Origin: Rhabdophis nuchalis
Taxonomy: Eukaryota; Chordata; Lepidosauria; Squamata; Natricidae
Direction of reading: 5' to 3'
DNA: 64,000 nucleotides
Assembly (NCBI GenBank): GCA_039707465.1
Contig: CM077651.1
Coordinates: 18,855,519 to 18,919,518 of the forward strand
In this document: piece by piece, positions 1 to 64,000 of the stretch
How the letters are laid out: every line of letters starts with the position of its first letter
Numbering within the stretch: position 1 is the first letter of the stretch
Program-made: the position numbers and the translations under genes
Notes under the pieces: generated by a model
Told to the model about the DNA's origin: nothing
Seen by the model: only the letters and a program-made list of their open reading frames with translations
Database searches by the model: none

Positions 1-299
1 CTATGTGTGTGGACAATTTATCAAGACGAGCAAAAAAAGTACTCCATGAAAGCATCAGTTAAGATGTGCAAGGCCTACAAAGCACACTTCGGCATACTTT
101 TGGAGATGAAGACAAGCCCTGGCCACGTCATTTCACATGTAAACATAGTAACAAAACTCTTGAAGGTAAGATGAACAACTGCTGCCTACTAGATGGAATT
201 TCAGTTATTTATTACCACTTAAGAGAGTTGCAATTAAGAAAAAATTCTCTATTTTCAATATTCTAGGAAAATAGAACAATATATATTTATGTCCTATAG

Positions 300-653
300 C
301 AGTGAGGGCTAACCTTTTTGTCATTGTGTGCCAAAAGTGTGTACATGCGTGCACAATAGTGCACCCACTTGCCTTCACCCATAATGCATTGCGCGCGGGT
401 CCCCTCCATGCCCTGTTTTGGGCCTGGAAAGCCTCCTGCACCAAACAGAAAGCCAAAATGGGGCACAGGGGCACTGCACGAGTCCCCAAAATGCTATGTC
501 CTCACAAATTCACGGCAGAGAGCCAAAGACCAGCTATTCGGCGGAAGGCGCACACATACACAGTTGAGCTGGGCTGGGGCGATGGCTGGTGTGAGCGTAG
601 AGAGGGCTCTGCATCCCATCTGTGGCATGTGTGCCATAGGTTTGCCATCATGG
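300..653. mobile_element. Non-autonomous hAT-like element
   Basis: Imperfect terminal inverted repeats: the left end reads CAGTGAGGGCTAACC and the right end reads GGTTTGCCATCATGG. The flanks TCCTATAG (292-299) and TCCTATAT (654-661) form a 7/8 target duplication, the hAT signature. The interior is non-coding. It belongs to the same family as the outer element at 37524-38296, in inverted orientation. Open frames across it are accidental. Confidence 0.75.
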
Positions 654-715
654 TCCTATATTAATATCATGCACAATATTAGATAATATGTGAAATATCT
701 TTTTTTTAAATTATA

Positions 716-2185
716 TAATTTGGCTATGTTTACAGGCTGGGACAAGGGAGAAAAGAGAGACATGAAGTTTGCCATCTCAAGAATCTGGTGGGAACAGACT
801 GGCCACTCAAGCAACTGCTACTTTTGCATGGTGGACCCTTCCAAACGTCGAAATGACAACAGCCTGCCTCCTGTCATATATCCAGACATTCCTTCATCCA
901 CCCTGCCTTGAGCTCCCCATTCCCACCCTCCAGAGAGCGATCAGCCATGTCCAGGAGAGAAAAGCAAGTCAGACACAGAGAAAGATATTGCAGTTACAGA
1001 ATACGATTTCACAGGAGAGAAAAACCATACTTCTCCAACCAGAAAGACCTCAACGATCTGATTGGAGACCCTGGTTTTACAAAGTCCTGTGCTGAACTTC
1101 TGACCTCTAAGTTCAAGGAGTGGAATTTGTTGGAGGAAAGTGTGCAATTCACAGATCAGATGAGGCTTCTTTTCCAACTTCTTCAGTTAGCAAGATGGGC
1201 TGTGGCTTCTACAACAATGTGGCCAGTCAATTTGAGGCTATAGGAATCACCGCTACTCCCAAGTGAATGATGCCTATTCATGGTCAGCTCATCCAGGAGC
1301 CTCAAAGCCATATTGCTGTATAATGGGAGCAAGTACCCGTCTCTCCCTATGACTCACTCTGTGCATCGCAAAGGGGACTATACCAATGCCAAGATGTTGC
1401 TGACTGTCTTGAAATATGATGGTTATGGCTGGGAGGCCATTGGAGGCTTCAAAATGGTGTCATTCCTGATGAGTCTCCAAGGCTGTTTCATGAAGTTTCC
1501 TACTTTTCTTTGCCTCTGAGACAGCCAGGACACTAAGGTGCACTACCACACAAGGGACTGGCCATAGCAGACTGAGTTCTCCATAGGGAAGAGCAGCATA
1601 GACCCTTGGAAGGTGCTGATGCCACCACTGCACATCAAATTAGGCCTCATCAAACAATTTGTCACGGCTCTAGCCAAGGAGTCAGCAGCTTTCAAGAACC
1701 TCCAAGATCTCTTTCCACAGCTGTCGGACATGAAGGCTAAATCTCTGTTGGACCACAGATAAAGAAGATGATAGAGTGTGATGAATTTGCCAAGAACAGG
1801 ATGGAGAAAGCTGTTCGGAACAGTTTTGTTGCAGTGGTTCACAGCTTTCTGGGCAATCACAAGGCTGAAAAAACTATGAGCAGCTAGTTCAAACTCTCAC
1901 AAAGAACTATGCCAACATGGGATGCAGAGTCCTCAAAATCTTTGATGCTCATCTTGACAAATTCAAGGAGAACATGGTTGCTTACTCAGAGGAGCAAGGC
2001 AAGCGCTTTTACCAGGATGTACTGGAATTTGAATGTTGTTACTAAGGACAATGTAATGAAAACATGATGGGGGATTGCGTTTTTGGCGGCTTCTTCAAGA
2101 AAGCAATTTGCAGCATAGCCGCAAATCTAGAAAATCTACTCGTTTCTGAATCCTGTTGAGTGGTTTTGACAGTCTTAAAATATAT
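716..2185 (+). pseudogene. Decayed intronless ORF of an unassigned repetitive protein family
   Basis: Three-frame reading gives one collinear protein-like relic of roughly 470 residues, broken by several stops and frameshifts. Recognisable blocks in order: GWDKGEKRDMKFAI near 735-780; a Cys-containing SSNCYFCMVDPSKRR block near 812-850; NQKDLNDLIGDPG near 1041-1075; SSRSLKAILLYNG near 1283-1327; a GLQ-like block ending FPTFLCL near 1465-1516; MPPLHIKLGLIKQFV near 1621-1665; GPQIKKM near 1750; and SEEQGKRFYQD near 1988-2020. I know this block order from hypothetical proteins that are highly repeated in arthropods, Hydra and some vertebrates. I cannot name its superfamily. The lack of introns and the copy number of such ORFs suggest a transposon-borne or retroposed gene. 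No terminal repeats or target duplication were identified. It is not expressed as an intact protein. Confidence 0.6.
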
Positions 2186-2885
2186 ATTTTTAAAATGCCT
2201 GTTTTGTGTCTATAAAAATAAAACTTTTGTAGGTTGGGGGTCACCAAATCAAAATTTGTGAGGAATATACCCTTTTTTTGCATAGTCTTTAGACATAAGC
2301 AGTTGAAATATAACACTAAGAAGCAGGAACAAAAATTGTGTTACATAGTGAATCAATGTTATTTTGTAACTGTGGGATCTGTATGCTGAGAAACAGTTCT
2401 TCTAGCATAGGAAGTGACTTTTTTTTTTACTCTCCAGATGTTGTATCAGTTTCACTAATTAAATAATACCAATTCCTGGTGTGTGGATGTGCTAGAATCT
2501 TAATTACACAACTCTACCTTTCTTCTAGTGTAAAGATGGACACCCCCCCCCCCCCTCAGAAATGTTACATTTTCTGACACCTTTTTTTCTTCGGCATTTC
2601 TGTCTGTTACAAATTGTTGTGTATACTTAATGTCCCCAAAGGGAAAGATGTGAATCGCTTATCTAATAAACTTATTGAGCTTTAAACCATTTTAGTTCCT
2701 ATGTCTTACTAAAGGCTGGAAAAAAAACCTGGATAAGCTAATGCTTTACTTATATTTGAGGTCACTTGGTTTCAATAAGTGATACAGGGTATATACAGAT
2801 TGTCAATGTCAGGTATTTAAATCATGTAAATGTTTCCCTTGCTCTGTCACAACCCTTAACCAGGAAGACATTTCATACTCTGCTG
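2186..2885. other. Unassigned AT-rich stretch
   Basis: Probably the 3' flank or UTR-like continuation of the preceding relic. It holds AATAAA-like motifs near 2217 and 2665 and a 14-base C run around 2543-2556. No ORF or known repeat was recognised. Confidence 0.4.
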
Positions 2886-3158
2886 CAGTGGTGGGTTTCT
2901 ACCGGTTCGGCCCGATAGTGGTTTGGTGGTTTGGTGGCCTGGGTCGCTGGAACCGTCAGTGACCCAGGCCTGCCATACCCCCGAACCGGTTCTCTGGGTG
3001 GCGCCATAGGCACTGTCATCTGGTTTTTTGCTTCTGCGCATGCGCAGAACATTTTTTAATTGTACTTTGCATGCGTGCACACTACATGTCAAGAGCGGGT
3101 ACCCATGTTGCACACCCACTAGCAAACCAGCAGTAGTGACTGCCCAAACTCACCCCTG
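2886..3158. mobile_element. Non-autonomous hAT-like element (CAGTGGTGGG family)
   Basis: The left terminus is CAGTGGTGGGTTTCTACC and the right terminus ends AAACTCACCCCTG. The 8-bp flanks CTCTGCTG (2878-2885) and TTCTGCTG (3159-3166) match at 7/8. The interior contains a short foldback (GCCTGGGTCGCTGG / CAGTGACCCAGGC). No coding capacity. Confidence 0.8.
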
Positions 3159-4012
3159 TTCTGCTGGAGTTCCGCCTGTACATATAAAAACAAATGAAAA
3201 GAAATGTGACAAAGAACTAGGAAAAGAAAGCTAATACAAATCCCTCCTTCAATGAAATGACTACATATTGGTGGCATCAAAAATCACAGAAACATTATGA
3301 ATGTGTTTGGATTCAAGTCTTCATCTCCCTAACTTTTCTTTTAATGTGTCAGCTTTATCCAGATTCCAAACACAAACAATCTATAAGGGCATGTTGCAAT
3401 TTCTATTTGTATACATGTTTATCTACATTTCTTCCTGTGTGTTTGCATTCTTTTCCGGGAGGGCACATTTTTCTTTTCCTGAAAGCTGGATTTTATACCA
3501 TTCTGCAGACAATTATAGATTTATTTTTATACATTTCTGAGCTGTGAGCTGTGCCACAACACACTCCACATGCAAAGTGTATATTTCAAACTCTTCTATT
3601 TATTTAGAAAGCCTGAAATTTATTCACATAACTGTTCGACGGGGAGAAATTTAAACACTGATTCCTAAATCATTACACTGACATTGGATTCTGCTCATTG
3701 ACCTGTTCATTGAACTAAATATTTAATCCCAAAGTCTATTTTACACAAAGCACAGTTTGACATGTATTCAGTGAAAGAAAAGCCCTCTATACCATATCAC
3801 AATCTTCTCTTCAGTTTTGGGTTTTTCTGCACTATAGTCTTTGCCTATAGGAGTCTCGTGTGTGTATAAATAGGTTGGAAATGAAACCAGTGTTTGCATT
3901 TCAGCCTCTTCCTCCACTTTGGCTGTTACATGTTGTCTACAGATTGTGTTTGCCATAGAAAAAGAAAATGTTCCCATTGTAATGTTTTTCTGCCTTGAAC
4001 TTGAAAGAGCAA
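3159..4012. other. Unassigned AT-rich stretch
   Basis: Short open frames (for example 3257-3547) have no recognisable domain, and no terminal repeats or structured RNA were seen. Confidence 0.4.
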
Positions 4013-4345
4013 GTAGAACATAGATTAATAGAGCTGGAAGGGACCTTGGAGACCTTCTAATCCAACCTCCTGCTCAAGCAGAAGAGTCTACTCTTTCAGA
4101 CAAGTGGTTGTCCAGTCTCAAAAGCTTCCAGTGATGGGACACCCACAACCTCTGAAGGCAAGCATCCCACTGATTGATTGTTCTCACTGTTAGGCAGTTT
4201 CTCCTTAGTTCTAGGTTGCTTCTGTCCTTGATTAGTTTCCATCCGTTGTTTCCTGCCATGCCTTCTGGTGCTTTGGAAAATAGTTTGCCTCCCTCATCGT
4301 TGTTCTTCTCAGCAACAACAGTAAGACCACCCTTTCACTGTATCA
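4013..4345 (-). mobile_element. CR1 LINE 3' end, 5'-truncated
   Basis: Reading the plus strand gives the reverse complement of the CR1 3' region: AGCTGGAAGGGACCTTGGAG, then TCCAACCTCCTGCTC, a CCAGTGATGGGACACCCAC block, and a TTAGTTCTAGGTTGCTTC block. The CR1 octamer-like end (AACATAGATTAATAG) lies at the left, so the element points left. The reverse transcriptase region is absent. Confidence 0.85.
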
Positions 4346-5547
4346 TCAGTGCATCTCTACAAAAGGATATGTTGACTGTATCAGCAGTGAATTTGTATAG
4401 GCAGAGAGAGAAACAGTTTTCCCTCCACCATTCTACTTGTGAATTTATAAAAAAAAAAAAAAAACAATGGCCATGGAGTGTTTCTAATTTGGCTGTATGG
4501 ATTCACTTTTAATCTGATCGTTGTCCAGTTTCCAAAATGGCAGGCATCCCAAAAATAAGGAATATGATTTGTACTTCAGAGTGTAGCAAAAGGGGTATTG
4601 AGACATCACATCTGATACATGTTCTGGGAATACACTAACACTGTTTCTCTTACGTAAACTTAAGATATGTACAATTGACACCGTGTGTACAAAAACTGAT
4701 CTTTATACAGATTAATTGCTGAATTGATGATGCACATTCAATGTGCATGTATGTGTTCTGTCACGTTTACGCACAATATTCTTTTGCTTTTCTGGAGGTT
4801 CTTTTTTAAAGCCTTAAAATACACAGTTTCCAAGAAAATAGAAGCATCTCTGGACTTCAGCCACTGAACATTCAATAAATTTTAAAAAATGCTACAAAAC
4901 CCAAGATTATGTATGGATTCTGTCTCAGTATCTATTTATTTCACTCCCGATAATGTGGTAGCTCAGGGAGAGAAGGCTAAATCTTCTTCTAATCTTGGAA
5001 ACCATGGCAATAGATTATAATTTCTAGTCTAGTCAACTCACTGAGCTCAGTTCAATAAAATATTGTAATGGTCTCTAATGTATTTCAAGAATTTATGTAT
5101 TCCTCCACAGTGTCAGTTGGAACCAGGCATATCATTATAGATAGACTACCTTGGAGTATCAGGTTTAAATCCAGATCACATAAGACCTGATGAGCCAGCC
5201 AGCATATATTTAAGCATCTCTGCATTTCTGTAGCAGGAGCTGTCAAAGTTAGAAGGTTTGGACATTTGTATGGAAAGTCTTGGAAAGCTCTTCTGCTGTT
5301 GTGTGCTACTACTGATTTGGGCATTCTACTAACAGCAAGGAAGAATACAGAAGTAAAAATAAACATAAGCCTTAAGACTTCTTACTTTCCCATTCTGTTA
5401 GAAGAAATCAGACACCATTGCATGGAAAATGAATGCAAGAAGGAACATATTTAAAATAAGAGAACTGTCTACACTTTAAAACAATTACTTTATTTCACCA
5501 TTGTTCATATAATCACTTACAGCCTGTGTTTGGTTAACATTCTTTTG
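4346..5547. other. Unassigned AT-rich stretch
   Basis: Contains an A run at about 4449-4464. No gene or repeat family recognised. Confidence 0.4.
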
Positions 5548-6332
5548 TATTCTGAATATTTTTTTCTTAGCATTTTTCCCACCCTGGATGGATAATTTTA
5601 GGATTATTCTAAATTTCTAAATTTCAGAAGCAAAGCAGATCTCTGCATGCCATACTGTAGTTCTATGGAAGACAATTTGCCCCCATTGGATTTTCTGAAT
5701 ATTTAATTATCTTTGCCTTGAAGAAATATATGGGTCCCTTGTGTGTCATGCTGATATATAAAGGGAGTGTGAATGAACAAAAAAAAACACTAAATATGGT
5801 GCTTGTTTCATTGATATACAATCTCATCCAATACAATGAGCCAGTGGGAAAACAATCAACACTCTTATTCCATCAGTCCAGTTAACGAGATAAATAAGGC
5901 CAGCTGTATCCTTAGCATTTAAAAAAAAAATCAACTATGATTCAAGCTAGCCCTACTGGTTTTAAATCTCATAAACTCTGACTTATGTCATCAGAGGGAA
6001 GTTGAGGTATCACAAAGTTTTTAGAAGATGAGATAAAGATTGGAGTAGCACATCATGTCCTGCTTAAAAGGGGAAAGAAGTTGTGATATGTCATGAGATG
6101 ATCTGTTGCCACAAGTTTGACACCCCATTCTAGAGATGAGCTAAAGATTGTAGAAACACATCTTGTCCCGCTTAAAAGAACCTTCTGAATACAACCATGT
6201 ATTATACATCATCTGTAACAAAAAATCATATGTATATGTTTTCTAATTATATGTATGAATAATGGGTCGCTAATTAAATGTCACTATGATATGAAGAAAT
6301 TGGGTGTCTAATATATAAAAGTAAACAAGTTT
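5548..6332. repeat. Unidentified ~790-bp repeat, copy 1
   Basis: This segment aligns by eye along most of its length with 10542-11333. Shared blocks include TCAGAAGCAAAGCA, GACAATTTGC, TTAATTATCTTTGCCTTGAA, AACACTCTTATTCCATCAGT and CTAATATATAAAA. Differences are scattered substitutions and short indels. Near 6000-6160 this copy is rearranged: a degenerate 3' half of a hAT element ending AGTTTGACACCCCA is flanked on both sides by the same AGATGAG-to-CTTAAAAG sequence. No ORF longer than trivial length. Confidence 0.75.
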
Positions 6333-7321
6333 ACTTTTGACATTTATATCGGCATCCTACAAATTTAACATTGCTGTTAATTACACAAATGGCTATGTTT
6401 TGATTTGTACATGAAAGTTGTAAATTTTTATCATTTTTCTCTATAAAGTAATAATTAAAAATATCACTGTTTCAGATTGCAGACACTGGCCTTTATGCTG
6501 CATCCATATTTCAAATATGTGATACTTTCCAATTAGGCTGAAAGTTTTCCATCTTTGTCCTAAAAGCTGGCACATATATTTGACGATTTTGCACAGTTAT
6601 GCAATTTGACAGTTGACTGTTAATGCCTGCCAAAAATTGAAACAACCCAAAGATGCCAACAGATCTACCAAATTTAAATTTTGAAGGACAGAAACACTGT
6701 GAGCATTATCAGCAGAGCAAGAAATATAATATATTTTTCCATAGTTAGGATGTGCAAAAAAAAAACAACCCCACAAAAAAACCCATAGGGGAATCTGTGA
6801 TAAAAAGCACTAATTATATTTTGTCTGTCTAAACAATTAAGAGTTTAACCAGGGTCAGAAATTAGCATTTGAAATTGTTAGCCTCTAATGCATTATTGCA
6901 ACAACTATCACTTTAATAATGTTTCCACGCTTGACAATATTAGCAATATTTGGAAGCTTTACTGACACTTCTCACTTCCCCAAGCTGACTTAAATAGAAG
7001 CAACGATCACAGAATACCAGTGATTCTTACACCTATCTTGATATGTGGGCTGCATCTGAGTTTTAAAAGCATAGAGTGAGTGGTATTTTGTCAAAAATTT
7101 AAAAATGTGTGTGCATGTGTGCATTGAGATGGACATTATGGTTTGAAAAGCAGCAGTGGAAATAAGGTTTCTAGATCAATCGATCTACTGATCCATCCAT
7201 ACATTTATTTTTGGGAGGATAATGGGAATTTGATTTACAAGTTAGCCCCAAAGAATGGAATTAAATAAATTGCATTAAAATTCAAATTTCTCTTCCTCTA
7301 TGCCTCATCTCTCCCCATATT
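6333..7321. other. Unassigned AT-rich stretch
   Basis: No coding signal, known repeat or foldback found. Short A/C runs occur near 6755-6782. Confidence 0.4.
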
Positions 7322-7541
7322 CCTTGTAGGTTAGTCCTCCGTTTTTAACTGGGTTTTTAGGGGATTGTAGTTTAGTTTTAGTATAGTGGGTTTTAGCGCA
7401 GGGATAATTTGTTAATTTTTATTTTAACTATTTATCTATTTTATATTTGCTTTTTAACTTCCCTGTGCACCGCTCCGAGTCCCTTTGGGGAGAGGAAGCG
7501 GTCTATAAATAAAATTATTATTATTATTTTATTATTAAGTG
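7322..7541 (+). mobile_element. L2-clade LINE 3' UTR with ATT tail
   Basis: Carries the same 3' UTR as the other L2 copies here: GGGTTTTTAG, TTAGCGCAGGGA, CCCTGTGCACCGCTCCGAGTC, GGGGAGAGGAAGCGG and TATAAATAAAATTATT, followed by an ATT repeat. The ORF2 C-terminus is missing, so this is a severely 5'-truncated insertion. Confidence 0.8.
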
Positions 7542-7942
7542 TGAATTGAACACAGGGGAGTAAGTAATAGAGATGAAGTTGTATGTTCCAACCATGAATG
7601 AGTAGCACAAACACAGCACTTCTTTAATATTAATTAAAGCACCAGTTCATCTTTGAGGCTTCATGAGAATCTGTGGCTCATATGGATGTTTTCAGGAATC
7701 AACACTTCCAATGCATAGCAGGGAGCAGCTGTGTTAATCTCAGTTCTGGAATACTTCTAAATCATATTCAAAGCATATGGAGTAAATAATGGTAGTTGGA
7801 ATGGATCTATTTTGGAACATGTCTTGGTCAAAGTCCAGAGTACTAAATCAACTATCACAGGTGAATTTGCAGTTGGCCGACCAACCACACTCAATATGTA
7901 GCCTTGCATCTACTTGAAGGGAAGCGCACTGTACTGTTTGAG
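7542..7942. other. Unassigned stretch between two LINE fragments
   Basis: No ORF or terminal repeats. Possibly the degraded upstream part of the following CR1. Confidence 0.3.
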
Positions 7943-8435
7943 GCCCAGTGATCTTCAACATCTTCATAAATTACCTAGATGAGGAAATAGAAAGGGCGCT
8001 CATCAAATTTGCAGATGACACTAAGCTAGTATGAATTCCAAAGAGGATAGACTCAAAATTCAGAAAGCTCTTGACGGATTTGAGCATTGGGCTCTATCCA
8101 ACAAGATGCAATTCAGAGGTGAAAAAAGTAAGGTCTAGCATCCGGGCAGAAAAAAAAACCCCAGATTCACAGGTACAGGATAGGCAATATCTGGCTCAAC
8201 AGGAGAGCTTGTAAAAGGGATCTTGGTGGACCATTGCCTATGTTTGGGCCAATAGAGTCCTAGGCTGCATTAACAGAGAGATAGTATCAAGATCACAGGA
8301 AGCGATAGTATCACTCTATAGTGTGCTAGTGAGTTCACATTTGGAATAGTGTGTCCAGTTCTGACCACCACAATGCAAAAAAGATGCTGAGACTCTAGAA
8401 AGAGTGCAGAGAAGAGCAACAAACATGATTCTTTT
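7943..8435 (+). mobile_element. CR1 LINE reverse-transcriptase fragment
   Basis: Translated segments resemble the CR1 ORF2 palm and downstream region: an IFINYLDEEIE-like block, then IKFADDTKL containing the ADD catalytic motif near 8010-8025, followed by CR1 thumb-like sequence (GTCCAGTTCTGACCACC, AGAGTGCAGAGAAGAGCAAC). Stops and indels make it non-functional. It overlaps in consensus position with the fragment at 18140-18905. Confidence 0.8.
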
Positions 8436-8563
8436 TATTTTTTATTTTATTTTATTTACATTTATATCCCGCCCATATTAGGCTAAATCATTGAATCTAA
8501 CAAGACCTTTATTTTAAAAAACCCATGTTGTTAAACAGGCAGGACAATATAATACTCATAGTG

Positions 8564-8654
8564 CAATTTTACCTGAGCTCATAAACATTGCCCACCTGAG
8601 ATTTCCACTACCGGTTTGGGCAAACTGGTCTGAACTGGCTGAATTCCACCTCTG
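8564..8654. mobile_element. hAT-like right end, degenerate element
   Basis: Ends with TGAACTGGCTGAATTCCACCTCTG, shared with 42103-42355 and 49595-49885. The flank GTATAGTG (8655-8662) resembles TCATAGTG (8556-8563) at 6/8, which would place the left end at 8564, but the left terminal repeat is poorly preserved. Confidence 0.4.
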
Positions 8655-9534
8655 GTATAGTGAGAGCAGCCACAGGCTGCCATAAAGGGGCTGAAGACAA
8701 GAGAAAATTTGGAAACAGCAGTGAGCATAGATGTCCCACAATATGGCAACTGAGTAAGCAATACATGTATCATGCAGTGAACTGGCTACAAAAATCTGCC
8801 ACAGAGCAGGGAACCGAGTGCTGAAATCCATATTTGATTGCGAAAGAGAGAAAAACTCCAAGTTCTTAACAGCTGAGAATTCAGGTTTTCTTTGAAGTGC
8901 CCTCTGTCCATTATTGATTTTTTGCCTGCTAGAAAGACTGGAGAAGTGCACCCTTTTCCTATCCCAAAGAAACTCTGTTAGTCTCTCTGACATTTGTTCG
9001 ACTTTCTACAAATTGTTCAAACGCCTGTTCCTTTGCTTGAATTTTGATTTGGAAGGCATTCCGTGGCCACTCTGAATAAAAAGTACCTCTTTCGGCTGAG
9101 GGTGGTAAGAAGGTAACAGTGGCCAGCGGCAACTGTATTTCCTAGGGTTCGAGATGGAATGGAACAAATATTTTAGTAATCCAAGTGTGTGCTATGAACA
9201 TGCCAGGAGTTTCTGAGAAAAGAAAATCTCTGATGGTATATTGAGCGATGCACATTTGATTTTAAATCAGTCCTCAGGTGAACTGCAAAAGACCAGCAGA
9301 ATCTTCTGTGGACAAAATTATGTAAAACAAGACTTCCCTTCTGTTTTCAGTGAGACCTCCGCAGACAGTTTTTAGCAAATGATCAGCAAGGTCAAAATTC
9401 ACTCGTCAAGTGTTATAGAAGTCATAGTCTGACTTGGATCCAAATTAACTGCAGATGGAAGCCCTAGAAACAGGGATCGTGGATTGTATTTTATGAAGTT
9501 TGTAGAAAATGTAAACTGGATAAGAGCATGGGTT
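8655..9534. other. Unassigned stretch
   Basis: The minus-strand frame at 8556-8993 crosses the preceding hAT end and has no recognisable domain. Nothing else identified. Confidence 0.35.
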
Positions 9535-10483
9535 CAGGGGTGAAATCTATTTACCTTCGCTACCAGTTCGCAAATGTGAGCCTGCACAGACCTTTCTAGG
9601 CAGGACCTTCCGTGCATGCGCAGAGCATCAAAAATGGACGTGATGATGTCCAGGCAGGTGGGCGGAGCCTGCTACCAAGCATGCCTGCAAAGGCAATAGA
9701 ACAGCAAGGGGGCGAATCCACCATGCCACATGATTTAGATTGGCTAGAAAGCAGGAAATCCCAGGGAAAGCCCTTGGGCTGCCATTCAGGGGGAAGGCTG
9801 TCCGTCGCCAGTGCCACGCCCACTCAGCCATGCTTACACACCGTCAATGCCGCTGCTACCACTAACGCCTCTGGGGCCGCAGCCGCAGCCCCTTTCCTCC
9901 CCTCTCTGATGTCGGTGGAGCTTGTAGCTGCATGCAGCTCTCCATGGCTTCCTTAATGACTCTGCAGGTGCACCTCCTGGACAACAGCTGCACTTCAAAG
10001 CCTACTTTGAAGTAACTCTTCTACTTGGGTGCAACTGCCTACTCTGACATAACTCTTCTACTCGGGTGCAACTGATCAGGAAGGAGGCAATGATGACACT
10101 GAGTGGGGGTGTGGCTGAGGTGGCTATGGGTTATGGTGATTGGTGCTGGTGGTTGGGTATCATCTGGGTGGTTTGTGGGTGGAACTGGGTGGGGTAATGT
10201 TATATATATATGATAATGGTGTGAACTTGGTTAGAACTGACTTGGATTTGCTTACCTTTGTTTCCTTTTCATTCAGTAGATGACACTAGATTAACATTAG
10301 ATTGCTAGAGAGAGATAAAAACCTTGCATCAAACAAACTGCCAGAATGTGACGTCCTGTTTTCTAGCTAATATAAATAGCATGTCACAGCTGATCATTGG
10401 AAATATTGGTTCGGCCGAACTAGTAGCATATTTTAACTACCGGTTCAGGCAAACCAGTCTGAATCGGTTGCATTTCACCCTTG
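9535..10483. mobile_element. Non-autonomous hAT-like element (CAGGGGTGAAAT family)
   Basis: The left end CAGGGGTGAAATCTATTTACC and the right end GGTTGCATTTCACCCTTG are inverted repeats. The right terminus matches the 36306 end of the nested element at 34899-36306. The target duplication is weak (CATGGGTT / GCCTGGTT). The interior is GC-rich near 9600-9960, with a short imperfect tandem repeat of AACTCTTCTACTYGGGTGCAACTG near 10012-10075. Confidence 0.65.
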
Positions 10484-10510
10484 GCCTGGTTACTGCTAGT
10501 ATTTTTAAAT

Positions 10511-10541
10511 CACTGTCATTCTAACAGAATATTAAGATACA
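10511..10541. repeat. 31-bp direct repeat, left copy
   Basis: Matches 11334-11364 at 29 of 31 positions (core TGTCATTCTAACA then AATATTAAGATACA). The pair brackets the second copy of the ~790-bp repeat and looks like a long target-site duplication. Confidence 0.8.
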
Positions 10542-11333
10542 TATTTTTTTTCTTAGCATTTTCCACTGGATGGACAATTTTAGGATTATTGTGAATTTCA
10601 GAAGCAAAGCATATCTCTGCATGCCATAGTTTTATGAAAGACAATTTGCTCCCATTGGGTTTCCCAAATTTTTAATTATCTTTGCCTTGAAGAGATATAT
10701 GGGTTCTTTGTGTGTCCTGCTGATATATAAAGGGAGCATGAATGAACAAAAAACACTCAATATGATGCTTTTTCCATTAAATCAATATCCAAACTCATCC
10801 AATACAATGACTCACTGGAAAAAATAATAATCAACACTCTTATTCCATCAGTCCAGTTAAAGTGATAACTAAGGCCAGCTGTACCCTTAGCATTATTAAA
10901 AAATCAACTGTGATTCAAGCCAGCCCTACTGACTTTAAATCTCATAAACTGTGACTTACAGCATCACAGTGAAGATGAGACATCACAAAGGTTCTAGAAC
11001 AGGGGTGTCAAACTCACAGTCCACGGGATGCATCACATGTTGGCCACGCCCACCCCTGGTTTAGCCAGGGGAAAGAAATTGTGAAACATCATGTGATGAT
11101 GTCATCGCGAGTTTGACACCCCTGTTTTAGAAGATGAGCTAAATATTCTAGAAGCACATCATGTCCTGGTTAAAAGAACTTTCTGAACACAACCCTGAAT
11201 TATAAATCAACTGTAACAAAAATCATACGCATACGTTTTCTAATTATGTATGTGGATAATGGATCACTAATTAAATGACTGTGATATGAAGGAATTGTGT
11301 GTCTAATATATAAAAATAAACAAGTATATACTA
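10542..11333 (-). repeat. Unidentified ~790-bp repeat, copy 2, with flanking 31-bp direct repeats
   Basis: Homologous to 5548-6332. In minus orientation it ends in an A-rich tract (10543-10552 is a T tract on the plus strand), and it sits between 31-bp direct repeats, as expected for a retroposed copy. A 31-bp duplication is, however, longer than is usual for LINE-mediated insertion. It contains an intact small hAT element at 11000-11124. No ORF or known family was recognised. Confidence 0.65.
11000..11124. mobile_element. Small hAT-like element (CAGGGGTGTCAAACTC family)
   Basis: Terminal repeats CAGGGGTGTCAAACTC and GAGTTTGACACCCCTG are exact complements. Flanks TTCTAGAA and TTTTAGAA are a 7/8 duplication. 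Its degenerate partner survives near 6080-6126 in the other copy of the host repeat, so this insertion predates the duplication. Confidence 0.85.
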
Positions 11334-11364
11334 CAGTGTCATTCTAACAAAATATTAAGATACA
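11334..11364. repeat. 31-bp direct repeat, right copy
   Basis: Partner of 10511-10541, with two mismatches. Confidence 0.8.
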
Positions 11365-11889
11365 GCTATGCAATAGTTGAAGATACATTCATATGACACA
11401 TGAATGTAAATATATATAAGAATTTTGAAATAACTTCAGATCGGGTTAATGAAGAAATAATTTATGCATGAAATGCCATACTGATTAATTAGTTTCATCC
11501 TGAGGAATCATTATTACCTATTACTAATCTAAAACTGTTCTAATCTCATGCATCCTCAAATATTGATATTACATTATGATCTTTCTAGTCATGTTAATAG
11601 ACATTATTTATTTTAGATATACAGCTAGAAAATCTATCTTTTTAAAAAAGAATGTAAGCAAATGTAATAATTGTGTGAGCAAATGTGTAAGCAAATGTAG
11701 TAATTATCAAATCATGTTTCTGTAACTCTAGACATCGGAACCGTTTTCCACATGAGTGAAAGGAGAAATTAGAAAAGGCCAAAAACTTACTCCTCTGTGA
11801 TGTAATTTGCCATTTACTTAGATTTATTCTGGTTCTCCCATCCTTTTCTGGCACATCACCAGAGGACTGGGGAAACCTCCCCTACCCCC
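11365..11889. other. Unassigned AT-rich stretch
   Basis: Contains a minor repeated GTAAGCAAATGT motif near 11655-11697. No gene seen. Confidence 0.35.
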
Positions 11890-12030
11890 AACAAATCAGG
11901 TTCTGGTTCATGCCTGGGAAGAATATTTTAGGGAGCTTTATACAGATCCTGACTATGTAATGAAGGAGAGACCAAACTCCTTACTGGCCCCCTGTTACAC
12001 CAGATATCCCAGTTGATCAGAGCTCTAAAG

Positions 12031-12244
12031 CAGTGGTAGTCAACCTGGCCCCTACTGCCCACTAGTGGGCGTTCCAGCTTTCATGGTGGGCGGTAGGGGT
12101 TTTGTCCGATACTGAAGCACTTTCCTTTTTTAAAGTTAATTGACTTCCCTACTTTATAAATCACCATTACTGTGGAACCAGTGGGCGGTTAGAAAATTTT
12201 ACTATTAACAGAGATACAAGGTATAAAAAGGTTGACTACCCCTG
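12031..12244. mobile_element. hAT-like element nested in a LINE
   Basis: Terminal repeats CAGTGGTAGTCAACCTGG and AGGTTGACTACCCCTG. Flanks CTCTAAAG and CTCTACGG match at 6/8. The interior carries GTGGGCGGT blocks. The LINE reading resumes on both sides. Confidence 0.85.
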
Positions 12245-12478
12245 CTCTACGGGCTAACAAGGCACCCGGTGCTGATAATGTCCTGCCAGAAAGAATGTCT
12301 CCCGTTATTAGAGAGATTGCCAAGGAATGCAGACAATTTTTATCTAGGCTTTCTCCTCCAGGACACAAACCGGGCTACCACGTATGCAGTGGCAAAGTTC
12401 TGTGCTGCTGCAATGTCCACAAAGAAAAAAAATTGGTTACAGAAGCATAGTTGTCATCTTGTAGCAATTATTTGGACA

Positions 12479-12980
12479 TACTTCAAGGTGTTGGTTGTCA
12501 TCTTCGCTTCAAGGTGTTGGTTCTCATCTTCAAAACGCTCCATGGCTCGGGACCTAGCTATCTGCGGGATCGGATCCTGCCCCATACATCCTCACGGCCG
12601 ATCCGCTCCCACAGAGAGGGACTTCTCCGGGTGCCGTCCACTAGACTGTGTCAGCGCGCGACGCCCAGGGGAAGGGCCTTCTCTGTGGCGGGCCCAGCCC
12701 TCTGGAACGACCTCCCCCCCGACATTAGAACAACTACGGACCTCCGCTCCTTCCGTCAAAAACTGAAAACACACTTTTTCTGCTTGGCCGGCCTTGGTTA
12801 GTCTCTACCTCTGGGGTGTTTAGGGAATTTAGTTTTAATGGGGTTTTTTAGCGCAGGGACGATTAATTTAATCTGTTTTTATTTATTGTATTTATTGTTT
12901 GTATATATTTTATATGTTTTAATTTCCCTGTGCACCGCTCCGAGTCCCCTTGGGGAGAGGACGCGGTATACAAAATTAAA

Positions 12981-13056
<76 letters not shown>

Positions 13057-13063
13057 CTGTATC
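12479..13063 (+). mobile_element. L2-clade LINE 3' end with long ATT array
   Basis: Encodes the L2 ORF2 C-terminus in one frame (near 12487-12800): RFKVLVLIFKTLHGSGPSYL, then RSHREGLLRVPSTRLCQRA, AFSVAGPALWNDLPPDI and LKTHFFCLAGL. The 3' UTR (CCCTGTGCACCGCTCCGAGTC) follows, and then about 25 ATT units (12979-13054). AGCAATTATTTGGACAT to the left and AACAATTTCTGGACCAT to the right look like a diverged target duplication within the host LINE. Confidence 0.85.
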
Positions 13064-13285
13064 TCTAACAATTTCTGGACCATGGTATTTACTCCCATAC
13101 TTAACAGCTTTGCACCCAGGTAAACCAGGACGTGACCCGAACTATTTGAGAACATGTATGTTATTTTCCACTTTTAATGTCAATACTTTTTAATTATATC
13201 TTAATGTCAGTACTTTTTAACATATTGTAAAAAGTAATGTGTATTGTTGGTCTTTGACCGTAATAAAGATTTATACTCTATACTC

Positions 13286-14303
13286 ACCAAAACAAACTAT
13301 CATACAAATCGAATCATATATTTCTGTCCATCTCTATAACCAAGGGTGAGAGCTCACTAACAGAGCAGTTGTTCTACACTCAGAAATTCAAATACTCAAT
13401 TTCTGATTGTCTTCAAGTAAACACATTTCTGATTAGAAATCAGTAAAGTTATATTTTAACTATTTTCAAAGCTGCTAGCTATGATAGTAAACAGTATCTC
13501 ATCAGATAGTCAAATTGAGTATAACTCGCTTGGAATTGATGCTGTATGCCCTCCAGAGTTACCTTTCATCTAGATGGGCAGCAAACAAATTTTATAAACA
13601 AACTCACTGTTTTTTGCTCTTTCTTGAGTTTTCTTGTTTTAAAGTCAATTGTGCATTGCAGAGGTCAAGCAGAAGTCTCTGTTTCTTGGAAAGACCCACA
13701 AATATAACAGGTATCTCCCTCTCAGGTCTATTTTTAAAAAAAATATTTAATATAAAGAAGAAAAATAAATGATCAGAAAAATCTGGGATTGGTCTGCTTT
13801 GGATGTTGGTTAACAAGTTTAATGCTATATGGAACAAAGCTGATACTAAATCTGGTTATTCTGCTACAATACCATGAAGCCTCCCAGAAGGTAACAATGA
13901 AAACCAGACATGGATAAAATGTGTAAAGGCCCTGACAATACTACGGACCCTGTTCAAGCAGTATTTATATGCCATGCCCTAGATAGAAAGAAATGAACTT
14001 CCAATAATATTTTCCACTGTCCTCACCACTTTCTACATAGCCTTCCTGTCTGAAACAGCAATATTTCCAAACCAAACAGTGATTCAATATCACAGGATGC
14101 TTTCAATCGTCACTTTCAATCAAATATTCAGCAAATACACCAGGTGGGGTTTCTAAGTAAAGTACATCCTTTGCTTTGCTACCCACCACCTAAAAGATAG
14201 CTTTTAGCCTGAATATATGTTTATCAATATACATATAAATTTTGTAATATAAAATGGACTATCCCATTGTTTTGAATATCTTTGCATTGTAAGAGGAATG
14301 TAC
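13286..14303. other. Unassigned AT-rich stretch
   Basis: The overlapping short frames near 13515-13837 have no recognisable domain. Nothing else found. Confidence 0.35.
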
Positions 14304-14578
14304 CAGTGGTGGGTTCTGGATTCCATCATAATCAGTAAGGGCCAGGTGTCCACTGCGGGCATGCGTGCTTCACAAACATGCGCACACCATCACCTTGAGA
14401 AGCCCCAGCTGCTCAGTGATGTTGCGCAGGTGTGCAAGTGGCCCGTTTCCCTCAAATAGAGGTAAGGAATGCAGGTGGGTGGGTGGAGCCACTGAAACAC
14501 CATTCTGGCATGGTGGTCACTGATCCAGCGGCCACCATTACATTTGTACTGGGCCATACTGCCCAGAACCCACCACTG
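14304..14578. mobile_element. Non-autonomous hAT-like element
   Basis: Termini CAGTGGTGGGTTCTGG and CCCAGAACCCACCACTG are inverted repeats. Flanks GAATGTAC and GAATGTAT are 7/8 identical. The interior has CGCACACC-type GC-rich segments and no ORF. Confidence 0.85.
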
Positions 14579-15655
14579 GAATGTATCTTAGAAGAAATGT
14601 CAAACATAACATATCCATCGTCAATAAGTGAATAAACATTTTATACCTTTTAGAAAGGTATTATTCTACAGGTAACATTTGGCTGGCGTGGTCTTGTTCT
14701 CATAGAACTAGGACATGACACTATGGGTTATACATCAATTCCTGTAAAATTCAAACTATGCATATCTAGTGACATTTATTGCTGTAGGTGGTCACAACAA
14801 GACAAGGAAGTTTAAGTGTGTCTTTGTAGTGTGCACCAGTCATGCATTTGATTTTGCATTGATACAACGTAGTTAGATAGCCAATAAAGTTGAGGAGCCA
14901 AACTTTAGCTTTGAATTCCTGTCAGTAAACAAGATGTCCTCTATTTCCTACATATCAAATCTAAATCTGGCAGTGATATCTCAGTAACTTCCCCATTAAT
15001 TTATTTATAAAAATTGAAATTGATCACTTCTTTCTTTCCCTCCCTCTTTCTGTAACATATTAAAAGCTGAAACAATTCTATGTATTGGGAAGCTGGCTTT
15101 ATCACATTTAAATTCATTGTACATTTCTATGCCTGCTTATAGGAAACATCACATTTCTTACTGATGTATGAGTCTGATTTAGTTTAGAAACCCTGTCAGT
15201 AAAATGGCTATTTGTTTCTTTGGGTTTATTTTTAGTCAAATTCTGATTGTGACATCAAGAGGAATGTAAAGAGTAGGTGATTAAGTCATGAAGTGAAGCA
15301 GGAACAAAGTTTGGGAATATTATTTTTTGCCTCATTCATTTTTCCAAAATTTCCCTCCTTCTCTATCATTGGGAATCTCATTTTCCAAGTTATCAAAGCA
15401 TTTCTGCAACTGCTAACTAAACTGCCAACTGAAATGACACTATTAAAATTCACCTAAGTTGTGTTACTAAAAAGTGATTTGATTAAAAAAAAGCTAAAGT
15501 GAAATTCAAATATGTGATCATGTTAGCAGATATCATGGAAATCATGTATAAAAGGAATAAACCTAATTTAACAGAATTTCATTTCCTAGATCAGGTATCC
15601 CGCCCAACAGTTCATTGGTTTTAGGCATCCTGTTCAAATGTATTGACATGTTGAC
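14579..15655. other. Unassigned AT-rich stretch
   Basis: No coding potential, terminal repeats or structured RNA noticed. Confidence 0.35.
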
Positions 15656-15875
15656 ATGAAAAGATACAAAATGTATCTTTTCCTTTATGTACACTGAGAG
15701 CATATGCACCAAGACAAATTCCTTGTGTCACACTTGGCCAATAAATAATTCTATTCTATTCTATTCTATTCTATTCTATTCTATTCCATTCCATTCCATT
15801 CCATTCCATTCCATTCCATTCCATTCCACGCCACTCCACTCCATTCTATTCTGTAAGGTCCATCTATATCTGGTA
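15656..15875 (+). mobile_element. CR1/L3-type LINE tail with ATTCT/ATTCC array
   Basis: The tail reads TATGTACACTGAGAGCATAT, then GCACCAAGACAAATTCCTTG and CACTTGGCCAATAAA, which I recognise as the 3' end of snake L3/CR1 LINEs. It runs directly into ATTCT repeats (15750-15785), then ATTCC repeats (to about 15830) and degenerate ACTCC units. The array therefore begins at the LINE 3' terminus. Confidence 0.75.
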
Positions 15876-16191
15876 GTCAAAATCCAAGGCAAAATAGAAA
15901 TTCTGTTCATCTCCTCTCCCTCTTCCCTCCCCTTCTGCATTGGAAATAAGCTCAACAAAATTACATTTAAAAACAGAAAATAACTCATAATCATGACTCT
16001 AAATTCAGAAACTCTTTATGCTCTCTATTGGAGCATGAATGTCTTTGCAGTCATCCACCATCTACCCACTGTCTATATCGGGGGGGGGGGATTTGCTGTG
16101 GTGGAGGAAAAGATCTGCTATATTATAGTAGGAAAAGAAAAAGAAAACAGAAGGAAGTGGGGTGGAAAGTATAGTCTGGTACAGTGGTGGG
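15876..16191. other. Unassigned stretch
   Basis: Holds a 10-base G run at 16081-16090. No gene recognised. Confidence 0.35.
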
Positions 16192-16541
16192 ATTCAAATA
16201 ATTTAAAACCGGTTCTCTGTCCTAATTACCAGCTGGGTAGGCATGGCTCAGTGGCCATGTGACTGGGTGGGCATGGCCAATTCAACATTACTCAAGTCGA
16301 TGGGCGCTTCGCCTTAGCTATTACAATGTAATAAGGGTTAACCAGAGAGGCAGTTTCTTTAAGCAGGGCAATAAAGATTAGGCTAGAAAAAAACCCAGAA
16401 TGTTTCCTTCCTGCCAGGATTAGTCCTGTAAAATGGAAAAAACAAAATAAGATTTCTTCCAACAACCGGTTCTTAAAACTGCTGAGAAAGTTAACAACCG
16501 GTTCTTCTGAATAGGTGCGAACTGGCTGAATCCCACCACTG
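16192..16541. mobile_element. Non-autonomous hAT-like element
   Basis: Termini CAGTGGTGGGATTCAAAT and GGCTGAATCCCACCACTG, with perfect 8-bp flanks GTCTGGTA (16184-16191 and 16542-16549). Subterminal AACCGGTTCT motifs occur in both orientations. No ORF with transposase similarity. Confidence 0.9.
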
Positions 16542-18139
16542 GTCTGGTAGCTAAAAAACAGAAATAAGACAGACATCAATCAGCTTGGCTTTACAGGAAC
16601 CATAGAAAGGGACCTAGAAGCCAAAATATTATGCTTGAATCAGAGGAAAAAAACCTGTCTTGCTACAATAGTTCAGAAAGAACTTGGTTTTGTGTAGAAT
16701 CTGAGCTCTTTCCAATACCAAATCCTTGTACGTCACCATCATAGCTTGTGAAAGAATTCCAAACCCCATCTGCCCGTATTCAGCAATTATAGGTATGTAC
16801 TATAGGAATGCATACTAATACCCCAGACTACCAAATGTTAATCATGATTTTGACAGATAATCAATGTTTCATTTAGTGCATGATACTTCCTTCTATTGGT
16901 ACATACGTTCAAATTCAGGGTTGTATATCTCTTAATAGAAGCCTTGAAAGCCATCGTTAGGACTGATAACCACCCAGAGGCTGCAGTTTAAATACTTCTG
17001 TGATAAATGGTAGATAAAATGAAGACTTATTTGTAATTGAGGAAAGTACCCTTACTGTCTAATTGATTCAGTCCATAGCTATTCATCCAAGCAACATGAA
17101 CACTTTAATTCAATCCAGAATCTTATCCCATTTGATGTCTGCATCCCAATTCAGAGAAACAGAGTTTCAGGTTTTGATATTCACACAAAGGAAGAATATA
17201 TACAGCTGTAACTCTTCTAATGGTACGGATATTATAGGCACAGGAAGGACAATATAAAGTGAGCCAGATTTCATAGAAATTGGTTTCAAATTAAAAGTGT
17301 TCTCAAGTTTGTAGCTCCAAGAGAGAATCTAGGGATGGGTTTTGCATATACAGTATGTTGTTTGTTTTTACTGAACACTTTTCAATAATAAGTTTAAACA
17401 CCAGTGCAATTTATGGAAAGAAAGGAGGGAGGGAAGGAGGGAGGGAGAGAGGAAGAAGGATATCTCAAAAGTGTTATTTTTGAAGTCTATAAGCCTGCAA
17501 AAAAGAGTGCTTGGCAAAGTTCATTAAGTCATAATTTAGAAAATTGTATGTTTATTTCTTCTCATGCAAGTGATGGGATCAACTCTAGTGTTTCTTAATA
17601 TTAGAAAGAGCTGAGTATTCAAATGTTCTAGAAAATAAATATTTCAAAAGAACAATAATAAAAATGATCTGGTACCAGGTGCCTTTCACAGATTTACAGT
17701 CATGCTTTACTTTCTTCATTACATTAACGATTTCTCAACTTGAAGGTCTTCATAATCTACCATAATTTGCATAATATGATTTCCCTTCAGAATAAGAAAC
17801 TAAAATAGTACCTTAAAATGAAAAAAAAGGGTTTACTAAGTGACTATATAAATTAATTTTGTCATTATAGATTACAATAATTATGAAGGTATTATTTTGA
17901 AATCTGGATACATATAAACAAAAATGAATAGCATTGAAGATCTACATTAGTTACAATACGAAAATATCAGAATACATTTATCTCTTTCTACTTTAACCAA
18001 GGTATGTTCTCCTCTTGACACTATTTGATGCATAGTATAGCTTGAAAAATGTAGGTTTTAGGAAAATGTGGAGAAGGGAGAAGACAAGTTAGTTATCCAA
18101 AAGCAGGTTATGTGTAAAACAGATTACAGATACCTTATC
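16542..18139. other. Unassigned AT-rich stretch
   Basis: Only a short purine-rich array (AGGG/AAGG) near 17415-17460 stands out. Confidence 0.35.
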
Positions 18140-18905
18140 AATTGGTAATTGTAATGTGTTAAAACTCCATTGTGTTTGTTAAGGCCTTCTGAGATAATAT
18201 GCAACCAGTGCAATTCTAGATGGTATCAACAGAGGGATTGTATCAAGATCATATGAAGTTTTAGTACTTGTTTATATAGACCTCACTTGGAATCCTGTTT
18301 TGGTCACCATGATACTAAAAAGATGTGGAAACCCTAGAAAGAGTGCAAAGAAGGGCAACAAGATGATTAGTGGTCTAGAAGCTAAACCATACAATGAACA
18401 TGTGAGAGAACTAGGTGTGCCTAATCTAATGAAGAGAAGGACTACTTGTGATATGAAAGCAGTCTTTCACTACTTGTGCGGCCTGTCATAGAGAAGAGGA
18501 GATTGATCTATTCTCCAAAGCACTTGAAGACAACGCAAGAAGTAATGGTTTGAAGATCACTAAAGAGAGATCCAATCAAGGACTAAGGAGAAATTTCCTG
18601 AGAATGAGATAAATTAATCAGTGGAACTGATTATGAGTGCTTCATCATTGAAGGTTTTCAAGAAGAGATTAGACAGCAATTTTTCTGGAATGGTATGGGG
18701 TCTCCTGCTTGAACAGGTGGTTGGTCTATAGCATGGGTGTCAAACGTGCCACATCACATTGCCGTCACGTGATGTTTTGTGATGTTTTTCCATTTGCGGA
18801 GCTGGGGTGGGTGTGGCCTGTGCATGACGCATCCAGCCTGCCATTTGCACACCCCTGACCTAGAGGATGTCCAAGGTCTCTTCCAACTCTATTATTCTAT
18901 GTTCT
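18140..18905 (+). mobile_element. CR1 LINE 3' region, interrupted by a hAT
   Basis: Blocks match the CR1 ORF2 end and 3' UTR: AAGAGTGCAAAGAAGGGCAA, AATGAAGAGAAGGACTAC, GGAGAAATTTCCTGAGAATG, TGGAACTGATTATGAG, and the end CTTCCAACTCTATTATTCTA. The reading is interrupted at 18732-18857 by a small DNA element and resumes afterwards with GGATGTCCAAGGTCTCTTCC. Confidence 0.85.
18732..18857. mobile_element. Small hAT-like element nested in CR1
   Basis: Left end CATGGGTGTCAAACGTG and right end TTTGCACACCCCTG. Flanks GTCTATAG and ACCTAGAG are 5/8 similar. Same family as 11000-11124 and 59227-59362. Its position dates it after the CR1 insertion. Confidence 0.7.
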
Positions 18906-19039
18906 ATGTGAGTTTGGCAATCTCTCACACGTTGTATTGCTAAAGTCCTGATTTTCCAAAATAGTCTTTGATATCCTAGTAGGATGAAACATTCAGATAT
19001 TATTTTGTCCTTGCTTTGAGTACTGAAATCAAATTTGTG

Positions 19040-19206
<167 letters not shown>

Positions 19207-21063
19207 CTCACTTATTTTGTCACATTTATCCTACATAGAATCTTAGAGGGACATGCTGGCATACAATGTCTTGTGTCACATTAGATAAAAATCCTGTGAA
19301 AACTTCTATTTTTCTGTTCGACTATGTTGGATCTTTGATGATGTTGATGATACAGATATGGAGACACAGTAGATACTGGTTTATTCCCCCCCCCCCCCAA
19401 GATCTAGTTTCCTGGTTAATTTCACTGTCACATTTCTTGTTGCTTGTGAAATTCTGCTTCAGGCTAGGTGGTTCTGTATACAAGTATAGATCTGCCACCA
19501 AGTGTTTGAAAAGTCAGTGTCAGTCTCCAATATGGGTTTTGACTTATTAATAATGTGTTTGAATGGCTTCAGTGGTAAACTATAGATGAAAACCAGTGGT
19601 GTTCTGATTTTGGACTTCCCTGGAAATTGATCTTGCTCTGTTGGTTGCTCTATTGATTGCATTGGGTGACTAGCTTAGGCTGCTGAAAGTCTGGTTTAAT
19701 TCCATTAAGTAAACATCTCTGTCAGGTTGCCATAGGATTGTTCCCCATGCTGTAGCTACAGGGAATAAAGGATTGTTCTCATCTTCTCAAATATGCTTCC
19801 CCTTTCGGTACAAATTGCTCAGGACTACCATCGGATCTACTAGGCTAGAAGCACACCGATATAGCTTTATTGCTCCCATAGACTAAACTGTCTTAGCACT
19901 CATGCCATATTTCAGTGACATTTCATAAAATCAGAAACTGGATATCAAGATTGGGACTAGGACAAATTCTGCCAATTGGAGCTGCTGTGACTCTATAGTA
20001 CCCTTTGTACAATATCACACATGTCCATGTAGAGTAAACAAATGTACCTCTGTCTCATCTTGATAGAAAAGCAGTAGAGATGTATTTAGAATTAAGCAAA
20101 AACTCTTTCATCTCCTACTGTGTCAGAAAGCTTTCTTAATGGAAAATGAAATCAGCTCCTCAGTAAAAACGCATTTCTGATTTGACACTAAAATCTTTCA
20201 AAAATGCCTGAGGTGAAATAATTAAGAAATGACATATCATTTGCTAGTTCCTCTGCTATTGACAGAATAATAAATGCTTTATTTTCTGTTTCTATTCATA
20301 ATAATGTTTGACTTGGACTCAGTTCACTAACTGTCTTTCTGTTGTCATTTCTTTATCGTGCAAAGGAAGCACCTTTTGCTTTTTTATAGATTTTGAAATG
20401 TTATCTACATGGCAAATTTATTTATTTATTCATTCATCCATTCATTCGTTTGTTCATTCGTTCAATCATTCTTTCATCCATTCATTAATCAAATGCATTA
20501 AATGCCCATCTTACAGGGTAATTCTGGGTGGCTGCTATTAATAATTTACATTAAAATTCTGTTAATGCAACCTAGGTTTGTGCCTGCTTTTTTGGCTGCT
20601 GCCACACCCTGTTGGCTAATATTTAAGTGATTAAAAGTGCAAATGCCTAGAAAGACTTTTATGCAATCAACCCATGTTTATTAACATTTGGCTCAGAAAA
20701 AAGTCAAGATTCACTTTCTCCAGTCACAAAAGTTATTTTATTGATTTTCTCTCTCTCTCTCTCTGTTTTGTGAATACCTTCTCAAGCAATTTCTTTTATA
20801 TCAAATTGAGAAGGGTTGGGAAAAAATATGGAGGGAAGGAGACAGAGGGAGAAAGAACATGAATGTACCATTTTATTGAAAAAGAAACCCTTTCCGTCTT
20901 TTTTTTTTGCTTGAAAATATTAAGTTTATATATATTTTAATCATTCTATTTCTTTTGGTTTAAACATTTGCACTATGTGATCTGCTTTTCTTTTCTTGTT
21001 AGTACAAGGTATAATACAAGTAATATTAATAATGCAAAGCAAAATAACAAGATTTGTCTAACC
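19207..21063. other. Unassigned stretch
   Basis: Holds a C run near 19387-19399, a degenerate ATTC/ATTT array near 20412-20492, and a CT run near 20748-20764. No gene seen. Confidence 0.35.
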
Positions 21064-21139
21064 CAGGGGTCTGCAACCTTAAACACTCAAAGAGCAATAA
21101 AGGTCCTAACTGGAAGTCCCCCCCCCATTCAATTCTGGA

Positions 21140-21330
21140 GCTGACCAGGAGTCTGGTTCCCCCACCATAGAGTCTCCTCCTAGCATCGCATCCTTTTTCC
21201 TCAATTGACCGGAAGTCCAGTTCCCCCACCATAGAGTCTCCTCCTAGCATGGCATCCTTTTTCTTCTGCCGACTGGAAGTCCGGTCCCACCATAGAGCTT
21301 CATCCTAGCATGATGTCCTTTTCCTTCCAC
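21140..21330. repeat. Tandem ~72-bp repeat inside a hAT element
   Basis: Three degenerate units, each with GACCGGAAGTCYGGTTCCC, CCACCATAGAGTCTCCTCC and TAGCATSGCATCCTTTTTC motifs. The third is partly altered. Confidence 0.85.
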
Positions 21331-21331
21331 C

Positions 21332-22173
21332 CAGTGGCGTAGCGTGGGGGGTGCAGGGGGTGCGGGCCGCACCAGGCGCAACATCTGGGGGGGCGCGCTC
21401 GCACTCGCAGCTCCCCGTCGCTTCGGGAAAGGGGATCGAGTAAGGCAGGAACAGCGGCAGCCGGGGAATGTGGCCACCGCCGCGGGGACCGGAGAAGCGT
21501 CGCCCGAAGCAAGAGCGGCTGCAAGAGGAGGCGTTTTCTCCCCGTCGCCCCGTCTTCTTCCTTGGGGAAAGGATCTTAGGGGATTTTTCATATTTTTATT
21601 AGTATTATTTCTCGGGCGGGGGAGGGGGGATCCGGAATCCAGGAAACCGGGAGGGGGCGGGAAATCGCAGGGAAAAGGAAGAGAGCTCGGCGGGCGGAAG
21701 GTGGGGAGAGCTCGCGCGTTCCAGCTGAATCAGCAGCGCTCTTGTGAATGCGCGGAGATGTAGCTGACAGGGCGGGAGAGGCGTCCCGCTCTCCGGATCG
21801 AAGGGAGGCCAGCTCTTTCGGGTACCTGCCGGCTGCGGCTGCCTCCCCTACCCCGCTGCCGTCGGATCTTCCTGCACCCCTCCTCTCCCCCCTTCCCGTT
21901 TCTCGCTTCCCCGCCGCTCCGCATGCTGCGCCCTCCCCGTCCTCGATGCCGCTGCTTCCCCGGGGGGGGGGGCTAGAAAGGCACCGAGAAGGATGAGCGA
22001 AGGGGTTGCCTCGCCGCTGGGTGCCACAGCCGCTGCCGAGGAGGGGGCGGCGGCGGGCGGGGGCCCTGCGGCGGGCGATGGAGTGGAAGAGACTCGAGTG
22101 CTAAAATCCAGGGGTTAGGGGGCGCAAATTACTTGCCTTGCCCCGGGTGCTGACAACCCACGCTACGCCACTG
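21332..22173. mobile_element. Inner hAT-like element with CpG-rich captured-looking cargo
   Basis: The left end is CAGTGGCGTAGCGTGGGG and the right end is CCCACGCTACGCCACTG. The perfect 8-bp duplication CTTCCACC (21324-21331 and 22174-22181) shows it inserted into the outer hAT. The 842-bp interior is extremely GC- and CpG-rich, resembling a promoter or 5' UTR, and includes an AUG-started peptide at 21993. No transposase. Confidence 0.9.
21993..22118 (+). pseudogene. NRG3: NRG3-like N-terminal coding fragment inside a hAT
   Basis: An ATG preceded by purines (GAGAAGGATGAG) opens 41 codons starting MSEGVASPLGATAAAEEG, followed by an Ala/Gly stretch (AAAGGGPAAGDG) and then a tail that leads to a stop before the right terminus. 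Neuregulin-3 begins with MSEG, an ASPPGAA segment, SAEEG, an Ala tract and a GGGPDGGGEG segment. The order and spacing of these short blocks match well. The part encoding the transmembrane and EGF regions is absent, so no function is possible. Low-complexity composition limits certainty. If correct, the element copied host first-exon DNA. Confidence 0.5.
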
Positions 22174-22276
22174 CTTCCACCTGTCCTAACCAAAAGCTCT
22201 ATCATTTGTGGAGCTGATTGGTGACAGGGAGAGGGAGCAGCAGAGGGATGAAAGAGCCGCAGGTTGCCAACCCCCG

Positions 22277-22902
22277 GTCTAACCTTTAATTTTCCAACAC
22301 AGTTGCTGAAGTTGGAGATGTGAAATGTGAACTTTATCTGCTGCTTAAGTATAATTTTAATGTTGGGATACAACATTAAACTGAGACAACTGTGAACTGT
22401 CATTCAGCAGCACTAGAGTCTATGGCTTCCAAATGCCCATCTAATGTATTACTATACTGAATATAGTGATGAACAGAGCATGAGAGGACAAATGGAAGGT
22501 CTATTTCTTATTTTTCATAAGATTTCAGATGGTCTCTCATTTATTAAAAAAACAAAAACAAAAACGGAGATCCTATTAGAATGGAACAAAGCCAAAGAGC
22601 TTAAAAAATGAATCCAGGTGACCTTGATATAATGAAAGGTCAGACTTCGTGATCATCTGTCTTTGTAATTTTACCAGCAATTGGCAAATACAATCTAGAA
22701 ACTGCCAAGGAGTAAAATTGATCTTGCCAGTGAAAACGGGGGGAGGGGTGGAAGATATCTATCACTTAAGATGCACCTTTGACTTGGTACAAAAATGAAT
22801 TCAAACACTTTTATTCCTGTACTTACATAACCTTCTCCTCTTTGTCAACAATCTTTCTTTTCAGTCATTGTAATGTAGGAGGTACAAACACAGACACATA
22901 TA
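22277..22902. other. Unassigned stretch
   Basis: AT-rich; no ORF, repeat ends or structured RNA noticed. Confidence 0.35.
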
Positions 22903-23805
22903 CAGTGGTACCTCGGTTCACAAACGTCTCTCTTCACGACCAATTCGGTGTACGACCAAAAATTTCCCAAAAAATGTGCCCCGGTTCACGAACACCGTTT
23001 CGGTTCACGAACGGAAAAGTTCGTAAAAATATGCTCTGCTTCACGAACTCCACCTCGCTTCACGAACTCCGCGTTATAAACGAGGGCTGGCTGGGGTGGG
23101 GTGACGCAGTGGCGGCCGGTCCATTGAGGGCACAGGCGAATTGTGAGTTCGCACTGCACCTTTTCCGGGCTGCACCCTGCCGCGGTTGTTGTGAGTGAGG
23201 GGGACGGGTGTGTGTGTGGAAGCAAAGGCGGGGTGGGAGGAGCTGCCTTCCCGGCCGGGCTCCGCAACTGAGGGGCGATGGAGCAAACCGCGTGCGGCTG
23301 CCAGCATGACTTTCGCCCGTCTCTTTCTGGGCTCGGCGCTTCTGCTTCTCGGGATGCTTCCCGAAGCCGCCGCCACCGCGCTCCCCGCCGTTCTACCCTC
23401 ACCAGCCCGCCGGCGGGGCGTGGCGGCGGCGGGTCCGGCCCCCGAGAGATGACCGACGAATAAGACGGAGAAACGGAGTGGCTGGCTGCGGGGCTGCTGG
23501 CTTCGGGAAGCGTCCCGAGAAGCAGAAGCGCCGAGCCCAGAAAGAGACGGGCGAAAGTCATGCTGGCTTGCTCCATCGCCCCTCAGCTGCTTTACAATGA
23601 ACCCTATGGGAAACTGTGCCTCTGTTCACGACCAATTCTGTTTGCGAACAGAGTCAGTTCAAGAATCACGACCAAAAAACAAGGTCAGAACGGATTAACC
23701 GGATTTACATTGAACCCTATGGGAAATTGTGCCTCGCTTCACGACCAATTCGGATTGCGAACAGAGTCAGTTCACGAATTAAGTTCGTGAACCGAGGTAC
23801 CACTG
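22903..23805. mobile_element. TA-flanked TIR element (CAGTGGTACCTCGG family)
   Basis: Left end CAGTGGTACCTCGGTTCAC and right end GTGAACCGAGGTACCACTG are inverted repeats, flanked by TA on both sides (22901-22902, 23806-23807). This fits the Tc1/mariner-pogo (Tigger-like) group. Subterminal motifs such as TTCACGACCAATTCG recur several times. The CpG-rich middle holds a long internal inverted repeat. A second member is at 44525-44864. Confidence 0.85.
23267..23585. repeat. Internal inverted repeat encoding a signal-peptide-like N-terminus
   Basis: Arms at about 23267-23366 and about 23500-23585 are near-perfect reverse complements. Each arm contains ATGACTTTCGCCCGTCTCTT, reading M-T-F-A-R-L-F-L-G-S-A-L-L-L-L-G outward: on plus from about 23306, on minus from about 23560. 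The peptide has the positive-hydrophobic pattern of a secretory signal. The parent gene is not recognised. It may be captured exon DNA duplicated in inverted form, or chance. Confidence 0.6.
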
Positions 23806-23807
23806 TA

Positions 23808-24269
23808 TGTACATTTGTATTATAGCAAGTTGTAATTTGCCAAGTTGTGGCTGCTTCAGCACGATTAATTGTGGTTGTGTCTATTATACTTTCCAACTAC
23901 ACTTCCCAGAAACCATTAGGTTCATGGCACAAGGGAAGGTGAGAGGGTTGCAGCCCTGCCCTATTTCCTGCTTCCATTTGGCGCCTGCATCCAATCTGCT
24001 GGCGGGAAGAGTTGGGTTTTTATTTTATTTGCTGATGCTCTCTCAGTGCTACGTTATATTCATTGAAGGAATGACTTTTTCTTTTTCTTTCCCTTTTAAT
24101 ATACTGATTTTCATGTTACTGATTAACCAGTACAAGTAAGGCAGGTTCTATTAAGATTGTAAGTTGGGGACTATATGATAAAAATTTATTACGGTTTAAA
24201 TTGCTAGATTATTAACTCTTGAGCATATCAAATTGTCAATGCTAATACTCTTCTACTTTATAGTGTATG
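23808..24269. other. Unassigned stretch
   Basis: No known repeat, ORF domain or foldback recognised. Confidence 0.35.
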
Positions 24270-24281
24270 TACCAACAAAAA

Positions 24282-24627
24282 GGTGGCTCAGTGGCTAAGA
24301 CACTGAGTTTGTCAATCAGAAGGGTCAGCCGTTTGGTGGTTTGAATCCCTATCATCATGTAACGGAGTGAGCTCCTGTGACTTGTCCCAGCTTCTGCCAA
24401 CCTAGCAGTTCGAAAGCATGTAAAAATGCAAGTAGAAAAAATAGGAGCCACCTTTGGTGAGAAGGTAACAGCATTCTGTGCTCCTTCGGCATTTAGTCAT
24501 GCCAGACACATGACCACAGAGATGTCTTCGGACAGTGCTGGCTCTTTGGCTTTGAAACAGAGATGAACACCAACCCCTAGAGTCAGGAATTACTAGTACA
24601 TATGTGCTAGGGGAAACTTTACCTTTC
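24282..24627 (+). mobile_element. tRNA-derived SINE with 12-bp target duplication
   Basis: The head carries a pol III A-box-like TGGCTCAGTGGCTAAG and a B-box-like GTTTGAATCCC. A shared body follows (GTGACTTGTCCCAGCTTCTG, AAAATGCAAGTAG, GACACATGACCACAGAG) and then a tail, GAATTACTAGTACATATGTG and ACTTTACC. Target duplication TACCAACAAAAA lies at 24270-24281 and 24628-24639. It fits the squamate LINE-tailed SINE class; the exact family name is not certain. Confidence 0.85.
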
Positions 24628-24639
24628 TACCAACAAAAA

Positions 24640-25732
24640 CATAAGTTTATGTGTCCTTCAGGAACAATGTGCTTTAAAAAGTTTCTTCTGCAACCTAAAA
24701 TAAAGGGGAAAATGTCCTTCAAAAACACATGCATTTCGCTAGATAATCTGTTACTACAAAGGCTTTATAGGAGGCAGATGTCAAGTAGCATTAAAGGTGG
24801 AGAAAAATAGCCTTTGTTAGAAAAAAAATGAATACATTTTGCTTTAAAATATGAAGTTAGTAAAATGTAAGAAAAGTATGCCTCTTTGGGATGCCCTCAA
24901 ATTTTATCCAGTGATGCATATCATTTTGATGTATTGTCACTGTTTACTCATGATTTAGACAAAGTTTGGAAAGTAGGAAATAGCAAGATCGGATTCTAGA
25001 GGTTTAACTATCAGAGCATATATTTAAATACCTCTACATATTGACTTTTTAAAAATGGATTTTTGAAAGAAAAAAAAACCTTATAAAATGAGATGTTGAA
25101 CTGATCTGTTTGATGTAATTAAAGGGATGCGTCCATGCAATTTTCTTGTCAAAATTCAGTAATTTTTATTCATCTGGAAGATGAATAGTTGTCTGTCACA
25201 TATATTCATCTCTGTCCCCTGCCTTTTATCCCCAGAGCTAGGGTGGGCTTTGCTAGCAGCAGTGATTCTTCAATCCCAAGGATCGGCCTATGGATTTCCA
25301 TTGCTCTCCTCTCCTCTGCCTTCTGCGCATCTGTGCGTCAGGCACTGGACTCAGCTGTTCCTCTTCTTCCTCATCAGCCACCTCCTGTGGTCACTGGGAT
25401 GACTCAAGGTACACTCAGGTGTTCTTGTCAGAATAAATTGGAGGAGCAAATGCCATCTGTATCTTCTTGAGCACACAGAAGAAAAACAAGATAGGAATCC
25501 AATCAGTATATGAACAATAGAAAACAATTCCAATAATCAAATTCAGAAAGACATTCTGATATACAGAAAGTCAAGTGGTTTATTAGAGTCCCCAGCTTGT
25601 CTGTACAATCCAATACCACATAGCAGAGTAAATACTTTAAAAGGTTGGAATTTTTGCCTTGTCTTTTCTTTATTATGCCAATACATGATGCTGGCTGGAT
25701 AGCCCCTTGTGGTTTTTAAGATGGGCAGTGGG
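24640..25732. other. Unassigned stretch
   Basis: Frames near 25181-25533 show no domain. Nothing else identified. Confidence 0.35.
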
Positions 25733-25961
25733 CGGAGAACCAGTAAATACCGCCTCTGACTAGCTCTGCCCCATCTATCCTTTGCCTCCTGAGTCGCAGC
25801 TGATCGGGAGGAAACGGGGATTTTGCAATAACTTTTCCCTAGAGTGGGGTGGGAATGGAGATTTTACAGTATCCTTCCCCTGCCATGCCCACCAAGCCAT
25901 GCCACACCCACCAAGCCCCAGCCCCAGAACCAGTAGTAAAAAAAATTGAATCCCACCACTG
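25733..25961 (-). mobile_element. hAT-like element, truncated
   Basis: The right boundary on plus is TTGAATCCCACCACTG. The interior is the reverse complement of 49595-49885: GAACCAGTAAATACCGCCTC, ACTTTTCCCTAGAGTGGGG and GGATACTGTAAAATCTCC in the other strand. The end opposite 25961 is missing, so no target duplication can be read. Confidence 0.7.
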
Positions 25962-25981
25962 ACCAAAGCGCACAGAATAAT

Positions 25982-26155
25982 GCTAGCTTCCCACCAAAGT
26001 GGTTCCTATTTACCTAGTTGCATTTGCATGCTTTTGAACTGCTAGGTTGGCAGGAGCTGGGGCCAGTAATGGGAGCTCACTGCTTAAGTCTCAATCCTGG
26101 GCTCTCAACTTTCCAGAAGCTTCGTGTCTTTAACCGCTGAGCCATCATGCCCCTG
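25982..26155 (-). mobile_element. tRNA-derived SINE, head half
   Basis: The reverse complement has the head GATGGCTCAGCGGTTAAAG and the body block TGCAAATGCAACTAGGTAAA shared with the copy at 24282. The B-box half is replaced or diverged (CCTGGGCTCTCAAC region). The 3' tail is missing. Confidence 0.7.
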
Positions 26156-27351
26156 GAGAAGGAATTAGTGGATTTTTACAATTACTTTATGAGATAGGCT
26201 TTTATATTACAGTGAAAAGAAACATGCTGAAATCTTAATTGAAAAACATTATTTAAAAGTACATTGCAGAAGTTTAAGCACTAAAATTGAAATGGCGGCT
26301 TCAATATGATCATCCACAAGTGTTAAATTGTTATAAAGAAATACATGTACCACTAGGCAACAGGCCAGATGTTAAAATAACATGCTTCAGCAAACTCACA
26401 GACTTGATAGTCCACAACAATAAAGGTTGGGATTTACAATATGCCATGGGATTATATTCTTAAATACAAACTCAGGAGACCTGATAGAGAAAAAGTTAAG
26501 TTACAACTGTAGAAGGGCAAAGCATCAACATACAGTAGATTGCAGTAGAACCTATGTGATGATTATAATGCCGCTTGTTGTGCTTCTTCAAATTTATTTA
26601 TTTAGATATCAGATTTACATAGTTATCTATTTCACAGATGTGACTCTGGATAGTGCACAGTAAAACTAACAGTTAAAATGGGGGAAAAATAATTAATTCC
26701 AATACAGCTTTACAAATGTACTATAAAACTTAACATTTAAATTAATATAAGAAATCAAGTTTTTTTTTATGACTCTCCCGAGAGTAAACAACTAAAAAGG
26801 CAGAAACTACATTATCTTCAGACTGAGGAAACTAAACAGCTGGCACTAAATAAAGCACTGCTGCTTGTGAATTCTCTGCTGAAAACATTTGAGATACACA
26901 ACTGGAGCTCTGAGATCTTGACTGACTTGGCAATGAATCAACATCTGACATAAATATGGATTTGTATCTGGCATCCAATGAGCCAGAGCACATTGGTTAC
27001 AAATATGGTACATTTCCATATATGCCTCTTGATTTTTAATTTTGTTGATATACATGTAACTTATAGAAATACTGAGTAAATCCATTTTATAGTTATCTTG
27101 ATAGATTCATGACACTGCATTTAACTTTTTAATCAAATTAACGTCTCTGAAATTCTCTTTGCACTTTGTTTTGCCTCCTTGTAAACATGGAAAAGTAGGT
27201 TGAGCATTCCCAGGTAGCAATATTTTTGTACAAGTCTGATCTTACCGTGTCTTTTGTTGTTATGATTCTCCATACTTTAAAGACTCTACTCATTGGTATA
27301 GACTTGATTGTGGCAACCTATCTGCACCAAATACTAACAATTTATTTAAAC
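26156..27351. other. Unassigned AT-rich stretch
   Basis: Nothing recognised beyond a T run near 26760. Confidence 0.35.
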
Positions 27352-27800
27352 AGAATAACAGAGTTGGGAGGGACCTTGGAGGACTTCTAGTCCAACCCCC
27401 TGTTCTGGCAGGAAACCCTATACCATTTCAGACAAATGGTTGTCCAATTTCATCTTAAAAACTTCCAGTGTTGAAGTACCCACAACTTCTGAAGTTCCAC
27501 TGATTCATAGTTCTAACTATCAGGAAATTTCTGCTTAGTTCTAGGTTGCTTCTCTCCTTGATTAGCTTCCATCCATTGCTTCTTATCCTACCTTCAGGTG
27601 CTTTGAAGAATAGCTTGACTCCTTCTTCTTTGTGGCAACTCGTAAAACCACTGCTATCCTGTCACCCCTGGTCCTTCTTTTCACTAAACTAGACATGCCC
27701 AATTCCAGCACATATGATTCAATCTCCAGTCCCCTAATCAATTTTGCTGTTCTTCTCTGTAGTCATTCTAGAGTCTCAACATCTTTTTAAACATTTACAT
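27352..27800 (-). mobile_element. CR1 LINE 3' end, longest copy here
   Basis: The plus strand shows the reverse complement of CR1: GAGTTGGGAGGGACCTTGGA, TCCAACCCCCTGTTC, TTAGTTCTAGGTTGCTTC, and onward to GCCCAATTCCAGCACATATG and TTTTGCTGTTCTTCTCTGTAG, which correspond to the ORF2 end. 5'-truncated. Confidence 0.85.
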
Positions 27801-28495
27801 TAACTCCGAACCATTTCTTCCTAAATACAATGATGAGAATCTATAAAATTTTCTTGGGATATGAATTTTCTCAGAATGATACAGCATTCAACCATCTACA
27901 ACTGCGAATAGAAAAAATTGTGGGTCTACACAACTTTTAATAGCACATTTCATAGCCTAGAATAACTTCTGGAAGGGTCAAGTAAGATGAAGAAAAAGAG
28001 CAAACAGAAATACAATTTACCTGCAATTAAACCTTTGCTCTGAAGAGAAGGAGAAATTGAGGGTTGAGAAAGAGAAAAATCTAAGAACTGTACATCTGAG
28101 CCACTGAGCCTTAATAAATGAATTATAATGAAAAGGAAGCAATCCAATTTCTATGCTTCAGACTGAGAATATAATTAGACATCCATGAATTAGACTGAAT
28201 CTCTATCAGTTAAGTCCCATTCTTTGCAGTGTAAACCAAGTGATGTCTCCACGAAGCATTCATCCATAAATCTTTAAGAGGAAAGCTTCCTACCTATGAG
28301 AATATTTGTGTGTGTATGTATATACAGTATGTAGAACTTCTGTGGAGGTTTGCATCAAGTATGTACATGTATGTATAATATTTTAGTGCTGAGCGTGGTT
28401 GATTTCTAGCAGACATTTCATTACCAAAGTAGGTAACATCATCACTGCAGATCTTCAAATTCTTTGTCATCATCATTATATGCTGCCAGGTTTCC
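27801..28495. other. Unassigned stretch
   Basis: No gene or repeat termini recognised. Confidence 0.35.
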
Positions 28496-28778
28496 CTGAA
28501 AATATGACCTGCCCTGAAAGTAAGCCCCAGCTTGATTTTTACACATGCACCCAATATAAACCGTACCCTCAAAGTAAACCCTAATTAAGGCCCCATCGCA
28601 GTGGTGGGTTTCAAATTTTTTAGAACCTACTCTGTAGGTGTGACCTATTTTGTGGGCATGGTTTGGCAGTCATGTGACAGGGTGGGAGTGGCCACCTTTT
28701 AAAATGTGGTGAAACTCATTTAACAACGCTCTTGCTTAGCAACCAAAATTTTGGACTCAATTGTGATGATAAATTCAT

Positions 28779-28854
<76 letters not shown>

Positions 28855-29458
28855 TCCTTCCTTCCTTCCTTCCTTCCTTTCCTTTCCTTTCCTTTCCTTC
28901 CCATTGGGTCACTGGCAGCGGCGGGCCAGATTTACTTCCAGGTACGCCGGTGGAACCCCCTCTCACCGGTTCTCTAAATTTCACCAACCGGCTCTCGCAA
29001 GTAGGTGCGAGCCTGCAGAAACCCACCACTGCCCCATCGGCTCCAGGGTGCACGGGTAAAAATTAAGCTAGGGTGGGGATAGGGGGAGGAGCTGCCCTAC
29101 TACTTACCTTTGGATAGTTGCAGCCAGGCCTCACACACTCTGACACCTGCCTTGTTGGCAACATTTTTTTTCTGCTGCAGCCAAGGCTTTCTCAAAGGCC
29201 TCTGCAGCCAATAACAGAGCTTGGGATCAATCTGGAGCTCTCTTATCGACTGCAGAAGCCTTCAGGAAAGCCTCGTCAGCCTTGCCTGCTGCAGAAGATG
29301 TTCCTGAAGGCCTCTGATGGTGAAAAAAAAGGCCAGGGGCGATGCGTACAAGTGAGGTGAGTCAATGGACAACAACCTCCCCCTGAATATAAGACCTGGT
29401 ACTTTTTGGGGGTGGCAAAACAAATATAAGACAGGGTCTTGTTTTTGGAGAAACATGG
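28496..29458. mobile_element. TIR element (CCAKGTTTCCC...AATAAGACC family), interrupted
   Basis: Left end CCAGGTTTCCCTGAAAATATG and right end TTTTTGGAGAAACATGG are complementary, with subterminal AAGACAGGGTCTTG. It is related to the shorter copy at 59886-60140. A complete hAT element sits inside at 28599-29031. The superfamily is uncertain. Confidence 0.7.
28599..29031. mobile_element. hAT-like element with internal TTTC/TTCC array
   Basis: The left end is CAGTGGTGGGTTTCAAAT and the right end is GCAGAAACCCACCACTG. The perfect duplication CCCCATCG lies at 28591-28598 and 29032-29039. About 19 TTTC units (28778-28855), then TTCC and TTTCC units, sit between ATTGTGATGATAAATTC and GTCACTGGCAGCGGC. 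The copies at 37777 and 58026 have the array at the same internal point. Confidence 0.95.
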
Positions 29459-29519
29459 TGTATAAATATTCTACTAACATAGGACCTAAAATCAATATTT
29501 CAGCTGACTAATTGAACTC

Positions 29520-30150
29520 TAATCTTTTATAATTGACAAGAAAAGTCTGTTCTGACCTAGGCTTCCCCAAAAAGCATGAAGCAGAGTCCTGGTCCTGACA
29601 AAACCTCTTTTATTAAATGAATGGCCTGGCAAACAGTCTTTCCAAGGAATATTTATGACTACACACCTTATCTATCTTGGAAAGCTGCCATGTAAATATT
29701 TTCCAAATGAGGTGCCGTGCACAGAGTCCCCTGGACAGATTTTCACACCCCTGAAACAAATCTAATGACTGAACAAACAAATTGTTTACTGAAAAAGCCC
29801 ACTCCCCTTTCACTCCTCTTTTATTTCCTATGGGAGAGGCCATTTACCTTCCACCTGTGACGTTACTCTCAAGTTGACCTTGATTTCTGAATTGCTATCT
29901 TCTTCTGGAAGATCTGCGCATGCACACATTGGGAACAGGCTCCAATTGTTCCTCTGCCTCACTGCTGTCTAGCTCTGTAGGCACCTGATCACTGCCAGAC
30001 GGCCTCGGCCCTCTCTCTGCCTCCGATACAGAGCCCTGGTCCAAGCCTTTCCCAGCCTCCAGGACAGTCCCATGCTCCTCCACAACCTCTTCACTGTCTG
30101 ACTCTGTTGGCTGCTGGCAGACCACAATGCAGGCCATCCATCACTTCTGC
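29520..30150 (-). mobile_element. Possible LTR-retrotransposon relic (Glu/Ser-rich ORF end plus UTR)
   Basis: On the minus strand an 80-codon frame (29895-30137) is acidic and Ser-rich (ESDSEEVVEEHG, ELDSSEAEEQLEP) and ends in Arg-rich MRRSSRRR. A non-coding region with AATAAA-type signals follows (TTTAATAAAAGAGGTTTTGTC in minus orientation). I have seen such acidic ends next to LTRs of squamate Gypsy-like elements, but no LTR pair, primer site or pol motif is visible. Confidence 0.3.
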
Positions 30151-30186
30151 AACAAACTTAGCTTAATCTGAGAAAAGAAACAGAAG

Positions 30187-30314
<128 letters not shown>

Positions 30315-30843
30315 GTTTTAAAAGGGTGCTTAAGAAAGAATCCCAGTCAAGAATCGGTTACCTCTCAGCTTTAAGGAGAGATAGAAAACTGCACTTTATG
30401 GTTAAACCAAGTCTTCTGCAACCTGAGGTTACTTCAACAGTGATCCCACTATCCTCCTTCATGGCAGCTGTCTTTATGAATTATCACTGGAACTTGTCCC
30501 ATGTTAGACATTAAGGTATGTGGATGCAGACTCTAAAATGTCAGTCAGTTTATTGTGGGAGTCATGATTATAATACATCAGATGGCCATGTGTTAATTAT
30601 TAGAATACAGAAATCTTATTTAAAGGGATTTTTTTTCTCGATGTTTCTGGCTTGTACTTTTTAAGCAGCAATATTTTCAAAGAATCCTTAGATCTTACTG
30701 ATGAAAGCTCAAATTACATTAGATTAAAGAACAAACAACTTATTAAAACTGCTAGCAGTATTTTTTCAGCAAAAAGAAATCATCACTTCCTTGGAAATTT
30801 GCTCCGATCCAATATTACAATTATTACAGCCCCAATCATCATC
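30315..30843. other. Unassigned stretch
   Basis: No domain or repeat recognised. ATC units occur near 30833-30848. Confidence 0.35.
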
Positions 30844-31020
30844 ATCATTTAACAATCCCATAATTCCTTGTAGGGTGGAAGTCTGGGCAACTGAATGGAG
30901 CTAGCAGAATGTTTTTAATGGCCAGAGAGAGAACTTTTTGCCTCCACCTAGGATTGAACTCACAGCCTCCTGATTGTGAGGTGAGAATTCCACCTCTAGG
31001 CCATTGGATCACTCCAATTA
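30844..31020 (-). mobile_element. tRNA-derived SINE, second family
   Basis: The reverse complement starts GGAGTGATCCAATGGCCTAG, has an A-box-like TGGCCTAGAGG and a B-box GAGTTCAATCC, then CTAGGTGGAGGCAAAAAG and CATTCAGTTGCCCAGACTTC. The head resembles the copy at 45201-45413. Confidence 0.75.
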
Positions 31021-31363
31021 TTACCGCCCCAATATAACTTGGAATTAGGCAGAGATTGTTTTTCACTGATTCTCATATATTGTATGTTAACCAAAAACAT
31101 GTCCCAAAATATCCTTCCTAACAATCAATATGTATGAGGTTAGGAATGCCAAAACTATTTTATTCTCCCCACCCCCCAAAATCCCCCCAAACTATGGCAT
31201 GATATATTTGGAAACGTTCACTGCAGCCTGAAAAAGCGATTTTGCAAATGGCATTTCACAAGAGCTTTGTCCACGCACACACACCATGCATAAACACACA
31301 CACACACACACACACAGAATGAAAATCAATGGAGTCACTATTAAGGCATAGTTATGAAATGAA
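31021..31363. other. Unassigned stretch with CA array
   Basis: CA repeats at about 31290-31316; otherwise nothing recognised. Confidence 0.4.
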
Positions 31364-31690
31364 GGGACACGGTGGCTCAGTGGCTAAGATGCCAAACTTG
31401 TCAATCAGAAAGGTGGACAGTTCAGTGGTTCAAATCCCTAGTTCTGCTTAATGGAGTGAACTCCCGTTATTTGTCCCAGATTCTGCCAACCTAGCAGTTC
31501 GAAACCATGTAAAAAATGCAATTAGAAAAATAGGGACCACTTTGGTGGGAAGGTAACAGCATTCTGTGTGCCTTTGGTGTTTAGCCATGCCGGCCGCATG
31601 GCCACTGAGATGTCTTCGGACAATGCTGGCTCTTTGGCTTTGAAACAGAGATGAGCACTGCCCCCTAGAGTTGGGAATGACTAGCATATA

Positions 31691-32661
31691 CCATATTTTT
31701 CGGAGTATAAGACACACCTTTTTTCCTCTAAAAAGAGGCTGAAAATCTGGGTGCGTCTTATACATCGAATACAGCATTTTTTTGCCTCCTGAAACTCCGC
31801 CCCCTTCACCAAAATGTGCATAGCCTTATAAAGGCTTTCAAAGAACTCCTGGGGAATGGGGAGGGAAGAAATGAGCAGTCCATTTTTTTGCCCCCCAAGC
31901 TCCCAGGAGCACTCTATAAGCTCCCATAAGGCTATGCCTGCTATGTTTATGACAAAAAAAGAGCCCATTTTCACGAAAAACGGGCCGTTTTGGGGAGGTT
32001 TGCATAGTGCAAAAACTTCCCCCCCCCCATTTCCGAAGGCTGTTTAGTTAGAGGGGTTGATGAAAATTACATTGTTTTAGGTGCTACAGGTTATCAGTGA
32101 TTTCCTTCTCGAGCACATGGATAAATACACCTGGAAACATCTACCTACCTACTTACCTACCTACCTGCCTACCTACCTACCTACCTCTCTCTCTCACCGC
32201 CTACCTACCTACTGTATTTATCTCTCTCTCCCCCTCTATCTATCTGTATACCTACCTACCTTCTCTCTCTCTCTCCCCCTAGCTATCTACTGCATTTCTC
32301 TCTCTCTATCTCTATCTACCTACCTACCTGCCTACCTACCTACCTACCTCTCTCTCTCACCGCCTACCTACCTACTGTATTTATCTCTCTCTCCCCCTCT
32401 ATCTACCCTGTCTCCCTCCCTCCCTACCTACCTACCTACCTACCTACTGTTTTTCTCCCTCCCCCCTCTCTATTTCTTCTCTCTTTCCCTTTATTTATCT
32501 ACCTATCTAACTACTCTCTCTCCCTCTCTCCCTACCTACTGTATTTCTCTCCCTCTCTATCTTTCTATCTATCTATCTACCTACTTTTTTAAAAAAAATT
32601 GCCTCTTCAAAACTTGGGTGCGTCTTATACTCCAGTGCATCTTATACTCCGAAAAATATGG
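31691..32661. mobile_element. TA-flanked TIR element (CCATATTTTTCGGAGTATAAG family)
   Basis: The left end is CCATATTTTTCGGAGTATAA and the right end is TTATACTCCGAAAAATATGG, with TA on both sides. Subterminal GGTGCGTCTTATAC motifs are repeated. The interior holds TTATAAGGCTTTCAAAG-type foldback sequence and a large CTAC/CTCT low-complexity block. A related copy is at 35040-36042. No transposase. Confidence 0.85.
32130..32595. repeat. CTAC/CTCT/CTAT low-complexity block with higher-order duplication
   Basis: Mixed tetranucleotide and CT runs. A unit containing CTACCTGCCTACCTACC, CTCTCTCACCGCCTACC, ACTGTATTTATCTCTCTC and CCCCCTCTATCTA occurs twice, at about 32158-32240 and about 32325-32405. 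The 230-codon frame across it is repeat translation. Confidence 0.85.
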
Positions 32662-32723
32662 TACATTTACCTTTACTTTAATAAGTGAAATAAATGTGTT
32701 GTTGAGGAAACTGTGGTGTATTG

Positions 32724-32797
32724 CAGGGGTCTCCAACCTTTGCAATTTTAAGTCTGAAGGACTTCAGACTTAAAGTTACAAAGGTTGGAGACCCCTG
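32724..32797. mobile_element. 74-bp palindromic hAT mini-element
   Basis: CAGGGGTCTCCAACCTTTG faces CAAAGGTTGGAGACCCCTG with almost no spacer. The perfect duplication GTGTATTG lies at 32716-32723 and 32798-32805. It is a shorter derivative of the 53431-53566 element. Confidence 0.9.
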
Positions 32798-32805
32798 GTG
32801 TATTG

Positions 32806-33574
32806 TATCATTGTTGTCAGAGTGCATGTGGGTGTCTGTATTTGTTCTTTTTTGTTCATCTTCGAGGATGTCTGGGCACTACCAGATCATTACACCTTCA
32901 ATTTACCAAGATTTCACAACTGAGCTTAAATCAGAATTGGCTTTTCCCCATTTATCTTCATCTTAAAAGTATATAATTGAAATGTAAGTGTAGTTAAGCC
33001 CAGCACGTCTATATATTTTTGGGCCTAGCATTCACAGCACTAAATCTAACCGATAAATCCTCTCCTTTTTATGCTCACTGATTCCAAATGGGTCAACTGC
33101 AACATGTCCCCAGCGTCAATCATTGGGAATTAGCAAAAAGTACGTGAAAAGTACATAATTTAATAGTTTTAACATTTTAAGGTAAAGCTATAATGAATTC
33201 CAAGTTTTAAAGTTTGTTTTGCAAATTTATATTAAAAATATCCTTTAAAAATTTGCCCCAGCTGGTAGGGAAAAATCTGTATGAATGAAAACAAATGCTT
33301 TTCAGTTGCCATGGTGTCATGCCTCAATTGCTTTCTAAACCCTGCTTTGTAGAATTCGTGGAATGGAGAGACGCTGGCATTTTTCCCTTCAGGTGCCTTT
33401 CACAGTATGATCATGGCAACATGTTCTATTGACAGAACTTGTGTTTTTGTGTAGGAGGAAGGAAGGAATATGGGTGTCACGCCTCCCCTAGACTAACCCT
33501 CTTGAGAAGAAGTAGGTACTAGAGCTGATGGCATTAACGAAGACAACAACCTCAAGGTGCTCAATTGTTGGAAC

Positions 33575-33612
<38 letters not shown>

Positions 33613-34016
33613 CCTTCTGTGCTTCCTCATCATGGTGGGGAGTGTTCCTGGGAGAGATGAGCAAAGGATATTGGAAATATACGCAAAGAGTTCTACCTAG
33701 CTCAATCACCCAAAGGTGAAAGATCATCCCAGTTGGCACCCACTCCTCTCCTAGGAAAATGAGACATTTTAGGAAATATTAAAAGGCAGACTATTACCCT
33801 TAAAAAGGAGGCAGAAACTCAGCCCTCCACCTTTGTCAATGGGCCATTAAGGCCTGAGCCAGTCTATTCTATATAACAAAGATCCACCTCCTTCATGCAA
33901 AACCATAGTAGGAATTGCCCAAAGCCTTTTCATTACATCATCACCCAGCAAGGCTCAACCAAGCTTGGGACTCAGGACAGCCTACAGAGTTGCCCCTGCA
34001 TGGCCCCATAGGATAA
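32806..34016. other. Unassigned stretch with CA array
   Basis: CA repeats lie at 33577-33611. About 60 bp at 33738-33795 (TCCTAGGAAAATGAGACATT, then TTAGGAAATATTAAAAGGCAG) recur inverted at 52226-52285. No gene. Confidence 0.4.
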
Positions 34017-34770
34017 TATGACCAGATTTTCAAACTCACAAAGCGGGACACCATCGACCGGGGGAGGGGGCATGCAGCGGCCTTTCCCAGCTCCGCAGCC
34101 TCACCATCCACTTCCCTCGCTGGCTGGGGGGCACGCAGGCCGACCCCCTCAATCCTTTTCCCCCCCCCGAGCAGGGCACCTGCAGGTAGGCATCTGGTGG
34201 GGTGGTGGAGCAGGGCTGGGCAGGCGGCGGGCGCTCTGCACGTGCTCAGAGGCACGGGGCGGGGGCAGGAAGTGGTGGGCAGGCGGAAGGGGAGGGCCAG
34301 CGAGGGAGGAGCCAGGCCCAGGCAGGCAGCAGGTGGCGGAAGAGGAGGACAGCCTGCCGGAGCCTGAACTTCTTTAAGCCGCGATGCGCTGAGAATGCCC
34401 GCTCGTTCCGCCATGGGCGCCCGGGACGAGCCGGGTAAGGAGGTGGCGGCGGTGGGGCTTCCGTCCAGCTGCTCTCAGCGCATTACGGTGCGGCGCAAAG
34501 AAGTTCAGGGCTGCGCGGGCTCCGGCAGGCTGTCCTCCTCTTCCGCCGCCTGCTGCCTGCCTGGGCCTGGCTCCTCCCTCGCTGGCCCTCCCCTTCTGCC
34601 TGCCCACCAGCCCGCCACTTCCTGCCCATGCCCCATGCCTCTGAGCACGTGCAGAGCACCCGCCACCCGCCCGGCCCCCACCGCCAAAAAGCAGGATATT
34701 TTTAAGAGGATGCGGAGCAGATGCTTGAAATTAGGGTCTGTCCTGCCAAAAGCGGGACGTCTGGTCACCT
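34017..34770. mobile_element. Foldback TIR element with GC-rich inverted arms (GGTGACCAGATTTTC family)
   Basis: Left ATGACCAGATTTTCAAAC with AAGCGGGACACC, and right AAAAGCGGGACGTCTGGTCACCT. Internal arms at about 34205-34395 and about 34465-34680 are inverted copies (GGCGGAAGAGGAGGACAGCC facing GGCTGTCCTCCTCTTCCGCC). The loop holds ATGGGCGCCCGGGACGAGCC followed by GGTAAGGAGG, an exon/splice-donor-like junction at about 34412-34445. A second member is at 62791-63966. Confidence 0.75.
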
Positions 34771-35039
34771 TACCATAGGAGTCTGCAACCAATCAGAATT
34801 CAAGCTCAAATTCAAAAGTCCAGAGAGGGTATAAAACTCAGGCGCTCTCAGCATCTCTCCCCTTTTTTTCTTCAGCCAACATTTTCAAAGCATTTAATCA
34901 GTAGGGAAATCTATTTTTTTGTTTTGCTACTGGTACTGTGGGCGTGGCTTAGTGGTGGGTCATGTGACTGGGTGGGCATGGCCAACATTTTCCCATTTTT
35001 AATAAACATTTCTTTTCTGCCAGTTCAGACAAATAATTA

Positions 35040-36042
35040 CCATATTTTTTGGAGTATAAGATGCACCTTTTTCCCTCAAAAAAGAGGCTGAAAATCTGGG
35101 TGTGTCTTATACACTGAATACAGTCTTTTTTTGCCTCCTGAAACTCCGGTCCCTTCACCAAAATGTCCGTGCATAGCTTTTAGAAGGCTTTTAGAGAGCT
35201 CCTAGGGGCTGGGAAGGGCAGAGATGAGCGGGAAATGGCCCGTTTCCCCCCCGCCTCCAGCAGCACTCTATAAGCTTCCTAAAGTCTATCCATGCTGTTT
35301 TTTTGATCAAAAATGGCCTGTTTTTGCAATAAACAGGCTGCTATTTGTTCTTTTTTGGGCCCCCATTCCCCATAAGCACTCTATAAGCCCCCTAAGGGCT
35401 ATTTGGAAAAAATTAAATGGGCCCGTTTTTGTGAAAAATGGGCCATTTTTTAAAAAGTTTATTTTTTAAAAAAGTTTTATTGGGTTTTATAAATTTTTAA
35501 CAAATAGGATAAGGGTAAGGTGTAACAAGACATTTTGAGAACTTTCACGTCGAAGTCATTGACTCCTTCGAGGACTTCATAACAAAATATAGATAATACA
35601 TTTAACTTACATTTGTACTACAAAGTGGAGAGAAATGCAAATATATCATTGTAACAAAAAACTATGCTAGCAAACATGTATAAACATCCAAACAATATTA
35701 TAGTATATTAAAATAAAGTCACTTTTGAGATCTAAGTCTTTTGGCAATTGTATCTTCTTTTCCCTGGCCCCCAGTGGGCGGGGCCGCAGCCGCCTCTGCT
35801 CCCCCATTTTCATCCTCCAGGATTGAGGAATGTTTTTCAAGAAAGGCTTCCGCCTCTGCAATTGTTTTAATTCTTACTCTTCCTCCCTCCCAAAATACCA
35901 ACATTTCCTCCGGCATCACCCACTTAAACCAGACCCCCTTTTTAAATAATCTTTTAGACAAGAAGGAATACTTCCTTCTTATCTAAAAATGGGCCATTTT
36001 TGGGAGGTTTGCAGAGTGCGTCTTAAACTCCGAAAAATATGG
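35040..36042. mobile_element. TA-flanked TIR element, middle layer
   Basis: Left CCATATTTTTTGGAGTATAAG and right TCCGAAAAATATGG, with TA on each side. It is homologous to 31691-32661, including GAGGCTGAAAATCTGGGTG and GCCTCCTGAAACTCC. Split by an L1 insertion at 35451-35984. Confidence 0.85.
35451..35984 (-). mobile_element. L1 LINE fragment with perfect 17-bp target duplication
   Basis: On minus, 35719-35961 encodes an L1 ORF1p C-terminal-domain-like segment: RLFKKGVWFKWVMPEEMLVF, then VRIKTIAEAEAFLEKH, resembling the conserved domain that precedes the ORF1 end. The plus-strand left end is T/A-rich as expected for a minus-strand 3' tail. The direct repeat AAAAATGGGCCATTTTT lies at 35434-35450 and 35985-36001. 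ORF2 is absent (internally deleted or ORF1-derived). Confidence 0.75.
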
Positions 36043-36306
36043 TAGCTGTGCAGCATGATCATCGGAACTCCCCCTCCCCTTTTAAAGCATTATTTACTAC
36101 CTATTCAAACTGCTATTTAAAAAAACAAGCTTTAAAAAGTGTGAAAAAAGGTTCCGACAATCGTGCAGCACAGCTGAATGTCACAGAACCTTCCCCCCCC
36201 CCACACTTTTTAAAGCTTGTTTTTTAAGGACTGGTTCAGGCGAACCTTAGCATTTTTTGCTACCTGTTCTAGTGAACCGGTCAGAACCGGTAGCATTTCA
36301 CCCCTG

Positions 36307-36760
36307 CATGTGATCCTGTCCACCATTAACACCATCTTTCCAAACAGCCACCATGTTTCCAGTGTCTTTCTCCCCACGTAGAACCGAATCCAAAAATATA
36401 TTTCTTCCAACGATAGGAAGATACAGGAGGCAGAAGATCACTTTAGTGCCAATGACAAAAAGATATTAATTTATCCTGTGCAGGAAAAAAGAAATGGTAA
36501 TGCACTCCTGCTTCTACTAGGAAAATCGCCTAGCTAGAAAATGTAAATGATTAATGATACAATGCTGGGTGATTTTAGAAAACATGAAATCTGCTACTGG
36601 GAAAATACCGAAGATGTTTTGAACTGTCAGTGGATCATGTCATGGTTAAATCACTGTCTAGTTGCTGAAGTTGCCATGCAAGCAAAGGAAATCTGAATAT
36701 GCAAAGGGAGAATTTCTGTTGGAACATACAGTAGAATGTAAGAAGCATGTACATAGAATT

Positions 36761-36797
<37 letters not shown>

Positions 36798-37090
36798 CCA
36801 ACCCCAAAAAATGAAACAGGTACAAATTGACATCTTAGGCATCTACAAATTGAGACTGACTGGGGATTGGATATTCTCAGTCAGAGGATTGCACTATATT
36901 TACTCAGAACAAGTAAAACAATGCTTTTGTAGTTAGGGAGGGTATAGTAAGAACAGTACTTGGCTACAATGCAAGCAGTGGCCAAATAATATTGGTTAGA
37001 GTTCATGGACAACCTTTAATAGGATGATTATTTGTTCTCTGACTATTATGAAAAAGAAGACAAAGTTGAAAAGTTGTATTAACAAGTTCA
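36307..37090. other. Unassigned stretch with CA array
   Basis: CA repeats at 36762-36794. The right part may belong to the following BovB relic. Confidence 0.35.
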
Positions 37091-37495
37091 ACTTGAAATC
37101 AGTATGCAAGCTAGATATGCAGGTTGTGATTGGAAACAGAAACACCAAAGTTGAAAACATGAGAGCAGAAAATATAGTTGAATTGCATGGCTTAAGAAAA
37201 CCAAAATAAAGCAGACGGGCTTATTAATTTCTACCACTCCAATGATTTCTTCATGGTTAGCACTTCCTTCTTCTTCTTCTTCAAAAAAAACCCCAACTGA
37301 AATTACACCTGTATACATGGATATCAACAGATGGAATCCATAGAAATCAAATTGACTATAATATTGCTAAACAGGCCACAGGGGAGTTCAATTATAGCCT
37401 GAAAGACATAGCCAGGTGCTGACTGTAAAACAGATCATGAACTGCTCATGTACAAGTTCCAATTTAAGCAAAAGAGGAAGAAGAAAGCCAGTCAG
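37091..37495 (+). mobile_element. BovB/RTE LINE endonuclease-domain relic
   Basis: Frame-shifted pieces follow the BovB APE endonuclease order: GNRNTKVENMRAEN near 37128-37170 (for the DWNAKVG block), LYTWISTDGIHRNQIDY near 37307-37358 (for LYTWTSPDGQYRNQIDY), and CKTDHELLMYKFQFK-like near 37425-37480 (for SDHELLIAKFRLK). Several stops and indels are present. No RT domain follows, since a hAT element begins 30 bp later. Confidence 0.75.
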
Positions 37496-37523
37496 TTTTC
37501 TTGAGGTAATCCTTAGTTTATAC

Positions 37524-37954
37524 CCATGATGGTGAACTTATGGCTCAGATGGCAGAGGTGGCATGCAGAGCCCTCTCTATGGTCATGCAGTGTCATCAGC
37601 TGCACTTCCAGGATCTGTTATGCACGCGTGCAAAAAGTAGCTGGTCCAGTGCACATGTGCACGCAGCCAGCCGCTCTCTTCTAAGTTCTGTTGCCCACAT
37701 ATGTGAAGACCAGCTGGCCAGAGGACATATGCGACAGAATCTGGAAGTGAGCAGATGGCCATGTGTGCATACACACCAGTGGTGGCTTTCAAATTTTTTT
37801 AGAACCTACTCTGTAGGTGTGGCCTATTTTGGGGGCGTGGCTTGGCAGTCATGTGACAGGGTGGGAGTGGCCACCTTTTAAAATGTGGTGAAACTCATTT
37901 AACAATGCTCTTGCTTAGCAACCAAAATTTTGGACTCAAATTGTGATGATAAAT

Positions 37955-38034
<80 letters not shown>

Positions 38035-38296
38035 TCCTTCCTTCCTTCCTTCCTTCCTTTCCTTTCCTTCCTGTTGGGTAACTGGCAGTGGCGGGCCAGA
38101 TTTACTTCCAGGTACACCGGTGGAACCCCCTCTCACCGGTTCTCTAAATTTCACCAACCGGTTCTCGCGAGTAGGTGCGAGCCTGCAGAAACCCACCACT
38201 GATACACTGACGGGTTTTGGTGGTCTGGTACACACGTGTGCTAACGCACACACGGTCCTGTACTGGCACTTAGTGCTAAAAAGGTTAGCCACCACT
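37524..38296. mobile_element. hAT-like element interrupted by another hAT
   Basis: Left end CCATGATGGTGAACTTATGGC and right end AAAAAGGTTAGCCACCACTG. Flanks GTTTATAC and TCTTATAC match at 6/8. The host sequence (GGCATGCAGAGCCCTCTCTA; GTGCTAACGCACAC) is split by the element at 37777-38201. Confidence 0.8.
37777..38201. mobile_element. hAT-like element with internal TTTC array, nested
   Basis: CAGTGGTGGCTTTCAAAT to GCAGAAACCCACCACTG. Flanks ATACACAC and ATACACTG are 6/8 similar. The TTTC array (about 37958-38035) is followed by TTCC and TTTCC units at the same internal point as in 28599-29031. Confidence 0.9.
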
Positions 38297-38700
38297 GTCT
38301 TATACCCATCATTTTCAAGGTAAACTTCAAGAATTGCTTTAAATTCCTGAATCAGAGAAATTAGAGAGTGAAATAAGTCATTAAGGGTGAATTTGGGGGA
38401 GGGGTAATGGTACAAATTAAAGAAGAAAACAAACAGTGAAAATTGCTGAGAAGAGACTCCAAAGCCAAGAAAGAAAGACAAGAAACTCAAAAAGGAACTT
38501 AACAAAGTATTTCACACAGTGTTACATGAGGCAAGAGGCAAATATTACGTTAACCTCTGTTTAGTCGTTGAAAATGGAGACGGACCTGGAAAAACAAAAA
38601 CCAAGGAAATTCTTTCAAATAAATTTGTCAACAGTCTGTTCATTCTTTTGGTAGAGTTAATACAGATGTGAAGACACATTATTGGGCTTCACACAAAATC
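38297..38700. other. Unassigned stretch
   Basis: No repeat termini or domains recognised. Confidence 0.35.
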
Positions 38701-39260
38701 ATAGAGCGGGAAGGTATCCTGGAGGTCTTACTTAACCCATTTTCCCCCTTCATAAGGACTGGAATCACAACAGCTGTTTTCCTGGCCTCTGGCAGTTAGT
38801 TCCTCCCCATGCTCCAGCAACTCTGAAAGATTTTGTTCAGTGGTTCCAAGATCACATCTATCAGCTCCCTGGGATGTAAACTGTCTGGTTTTAGCAATTT
38901 GAACTAATCTGAAGTGGATAGGTCTTCTTTTACCAATTTCTTATCTATTTTAACCTGCATTCTTGTACTGTTTCCCAGGGTGCTGCTTTTTATAGGTTGT
39001 GCTATTTTTTTTCCATTTTATGTGAAAACAGATGTAAAGAAATAATTAAGCAATTCAGCTTTCTCCCTGCTGCCTGTTCATCTTCTTGCCATATTCCTTC
39101 TCCCACTAATGAACTAATCATTCGCTTGACTTTGTTCTTGTCCCTTACATATTGAAACAAACTTTTGGGGGGTTATATTTGGTATCTGTTGCAAATCTTA
39201 GCTCCTTTTTAGAGTTAGCCTTCCTGACTCCATCCTGCCAATTAGCTGATTTTCTATTTG
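38701..39260. mobile_element. Possible ancient CR1-type upstream (5' region) fragment
   Basis: Blocks such as AAGAAATAATTAAGCAATTC, AGCTTTCTCCCTGCTGCC, CATTCGCTTGACTTTGTTC and ATATTGAAACAAACTTTTGG resemble the region upstream of ORF2 in sauropsid CR1 elements (an LTR-less stretch with a terminal block on aging and culture-like wording in chicken copies). Similarity is judged from memory and is weak. Confidence 0.3.
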
Positions 39261-39653
39261 GTATATAAAATACTATGTATTTAATGCAATGCAATGTAAA
39301 TTCTGTATATTTAGCATATTAAATACTATTTAGTACATTAAATGGGCCAGACTAAATAACATTCTGCTTTCCAAGTATACATCCTAGCATGTAGTTCTTT
39401 TCCACTTTCCACATAATTGTTCTGGGTAATTTACAACTCATTTGATAGCAGGAAAGGGGCAAATGAGGAGAAAACAAATAGTTTCAGAAGGAAAGTCAAG
39501 AAAACGTTTCACATCATTAGGATTTGTCATAGTTTTAGAACAAAATCTAAATACAGAAAATATAGCAGCATAGAGAAATGAGTTAGCTGAATATATTAGG
39601 CTACAGAAATACCTCTGCATATTAATTCTGTTCACACAGAGAGAGCGGGGGAA

Positions 39654-39688
<35 letters not shown>

Positions 39689-39705
39689 GAGACATTTATA
39701 TATAT
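39261..39705. other. Unassigned stretch with GA array
   Basis: GA repeats at about 39642-39693 with GC interruptions. No gene. Confidence 0.4.
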
Positions 39706-39889
39706 GTACTGCTGCAAAATGGCTTCTACTGTACAGCACAGTGGAGTTGCCATGGTAACAGCTTTACAGTACTCCACAAGAGGGCTCCCTCCAGTAAGGG
39801 GGAAAATCATTATAAATTACCTTTGGTCCAGACATTTCCCCCTTATAAATAAATAAATAAATAAATTCCCGGACTAGTTTATCAACTAG
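39706..39889. mobile_element. Helitron-like 3' part
   Basis: Homologous to the right half of 56264-56568: TGGCTTCTACTGTACAGCAC, AGTGGAGTTGCCATGGTAAC, AGTACTCCACAAGAGGGC, AAGGGGGAAAATC. It ends with an AAATA-containing insertion and CCCGGACTAG...ATCAACTAGT. The 5' part is absent. Confidence 0.5.
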
Positions 39890-40814
39890 TATCATATAAA
39901 ACAGAGATTTATCAAATACATACTTATTATTTTATTCCATTATCAAATTTATTTGCCACCCATCTTATGGCTGAAGGTGACTCTGAGCAGCTTATTATTA
40001 TGGTCTCTCCAGTAGAAATATATATGAAGCACTTTCTGTGGCTTGGGACTAGAAAAACTGGCCTAGTTTGTACCCTGCACTCAACATCCAATGGACCTGG
40101 CCAATAATTTACAATGGTTTTTCCTTACAATACTGTTCCCACCACAAGGAAAGAGGAAAACTCTAATTCTGGTAAGCACCTCTTTCAAAGCATGGATTAG
40201 CTTTGCTTGCCATCTCTTTATGAGTTTTGGATCTCATTAGAGATCATTGCTCTCTGGAGATAATACACATCTCATAGACAAACTAAGCAATGCTTCCTCA
40301 ACCTTGATTGCATTTTTTGCATTCTCAAATTAATGCCTGAGCACCAAGATTGATTAAGAATATGAAATGGGGGGATAAAAATGCCTATGGTTTTCATACA
40401 ACAAATTGCTTCTAAATTGTCATGTGGATAAAGCCACAATGAGAATCAGCTTCTTTCATCCTCCAGTGGGCTGAAAGTTGAGCAGAAAACTCTGATTTAC
40501 ATTAACTCCTGCGTGCTAGAAAAGAGTAGAAGTAATGAACATTCTGAAAATATTGTAATATTTCATAAGATGTGTTTATTGGTTGATATAATAGCTTAAG
40601 ATGAGAACACTTAACAAAGTTTAAAAAATGCACCAGCCTCTTTAACAGCACTGAATTTAAGATATTCTGAGATAGGAAGCTATCATAAACTTAACATAAT
40701 TGCAATGTTAGCATATTTATTTCAGTCAGGAAATAGAAATATGTGATTATTGTTTTAAGTTTCAACATTTCCTTTAGAGTTTATAGTGTCTCTGGTCCTG
40801 TGGGCATAGGTAGA
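39890..40814. other. Unassigned AT-rich stretch
   Basis: No gene, known repeat or foldback noticed. Confidence 0.35.
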
Positions 40815-41305
40815 AGAATAGAATAGAATAGAATATTTATTTCTATAACCGCATCCTCTCCCCGAGGGGACTCGGAGCGGTGCACAGGGAGAAATTAAAA
40901 CAACATAAAATATATACATAGATAAATGCAATAAAAACAAATTAAATCTAACTATCCCTGCACTAAAATTCCCATTTTAAAATTAACATTTCCTAACCCC
41001 TGAGGTAGAGGCTAACCTAGGCCGGCCAAGCAGAAAAAGTGAGTTTTTAATTTCTGATGGAAGGAGCGGAGGTCCGTAGTTGTTCTAATGTCGGGGGAAG
41101 GTCGTTCCAGAGGGCTGGGCCCTCCACAGAGAAGGCCCTTCCCCTGGGCGTCGCCCGCTGACAAAGTCTAGTGGACGGCACCCGGAGAAGTCCCTCTCTG
41201 TGGGAGCGAATCGGCCGGGAGGATGTATGGGGCAGAATCCGATCCCGCAGATAGCTAGGTCCCGAGCCATGGAGCGCTTTAAAGATGAGAACTAGCACCT
41301 TGGTG
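40815..41305 (-). mobile_element. L2-clade LINE 3' end
   Basis: On minus, 41047-41319 encodes VLVLIFKALHGSGPSYLRDR, then RSHREGLLRVPSTRLCQRA and AFSVEGPALWNDLPPTLEQL, the L2 ORF2 C-terminus. The 3' UTR has GGACTCGGAGCGGTGCACAG on plus. The tail on plus begins with an AATAG array (40815-40838). Confidence 0.85.
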
Positions 41306-41321
41306 CTAGGTCTATACATAC

Positions 41322-41596
41322 TGTTATGTATTGAATATATATAGTTGTGTTAAGCCCTGCTAAAGTGAAACTAACCTTTAGATGACCCTCACTTTTAGTT
41401 CCAACTGTTTTGGAGGGAAACTGAGAACATTCATATTTGGGTGGGCTTTTTCAAGTATTATGATTGGTTAAGGTCCTGTGGACCCAGAGTATAAATCACA
41501 GGGATTTTCCTGCAGTTCCTCAGTTCCAGTTTTCAGTCAATAAATGCTGTTCTATCTATTATAGCCTGTTCCTTGCCTACTGAAGCCCACTACACA
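41322..41596. mobile_element. Solo LTR (~275 bp)
   Basis: Begins TGTTATGTATTGAATA and ends GCCCACTACACA. Inside are TATAAATCACAGGG (a promoter-like TATA at about 41491) and CAATAAATGCTGTT (a poly(A) signal at about 41539). The direct repeat ATAC flanks it (41318-41321, 41597-41600). No internal coding sequence lies next to it, so it is a recombined solo LTR of an endogenous retroelement. Family not determined. Confidence 0.75.
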
Positions 41597-41600
41597 ATAC

Positions 41601-42102
41601 ATACATTTATTCATTTATCCATTTTTTCCTCATTCATTTGTTCAAGCATTACAGAACAAAAGCATCAAAGATGAATTTGTTAAACTGCAAACATGAGAAC
41701 AAAAGTTAAAAAGCCACAATCGCTTGTTCATGTATGCATAACATCAACAAGGCAATTTGGCAGAAAGAAATGCATGTTGGAAGAATTTTTTTAAAAAAAT
41801 TAGAGCAAGACATCCGAGGGCTAAAATTTGTGACAAAAAGTGCTGAAACTTGTGACCAAATGACATGCTACACAAAGCTGAAACTGGGTGTATGTTTTAT
41901 TTGTTTTTATGCTAAAAAATATTAATAAATAAAAGGTGCTGAAAATGTCCAGTGACTAAGAAGGGCAAGAAAAAAAGGATAGCTATATCTCTACATGTCA
42001 GTGAAGACTTGGTCATCCAAGCCAAAGATATTCATTGACGTATTACAATACATTTTGGGGAGAAACCACTGCAACTGGTAGAACAAGAGCTGCAGTCCTC
42101 AT
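41601..42102. other. Unassigned stretch
   Basis: No recognisable gene or repeat. Confidence 0.35.
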
Positions 42103-42355
42103 CAGTGATGGGTTTCATTTATTTTTATCACCAGTTCACCACGTGTGTGCACCTTCCATGCATGTGCCCAGCCTTTTGCGTGTGAAGTTTGCTCAAGTGT
42201 GTGCTTTCCGTGCATGTGCCTGGTCTCAAAAATGTGGCTAAATAGGACAGCATAGAGCCAGGGGTGGGGGCGGGGGGGCACCCGGGGTGGGCCTACCCAC
42301 AATCTCCACTACTGGTTCACCTGAACTGGTGCAAAGTGGCTGAATACCACCTCTG
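42103..42355. mobile_element. Non-autonomous hAT-like element
   Basis: Left CAGTGATGGGTTTCATTT and right GTGGCTGAATACCACCTCTG. Flanks GTCCTCAT and GTCTCCAC match at 5/8. Contains CATGCATGTGCCC and CGTGTGAAGTTTGCTCAAG segments. No ORF. Confidence 0.7.
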
Positions 42356-42539
42356 GTCTCCACTCTCTGGAACAGTACACCCATGATGGTACCATCTCTC
42401 CTGGGATTCTGAAAAGCTTTGAAAATCTGACTTTAGCCCCAGGCTTGGGATTGAGTTCTCTGAGGTACCTTGTCAAGTTTGAAGCAGACTTTTGCTGTTG
42501 CAACCATTATTGCTTCTCAGCTTGCCAAAAAACGAGGTG

Positions 42540-42850
42540 GGGGGGAAGTGCGAGATGGTATGTAGGCTCCAGACATTAAGAAGAAGAGCTGTGAGAGCCA
42601 AGTGTTTGTTCGGCAGATGTTTGCCAAAACTTTTTCTCATAACAATACAATGACATTCAATTGGACTATGTGACCTGCACTAATAAGTGGGGGTTGGGGA
42701 GAATCCTACACTTTAATTATGTGAGTTTGCACGGGAATTAGCTAGATCTGGTTTTTCCCTCATCAGTGCAGAAATGATGCATTCAATAAAAAATTTTATT
42801 CCGAGATTGGATCATCTCGAGCCTGCTTGCTTTGGTTGGGTGCATCAGTT
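42540..42850 (+). mobile_element. Candidate LTR 3' part with leader
   Basis: A poly(A)-signal context (CATTCAATAAAAAATTTTAT at about 42781) is followed by a U5-like segment ending TTGGGTGCATCA, then TTGGAACATTGACATCCCG, which could be a primer-binding site. The left LTR boundary is not defined, so this is tentative. Confidence 0.3.
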
Positions 42851-42966
42851 GGAACATTGACATCCCGATTTTGTTTCGTTGATTTTGTTGCTTGTTGCTC
42901 ATTACATCATGTTAGTCTATTGTAGATTGTAAATTTAGGTAAAGAAAAATAAATAAAAAGAACAAA

Positions 42967-43265
42967 TGGAAGCTTTAGTAACCTTACAACAGACTGTGTC
43001 TTCTCAAGAGGAATTGATGAACCTTCAGAAGTATGATTTTACACCTATTTGTGAGTTATTTTCTACTTTTGGTGAGGAATTCTCAATTAAATGCTCCCAA
43101 GGTACTATGTGTTGTCATATGATCAAGCGGGGTGTACATCCAGAAAGAATAAAAAATAGTTTTCACATTTGTGAAGAAGAACAAGCAACAAAGAGAAGTA
43201 ATAAGAGTTGCTACTATCTTCTCTCTCTTGACATGTCAAGTGTAAAAAGTAAAAATTGGTTTTGA
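42967..43265 (+). CDS. Uncharacterised 99-codon ORF downstream of LTR-like leader
   Basis: Not recognised. The ATG is 120 bp after the LTR-like end, preceded by AAAAATAAATAAAAAGAACA. The protein starts MEALVTLQQTVSSQEELMN and contains several Cys/His residues (CSQGTMCCHM, FHICEEE) but no complete CCHC knuckle. It could be the start of a degraded gag-like frame, or chance. No homology can be asserted. Confidence 0.2.
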
Positions 43266-44524
43266 ACAATTTTATTAATTACATTCTCATGTCAAGATGT
43301 TTGCTTTCTAATCTAGACCATTGATAATAAAAGAGTCCAGATCAGTTGCAAAGAAGTCCATTTCTTCCTATCGGATTTATAATATAAAATGCATGTCAAA
43401 GAAAATGGAAAGCAGAAAACTTTCATGGTCAGTATTCTTACAATAAGGGTAACATGTGCAGTGTTAAATTTAAATTTAATTAAAATAGACTTTGTTTTCC
43501 TTCCTTCCTTCCTTTCCTCCCTCCCTCCCTTCCTCTGTAATCACTTAAAATTCTGGCAAAACAAAAAAGCAACACGTAAAAAAAAAAAAGCAAAATAAAA
43601 GGAAAAAATAGACTACATGTCCACGAGGAATGCCAACAATTAATTTTAGCTCAGTGAGCATTGGAAAAGGATGAATTTAATTTCCTGGCAAATTGCAAGG
43701 CAGAAGGATGCCAAACAGATCTCCAGGGGGGCTGTGTTCCAGAGCATTTAGAGGGGGAGGGGTTATAATGAATGAGGCCTATTGCCTAGCCCAACCTCCT
43801 GCTCCTCCCTCATGCATTTTTCATGGAGAAGGGATTCTCCACAGACCTTCTCTAAATGTGCACATTCCGTTTGGCAAGGTGCTATAATTTAATGGGCTTT
43901 AAAAGCGATAACCAACACTTTCAATTAGAAATCTATTGGCAGAAGTGCAGTAACTCAAGAATTACTCTGGAATGGTTAGCTTACTTTGCGAGTTGTCTGG
44001 CTATCAAATTCTGCTTTCTGAGTAAGAGCTGAGAGTCTATCAGTATCCATCTGAGTCATTAACCTATTTCTTTGGGGGGCAACACAATTGAACCTGGAAT
44101 ATATAAAGGGATCAATATTATCAGATTGCCATAATATTTACAGTAATGATAAGCACTTTCATCTTGGAAGAGTTTAATTGGAGCTTGTTTCGTCCCATTC
44201 TGATAGCATTCAGACATCAGTTCAAGCTTTTCATGGCATCTGGTGTATATGTCCATAGGCATTTTCTTTTTGGTCCTATTTCCCTAAAAGAATCTGGGTT
44301 ATTCTGAACAGGACTGTAGGCATGAATCTACAGACAAAATTGTTTCCGAGAAGAATGGATGTGGTGCTATTGCCACTGAGTAGGGTCAGTTTTGAGCTCT
44401 TAAAGTGTTGATTTACATTCATTGATGTATTCCCCCCCCCCCAAATATTTATCTCTGTGTATTTTCAGATGAAATCAGTTTAATACAGCCCTAAGGTCAG
44501 ATATTGTAAAATATCTAATAGTAA
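43266..44524. other. Unassigned stretch
   Basis: A TTCC/CTCC run at about 43498-43534 and a C run at 44433-44442 stand out. No gene. Confidence 0.35.
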
Positions 44525-44864
44525 CAGTGGTACCTTGGTTCACGAACTTAATTCGTGAACTGACTCTGGTCGCGAACTGAATTGGTTGTGAACCGAGGCA
44601 CAGTTTCCCATAGGGTTTAATGTAAATCCAGTTAATCCGTTCTGATCTTTTTTTTTGGTTTTAATTCTTGAACTGACTCTGGTCGCGAACCGAAGCGGAG
44701 TTTGTGAACCGGAGCATATTTTGATGAACTTTTCTGTTCGTGAACCGAAGCGGAGTTTGTGAACCGAAGCGGAGTTTGTGAACCGGAGCATATTTTGATG
44801 AACTTTTCTGTTCGTGAACCGAGTTGTTCGTGAACAGAAGCGTTCGTGAACCGAGGTACCACTG
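44525..44864. mobile_element. TIR element (CAGTGGTACCTYGG family), second copy
   Basis: Left CAGTGGTACCTTGGTTCACG and right GTTCGTGAACCGAGGTACC then ACTG, with TA on the right flank. Interior tandem units GTTCGTGAACCGAAGCGGAG and TTTGTGAACCGGAGCATATT are repeated between about 44690 and 44830. A short relative of 22903-23805, lacking the CpG-rich centre. Confidence 0.8.
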
Positions 44865-44875
44865 TACCTGTAGCA

Positions 44876-44902
44876 TACATACATACATGCATACATACGA
44901 TG

Positions 44903-44976
<74 letters not shown>

Positions 44977-45007
44977 CTGTAGATAGATGATAGATACATA
45001 GATGGTT

Positions 45008-45060
<53 letters not shown>

Positions 45061-45180
45061 GTAGATGGTTGATGGATGATAGATGATAGATGGATGATAG
45101 ATGATAGTTGATAGATAGATGATAGATGATAGATATAAATAATAGATATAGATGATAGATAAAATAAATACGATATATAA
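44876..45180. repeat. GATA arrays with degenerate GATGATA spacers
   Basis: CATA units (44876-44897), then GATA arrays at about 44904-44975 and about 45009-45060, with imperfect GATGATAGA derivatives to 45170. The three long minus-strand frames here are translations of this array and the adjacent DNA element. Confidence 0.95.
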
Positions 45181-45200
45181 TAAATCAGTATCATAAAAAG

Positions 45201-45413
45201 GAGCTGCAAGGTGACCTAGAGGTAATGACATTTGCCTCCCACTCAAAAGGTTCAGAGTTCAATCCTAGGCAGTGACAGATGTTTCTCTTTAAGGGCACAA
45301 AGAGAAAATATCTCCTGCAAATTCCACATAGGTGTCAGGAGGGTCATCTGACTAGTAAACACTCAGCTTCATTCAGTCACCCTGACTCCACCCCAATAAA
45401 AATAATTACAGTG
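45201..45413 (+). mobile_element. tRNA-derived SINE, second family
   Basis: Head GAGCTGCAAGGTGACCTAGA, A-box-like TGACCTAGAGG, B-box GAGTTCAATCC. The body has CTCTTTAAGGGCACAAAGAG, ATTCCACATAGGTGTCAGGA and GGTCATCTGACTAGTAAAC, and an A-rich end. Related to 30844-31020 in the head. Confidence 0.75.
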
Positions 45414-45639
45414 TCAAAAAAGAAAAAAAAGTATAATAAAAAGAGATGAATTAATGTGCAACCAAACTTTGTTAATAGGGTACTGTATTGTGCTAATGGT
45501 AGCACAAAGCTAGATAACTTGAGATAATTAATTTTGAATCCTTGTCCGAAAGAAGTTAAAAGAAGAAGAACTCATACTCTCTATCCAGAAACAACCTCAG
45601 TAATGAATAAATGAAGATCTGCCTAGAATCTTAACTAAG

Positions 45640-46262
45640 TAGTCCTTGACTGATGACGACGTCTGGAATTAGAATTCTGACACTCCCAGTTGTGATTCTA
45701 AAGTGGACTGAATCCCATGTAAAGAATGTGAGGTTCCTTAGAAGATAAGGGGAAACTCTGGGGGGCCCTAGTGCAGTGTGTATAGGAATGCCTCTCCACT
45801 GTGGAATTTGCCCTGTCAAAATTGAAGAGTGCAAATAGTGATTGTGTGATCATGGGTCACTTGGCAACTTTTTGGTTTTGACCTTCCTCACCAGCATTGG
45901 TGAACTCTGAACAGGATCCATACCCAACATGGTGTCTGCCAGGACTCATTGTTTAAGTGGGGTCTTGTTTCTATCCCTCAGTGTGACTGTGCTGCCCCTC
46001 AAGAAAATAGCCACCACATTGTGTCTCAAAGTCCATCAAGAGCTTACACTGGCCCAATGCCTGATTTTTCTCAACAGAGACCACCCTTTCCTTGAATGGC
46101 TGGATGGACTGAACATTAACTTTTGAACTACTATAAGTCCATGTATTTGCCATACGCTAAATAAATAAACTTGGCAACTAGTCATAAGTGTGAATAAGCT
46201 GCCAAGTGCCCAGATCATAATCATGTGCCCAGGGGCTTTGCCTGTGACATTTTGCAACAATT
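45640..46262. mobile_element. Degenerate foldback DNA element, split by a LINE fragment
   Basis: AAGTAGTCCTTGACTGATGACGAC resembles the terminus of a common snake element starting AGTCCTCGACTTACGACC. Interior GTGATCATGGGTCACTTGG and CAAGTGCCCAGATCATAATC also fit. The right terminus is lost. LINE DNA at 45870-46169 interrupts it, within an ACTTGGCAACT duplication. Confidence 0.55.
45870..46169 (+). mobile_element. LINE ORF2 C-terminus with 11-bp target duplication
   Basis: Translation gives TLNRI, then HGVCQDSLFKWGLVSIPQCDC, then a THIV-like HHIVSQSPSRAY, and WLDGLNINF, the typical C-terminal Cys/His region of several LINE ORF2 proteins. The tail is CTAAATAAATAA. Direct repeats ACTTGGCAACT lie at 45859-45869 and 46170-46180. 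Clade not certain. Confidence 0.65.
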
Positions 46263-47060
46263 GGAAGTTCTTTCTAGGCCGTAGAACACCCTCTGTAATG
46301 CTTTAGCTTCCATTAGGATCCTGGAATAGTAGAATGAAAAAGACCAGAGATCCGAGGCTTCATTGTTTGAAGAGGAAGTGAACTGACCATGAAAAAAACA
46401 AACAAACAGATGTTAATATCCTCTGCAGTCAGATTATGACTGGATGAGACCAGATCATCACTAAGTTAATAAAGAACAGATAAGAATTGCAATCAACTCT
46501 GAAACAACACAAATTATCCATCATTATGGATTATAATGGACTAATAGAAAGGTATTGAAGATAACATTATTAAGAAACTCCCTAGGAAGATAAAGTTTAA
46601 TTCTGCTTTTTAAACTCTTTTAAAGTATAGTTTAGGAAACAGAAAATTGAATTTGAAGAAAATTGAACACATATTTAAACTGACTATTTAAGCAGAGGGT
46701 ATAGTATTTTATTTTGACATTGCATTTTGTTGCTGTTTTTAAGTATTTCTAACCAGCATTTAACGAAGACCAGATAGTGACTATTCTGTCATTCTTCAAG
46801 TGTGACTGAAAACAATTTTATTGAAGACAAAGCTTATACTTATTCTGTCTGCAGAATCGCACACGAAGGCAGCCTCTGTCTGCTGTTTATGAAAGCACAG
46901 GGTTATTACCAATGATAACTGAACTACAAGGTCAATGGTTTCAAGATGATCTAAAGTAAGTCCCTGAACCAACTTATGTTGAAATGTTCTCATTACACTG
47001 CTACAAACTCACTCAACCATAGTTAAAGATGCAATAAATGCTATTATGTGGCACCTAGTT
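46263..47060. other. Unassigned AT-rich stretch
   Basis: No domain or repeat ends seen. Confidence 0.35.
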
Positions 47061-47385
47061 GCAGAAAGACTTAATATAGTACCATCCTTAGAGGAGGCTA
47101 TAAAAAACATTAATTAGATGTTTCTCAGCAAAGCATCTAAGCCAGATGGCATATCCCTTGAGATCAACAAACAAGGTGGACAACATAAGGCAGAACAGAT
47201 TACTAAATAAATTAAACTGTTTGAAGAGAATGACATACTGGCACAAAATTTAAACAATAGTTAAGTCTTATTTGAAACTATAAAGGGCACAGGACCAATT
47301 TGCCATTTCTTATCCCAGAAAGCCTTTGCGACTGCAACTGTGAATAAATTGATTGCCTAGTTTGCAATCAACAGACCAAAGGTTT
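47061..47385 (+). mobile_element. Non-LTR retrotransposon RT-start fragment
   Basis: In one frame (near 47083-47345): PSLEEAIKNIN, then SKASKPDGISLEINKQGG, ENDILAQNLNN, GTGPICHFLSQKAFATATVNKLIA. This matches the order of the LINE RT entry region (AI..M...KA.G.DGIP.EI.K.GG and a following ISLLS-type segment). Stops and mutations mark it as dead. Confidence 0.6.
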
Positions 47386-47650
47386 CTGGAGGTCTGTTTT
47401 ATTTTGTTTTTAGCTTACACCAGTGCCAACAAAATAAAATCAGCTTGATGTAAGTAGTTATCTTTGAAGCATGAGAACATTTGATTCCTAATTTCACATT
47501 TTTGCAATATTGTTTTTGTACCTTAGGGGGAAATCAATGTTGTGATGAATTTTGCTTCTTATTATTTTCATAGTATTACTGATACTTCATTCAGATAAGG
47601 AATGTATTTGGAGTTGTTTGTAATCAATAGACTGGTGCAGAATATAGTAC
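47386..47650. other. Unassigned stretch
   Basis: Nothing recognised before the hAT terminus. Confidence 0.3.
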
Positions 47651-47851
47651 CAGGGGTGGGTTTCAAAATTTTTGGAACAGGTTCTGTGGGTGTGGCCTGC
47701 TTTGTGGGAGTGGCTTGCCGGCCATGTGACCGGGTAGGAGTGGCTTGCCAGCCATGTGACCGGGTGGGAGTGGCCAATTTGGAAAATGTGAAATTCACTT
47801 AACAATGGTCTTGGTTAGCAACCAAACTTTTGGGCTTAATTGTGGTCATAA

Positions 47852-47912
<61 letters not shown>

Positions 47913-48188
47913 TTCTTTCTTTCCTTCTGTCTTTCTTTCTCTCTTTCTCTCTCTCTCTTTCTTTCTCTTTCTCTCTTTCTGTCTCTCTTTTTTCTCTTTC
48001 TTTCCTTTCTGTCTCTCTTTCTTTTTCTCTCTTTCTCTCTGTCTGTCTATCTTTCTCTCCCTCCCACTCTCTGTCTCTCTGTGTGTGTCTGTCACTCTCT
48101 GGTTCCCCCCTCCCTCCCTGTCTCTCTGTGTGTCTGTGCCTCTCTCTCTCTGTCTGTCTCCCCCCACCCACCCAAGCCTCCTCAGCCT

Positions 48189-48496
48189 CTCTCACCCATC
48201 CACCGGACGAAGGAACCTGGCGTCCGATGGGTGAGCAAGCGAGCGAGCAAAGGCTTTTGAAGCAAAGGCTTCAAAGGCTGCCGGCTAGGAACAGCGCGCT
48301 ACGCTGCGCGAACCCCCCCCCCCCCAGTCGCGGCAAAACTTTCCCTGTTAGCGCGACTGGCAGGGGGGGGGGTTCGCGCAGCGTAGCGCGCTGTTCCTAG
48401 CCGGCAGCCTTTGAAGCCTTTGCTTCAAAAGCCTTTGCTCGCTCGCTTGCTCACCCATCGGACACCAGGTTCCTTCGTCCGGTGGATGGGTGAGAG
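48189..48496. repeat. Long palindrome, ~144-bp arms, 19-bp spacer
   Basis: Arms 48189-48332 and 48352-48496 are reverse complements with very few mismatches (CACCCATCCACCGGACGAAG facing CTTCGTCCGGTGGATGGGTG; GCGCGCTACGCTGCGCGAAC facing GTTCGCGCAGCGTAGCGCGC). A third partial arm is at 48633-48700. Confidence 0.95.
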
Positions 48497-48756
48497 CGAG
48501 AGCGAGAGTAGCCGGTCAGGCTACTTCCAGGAGCTGAGGAGGTTTGGGGGGGAGGGGAGACAGACACACAGAGAGACAGGGAGGGAGGGGGGAACCAGAG
48601 AGCCAGAGAACCCGCTGGCTGTATTTACTCTCTCTCTCACCCATCCACCGGACGAAGGAACCTGGCGTCCGATGGGTGAGCGAGCAAGCGAGTGAGCGAG
48701 CAACCGCGGCCAGCGGGCCAGAGGATTTTTGGGGCGCGCAGCAACTTTCCTTACCC

Positions 48757-49105
48757 GCGGCGGGAAACACGCAAGGAGAATCCACTCCCAGCTGTCTCCT
48801 TTTTCCTTCTGCGAAGGGTACTGGCCGCTGGCAAAGCGGGAGGCTCGGGAAGGCGGCACACACACACACACAACCTACTTCAGGCGGCGGGAAACACGCA
48901 AGGAGAATCCACTCGCGGCTAGGCGTAGGGGGGAAGAGGTGGCTGAGCAAAGGGAAGGGGGGGGGAAAGGCGCTCCCGCCGCCTTCCCGAGCCTCCCGCT
49001 TTGCCAGCGGCCAGTACCCTTCGCAGAAGGAAAAAGAAGACAGCTGGGAGTGGATTCTCCTTGCGTGTTTCCCGCCGCCTGAAGTAGGTTGTGTGTGTGT
49101 GTGTG
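48757..49105. repeat. Second composite inverted repeat
   Basis: GGCGGGAAACACGCAAGGAG occurs at about 48759 and again at about 48884, both facing CTCCTTGCGTGTTTCCCGCC at about 49058-49077. GGGTACTGGCCGCTGGCAAA at about 48818 faces TTTGCCAGCGGCCAGTACCC at about 49000-49019. A CA run at 48857 faces a GT run at 49090. Confidence 0.9.
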
Positions 49106-49594
49106 CTTTCTTTTTTTTTGGCCTGCGGCTCCTGGCCCGAGCGCTGCTCTTCGGAGTTGTCACGGCAGCAGCGGCAGCAGGTTGTGGGGCGACGAGGTGA
49201 GCGGCCCACCCCCACCACCCACCCCCATGGAGAAGGGGAAAGGGGGACCCCTTCGGAGAGCCGGCCTGGCTGTCTTCTTTTTCTCTCAGCGAAGCATGGG
49301 CGAGGAGGAGGCGGCGCTTCGCTGAGGGAAAAAGAAGACAGCGCAGTCGCCTTGCTTGCTTTCCTGCCTGCCCGCCCCAGCTGGGAGCAGCAGTTAGCAG
49401 CGGCGACTTACTTCCGGGTCCACGATCCAAAGGGATCACTCGGGATCCGGAAATTTTACGAAAGGGTTCGCCCGATCCCAGGCGAACCCCCAGAAACCCA
49501 CCCCTGTATAGTACTATATATGGTCCAGGACAAAATCTTTAGAGAAACAAAACATATTCAGCAATAATGTTTTAGAAAGTATGCCTGTTGTGAT

Positions 49595-49885
49595 CAATGG
49601 TGGGATTCATTTTTTTTTACTACTGGTTCTGTGGGCATGGCTTGGTGGGCCTGGGATGGTGGGTATGGCAGGGGTAGGATACTGTAAAATCTCCATTCCC
49701 TCCCCACTCTAGGGGAAGGATACTGCAAAAGCCCCATTCCCTCCAGATCAACTGGGATTCAGGAGACAGAGAATAGATGGGGGACGGGGCTAGTCAGAGG
49801 TGGTATTTACCAGTTCTCTGAACTACTCAAAATTTCCGCTACCAGTTCTCCAGAACTGGTCAGAAACTGCTGAATACCACCTCTG
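49595..49885. mobile_element. Non-autonomous hAT-like element
   Basis: Left CAATGGTGGGATTCATTT and right GCTGAATACCACCTCTG. Flanks GTTGTGAT and GTTATGAT match at 7/8. Interior GGGAAGGATACTGCAAAAGC and TCAGAGGTGGTATTTACCAG. The latter is a second copy of a terminal-type motif, giving an internal pseudo-end. Confidence 0.85.
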
Positions 49886-50300
49886 GTTATGATGCCTAGT
49901 GATTCTTTTATAATGGTGCCAAACTGTGAAAGGATACTGTAAGTTTTCCATGTTAAAATATAATGCATGGATATAATAATAGAAGCAGGACTGCCTGGGG
50001 AGATGAAGCAAACTGAAGTTGGCTTTTGGAGAGCAGAACTGACAACCTTGGCAAAGACCAAGGAACCAATAAGTAGACAGATTCCTTGGAATCTCTCTGG
50101 ATAAAGAGAAAATAGGAGACTGCCCCACATGGGCTCTGTAAAGCTGCTCCTCATGAGGAGGCTTCAAGTTTGTGTGCTGGGAGATAACAGTTGCATCTTA
50201 CTAACAACCAATGGCAGAGACTTTTTGAAACACTGCATTCTCAAACTTCACTTTCTAATGACTTTCCAAAATTGCGTCTCAACTATCATTAGGGAACTGG
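49886..50300. other. Unassigned stretch
   Basis: No motif recognised. Confidence 0.3.
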
Positions 50301-50705
50301 AGACTAAAACATATGAAGAACGGCTGCAGGAGCTGGGTATGTCTAGTTTGATGAAGAGAAGGACCAGGGGAGACATGATAGCAGCCTTCCAATATCTCAG
50401 GGGTTGCCACAAAGAAGAGGGAGTCAAGCTATTCTCCAAGGCACCTGGGGGCAGGACAAGAAGCAATGGGTGGAAACTAATCAAGGAGAGAAGCAACTTA
50501 GAACTAAGGAGAAATTTCCTGACAGTTAGAACAATTAACCTCTGGAACAGCTTGCCTCCAGAAGTTGTGAATGCCCCAACCCTGGAAGTCTTTAAGAAGA
50601 TGTTAGATAGCCATTTGTCTGAAATGGTATGTTCCTGCCCACGCAGGGGGTTGGACTAGAAGACCTACAAGGTCCCTTCCAACTCTGCTATTGTATTGTA
50701 TTTGT
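50301..50705 (+). mobile_element. CR1 LINE 3' end, relatively well preserved
   Basis: One open frame to about 50659 contains ERLQELGMSSLMKRRTRGDM, AAFQYLRGCHKEEG, SNLELRRNFLTVRTINLWNS and LPPEVVNAPTLEVFKKMLD, the CR1 ORF2 C-terminus. It ends with CCTTCCAACTCTGCTATTG and an imperfect octamer tail. 5'-truncated; less diverged than the other copies. Confidence 0.9.
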
Positions 50706-51744
50706 CTATCTTAAAACTATTTAAAAAATTCGGATTGACAAATGTGAAAAATCTATATAGGATGAGTTTATCTTCAATTCTGAACAAAAGAAAAATTAGG
50801 CATAAGCTTAAGAGCTTAAAGAATTTGAAACAAACAGCAAAAAGCTAAGTAAGATGTTTATCTTAAAAAGTTACAAACCGACTAAAAATATACACAAAAT
50901 TGGAATATTGAAGCTTTTTATGATAAGATTTTGGAATTAATCCAACTCAGTTATAATGCAAATATAGCAGAGACAATTGAAGCTACTAAGTCTTCCTATT
51001 TGTCATAAGAAGCTTGCAAAAGGGCCTCGTTGCAAACCTTTTACATTCTTTTAGAATTTCAACCGTGAAAAAGCTTCTATAGTTATCACATTTTTTTCCT
51101 TTATGGGGGGGGGGGGGGGGAAACCCAGCTCCTCACTGTTTTATATACTGATATAAAAGTTCTCTGAACTATTGGAAAGAATAAACATTTTAGGAACCAA
51201 AGAATCATAAAGTTGATATAGAGCATTTAGACAAATCTACCACCTGTTCAGCACAAGAACTCAAATTAAACTACTCAAAATATCCCAAGACATTCAGCCT
51301 CCACTTGTGATAAAGCCTATCATTTACCTCTACAATTGATTTTAGTGTCACATTGTACTTTTGTTTTTGATTCTCACTTTCAGTAATGTTTCTGAAAATT
51401 TTATTTAGCTGAGAATTTTAAATGTACCTTTGACTTGTCTTCAGCAGCCATTGTATGGCCAGTTATCCATAATTGTATGTCAGGCCAAAGACCACAGGAA
51501 AATGTACTCAAAGGAGAAGCAACTCATTACTTTGATGGCGTTGAAAGTAAAGAAGAGGAACTTGACAGAAATCTACAAAAAATATTATATAGGTTAAAAA
51601 AAAAAAGACTTAAACATTTTTAAAGTCCAGAACAATGAGATAAACATTCAGAAGTAGGTAGCTTTGGCAGAGGCCTCTCTAATTCACTGAACTATAGGAG
51701 GAAGGAGGAGATACAGAGGAATCCTGCTTGCAACATTGTTTTGC
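50706..51744. other. Unassigned AT-rich stretch with G tract
   Basis: A 17- to 18-base G run at 51105-51120 is followed by AAACCC. No gene. Confidence 0.4.
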
Positions 51745-51930
51745 AGAATGGAATGGAATAGAATAGAATAGAATAGAATAGAAGAGAACAGAACAGAACA
51801 GAACAGAACAGCTTTATTGGCCATGTGTGATTGTGAATTTAGAAATGAATAGAATAGATTAGAACAGAACAGAACAGAATAGAATAGCTTTATTGGCCAT
51901 GTATGATTGGGAAGCGCCCCATAGGGAGAT
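51745..51930 (-). mobile_element. Tandem CR1/L3 tails with AATAG/AACAG arrays
   Basis: Two consecutive units, each an AGAATAGAAC-type array followed by AGCTTTATTGGCCATGTRTG, the reverse complement of the L3 tail seen at 15656-15875. The second unit starts at about 51846. Confidence 0.7.
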
Positions 51931-52744
51931 CAAAGCTGTGATATAAGGTTATCTGCAACAGGGATCTAAAGACCTTGGGACTGGACATTAATAGCTGGTA
52001 AACCTTTACCTCTGATCATTCAGCTTGGAGGCTAAAGACGTAGACTGGCCTTCTCCAATTCAAAGATAATTTTGTTTGGCAGGCTGAGGCAAAGAGGCAG
52101 TCCCAGAACCAGTGAAATCTGGGGGCTGGGCAGGGGACATAATGTATCTGCCCTCAGCATGGAAGGGATTGCCACTCCCGAATTGGCCTTTTTAGCCACA
52201 CCATTTCTCATCCAGGGAAGTATAATATTCTGCCTTTTTAATATTTCCTAAAATATTTCATTCTTCTAGGAGAGGGGTGGGTGTTAACTTTCTAAATAGG
52301 ACTATACTATTTATTTAAGAAAATAAACATTTGTTTCCATTTTGCATACAAAGCTCCTTCTAAATAAGCAAATAAACCACAAAGAACTTTGTTTAAATGA
52401 AAATTGCTTTCTAATAAAATCTTTGACTTTACAAGAAAGAACTTTAGCTCAAAATCAAAAGGGCGGAGAGATTTCTTTTTAATGAATGAAAGAATTCAGA
52501 GTCCACTTATTTCTCCTTATCTCTCCCGAAATCAATGAGGCTTAACTTTTTGGCAGGATATCTGCCTTCAGTTATGAATCTGCAGTCCTGGATAAATAGA
52601 GAGATGCATGTGGTTAAAAGGTAGTATATATATAAAAAAGGAATGTTGAATAGACACAAGGTTTAATAGACCACCTGAAAGAAAATCAAAAGCAACCAAG
52701 GCAGAAGATGGATTAAGTTGTTGTGTGGTCTGCAGGTACTGCAG
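51931..52744. other. Unassigned stretch
   Basis: 52226-52285 is the inverted copy of 33738-33795 (shared ~60-bp module). Otherwise nothing recognised. Confidence 0.35.
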
Positions 52745-53430
52745 GTACTGTCACCTCTCGACTCGACTACTGTAATGCTCTCTACATGGGGCTTCCCTTG
52801 AGGTGCACCAGAAGGCTGCAGCTAGTCCAGAACGCAGCCGCGCGGGTGATTACGGGAGCGCTTAGACACTCCCACATAACACCGATCCTGCGCGAGCTGC
52901 ACTGGCTTCCTGTGGTCTTTCGGGTGCGCTTCAAGGTTTTAACGACCATCTTTAAAGCGCTCCATGGCTCGGGGCCTAGTTATATGCGAGACCGCCTCCT
53001 GCCCCATACATCCCTCAGACCGATACGCTCCCACAGAGAGGGCCTCCTCAGGGTGCCGTCGGCTGGACAATGCCGACTGGCGACACCCAGGGGGAGAGCC
53101 TTCTCTGTGGCGGGCCCAGCCCTCTGGAACGACTTACCCCCTGAACTCCGCACCATCTCCGACCTCCGCCTCTTCCGCAAGTGTCTGAAGACACACCTAT
53201 TTCATCTAGCCGGTCTAGCGTAACCTCCATACTGACTATTAGATAGTTTTTAAACTTGGGATTTTAATTCGTTTTTTAGCGCAGGGTTTATTTATTAGAA
53301 TAAGTATTTTAAATTTCATATATTTTATATATTTTGTATGTATTTTAACATCCCTGTGCGCCGCCCTGGGTCCTAACAAGGAGAAGGGCGGGGTATAAAT
53401 TTAATAAAATAAATAAATAAATAAATAAAT
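52745..53430 (+). mobile_element. L2-clade LINE 3' end, longest copy
   Basis: An open frame to 53223 with TSRLDYCNALYMGLPLR, then RITPILRELHWLPV-like, FKVLTTIFKALHGSGPSYM, LRPIRSHREGLLRVPSAG, AFSVAGPALWNDLPPEL and LFRKCLKTHLFHLAGLA. The 3' UTR has TTTTTTAGCGCAGGG and GCGCCGCCCTGGG, ending in an AAAT array. The near-intact frame marks it as the youngest L2 here. Confidence 0.9.
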
Positions 53431-53566
53431 CAGGGGTCTCCAACCTTTGCAACTTTAAGTCTGAAGGACTTCAGCTCCCAGACTTCTCCAGCCAGCTTTG
53501 CTGGCTGGAGAATTCTGGGAGCTGAAGTCCTTCAGACTTAAAGTTGGCAAAGGTTGGAGACCCCTG
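53431..53566. mobile_element. 136-bp palindromic hAT mini-element
   Basis: CAGGGGTCTCCAACCTTTGC faces GCAAAGGTTGGAGACCCCTG. The pairing continues through CTGAAGGACTTCAGCTCCCA and CCAGCCAGC/GCTGGCTGG at the centre, so it can fold into one long hairpin. It inserted at the AAAT tail of the preceding L2. Confidence 0.9.
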
Positions 53567-53796
53567 CTGTAAATGATCAGAAAATGTGTCTTCTGAAATG
53601 TTCTTTGATTGAAATGCCTTTGTTCCCCTCCTATTTTGAAGGGTTGGGGAGGAGGGGAGGGAGGGGGGAGAGAGAGATTGATCACAGGGAGGGTAGCATT
53701 TTCAATAAGCTAATCTAAAACATAGCAAAATAGGCATTGTTGCTATAACGTGGTATATAAGAATCATTATTAATAGAGTATACACATTAAAGTAAG

Positions 53797-54135
53797 GGAC
53801 GCAGTGGCTAAGATGCTGAGCTTGTTGATTAGAAGGTCATCAGTTCAGTGGTTCGAATCCCTAGTGCTGTGCTCCCTAGTGAGCTCCTGTTACTTGTCTC
53901 AGATTCTGCCAACCTAACAGTTTGAAAGCATGTAAAAATGCAAGTAGAAAAATAGGGACCACTTTGGTGGGAAGGTAATAGCACTCCATGAGCCTTCAGC
54001 GTTTAGTCATGCCGGCCGCATGACCGTGGAGTCATCTTTGGACAGTGCTGGTTCTTTGGCTTAGAAACAGAGATGAGCACCACCCCCTAGAGTCGGGAAT
54101 GACTAGCGCACATTTGCAGGGGAATCTTTACCATT
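53797..54135 (+). mobile_element. tRNA-derived SINE with 18-bp target duplication
   Basis: Head GGACGCAGTGGCTAAGATG, B-box GTGGTTCGAATCCC, tail GTCGGGAATGACTAGCGCAC and ATCTTTACC. Duplication TATACACATTAAAGTAAG (53779-53796) and a one-base-longer form at 54136-54154. Same family as 24282-24627. Confidence 0.9.
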
Positions 54136-54154
54136 TATACACATTGAAAGTAAG

Positions 54155-54721
54155 CAATTTTAAATAGGCAGGTTGCGTACAAGTTAGATAATCAAAAAAT
54201 AGAAGGTGAATATAAGATGCTTCCTCCCCTGTACCTCCTCCTCCTCTTCCTCCTCCTTCCCCCTCTCCTCGTTATTTACTAGTCATACCATGATTGTAGA
54301 TGTTTTGGGTCAGCCACTTTTCTTGAGATACCAAGCTAGGAATCTCCTCTCTTGAAAGACAGAGTAGGATCTATCCCAATTCCTATCATGAACATCCTGC
54401 ATTACTCAACTGCTCTTAGGTACAATAAAAATATTTGTCCCACTTTGGTGCTGAATTAATATTCATTTCCCCCTCTTCTTCATATCACATTCTTTATCTC
54501 TGACAATGAACTGTTGTGAGGCATCCTGCTACTGTGTGTCACAATTTGAGTGGACATTTGAACTCAGGTCCCTTCAGTTTCTGCTGATACTTAACCACAA
54601 CATATGTGATCTTGCCCTCCTGAATATTACTGAAGCAGTGTGAAAACTGCCCACAGTGAGGTTATTGTCATAATCGATAACACAGTCCATCTCTCCTAGC
54701 TTGTTGGATTAGCATCTGGAC
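54155..54721. other. Unassigned stretch
   Basis: A TCC-rich run at about 54230-54275. No gene. Confidence 0.35.
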
Positions 54722-54888
54722 TAGTGGTGGGTTGTTCCGGGTTTGGCCGAACTGGTAGCAACAGTGGCAGGAGATCCCACCAACCCAACGGTGAGAAGTT
54801 CTGCATGCACAGAAGCATTGCACATGCATGGGAGCGTGCATAGGAGCATGTCTGGATTGGTAGTAAAAGTATTTGCAAACCACCATTG
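54722..54888. mobile_element. Short hAT-like element
   Basis: Left TAGTGGTGGGTTGTTCC and right TTTGCAAACCACCATTG, with a perfect duplication ATCTGGAC at 54714-54721 and 54889-54896. Confidence 0.85.
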
Positions 54889-54896
54889 ATCTGGAC

Positions 54897-56263
54897 GTGA
54901 AAAACTGGAGCATGGCTATAGACCTGTTTTTAAAAATGGATGCAATTCAAGCACACATAATGTTGCTTGCCATAAATTACAGCGTGAAGAGGACTTTGCA
55001 ACACAGATAATGGTACCTGCTTTAAATTATAGTGCAAAGGGAGTATCATTATTTTCTGTTAAGCAAAACCTTCTAATGTATATTAATTGCATAATCAAGG
55101 ACATCTTTCAGCCATTTTATTCCACTGCTCTGAGGCCCGTTACACCTGATTTTCTCTCTCTCCTTCCCCTCCACCTAAAGCATCTGCTTTGAAAATTGTA
55201 ACAGGTTTGCGCATTATTCATTGGTGTTTGTTTCTGACACTTAAAGCTGTTGTAACAGAAAAGGGAATCAAATAAAGCCTCTTACATATGAAGATATATA
55301 AGCTATTATTTTTTCTTCTCCTCTCTTGTTTGTCTGTTAAAGCCGATCTGCGTCATCAGCTTGCTGCAGCACAAGTCCAGGCCACTGACCATTTCTCAAG
55401 GTCAGGAGTCTATGTTATCTTCCATCATTCCCAGCCAACTGTATGACAACCTGTATCCATCAGTTTCTGCCACACATGAAATCTTGTACATTCTGACTTG
55501 TGCTGTCTCAGATGGTGCTCCTCGGTTGTCTTCACTTCCATTTCACTATTGTGCACAATGCAGAAATGCCTACTTCTTCCTAATTACTGTTTTTGACAAC
55601 TGTCTCCTATCTGTCTGTCTATCAATTCACTGATGGAGCAATAAACCATTCATGTTTTTTAAATTTTATTTACAATTATATCGAAGGAAACCCTGGATTA
55701 TTATTTTTCCTCCTCCTCCTCCTCCCCCTCCCTTCCTCCTCCTCCTCCTTCCTCCTCCTCTTCTTTCTCCTCCCCCTTCTCTCTCTCTCTCTCTTCCTTA
55801 AGCAAATGCAATTTACAAGTGTTGCCCCTTTCCCTTCTAGCTCCAGAAGAAAAACAAAGAACAACCCCTCCCCCCACCCCATCCCCAATGGTGCGTTCCC
55901 TTCCTTCCCTCCTTCCTATCCAAAAGTGCTAAAGAAGCAAGAGAGTTAATAAAACATGGATTATGGCAAACATAGTCCTGGCAAATGTCATACCTTCACC
56001 TTGCCAAAACAGAAAAAGAAGAAATCTGAAAAATGCATTCTTAAGCCAAATTCATGTCTGGCTAGTTTACTGGGAGGCAAACAGTTTAAGGCTACGTGTT
56101 AGAAAATCCCTTAGTCCTGTATTTGGAGAGTGAATAGCAGGAATCTTAACAGTGGCAAATATGCCTAGTCCATAATATTTTTGGACTAAAGCAAGCTGAA
56201 GAATTGGGGGGGGGAGAAGAACCTGTTCCCCTGATAGGAATTAGATGCCATATATCTAATCTA
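54897..56263. other. Unassigned stretch with pyrimidine-rich array
   Basis: CCT/CT-rich block at 55704-55798. Frames at 55361-55949 have no recognised domain. Confidence 0.35.
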
Positions 56264-56568
56264 TCTATATGAAAACAGCTGTGTGTCTGTATATTCCATA
56301 ACTCTGGAACTCCTTGAGCAATTCCAACCAGACTTGGCACATACTCTCTGGAAACAAATACGGTGGTGGTAAGACACCCCCAACACCCCTTATGGTGTTT
56401 GTTCTGTTAATATACAGCCTGTTGTGCCTTAAAATGACTTCTACTGTGCAACACAGTGGAGTTGCCATGGTAACAGTTTCACAGTACTCCACAAGGGGGT
56501 TCCCCTCTGCTAAGGGGGAAAATCCAACATTAGAAATTATGTTTGGTCAATGCCGGGTTATCAGCTAG
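56264..56568 (+). mobile_element. Non-autonomous Helitron-like element
   Basis: Starts TCTATATGAAAACAGCTGTG, then TGTATATTCCATAACTCTGG and CCAACCAGACTTGGCACATA, typical of Helitron 5' regions. Ends with a GC-rich CCGGGTTATCAGCTAG followed by T, with no terminal inverted repeats and no target duplication. The insertion lies between A and T. No Rep/helicase. Confidence 0.6.
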
Positions 56569-56958
56569 TAAATAAATAAAAATAAAGCATCAATCATTAA
56601 CAATTACTTTGGAAATAGTAACACCCTGTATTCCAGTTATACTCCACCAGATCATCTTTGGCCTGAAAGAGCATTATGAACTTCAAGAAAAAAACATCAG
56701 GATCCAGGAATTATGGTGTGACCAACTCATGTATGGAGAAAAAAAACCCCAGTCTCCTAGAATTTAGAGAATCTTTGTGAACAAAGTCAGGACAACATGT
56801 GCCTGTTAAGAGAAATGATTCTTTGGCAAAAAATTTAGAAAAGAGCAAGTCCTATCTTATAGAGAGAGAAAAAAACCCAATCCATTTTCAACATTCATTT
56901 AAGTTCCCCTTCCCTAGTTCAACTAAGATTCGTCTGATAGATGCATACTCCCCTATAG
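56569..56958. other. Unassigned stretch
   Basis: Nothing recognised. Confidence 0.3.
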
Positions 56959-57093
56959 CAGGGGTCTGCAAAGTCGGCTCTTTTAAGACTGGTGGACTTC
57001 AACTCCCAGAGTTCCCCAGCCAGCATAGCTGGCTGGGGAACTCTGGGAGTTGAAGTCCACCAGTCTTAAAAGAGCCAACTTTGCAGACCCCTG
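56959..57093. mobile_element. 135-bp palindromic hAT mini-element
   Basis: CAGGGGTCTGCAAAGTCGGC faces GCCAACTTTGCAGACCCCTG. The central CCCAGCCAGC/GCTGGCTGGG closes a full-length hairpin. Perfect duplication CCCTATAG (56951-56958, 57094-57101). Confidence 0.95.
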
Positions 57094-57101
57094 CCCTATA
57101 G

Positions 57102-58025
57102 TATTGGCTTCTTCTAGTTGAGTAGCACATGAATTGCTAATGTAAAACTTAAATGCAGCTAATCTGCATTCACTGTGCACAATAAACTTTTAATATCCAA
57201 ACGCTGATACATAATGAAAAAGGATCATTCCACTGTAATAATCAACAGTTAAGAGATGGGATGAATAATAATTACGAAGTATGTGTTGGTTGGATCTGTA
57301 CTTGATCTTTAACGAACATGTAGCATCTTTTCATCTATGAAATGTTTTGAGGTCTACTACTTCAGAAGAGAAAGGAGCGGGAGAATATTTTCATTAATTT
57401 CCGCTTCTTTAAACCCTGGGTTTTTTTTCATTATATTCTGTAGTGTTTTTGTAGTAAAGCAGGGGGGGGGGGGAATAAAAATAACAACAACAAATCACTT
57501 CTTTTTTTCTGGTGGGCATGTTTATTATGATAAAGTTCCCCCCAAAAATCCCAACGTTCCAGTTGTTCACATGTACAATGGCAGTCCTGACAAAATCTGT
57601 ATGCTGATTTATATTGTTATCTTGTTCTGAGGAAGCTGTTCATAAATCCTTTCTGATACATTTCTTTATCTCATAAACAGAGTAGAGACGCTCTCCCTCC
57701 CTCTCTCTCTCCTCCCCCCCTCTCACACACACACACCAGTAACAAAGGGAATTTTCACAAGCAGTGCCTCATTATAGCAGCCGTCAGAGTGATAATTCTG
57801 CAGAAACAAATCAGAAATGGAGCTATATACAAGCCAAAAACTTAAACAAACGGATTCCTTTTATCCCTGAAAATCTGTTCCAAAAATTTCTCCTCAGTAT
57901 TGGGTCTGATGCATATTCTTAATAATATGTAATCCATATAATTATATTACTCAATATATAATAATGTGTTATTCAGGATTTTGTTTGTTCATTCAAATCT
58001 CCCCTACTTTTTTCTATCTACTCAT
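57102..58025. other. Unassigned stretch
   Basis: A G run at 57463-57473 and CT/CA runs at about 57690-57736. No gene. Confidence 0.35.
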
Positions 58026-58189
58026 CAGTGGTGGGTTTCTGCAGGCTCGCACCTACTCGCGAGAGCCGGTTGGTGAAATTTAGAGAACCGGTGAGAGGGG
58101 GTTCCACCGGCGTACCTGGAAGTAAATCTGGCCCGCCGCTGCCAGTGACCCAACGGGAAAGAAAGGAAAGGAAAGGAAGGAAGAAAGAA

Positions 58190-58237
<48 letters not shown>

Positions 58238-58421
58238 ATTTATTATCACAATTGAGTCCAAAATTTTGGTTGCTAAGCAAGAGCGTTGTTAAATGAGTTT
58301 CACCACATTTTAAAAGGTTAAAAGGTGGCCACTCCCACCCTGTCACATGACTACCAAGCCACACCCACAAAATAGACCACACCTACAGAGTAGGTTCTAA
58401 AAAATTTGAAACCCACCACTG
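58026..58421. mobile_element. hAT-like element with AAAG array, inverted orientation
   Basis: CAGTGGTGGGTTTCTGCAGG to AAATTTGAAACCCACCACTG. Flanks CTACTCAT and CTACTCGT match at 7/8. The reverse-complement relative of 28599-29031 and 37777-38201, with a shorter array (58170-58237) and an 8-bp local duplication near 58310-58325. Confidence 0.95.
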
Positions 58422-58453
58422 CTACTCGTTGAATGCCAGTATATACTATATGT

Positions 58454-59030
58454 GAATGAATGAATGAATGAAATGTTTATTTCTATACCGCTCCCTCTCC
58501 CCGAAGGGACTCGGGGCGGTGCACAGGGAATATAAAACATAAAAACATACAACAATATAAATATCTAAAATTAAATTAAATTACAATGACCCTGCGCTAA
58601 AACCTTAAAAACCTAAAACACTAAACCCCTAAAAACCCAATTAACATTTAAATATACAGACTGGAGGTGTGAAAGATAGATTAGGCCAGGCCGGCCTGTT
58701 GGAAGAAATATGTTTTGAGCTTTCAGAGGAAGGACCGGAGGTCCGGAGTTGTTCTGAGGTTGGGGGGTAAGTCGTTCCATAGGATAGGGCCTGCAACAGA
58801 GAAGGCCCTTCCCCTGGGAGTCGCCCACTGGCATTGCCTAGTGGACGGCACCCGGAGAAGTCCCTCTCTGTGCGAGCGAATCGGTCGAAGGGATGTATGG
58901 GGCAGGATGCGATCTCGCAGATAGCTAGGTCCCGTGCCATGGAGAACTTTGAAGATGGTAATCAGCACCTTGAAGCGCACCCGAAAGACCACAGGCAGCC
59001 AGTGCAGCTCGCGCAGGAGCGGTGTTATGT
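58454..59030 (-). mobile_element. L2-clade LINE 3' end
   Basis: On minus, 58723-59112 encodes LHWLPVVFRVRFKVLITIF, RSHREGLLRVPSTRQCQWA and AFSVAGPILWNDLPPNL. The 3' UTR on plus is GGACTCGGGGCGGTGCACAG, and the tail is a GAAT array at 58454-58470. Confidence 0.9.
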
Positions 59031-59226
59031 GTGAGTTATGTGTGTCATTATGCATATGTGTGTCAGCAATGTACCTGATAAATACAATTCTTTCCAAATG
59101 AGCTACAAACAATCATTTGGGATGCTCCTATTGTCTCTATATACAGATATTCAGTTCACAAGCTAGATTGGATGAAGACAAATTATTTCTACTGAAGATC
59201 AAAAGTCTAACTGTCTTTGCACGGAG

Positions 59227-59362
59227 CAGGGGTGTCTAACTCACATCATCATGGTGGCATCACATGACATATCGGGACTTTCCTCCCCCTTTGCTAAACT
59301 GGGCATGGGCATGGCCAGTGTGTGACTCATTTGGCCCCTTGGCCGGGAGTTTGATAGTGCTG
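59227..59362. mobile_element. Small hAT-like element
   Basis: CAGGGGTGTCTAACTCACAT to GGAGTTTGATAGTGCTG. Flanks GCACGGAG and GCATAGAG match at 6/8. Family of 11000-11124. Confidence 0.75.
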
Positions 59363-59885
59363 GCATAGAGTACAAAATTCCTTACCTGATCCAGAATCTG
59401 GTAGTTGATATGTATCCATAGCTGTGGAAACCAACCAAAGAAAAGGGGAAAAGATAGTCTCTTTACAAAGGACCTTGAATTTATTTCTGAGGAGTTCAAT
59501 TCTACAATAGCTTCCTCTTAGCTTAGCATCTCACCTGATTTCACTCAGCATTCAAACAAACTTTTGGAATGACATAGTGAAAAACTTCCTGTTGAGATTT
59601 GGTAGCAGGGTTACTGATTAAAACCTCCCCGCCATTCTTCAAGGAGACCTGAGAAGTTTAAATTTGAGGGCCACCCCTCCCCAATTATGTTGAACCATCC
59701 CATTAGGTTGGTTCATGCCCAAGAGGGGCATGCTGCAGATTACCATCTATTATGGCTTGTGATCTGGTGAGACACTAGAAAAAAATTGTTTCTGTTATGG
59801 CACCACCCCCTAATTTCCATAGGTTAGATTAGCCTACTTTGCAAGGCTGTAAAGTCATTGTTGTATCGCCAAACCTGGAGATCTA
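59363..59885. other. Unassigned stretch
   Basis: No gene or repeat ends recognised. Confidence 0.3.
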
Positions 59886-60140
59886 CCATGTTTTCCCGAA
59901 AATAAGACAGGGTCTTAAATTCTTTTGACCCCCAATATAAGCACTTGGCCTTATTTTCAGGTAGGTCTTATTATTTTTGAGGCGCAGGTGGCAACGAGTG
60001 TGGTCACCTCATGATTGCTGCTGTGTTGCAATATTTTTGGGGAGGACTTATTTTTTGGGGGGAGGGCTTAATTAATTGGGCTTATTAATTAATTAATTGG
60101 GCTTATTATCCAGGGAAGTCTTATTTTCACGGAAACAGGG
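59886..60140. mobile_element. TIR element (CCATGTTTTCCCGAAAATAAG family)
   Basis: Left CCATGTTTTCCCGAAAATAA and right CTTATTTTCACGGAAACAGG. The interior repeats GGCTTATTAATTAATTAATT. TA precedes the left end; the right flank has diverged. Relative of 28496-29458. Confidence 0.7.
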
Positions 60141-60755
60141 CAGGTGAGCAAGGATTGTATGGATTTATTTGCTGGTTATTGAGGTTGCATTACCGTTACC
60201 GGTATGTGCTTTATTATGGTGATTTTAATTGCTGTAAGCTGACCAGAGTCATGGCTTTGAGATGAGTATATGCATAGAATAGCCTGAAGATTTGAAACCT
60301 GACTGTCTTGTTTTTGACCTTTCTAAGTCAAAACCATGTAACTCTTTATTGCCAGTTTTCTGCCATCTGCCCTTTCTTTCCAGAACAGCTTTCTCCAAAA
60401 TTCCTTTTTCAAAAGCTTCAACCTTTACACTTTCAATTTATTTCTGTAGAGTACTGTAGCTGTGGCCTTGAAATAGGGAACACAAAATGATTGCTCAGCC
60501 CTGGGAAAATAGAGAGCGAGAGAGACAGAGAGAGTGAGAAAGAATCTCAGAACTGTCCTTCCTTGAACTTGTCGTCTGTAAAAACGGGAGTAGTGACGAT
60601 TTTGGACAAGCTTCTGAGACTCAGTTAATATAATTTACAAAGATGTATTTTGTTTCCTTGATTTGTTTTAAACAATATGGAATACAGAAGAACAGAAGCA
60701 AGGGAAGAAACCAGGAAAAAAGCAATATTTGCAGGTGGGCTGACAAGAAGTGAAC
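60141..60755. other. Unassigned stretch
   Basis: A GA-rich run at about 60509-60540. No gene. Confidence 0.3.
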
Positions 60756-60815
60756 ACACACACTGGTCCAGCATATACCTACACCCGTGAAAATCTATGA
60801 AAACACACACACACA

Positions 60816-60851
<36 letters not shown>

Positions 60852-60893
60852 TAGATTTTCACAGGTGTAGGTATATGCTGGACCAGTGTGTGT
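60756..60893. repeat. Near-perfect spacerless palindrome centred on a CA/TG tract
   Basis: ACTGGTCCAGCATATACCTA to the left faces TAGGTATATGCTGGACCAGT to the right. The next block GTGAAAATCTATGAAAACAC faces GTGTTTTCATAGATTTTCAC. One substitution is visible (CACCCGTG versus CACAGGTG complement). The centre is ACACACGTGTGT with a longer GT side. It lacks hAT-like ends or a flanking duplication. Confidence 0.95.
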
Positions 60894-60965
60894 ATATGTA
60901 CTGTATGTATGCATGTACATACATGTTCAGCTAAACCAGGGAGATAAGCATGATGCAGGAGGAGA

Positions 60966-61110
60966 GCTGGTGGCTTAGTGGCTAAAACATCTGCCTAATA
61001 CGTAATACAGCCCGGGTTCAAATCCCAGTAAGGGTATGGCTAGCTGATAAGAGCTAAATAGCTTGAAATAGATCTATACTAGTCTCCCTTATTTATTTAT
61101 TTATTTATCA
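60966..61110 (+). mobile_element. tRNA-derived SINE, third family, 5' part
   Basis: Head GCTGGTGGCTTAGTGGCTAA, B-box GGGTTCAAATCCC, then AGTAAGGGTATGGCTAGCTG and AATAGATCTATACTAGTCTC, ending in an ATTT array. It shows A- and B-box spacing as in tRNA genes but cannot be drawn as a complete cloverleaf. Confidence 0.7.
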
Positions 61111-62060
61111 GTACAAATGCAACACAAATGTAACAAAAGGCAACATAAATAAATAGTTTCTGCCTGGATGGCTCCTAGGGTGAGCAGAAGTGAGTTCACC
61201 CCTCACATTTTGTAAATGTTTAAGTATATCTTTTCAAGTGACAACACTGAAGAAATGACACTTGGGTACAATATAAAGTAGTGAGTGTTAGCCATAGCAA
61301 AGTTAAGTTCTTCTGGTTTCAATGGAACTATTCAACATATGGATGTCTAGATGAGTGTCTATCTATTCTTAATTTTATTTTTTCTGTTTCCACAGTTCCA
61401 TCACTTCTCCTTTTTTATTCCTTAATTTCCCATTATTTTAACTGACAAAATCTTCTGTTTTGTTTTGTTCTAAGTTACAGTAGCAATGGAATACTTTCCT
61501 TCTGTTAGAATATATAAACTCATCGTTAATTTACTTTTATAAACAGGAATTTCTTTTAAACCTCTTGCTGAATTATTTAGTGCGTGTTAATAACAGATGT
61601 CATTAAATCCTCATTTCAGATTTTAAAATTTAATACATAACTATAATTAATCATGTGGAACAAAAAGTACAGCATCAAGGGGCATCAAATTAAATGATAA
61701 AGCTCTGGAAATATGATACAGATATTTATTCCATACTGTGCTACATTATTGAAGGGATAAAAAGGTATAAATAAATCAAACACAAGGAAAAAAAACAGGC
61801 CCTTTTTTAAGCACTTCTTTTTTCCAAATCTCCATTCATCCAATCAATATCCAGCTTCAAATTAATGTAACACCAACGCATATTGAACAGTTTGCAGTCT
61901 TAACCTACTGACCATGTATTAGTATTATGATTATATTATGCTGCAGAATAAGGAACTGAAGATTGTAATTTGATTGGGTAGTTAAGATCAGATAGGATTG
62001 GGTAAGTATTGCCACTGCTGTGCAAGAGTTTCTGATCCTATAGTATGATTTGAAATGTAA
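61111..62060. other. Unassigned AT-rich stretch
   Basis: No gene, foldback or known repeat seen. Confidence 0.35.
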
Positions 62061-62415
62061 GGTAAAGGTAAAGGTTCCGGGTGCACATATGTGCTAGTCA
62101 TTCCTGACTTTAGGGGGCAGTGCTCATCTCTGTTTCAAAACCAAAGAGCCAGCTCTGTCCAAAGATGTCCTCCGTGGTCATGTGGCCAGCATGACAAAAT
62201 GTCAAAGGCACACGGAACAGAGTTACCTTCCCACCAAAGGTGGTTCCTATTTTTCTACTTGCATTTTTTACATGTTTCAAACTGTTAGGTTGGCAGAATC
62301 TGGGACAAGTAACGGGAGCTCACTCCATTACACGGCGCTAGGGATTCAAACTGCCAAACTGCCAACCTTTCTGATTGACATGCTCAGTGTTTTAGCCACT
62401 GAGCCACCACGGCCC
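62061..62415 (-). mobile_element. tRNA-derived SINE, full length
   Basis: On plus it starts with the reversed tail GGTAAAGGTAAAGGTTCC and ends with the reversed head CTGAGCCACCACGGCCC. Body blocks TAGTCATTCCTGACTTTAGG and TTGCATTTTTTACATG match the 24282 copy in reverse complement. Confidence 0.9.
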
Positions 62416-62790
62416 TGTCATCTTACTACTATATTTTTTTAGAGAGTGCCATTTATGGTAGAGTAATGTTGGCTTAGAACTAGAGAGACGTAGGAAATGC
62501 CCCCAGATGTCTTTTTCAGAGCAGGCCAAAAGCTGGTGGTCAGTGGAGCATTGCTCTTTTATTGTGTTTTTCTTTTAAGGCAAAATATGTTATGTATGAG
62601 TTGTTTTTTTCTAAACTAAAACCTCATGTCAGAGTTTTCCACAGCAATTACATCCAGAAAGCACACACAGGTAACTGATTCAGCAGAATTCATTAACTTC
62701 TCTTTATATATAATATAACACATGAAGTAAATATACAATACCAAAAGCAGGTTTTTCCAATGTAGTAGAGAGGACATTGTAAGTAGGTTA
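62416..62790. other. Unassigned stretch
   Basis: Nothing recognised. Confidence 0.3.
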
Positions 62791-62937
62791 AGGTGACCGG
62801 ATTTTCAAAATCCCAAAGCGGGACACCGTTGATGGGGGGGAGCATGTGTGCGCATGCATGCGCGCTCCAGCACATCACACACCTGTGCAGAGGGCACACC
62901 GGGGCAGGGGCGTGCTCCCAACAACTGCCGCGGGGCC

Positions 62938-63310
62938 ACTTTAAAGGCAGTTGCGGCGGACCGATCCAGCAGCTCTCAGTGCATGAGGGACGGCCTTCGG
63001 GGCGGCTGCTGGGTCTGGCGGCGGTGCAGGAGGTGCCGGCCGAGCAGCCCGATGGCTCCGAATGCGGAAGGTGACAGTGACACGCTGGGACGCAGGGCCC
63101 GCAAGTGCGTCTGGGCCCTGCTCCTGGGGCTGCCTGGTGCAGGGAAGGGCACTCAGATGAGCGGGCCAGGCTCTCGCCTTCTGCACTCGGAGCCATTGCA
63201 CTGCTCGCCTGGCACCTCCTGCGCCACTGCCAGACCCAGCAGCTGTGCGCCTGACCATTGGGCCGAAGGCCGTCCCTCATGCACTGAGAGCCGCCGCCGC
63301 TGCCTTTAAA
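62938..63310. repeat. Inverted repeat with ~145-165-bp arms around a coding loop
   Basis: CAGTGCATGAGGGACGGCCTT near 62978 faces AAGGCCGTCCCTCATGCACTG near 63267. CTTTAAAGGCAG at the left edge faces CTGCCTTTAAAG at the right. ATGGCTCCGAATGCGGAAGG (63052) faces the reverse complement of ATGGCTCCGAGTGCAGAAGG. Both arms therefore start the same peptide, in opposite directions. Arms have diverged by roughly a tenth. Confidence 0.9.
63052..63156 (+). pseudogene. Captured-looking first-exon fragment with Walker A motif (AK2- or PSTK-like)
   Basis: The 35 codons start MAPNAEGDSDTLG, continue RRARKCVWALLLG, and end LPGAGKGTQ. GxPGAGKGTQ is the nucleotide-binding loop of adenylate kinases. AK2 begins with MAP and its first exon, as I recall, ends after GKGTQ. 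Alternatively, GLPGAGKGT after an Arg/Lys-rich lead with a Cys-Val is close to the GLPAAGKST loop of PSTK. The frame then runs into the other inverted arm, so no kinase fold follows. The upstream 5' UTR-like DNA is CpG-rich. Not functional on its own. Confidence 0.55.
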
Positions 63311-63446
63311 GAGTGCTCCGCGGGAGTGGGTGGGAGCATGCCCCAACGTCCTCTGCAGGCGCGTGACATGCCGGAGCGCATGCACCCCTCCTCCGAGGCC
63401 CTCTCCGCCTGAGCCGGCACTCAGAGCGCCCGAAGCGGGACATTTT

Positions 63447-63917
63447 GAAGAAAAGGGGCCTAATTACTTGCGGGACCGCCTCCTGCCACATACCTCCCAC
63501 CGACCAATTCACTCCCACAGAGAGGGCCTTCTCAGGGCCCGACTGCTGGTCAATGCCGGCTGGCGATGCCCAGGAACAGGGCCTTCTCTGTGGCGGGGCC
63601 CGCCCTCTGGAACAACCTCCCCCCCGAACTCCGCACCATCACGGACCTTCCCCTCTTCCGCCGCTCACTTAAGACACTTCTTTTCCAGCAAGCTGGACTG
63701 GCGTAGAACTTGAATTTTAGAACAATAGAGCCTCAGCCAAGTTAGATAGGTTTTTTAATGGGATTTTAGCACAGGTTTTCTATTTAATTTCTTTTTAACG
63801 TTTGTATATTGTTATTTATTGTATATTTTAATGTCCTGTGCACCGCCCAGAGTCTGTCTCGACGGAGAATGGTGCGGTTAACAAATCGAATAAATAAATT
63901 AAATAAATAAATAAATC
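63447..63917 (+). mobile_element. L2-clade LINE 3' end nested in the foldback element
   Basis: GGGGCCTAATTACTTGCGGG, then HTSHRPIHSHREGLL, a damaged AFSV segment (GPSLWRGPPSGTTSPP in the shifted frame), the LFFQQAGL-like end, the UTR TTTAGCACAGG and CCTGTGCACCGCCCAGAGTC, and an AAAT array. The foldback element resumes with GGAGAAGCGGGTCTG. Confidence 0.85.
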
Positions 63918-64000
63918 TAATGGAGAAGCGGGTCTGTCCCGCCAGAAGCGGGACGGATGGTCACCTTAAAGTAGGTACAAACACAGGCAGAGGACAGGAA

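Follow-up and report, generated by a model that had tools for sequence, protein, structure and literature searches.

In plants, the capture of host genes by TIR transposons has been investigated extensively. For plant MULEs, a preference for GC-rich parents is described (PMC4858842), and Pack-MULEs and Pack-TYPE elements carry captured GC-rich gene parts in many copies (PMC4858842; PMC8903248). Concerning animals, Tan et al. (2021, Nat Commun 12:4280; PMC8277862) report in their main text 370 Pack-TIRs from a survey of 100 animal genomes; hAT elements account for 208 of this number. The Pack-TIRs are mostly single-copy, with four multicopy cases plus one fly family, and include a piece of the CAPSL 5'UTR in hAT-N8_XT that was amplified to three places; multicopy elements favour GC-rich cargo, and the model given for them is template switching at stalled forks followed by transposition (PMC8277862). 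Furthermore, Turmoil-1 of C. elegans contains host coding sequence inside transposon inverted repeats (PMC2572040), and FB4 (Ssk-FB4) of Drosophila is a foldback-type element with the start of a host gene (PMC8277862).

A 64,000 bp stretch of the genome of the snake Rhabdophis nuchalis (hereafter the window) contains an element that resembles all of these. This element, E1 (62789-63968, plus strand; 1180 bp including a later insertion), is very probably a non-autonomous hAT-like transposon that acquired a DNA-level copy of the start of the gene AK2 together with a shorter inverted copy and was then amplified, the gene NRG3 having been captured likewise in other elements. It differs from the plant elements in being hAT-like and situated in a vertebrate, and from Turmoil-1, apart from the other element type and host, in being non-autonomous and in including a splice-donor position and intron sequence. 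Concerning FB4, a presumably MULE-like element with TIRs of about 700 bp and TSDs of 9-10 bp (PMC8277862), the difference lies in the 8-bp TSDs and short TIRs found here; E1 thus falls outside the Drosophila FB family, although it possesses long internal inverted repeats of the foldback kind.

E1 begins with its terminal repeat TAAGGTGACC and ends with GGTCACCTTA, and is flanked by a perfect 8-bp duplication, AAGTAGGT (62781-62788 and 63969-63976). Its later insertion (63455-63910, plus strand, borders approximate) is of a LINE/SINE 3'-end type with related copies in the window at 52971, 12549, 41263c and 58933c. The sense AK2-derived DNA (63002-63171, plus strand) is alignable without gaps to the parent gene (positions 2887-3056 of the reverse complement of locus L059, to which all AK2 parental positions below refer) with 148 of 170 bp identical (E 9e-57). 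It consists of 50 bp upstream of the ATG, the complete coding part of exon 1 and, from the splice-donor position onwards, 15 nt of intron 1. The final two nt are common to the start of the inverted copy. The coding part (63052-63156, plus strand) comprises 35 codons, ends at the border of exon 1 and intron 1, and translates to MAPNAEGDSDTLGRRARKCVWALLLGLPGAGKGTQ; the splice-donor position (63157-63158) reads AT in the window copy against GT in the parent. The inverted copy (63170-63279, minus strand) contains upstream DNA and the first 27 nt of the coding sequence, corresponds to parental positions 2963-2854 reversed (80% over 110 bp), and is shorter than the sense copy.

The arms of the resulting inverted repeat (63005-63077 and 63171-63243) are 84% complementary, and outer arms (62969-63000 and 63263-63294) are 97% complementary. 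The 35-codon segment starts inside the left arm and extends with its remainder into the loop; both arms contain the initial 26 bp of the coding sequence, and the right arm reads MAPSAEGES on the minus strand from 63196. The predicted fold of 62938-63312 is far more stable than that of shuffled sequences (z -17; 0 of 100 shuffles as stable). The arms, the TIR and the perfect TSD bear out the first-pass annotation, made from the letters of the window, which had placed an ATG-started 35-codon segment in the loop of an inverted repeat within a TIR element, with the coding start present in both arms in opposite orientation. Its proposal that first-exon DNA had been acquired and part of it duplicated inversely is upheld by the alignment of both arms to the parent, and the nucleotide-level alignment to a squamate exon 1, which it wanted to exceed 80 bp, extends over 170 bp.

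The AK2 protein of Thamnophis sirtalis, the N-terminus of which is MARRAAGLAAAQEVPGA-MAPSAEGESDTLGCRARKGVRALLLGPPGAGKGTQ, matches the segment in the window at 29 of 35 residues in a tblastn search (E 6.5e-12), and nothing better than E 0.6 was found elsewhere in the window with this query. An upstream reading (63003-63062) also matches Thamnophis AK2, in 10 of 20 residues. The parent gene is located on contig C12 of the same genome in separate exons, which are 83-92% identical to Thamnophis. Since its exon 1 matches query residues 12-53 and its exon 2 residues 51-98, the exon border lies right after GTQ; this limit was read from the genome, as the literature texts consulted gave none. It was the use of squamate AK2 proteins as queries that made the exon identifiable. 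The exon peptide alone yields weak matches that are not significant by themselves (PDB E 0.2, Pfam ADK E 0.24), the top four PDB matches being AK2, and a protein search with the window ORF gave seven candidates, none at E <= 10; that search was insensitive, since Thamnophis AK2 is contained in the database concerned. The same start is found in the AK2 proteins from mammals, birds, turtles, one amphibian and one fish, so that the transfer went from gene to transposon; and since the cargo includes unspliced intron 1 and upstream DNA, it was DNA, not mRNA, that was captured.

The 1.92 Gb assembly containing the window was searched for further copies; as these searches score the best candidates only, all copy numbers are lower bounds. 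With a 373-bp query, the core of E1 is found in at least 40 separate places, window included (best 40 of 249 candidates). Thirty-four of these match over most of the query and six partially, five of the latter without most of the sense copy. Because the cargo belongs to this whole subfamily, the window copy most probably descends from the capture event instead of representing it. Altogether 33 copies were read: the window copy, 20 of the other 39 places, and 12 copies obtained through an AK2 protein search (13 loci fetched; L069 was left out, as it showed no match to the cargo).

The 33 copies fall into two types. In type A (21 copies), to which the window copy belongs, the sense copy extends up to about 3056-3058 and begins at 2887 in most copies (at 2851-2853 in L027 and L028), and the inverted copy runs from 2993 or less back to about 2850. 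In type B (12 copies), the cargo starts at 2932-2937 and reaches the end of the parent stretch compared (about 3195-3200); comparison of four of the 12 copies with longer parental DNA extends the interval to 3222-3224. It thus comprises exon 1 and about 180 bp of intron 1, with an inverted copy of 3087-2932 or somewhat less; one copy, L068, is rearranged. Exact 8-bp TSDs were found in 12 of 21 type-A and 5 of 12 type-B copies, TSDs with one mismatch in seven and two, and none in two and five, respectively. When the left 8-mer of one copy is paired with the right 8-mer of another, the two agree with at most one mismatch in 1 of 650 cases, so that with 1026 candidate TIR pairs about one or two chance TSDs are expected, against the 26 of 33 seen. 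The donor GT is present in 31 of the 33 copies; L017 lacks one G of CAGGT, and the gap can be placed in more than one way.

Over the part shared by both types, mean identity to the parent is 92.5% in A and 92.3% in B. Excluding CpG sites, type B diverges from the parent by 4% in the exon (12 copies) and by 13% in the intron part (11 copies), and type A by 10% in the upstream and exon part (20 copies). A constrained parental exon beside a freely changing intron would explain the lower divergence of the exon in type B.

The second gene, NRG3, is found in E5 (21332-22173, plus strand), a hAT-like element with TIR CAGTGGCGTAGCGT and TSD CTTCCACC that contains NRG3 upstream DNA and the start of exon 1. 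Two segments are alignable to the parent, both on the plus strand: an upstream one (21415-21572; 158 of 158 bp identical to parental positions 786-943) and one with further upstream DNA and the first 30 codons from the ATG at 21993 (21570-22083; 502 of 514 bp, parental positions 1078-1591). E5 contains MSEGVASPLGATAAAEEGAAAGGGPAAGDG; a joined query of window peptides (5526 candidates) found six proteins, all of them snake pro-neuregulin-3 (E 0.03 to 0.5), and a Pfam search of the NRG3 peptide found no family. The parent gene lies on contig C3, and its exon 1 is 95% identical to that of Pantherophis; together with the AK2 values for Thamnophis, this figure points to a snake, probably a colubroid. 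Outside the parent, NRG3 exon 1 is found in at least 63 rows representing about 60 separate places (best 65 of 2684 candidates).

Eleven of these loci were read. They are elements of 715-759 bp with TIR CAGTGGCGTAGCGT or a close variant, ten with exact 8-bp TSDs and one (L091) with two mismatches, and contain parental positions 1366 to about 1996, about 165 codons and the 135 bp that precede the ATG; in L088 the cargo begins a little later than 1366. Compared with these, E5 contains a different parental interval, has different junctions on the transposon side and has kept different transposon ends; as judged from these alignments, NRG3 is present in two captured forms. Mean identity of the eleven elements to the parent is 98.2%. 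Single-base codon changes comprise 30 synonymous and 66 nonsynonymous ones, two of the latter being stops, and these raw change counts give no sign of constraint on the cargo. Many NRG3-bearing copies match about 180 codons with none or one stop; the near absence of stops is consistent with youth.

Types A and B differ in their junctions on the gene side as well as on the transposon side (GCTCTCAGCGCG followed by TGAGGG against CCTGCGCAG followed by ATGGCT), and type B is best read as a second AK2 capture, probably separate from that of type A. The second AK2 and NRG3 forms together suggest that the same CpG-rich first exons may have been captured more than once, and the position of the NRG3 cargo in a second terminal-repeat family argues for a repeated process instead of one accident. 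Alternatively, a single old and larger AK2 capture, later trimmed and folded back in different ways, might have given rise to A and B, and likewise to the NRG3 forms, which we consider unlikely but deserving of attention. The two AK2 intervals overlap by 127 bp, and at coding position 24 most copies of both types possess G (13 of 21 A, 12 of 12 B) where the parent and five A copies, window included, have C; Thamnophis AK2 has Glu at this codon, which fits G or A. The loops of type A are of shorter and longer kinds, as if trimmed. In nine of the 21 copies, the sense copy ends with GGCCC and the inverted copy resumes at GCCCTTGC, the shared GCCC at the fold point being a candidate microhomology, and the shorter loops of the other 12, the window copy among them, look like later deletions. 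Nor are the changes specific to A fully private: 27T, 61T and 80T are common to all A copies without a gap at the site, yet one, four and two of the 12 B copies, respectively, have them as well, positions 61 and 80 being CpG-type sites. On the other hand, neither of the two intervals is enclosed in the other, A and B have different junctions to the transposon, and the transposon ends differ between the NRG3 forms too. At position 55, 18 of the 21 A copies have T (two G, one gap), compared with none of the 12 B copies, and an unrooted tree of the 127-bp overlap places B with the parent and apart from A (support 0.90).

Rather improbable, in our estimation, is a re-patterning in which breaks in an element already bearing AK2 or NRG3 were repaired from the parent gene, the captured interval thereby being extended or shifted. 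It would account for the recurrence of the same two genes, and gap filling from parental sequence is the route given in the text of Tan et al. (PMC8277862) for single-copy Pack-TIRs; however, at least one old junction should then remain, whereas A and B share neither junction, nor do the NRG3 forms. A processed AK2 pseudogene, or a retroposed fragment of the gene within a transposon, would be intronless. Nothing in favour of such an origin was seen, and the cargo retains an unspliced donor position as well as part of intron 1 (15 nt in E1 and about 180 nt in type B), so that it is highly improbable. Practically discounted is PSTK or another P-loop kinase as the source, a resemblance in the Walker A motif notwithstanding: the AK2 parent aligns over 148 of 170 bp, the similarity extends 15 nt into AK2 intron 1 before it stops, and among the 51 PDB matches listed for the exon peptide none is named PSTK, such that of the two genes originally put forward AK2 is retained and PSTK is dropped.

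Multiple captures remaining the preferred reading, the molecular steps might be as follows. While a transposon copy was being repaired or replicated, template switching at short homologies would have brought about the capture, the foldback would have formed when a new strand snapped back on itself at the 4-bp shared GCCC, and amplification would have proceeded by cut-and-paste with a transposase supplied from elsewhere.

Concerning classification, TIRs and a TSD surround non-TE DNA in E1 and, with at most one TSD mismatch, in 26 of the 33 AK2 elements, parental copies exist elsewhere in the genome (AK2 on C12, NRG3 on C3), and the cargo is flanked by TE sequence on both sides, as in Pack-TIRs. 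The TIRs of hAT elements are short, with 5-27 bp (PMC3517528), and both families exhibit 8-bp TSDs and short TIRs, of which 10-14 bp were compared; from TSD length and TIRs, they appear to be hAT-like. For the Buster group of hAT, TSDs of the form nnnTAnnn are described (PMC3517528). The centres of the 17 exact TSDs of AK2 elements are TA in eight, AA in five, AT in three and TT in one; TA is also the centre in the related element E2 (see below), and the NRG3 family shows no preference for TA. A TTAA target site, as in piggyBac or Kolobok, is ruled out by the 8-bp duplications of E1 and E2.

A scan of the window for exact 8-bp duplications with matching TIRs yielded six elements. E2 (34014-34772, plus strand; TSD CCATAGGA on both sides) is a foldback element with the termini of E1 (terminal matches of 46 and 39 bp) and without the AK2 segment. 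The segment is hence not part of the consensus of every copy, which by the first-pass annotation would have refuted its reading. Its arms are 98% complementary over 92 nt, and its core is found in at least 40 places in the genome (best 40 of 1254 candidates). A donor-like GT is present in the window copy and in two of 11 others but is missing from the remaining nine, which have C, and for this reason E2 is not claimed to contain a host exon; a host gene of origin was not found, and its peptide matched no Pfam family and no PDB entry. As read off the alignment of copies, a common open frame with MGARDEPGEEAAAVGLPSGCSQRI seems to exist in the core. The motif TCCAGCWGCTCTCAGYGCAT occurs in E1 (element positions 177-196), where it adjoins the AK2 cargo, and in E2 (451-470), with 18 of 20 positions identical between otherwise different interiors.

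E3 (22903-23805, plus strand; TIR CAGTGGTACCTCGGTTCAC, flanked by TA) is a foldback element of another superfamily than E1, with ORF starts at ATG 23306 (plus strand) and 23561 (minus strand). In both arms starts an ORF, MTFARLFLGSALLLLG(M/T)LPEA, that resembles a signal peptide. This ORF start is possibly another captured first exon and is regarded as a candidate; searches with the peptide gave a best PDB match of E 0.63 and a best Pfam match, TPR_4, of E 0.011, which lies below the cut-off of that family and is not credible. In the genome, E3 has at least 315 matches (best 40 of 775 candidates), some of them tandem-like. E4 (47651-49506, plus strand), again hAT-like with TIR CAGGGGTGGGTTTC and TSD TATAGTAC, contains about 1.2 kb of GC-rich filling with several palindromes, the arms of which are 94-99% complementary. 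A simple hAT-like element at 28599-29031 has ends similar to those of E4 and only a microsatellite in place of the filling.

The window as a whole has 41% GC and a CpG observed/expected ratio of 0.37, compared with 58-67% and 0.60-1.06 in E1 (without the inserted part) to E5, and 66% and 0.87 in the AK2 parent region (positions 2501-3500). Eleven CpG-rich stretches exist in the window, five of them situated in E1-E5, one overlapping the simple element at 28599-29031, and four belonging to the LINE/SINE type of the E1 insertion; the remaining stretch, 9681-10000, is GC-rich and was matched to none of the elements. Tentatively, and as a possibility that we rate as less likely than not, several unrelated TIR families might continuously capture CpG-island first exons with their promoter, start codon and 5' splice site. 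They would draw on the same genes again and again and multiply the captured pieces by dozens, and these pieces would act as mobile promoters and first exons from which chimeric transcripts could arise at new sites; the CpG richness of the cargo may in turn favour the spread of the elements.

The kind of capture found here is already known: animal Pack-TIRs, hAT elements and 5'UTR captures among them, are described in the text of Tan et al. (2021, PMC8277862), and share with the present elements the TIRs, the captured host DNA, the identifiable parent and the TE sequence on both sides. The first-pass suggestion of Pack-type capture in a vertebrate was therefore right as to kind, but the case is not novel in this respect, since vertebrate examples are contained in that study. 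Different from the Pack-TIRs described there are the numbers in one genome (at least 40 AK2 and about 60 NRG3 places), the two forms per gene and the foldback AK2 cargo. The main text of PMC8277862 contains none of garter, lizard, reptil- or turtle, and 'snake' only within Snakeskin; NRG3 occurs in it only in DOI strings, and in the text of PMC8303610 not as a whole word. As judged by titles and the start of abstracts, no report was found in the literature in which AK2 or NRG3 is captured or a squamate has Pack-type elements. As far as searched, three points are new: the copy number, the existence of two capture forms for the same first exons and, for a squamate, the foldback form.

Through its AK2 cargo, the genome offers numerous instances of a start codon with an intact-looking 5' splice site behind it. 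The AK2 and NRG3 places constitute a natural series from which the order of capture, folding back, amplification and loss can be derived, and, with NRG3 copies 98% identical to a surviving parent (11 read), this series allows models of template switching to be tested.
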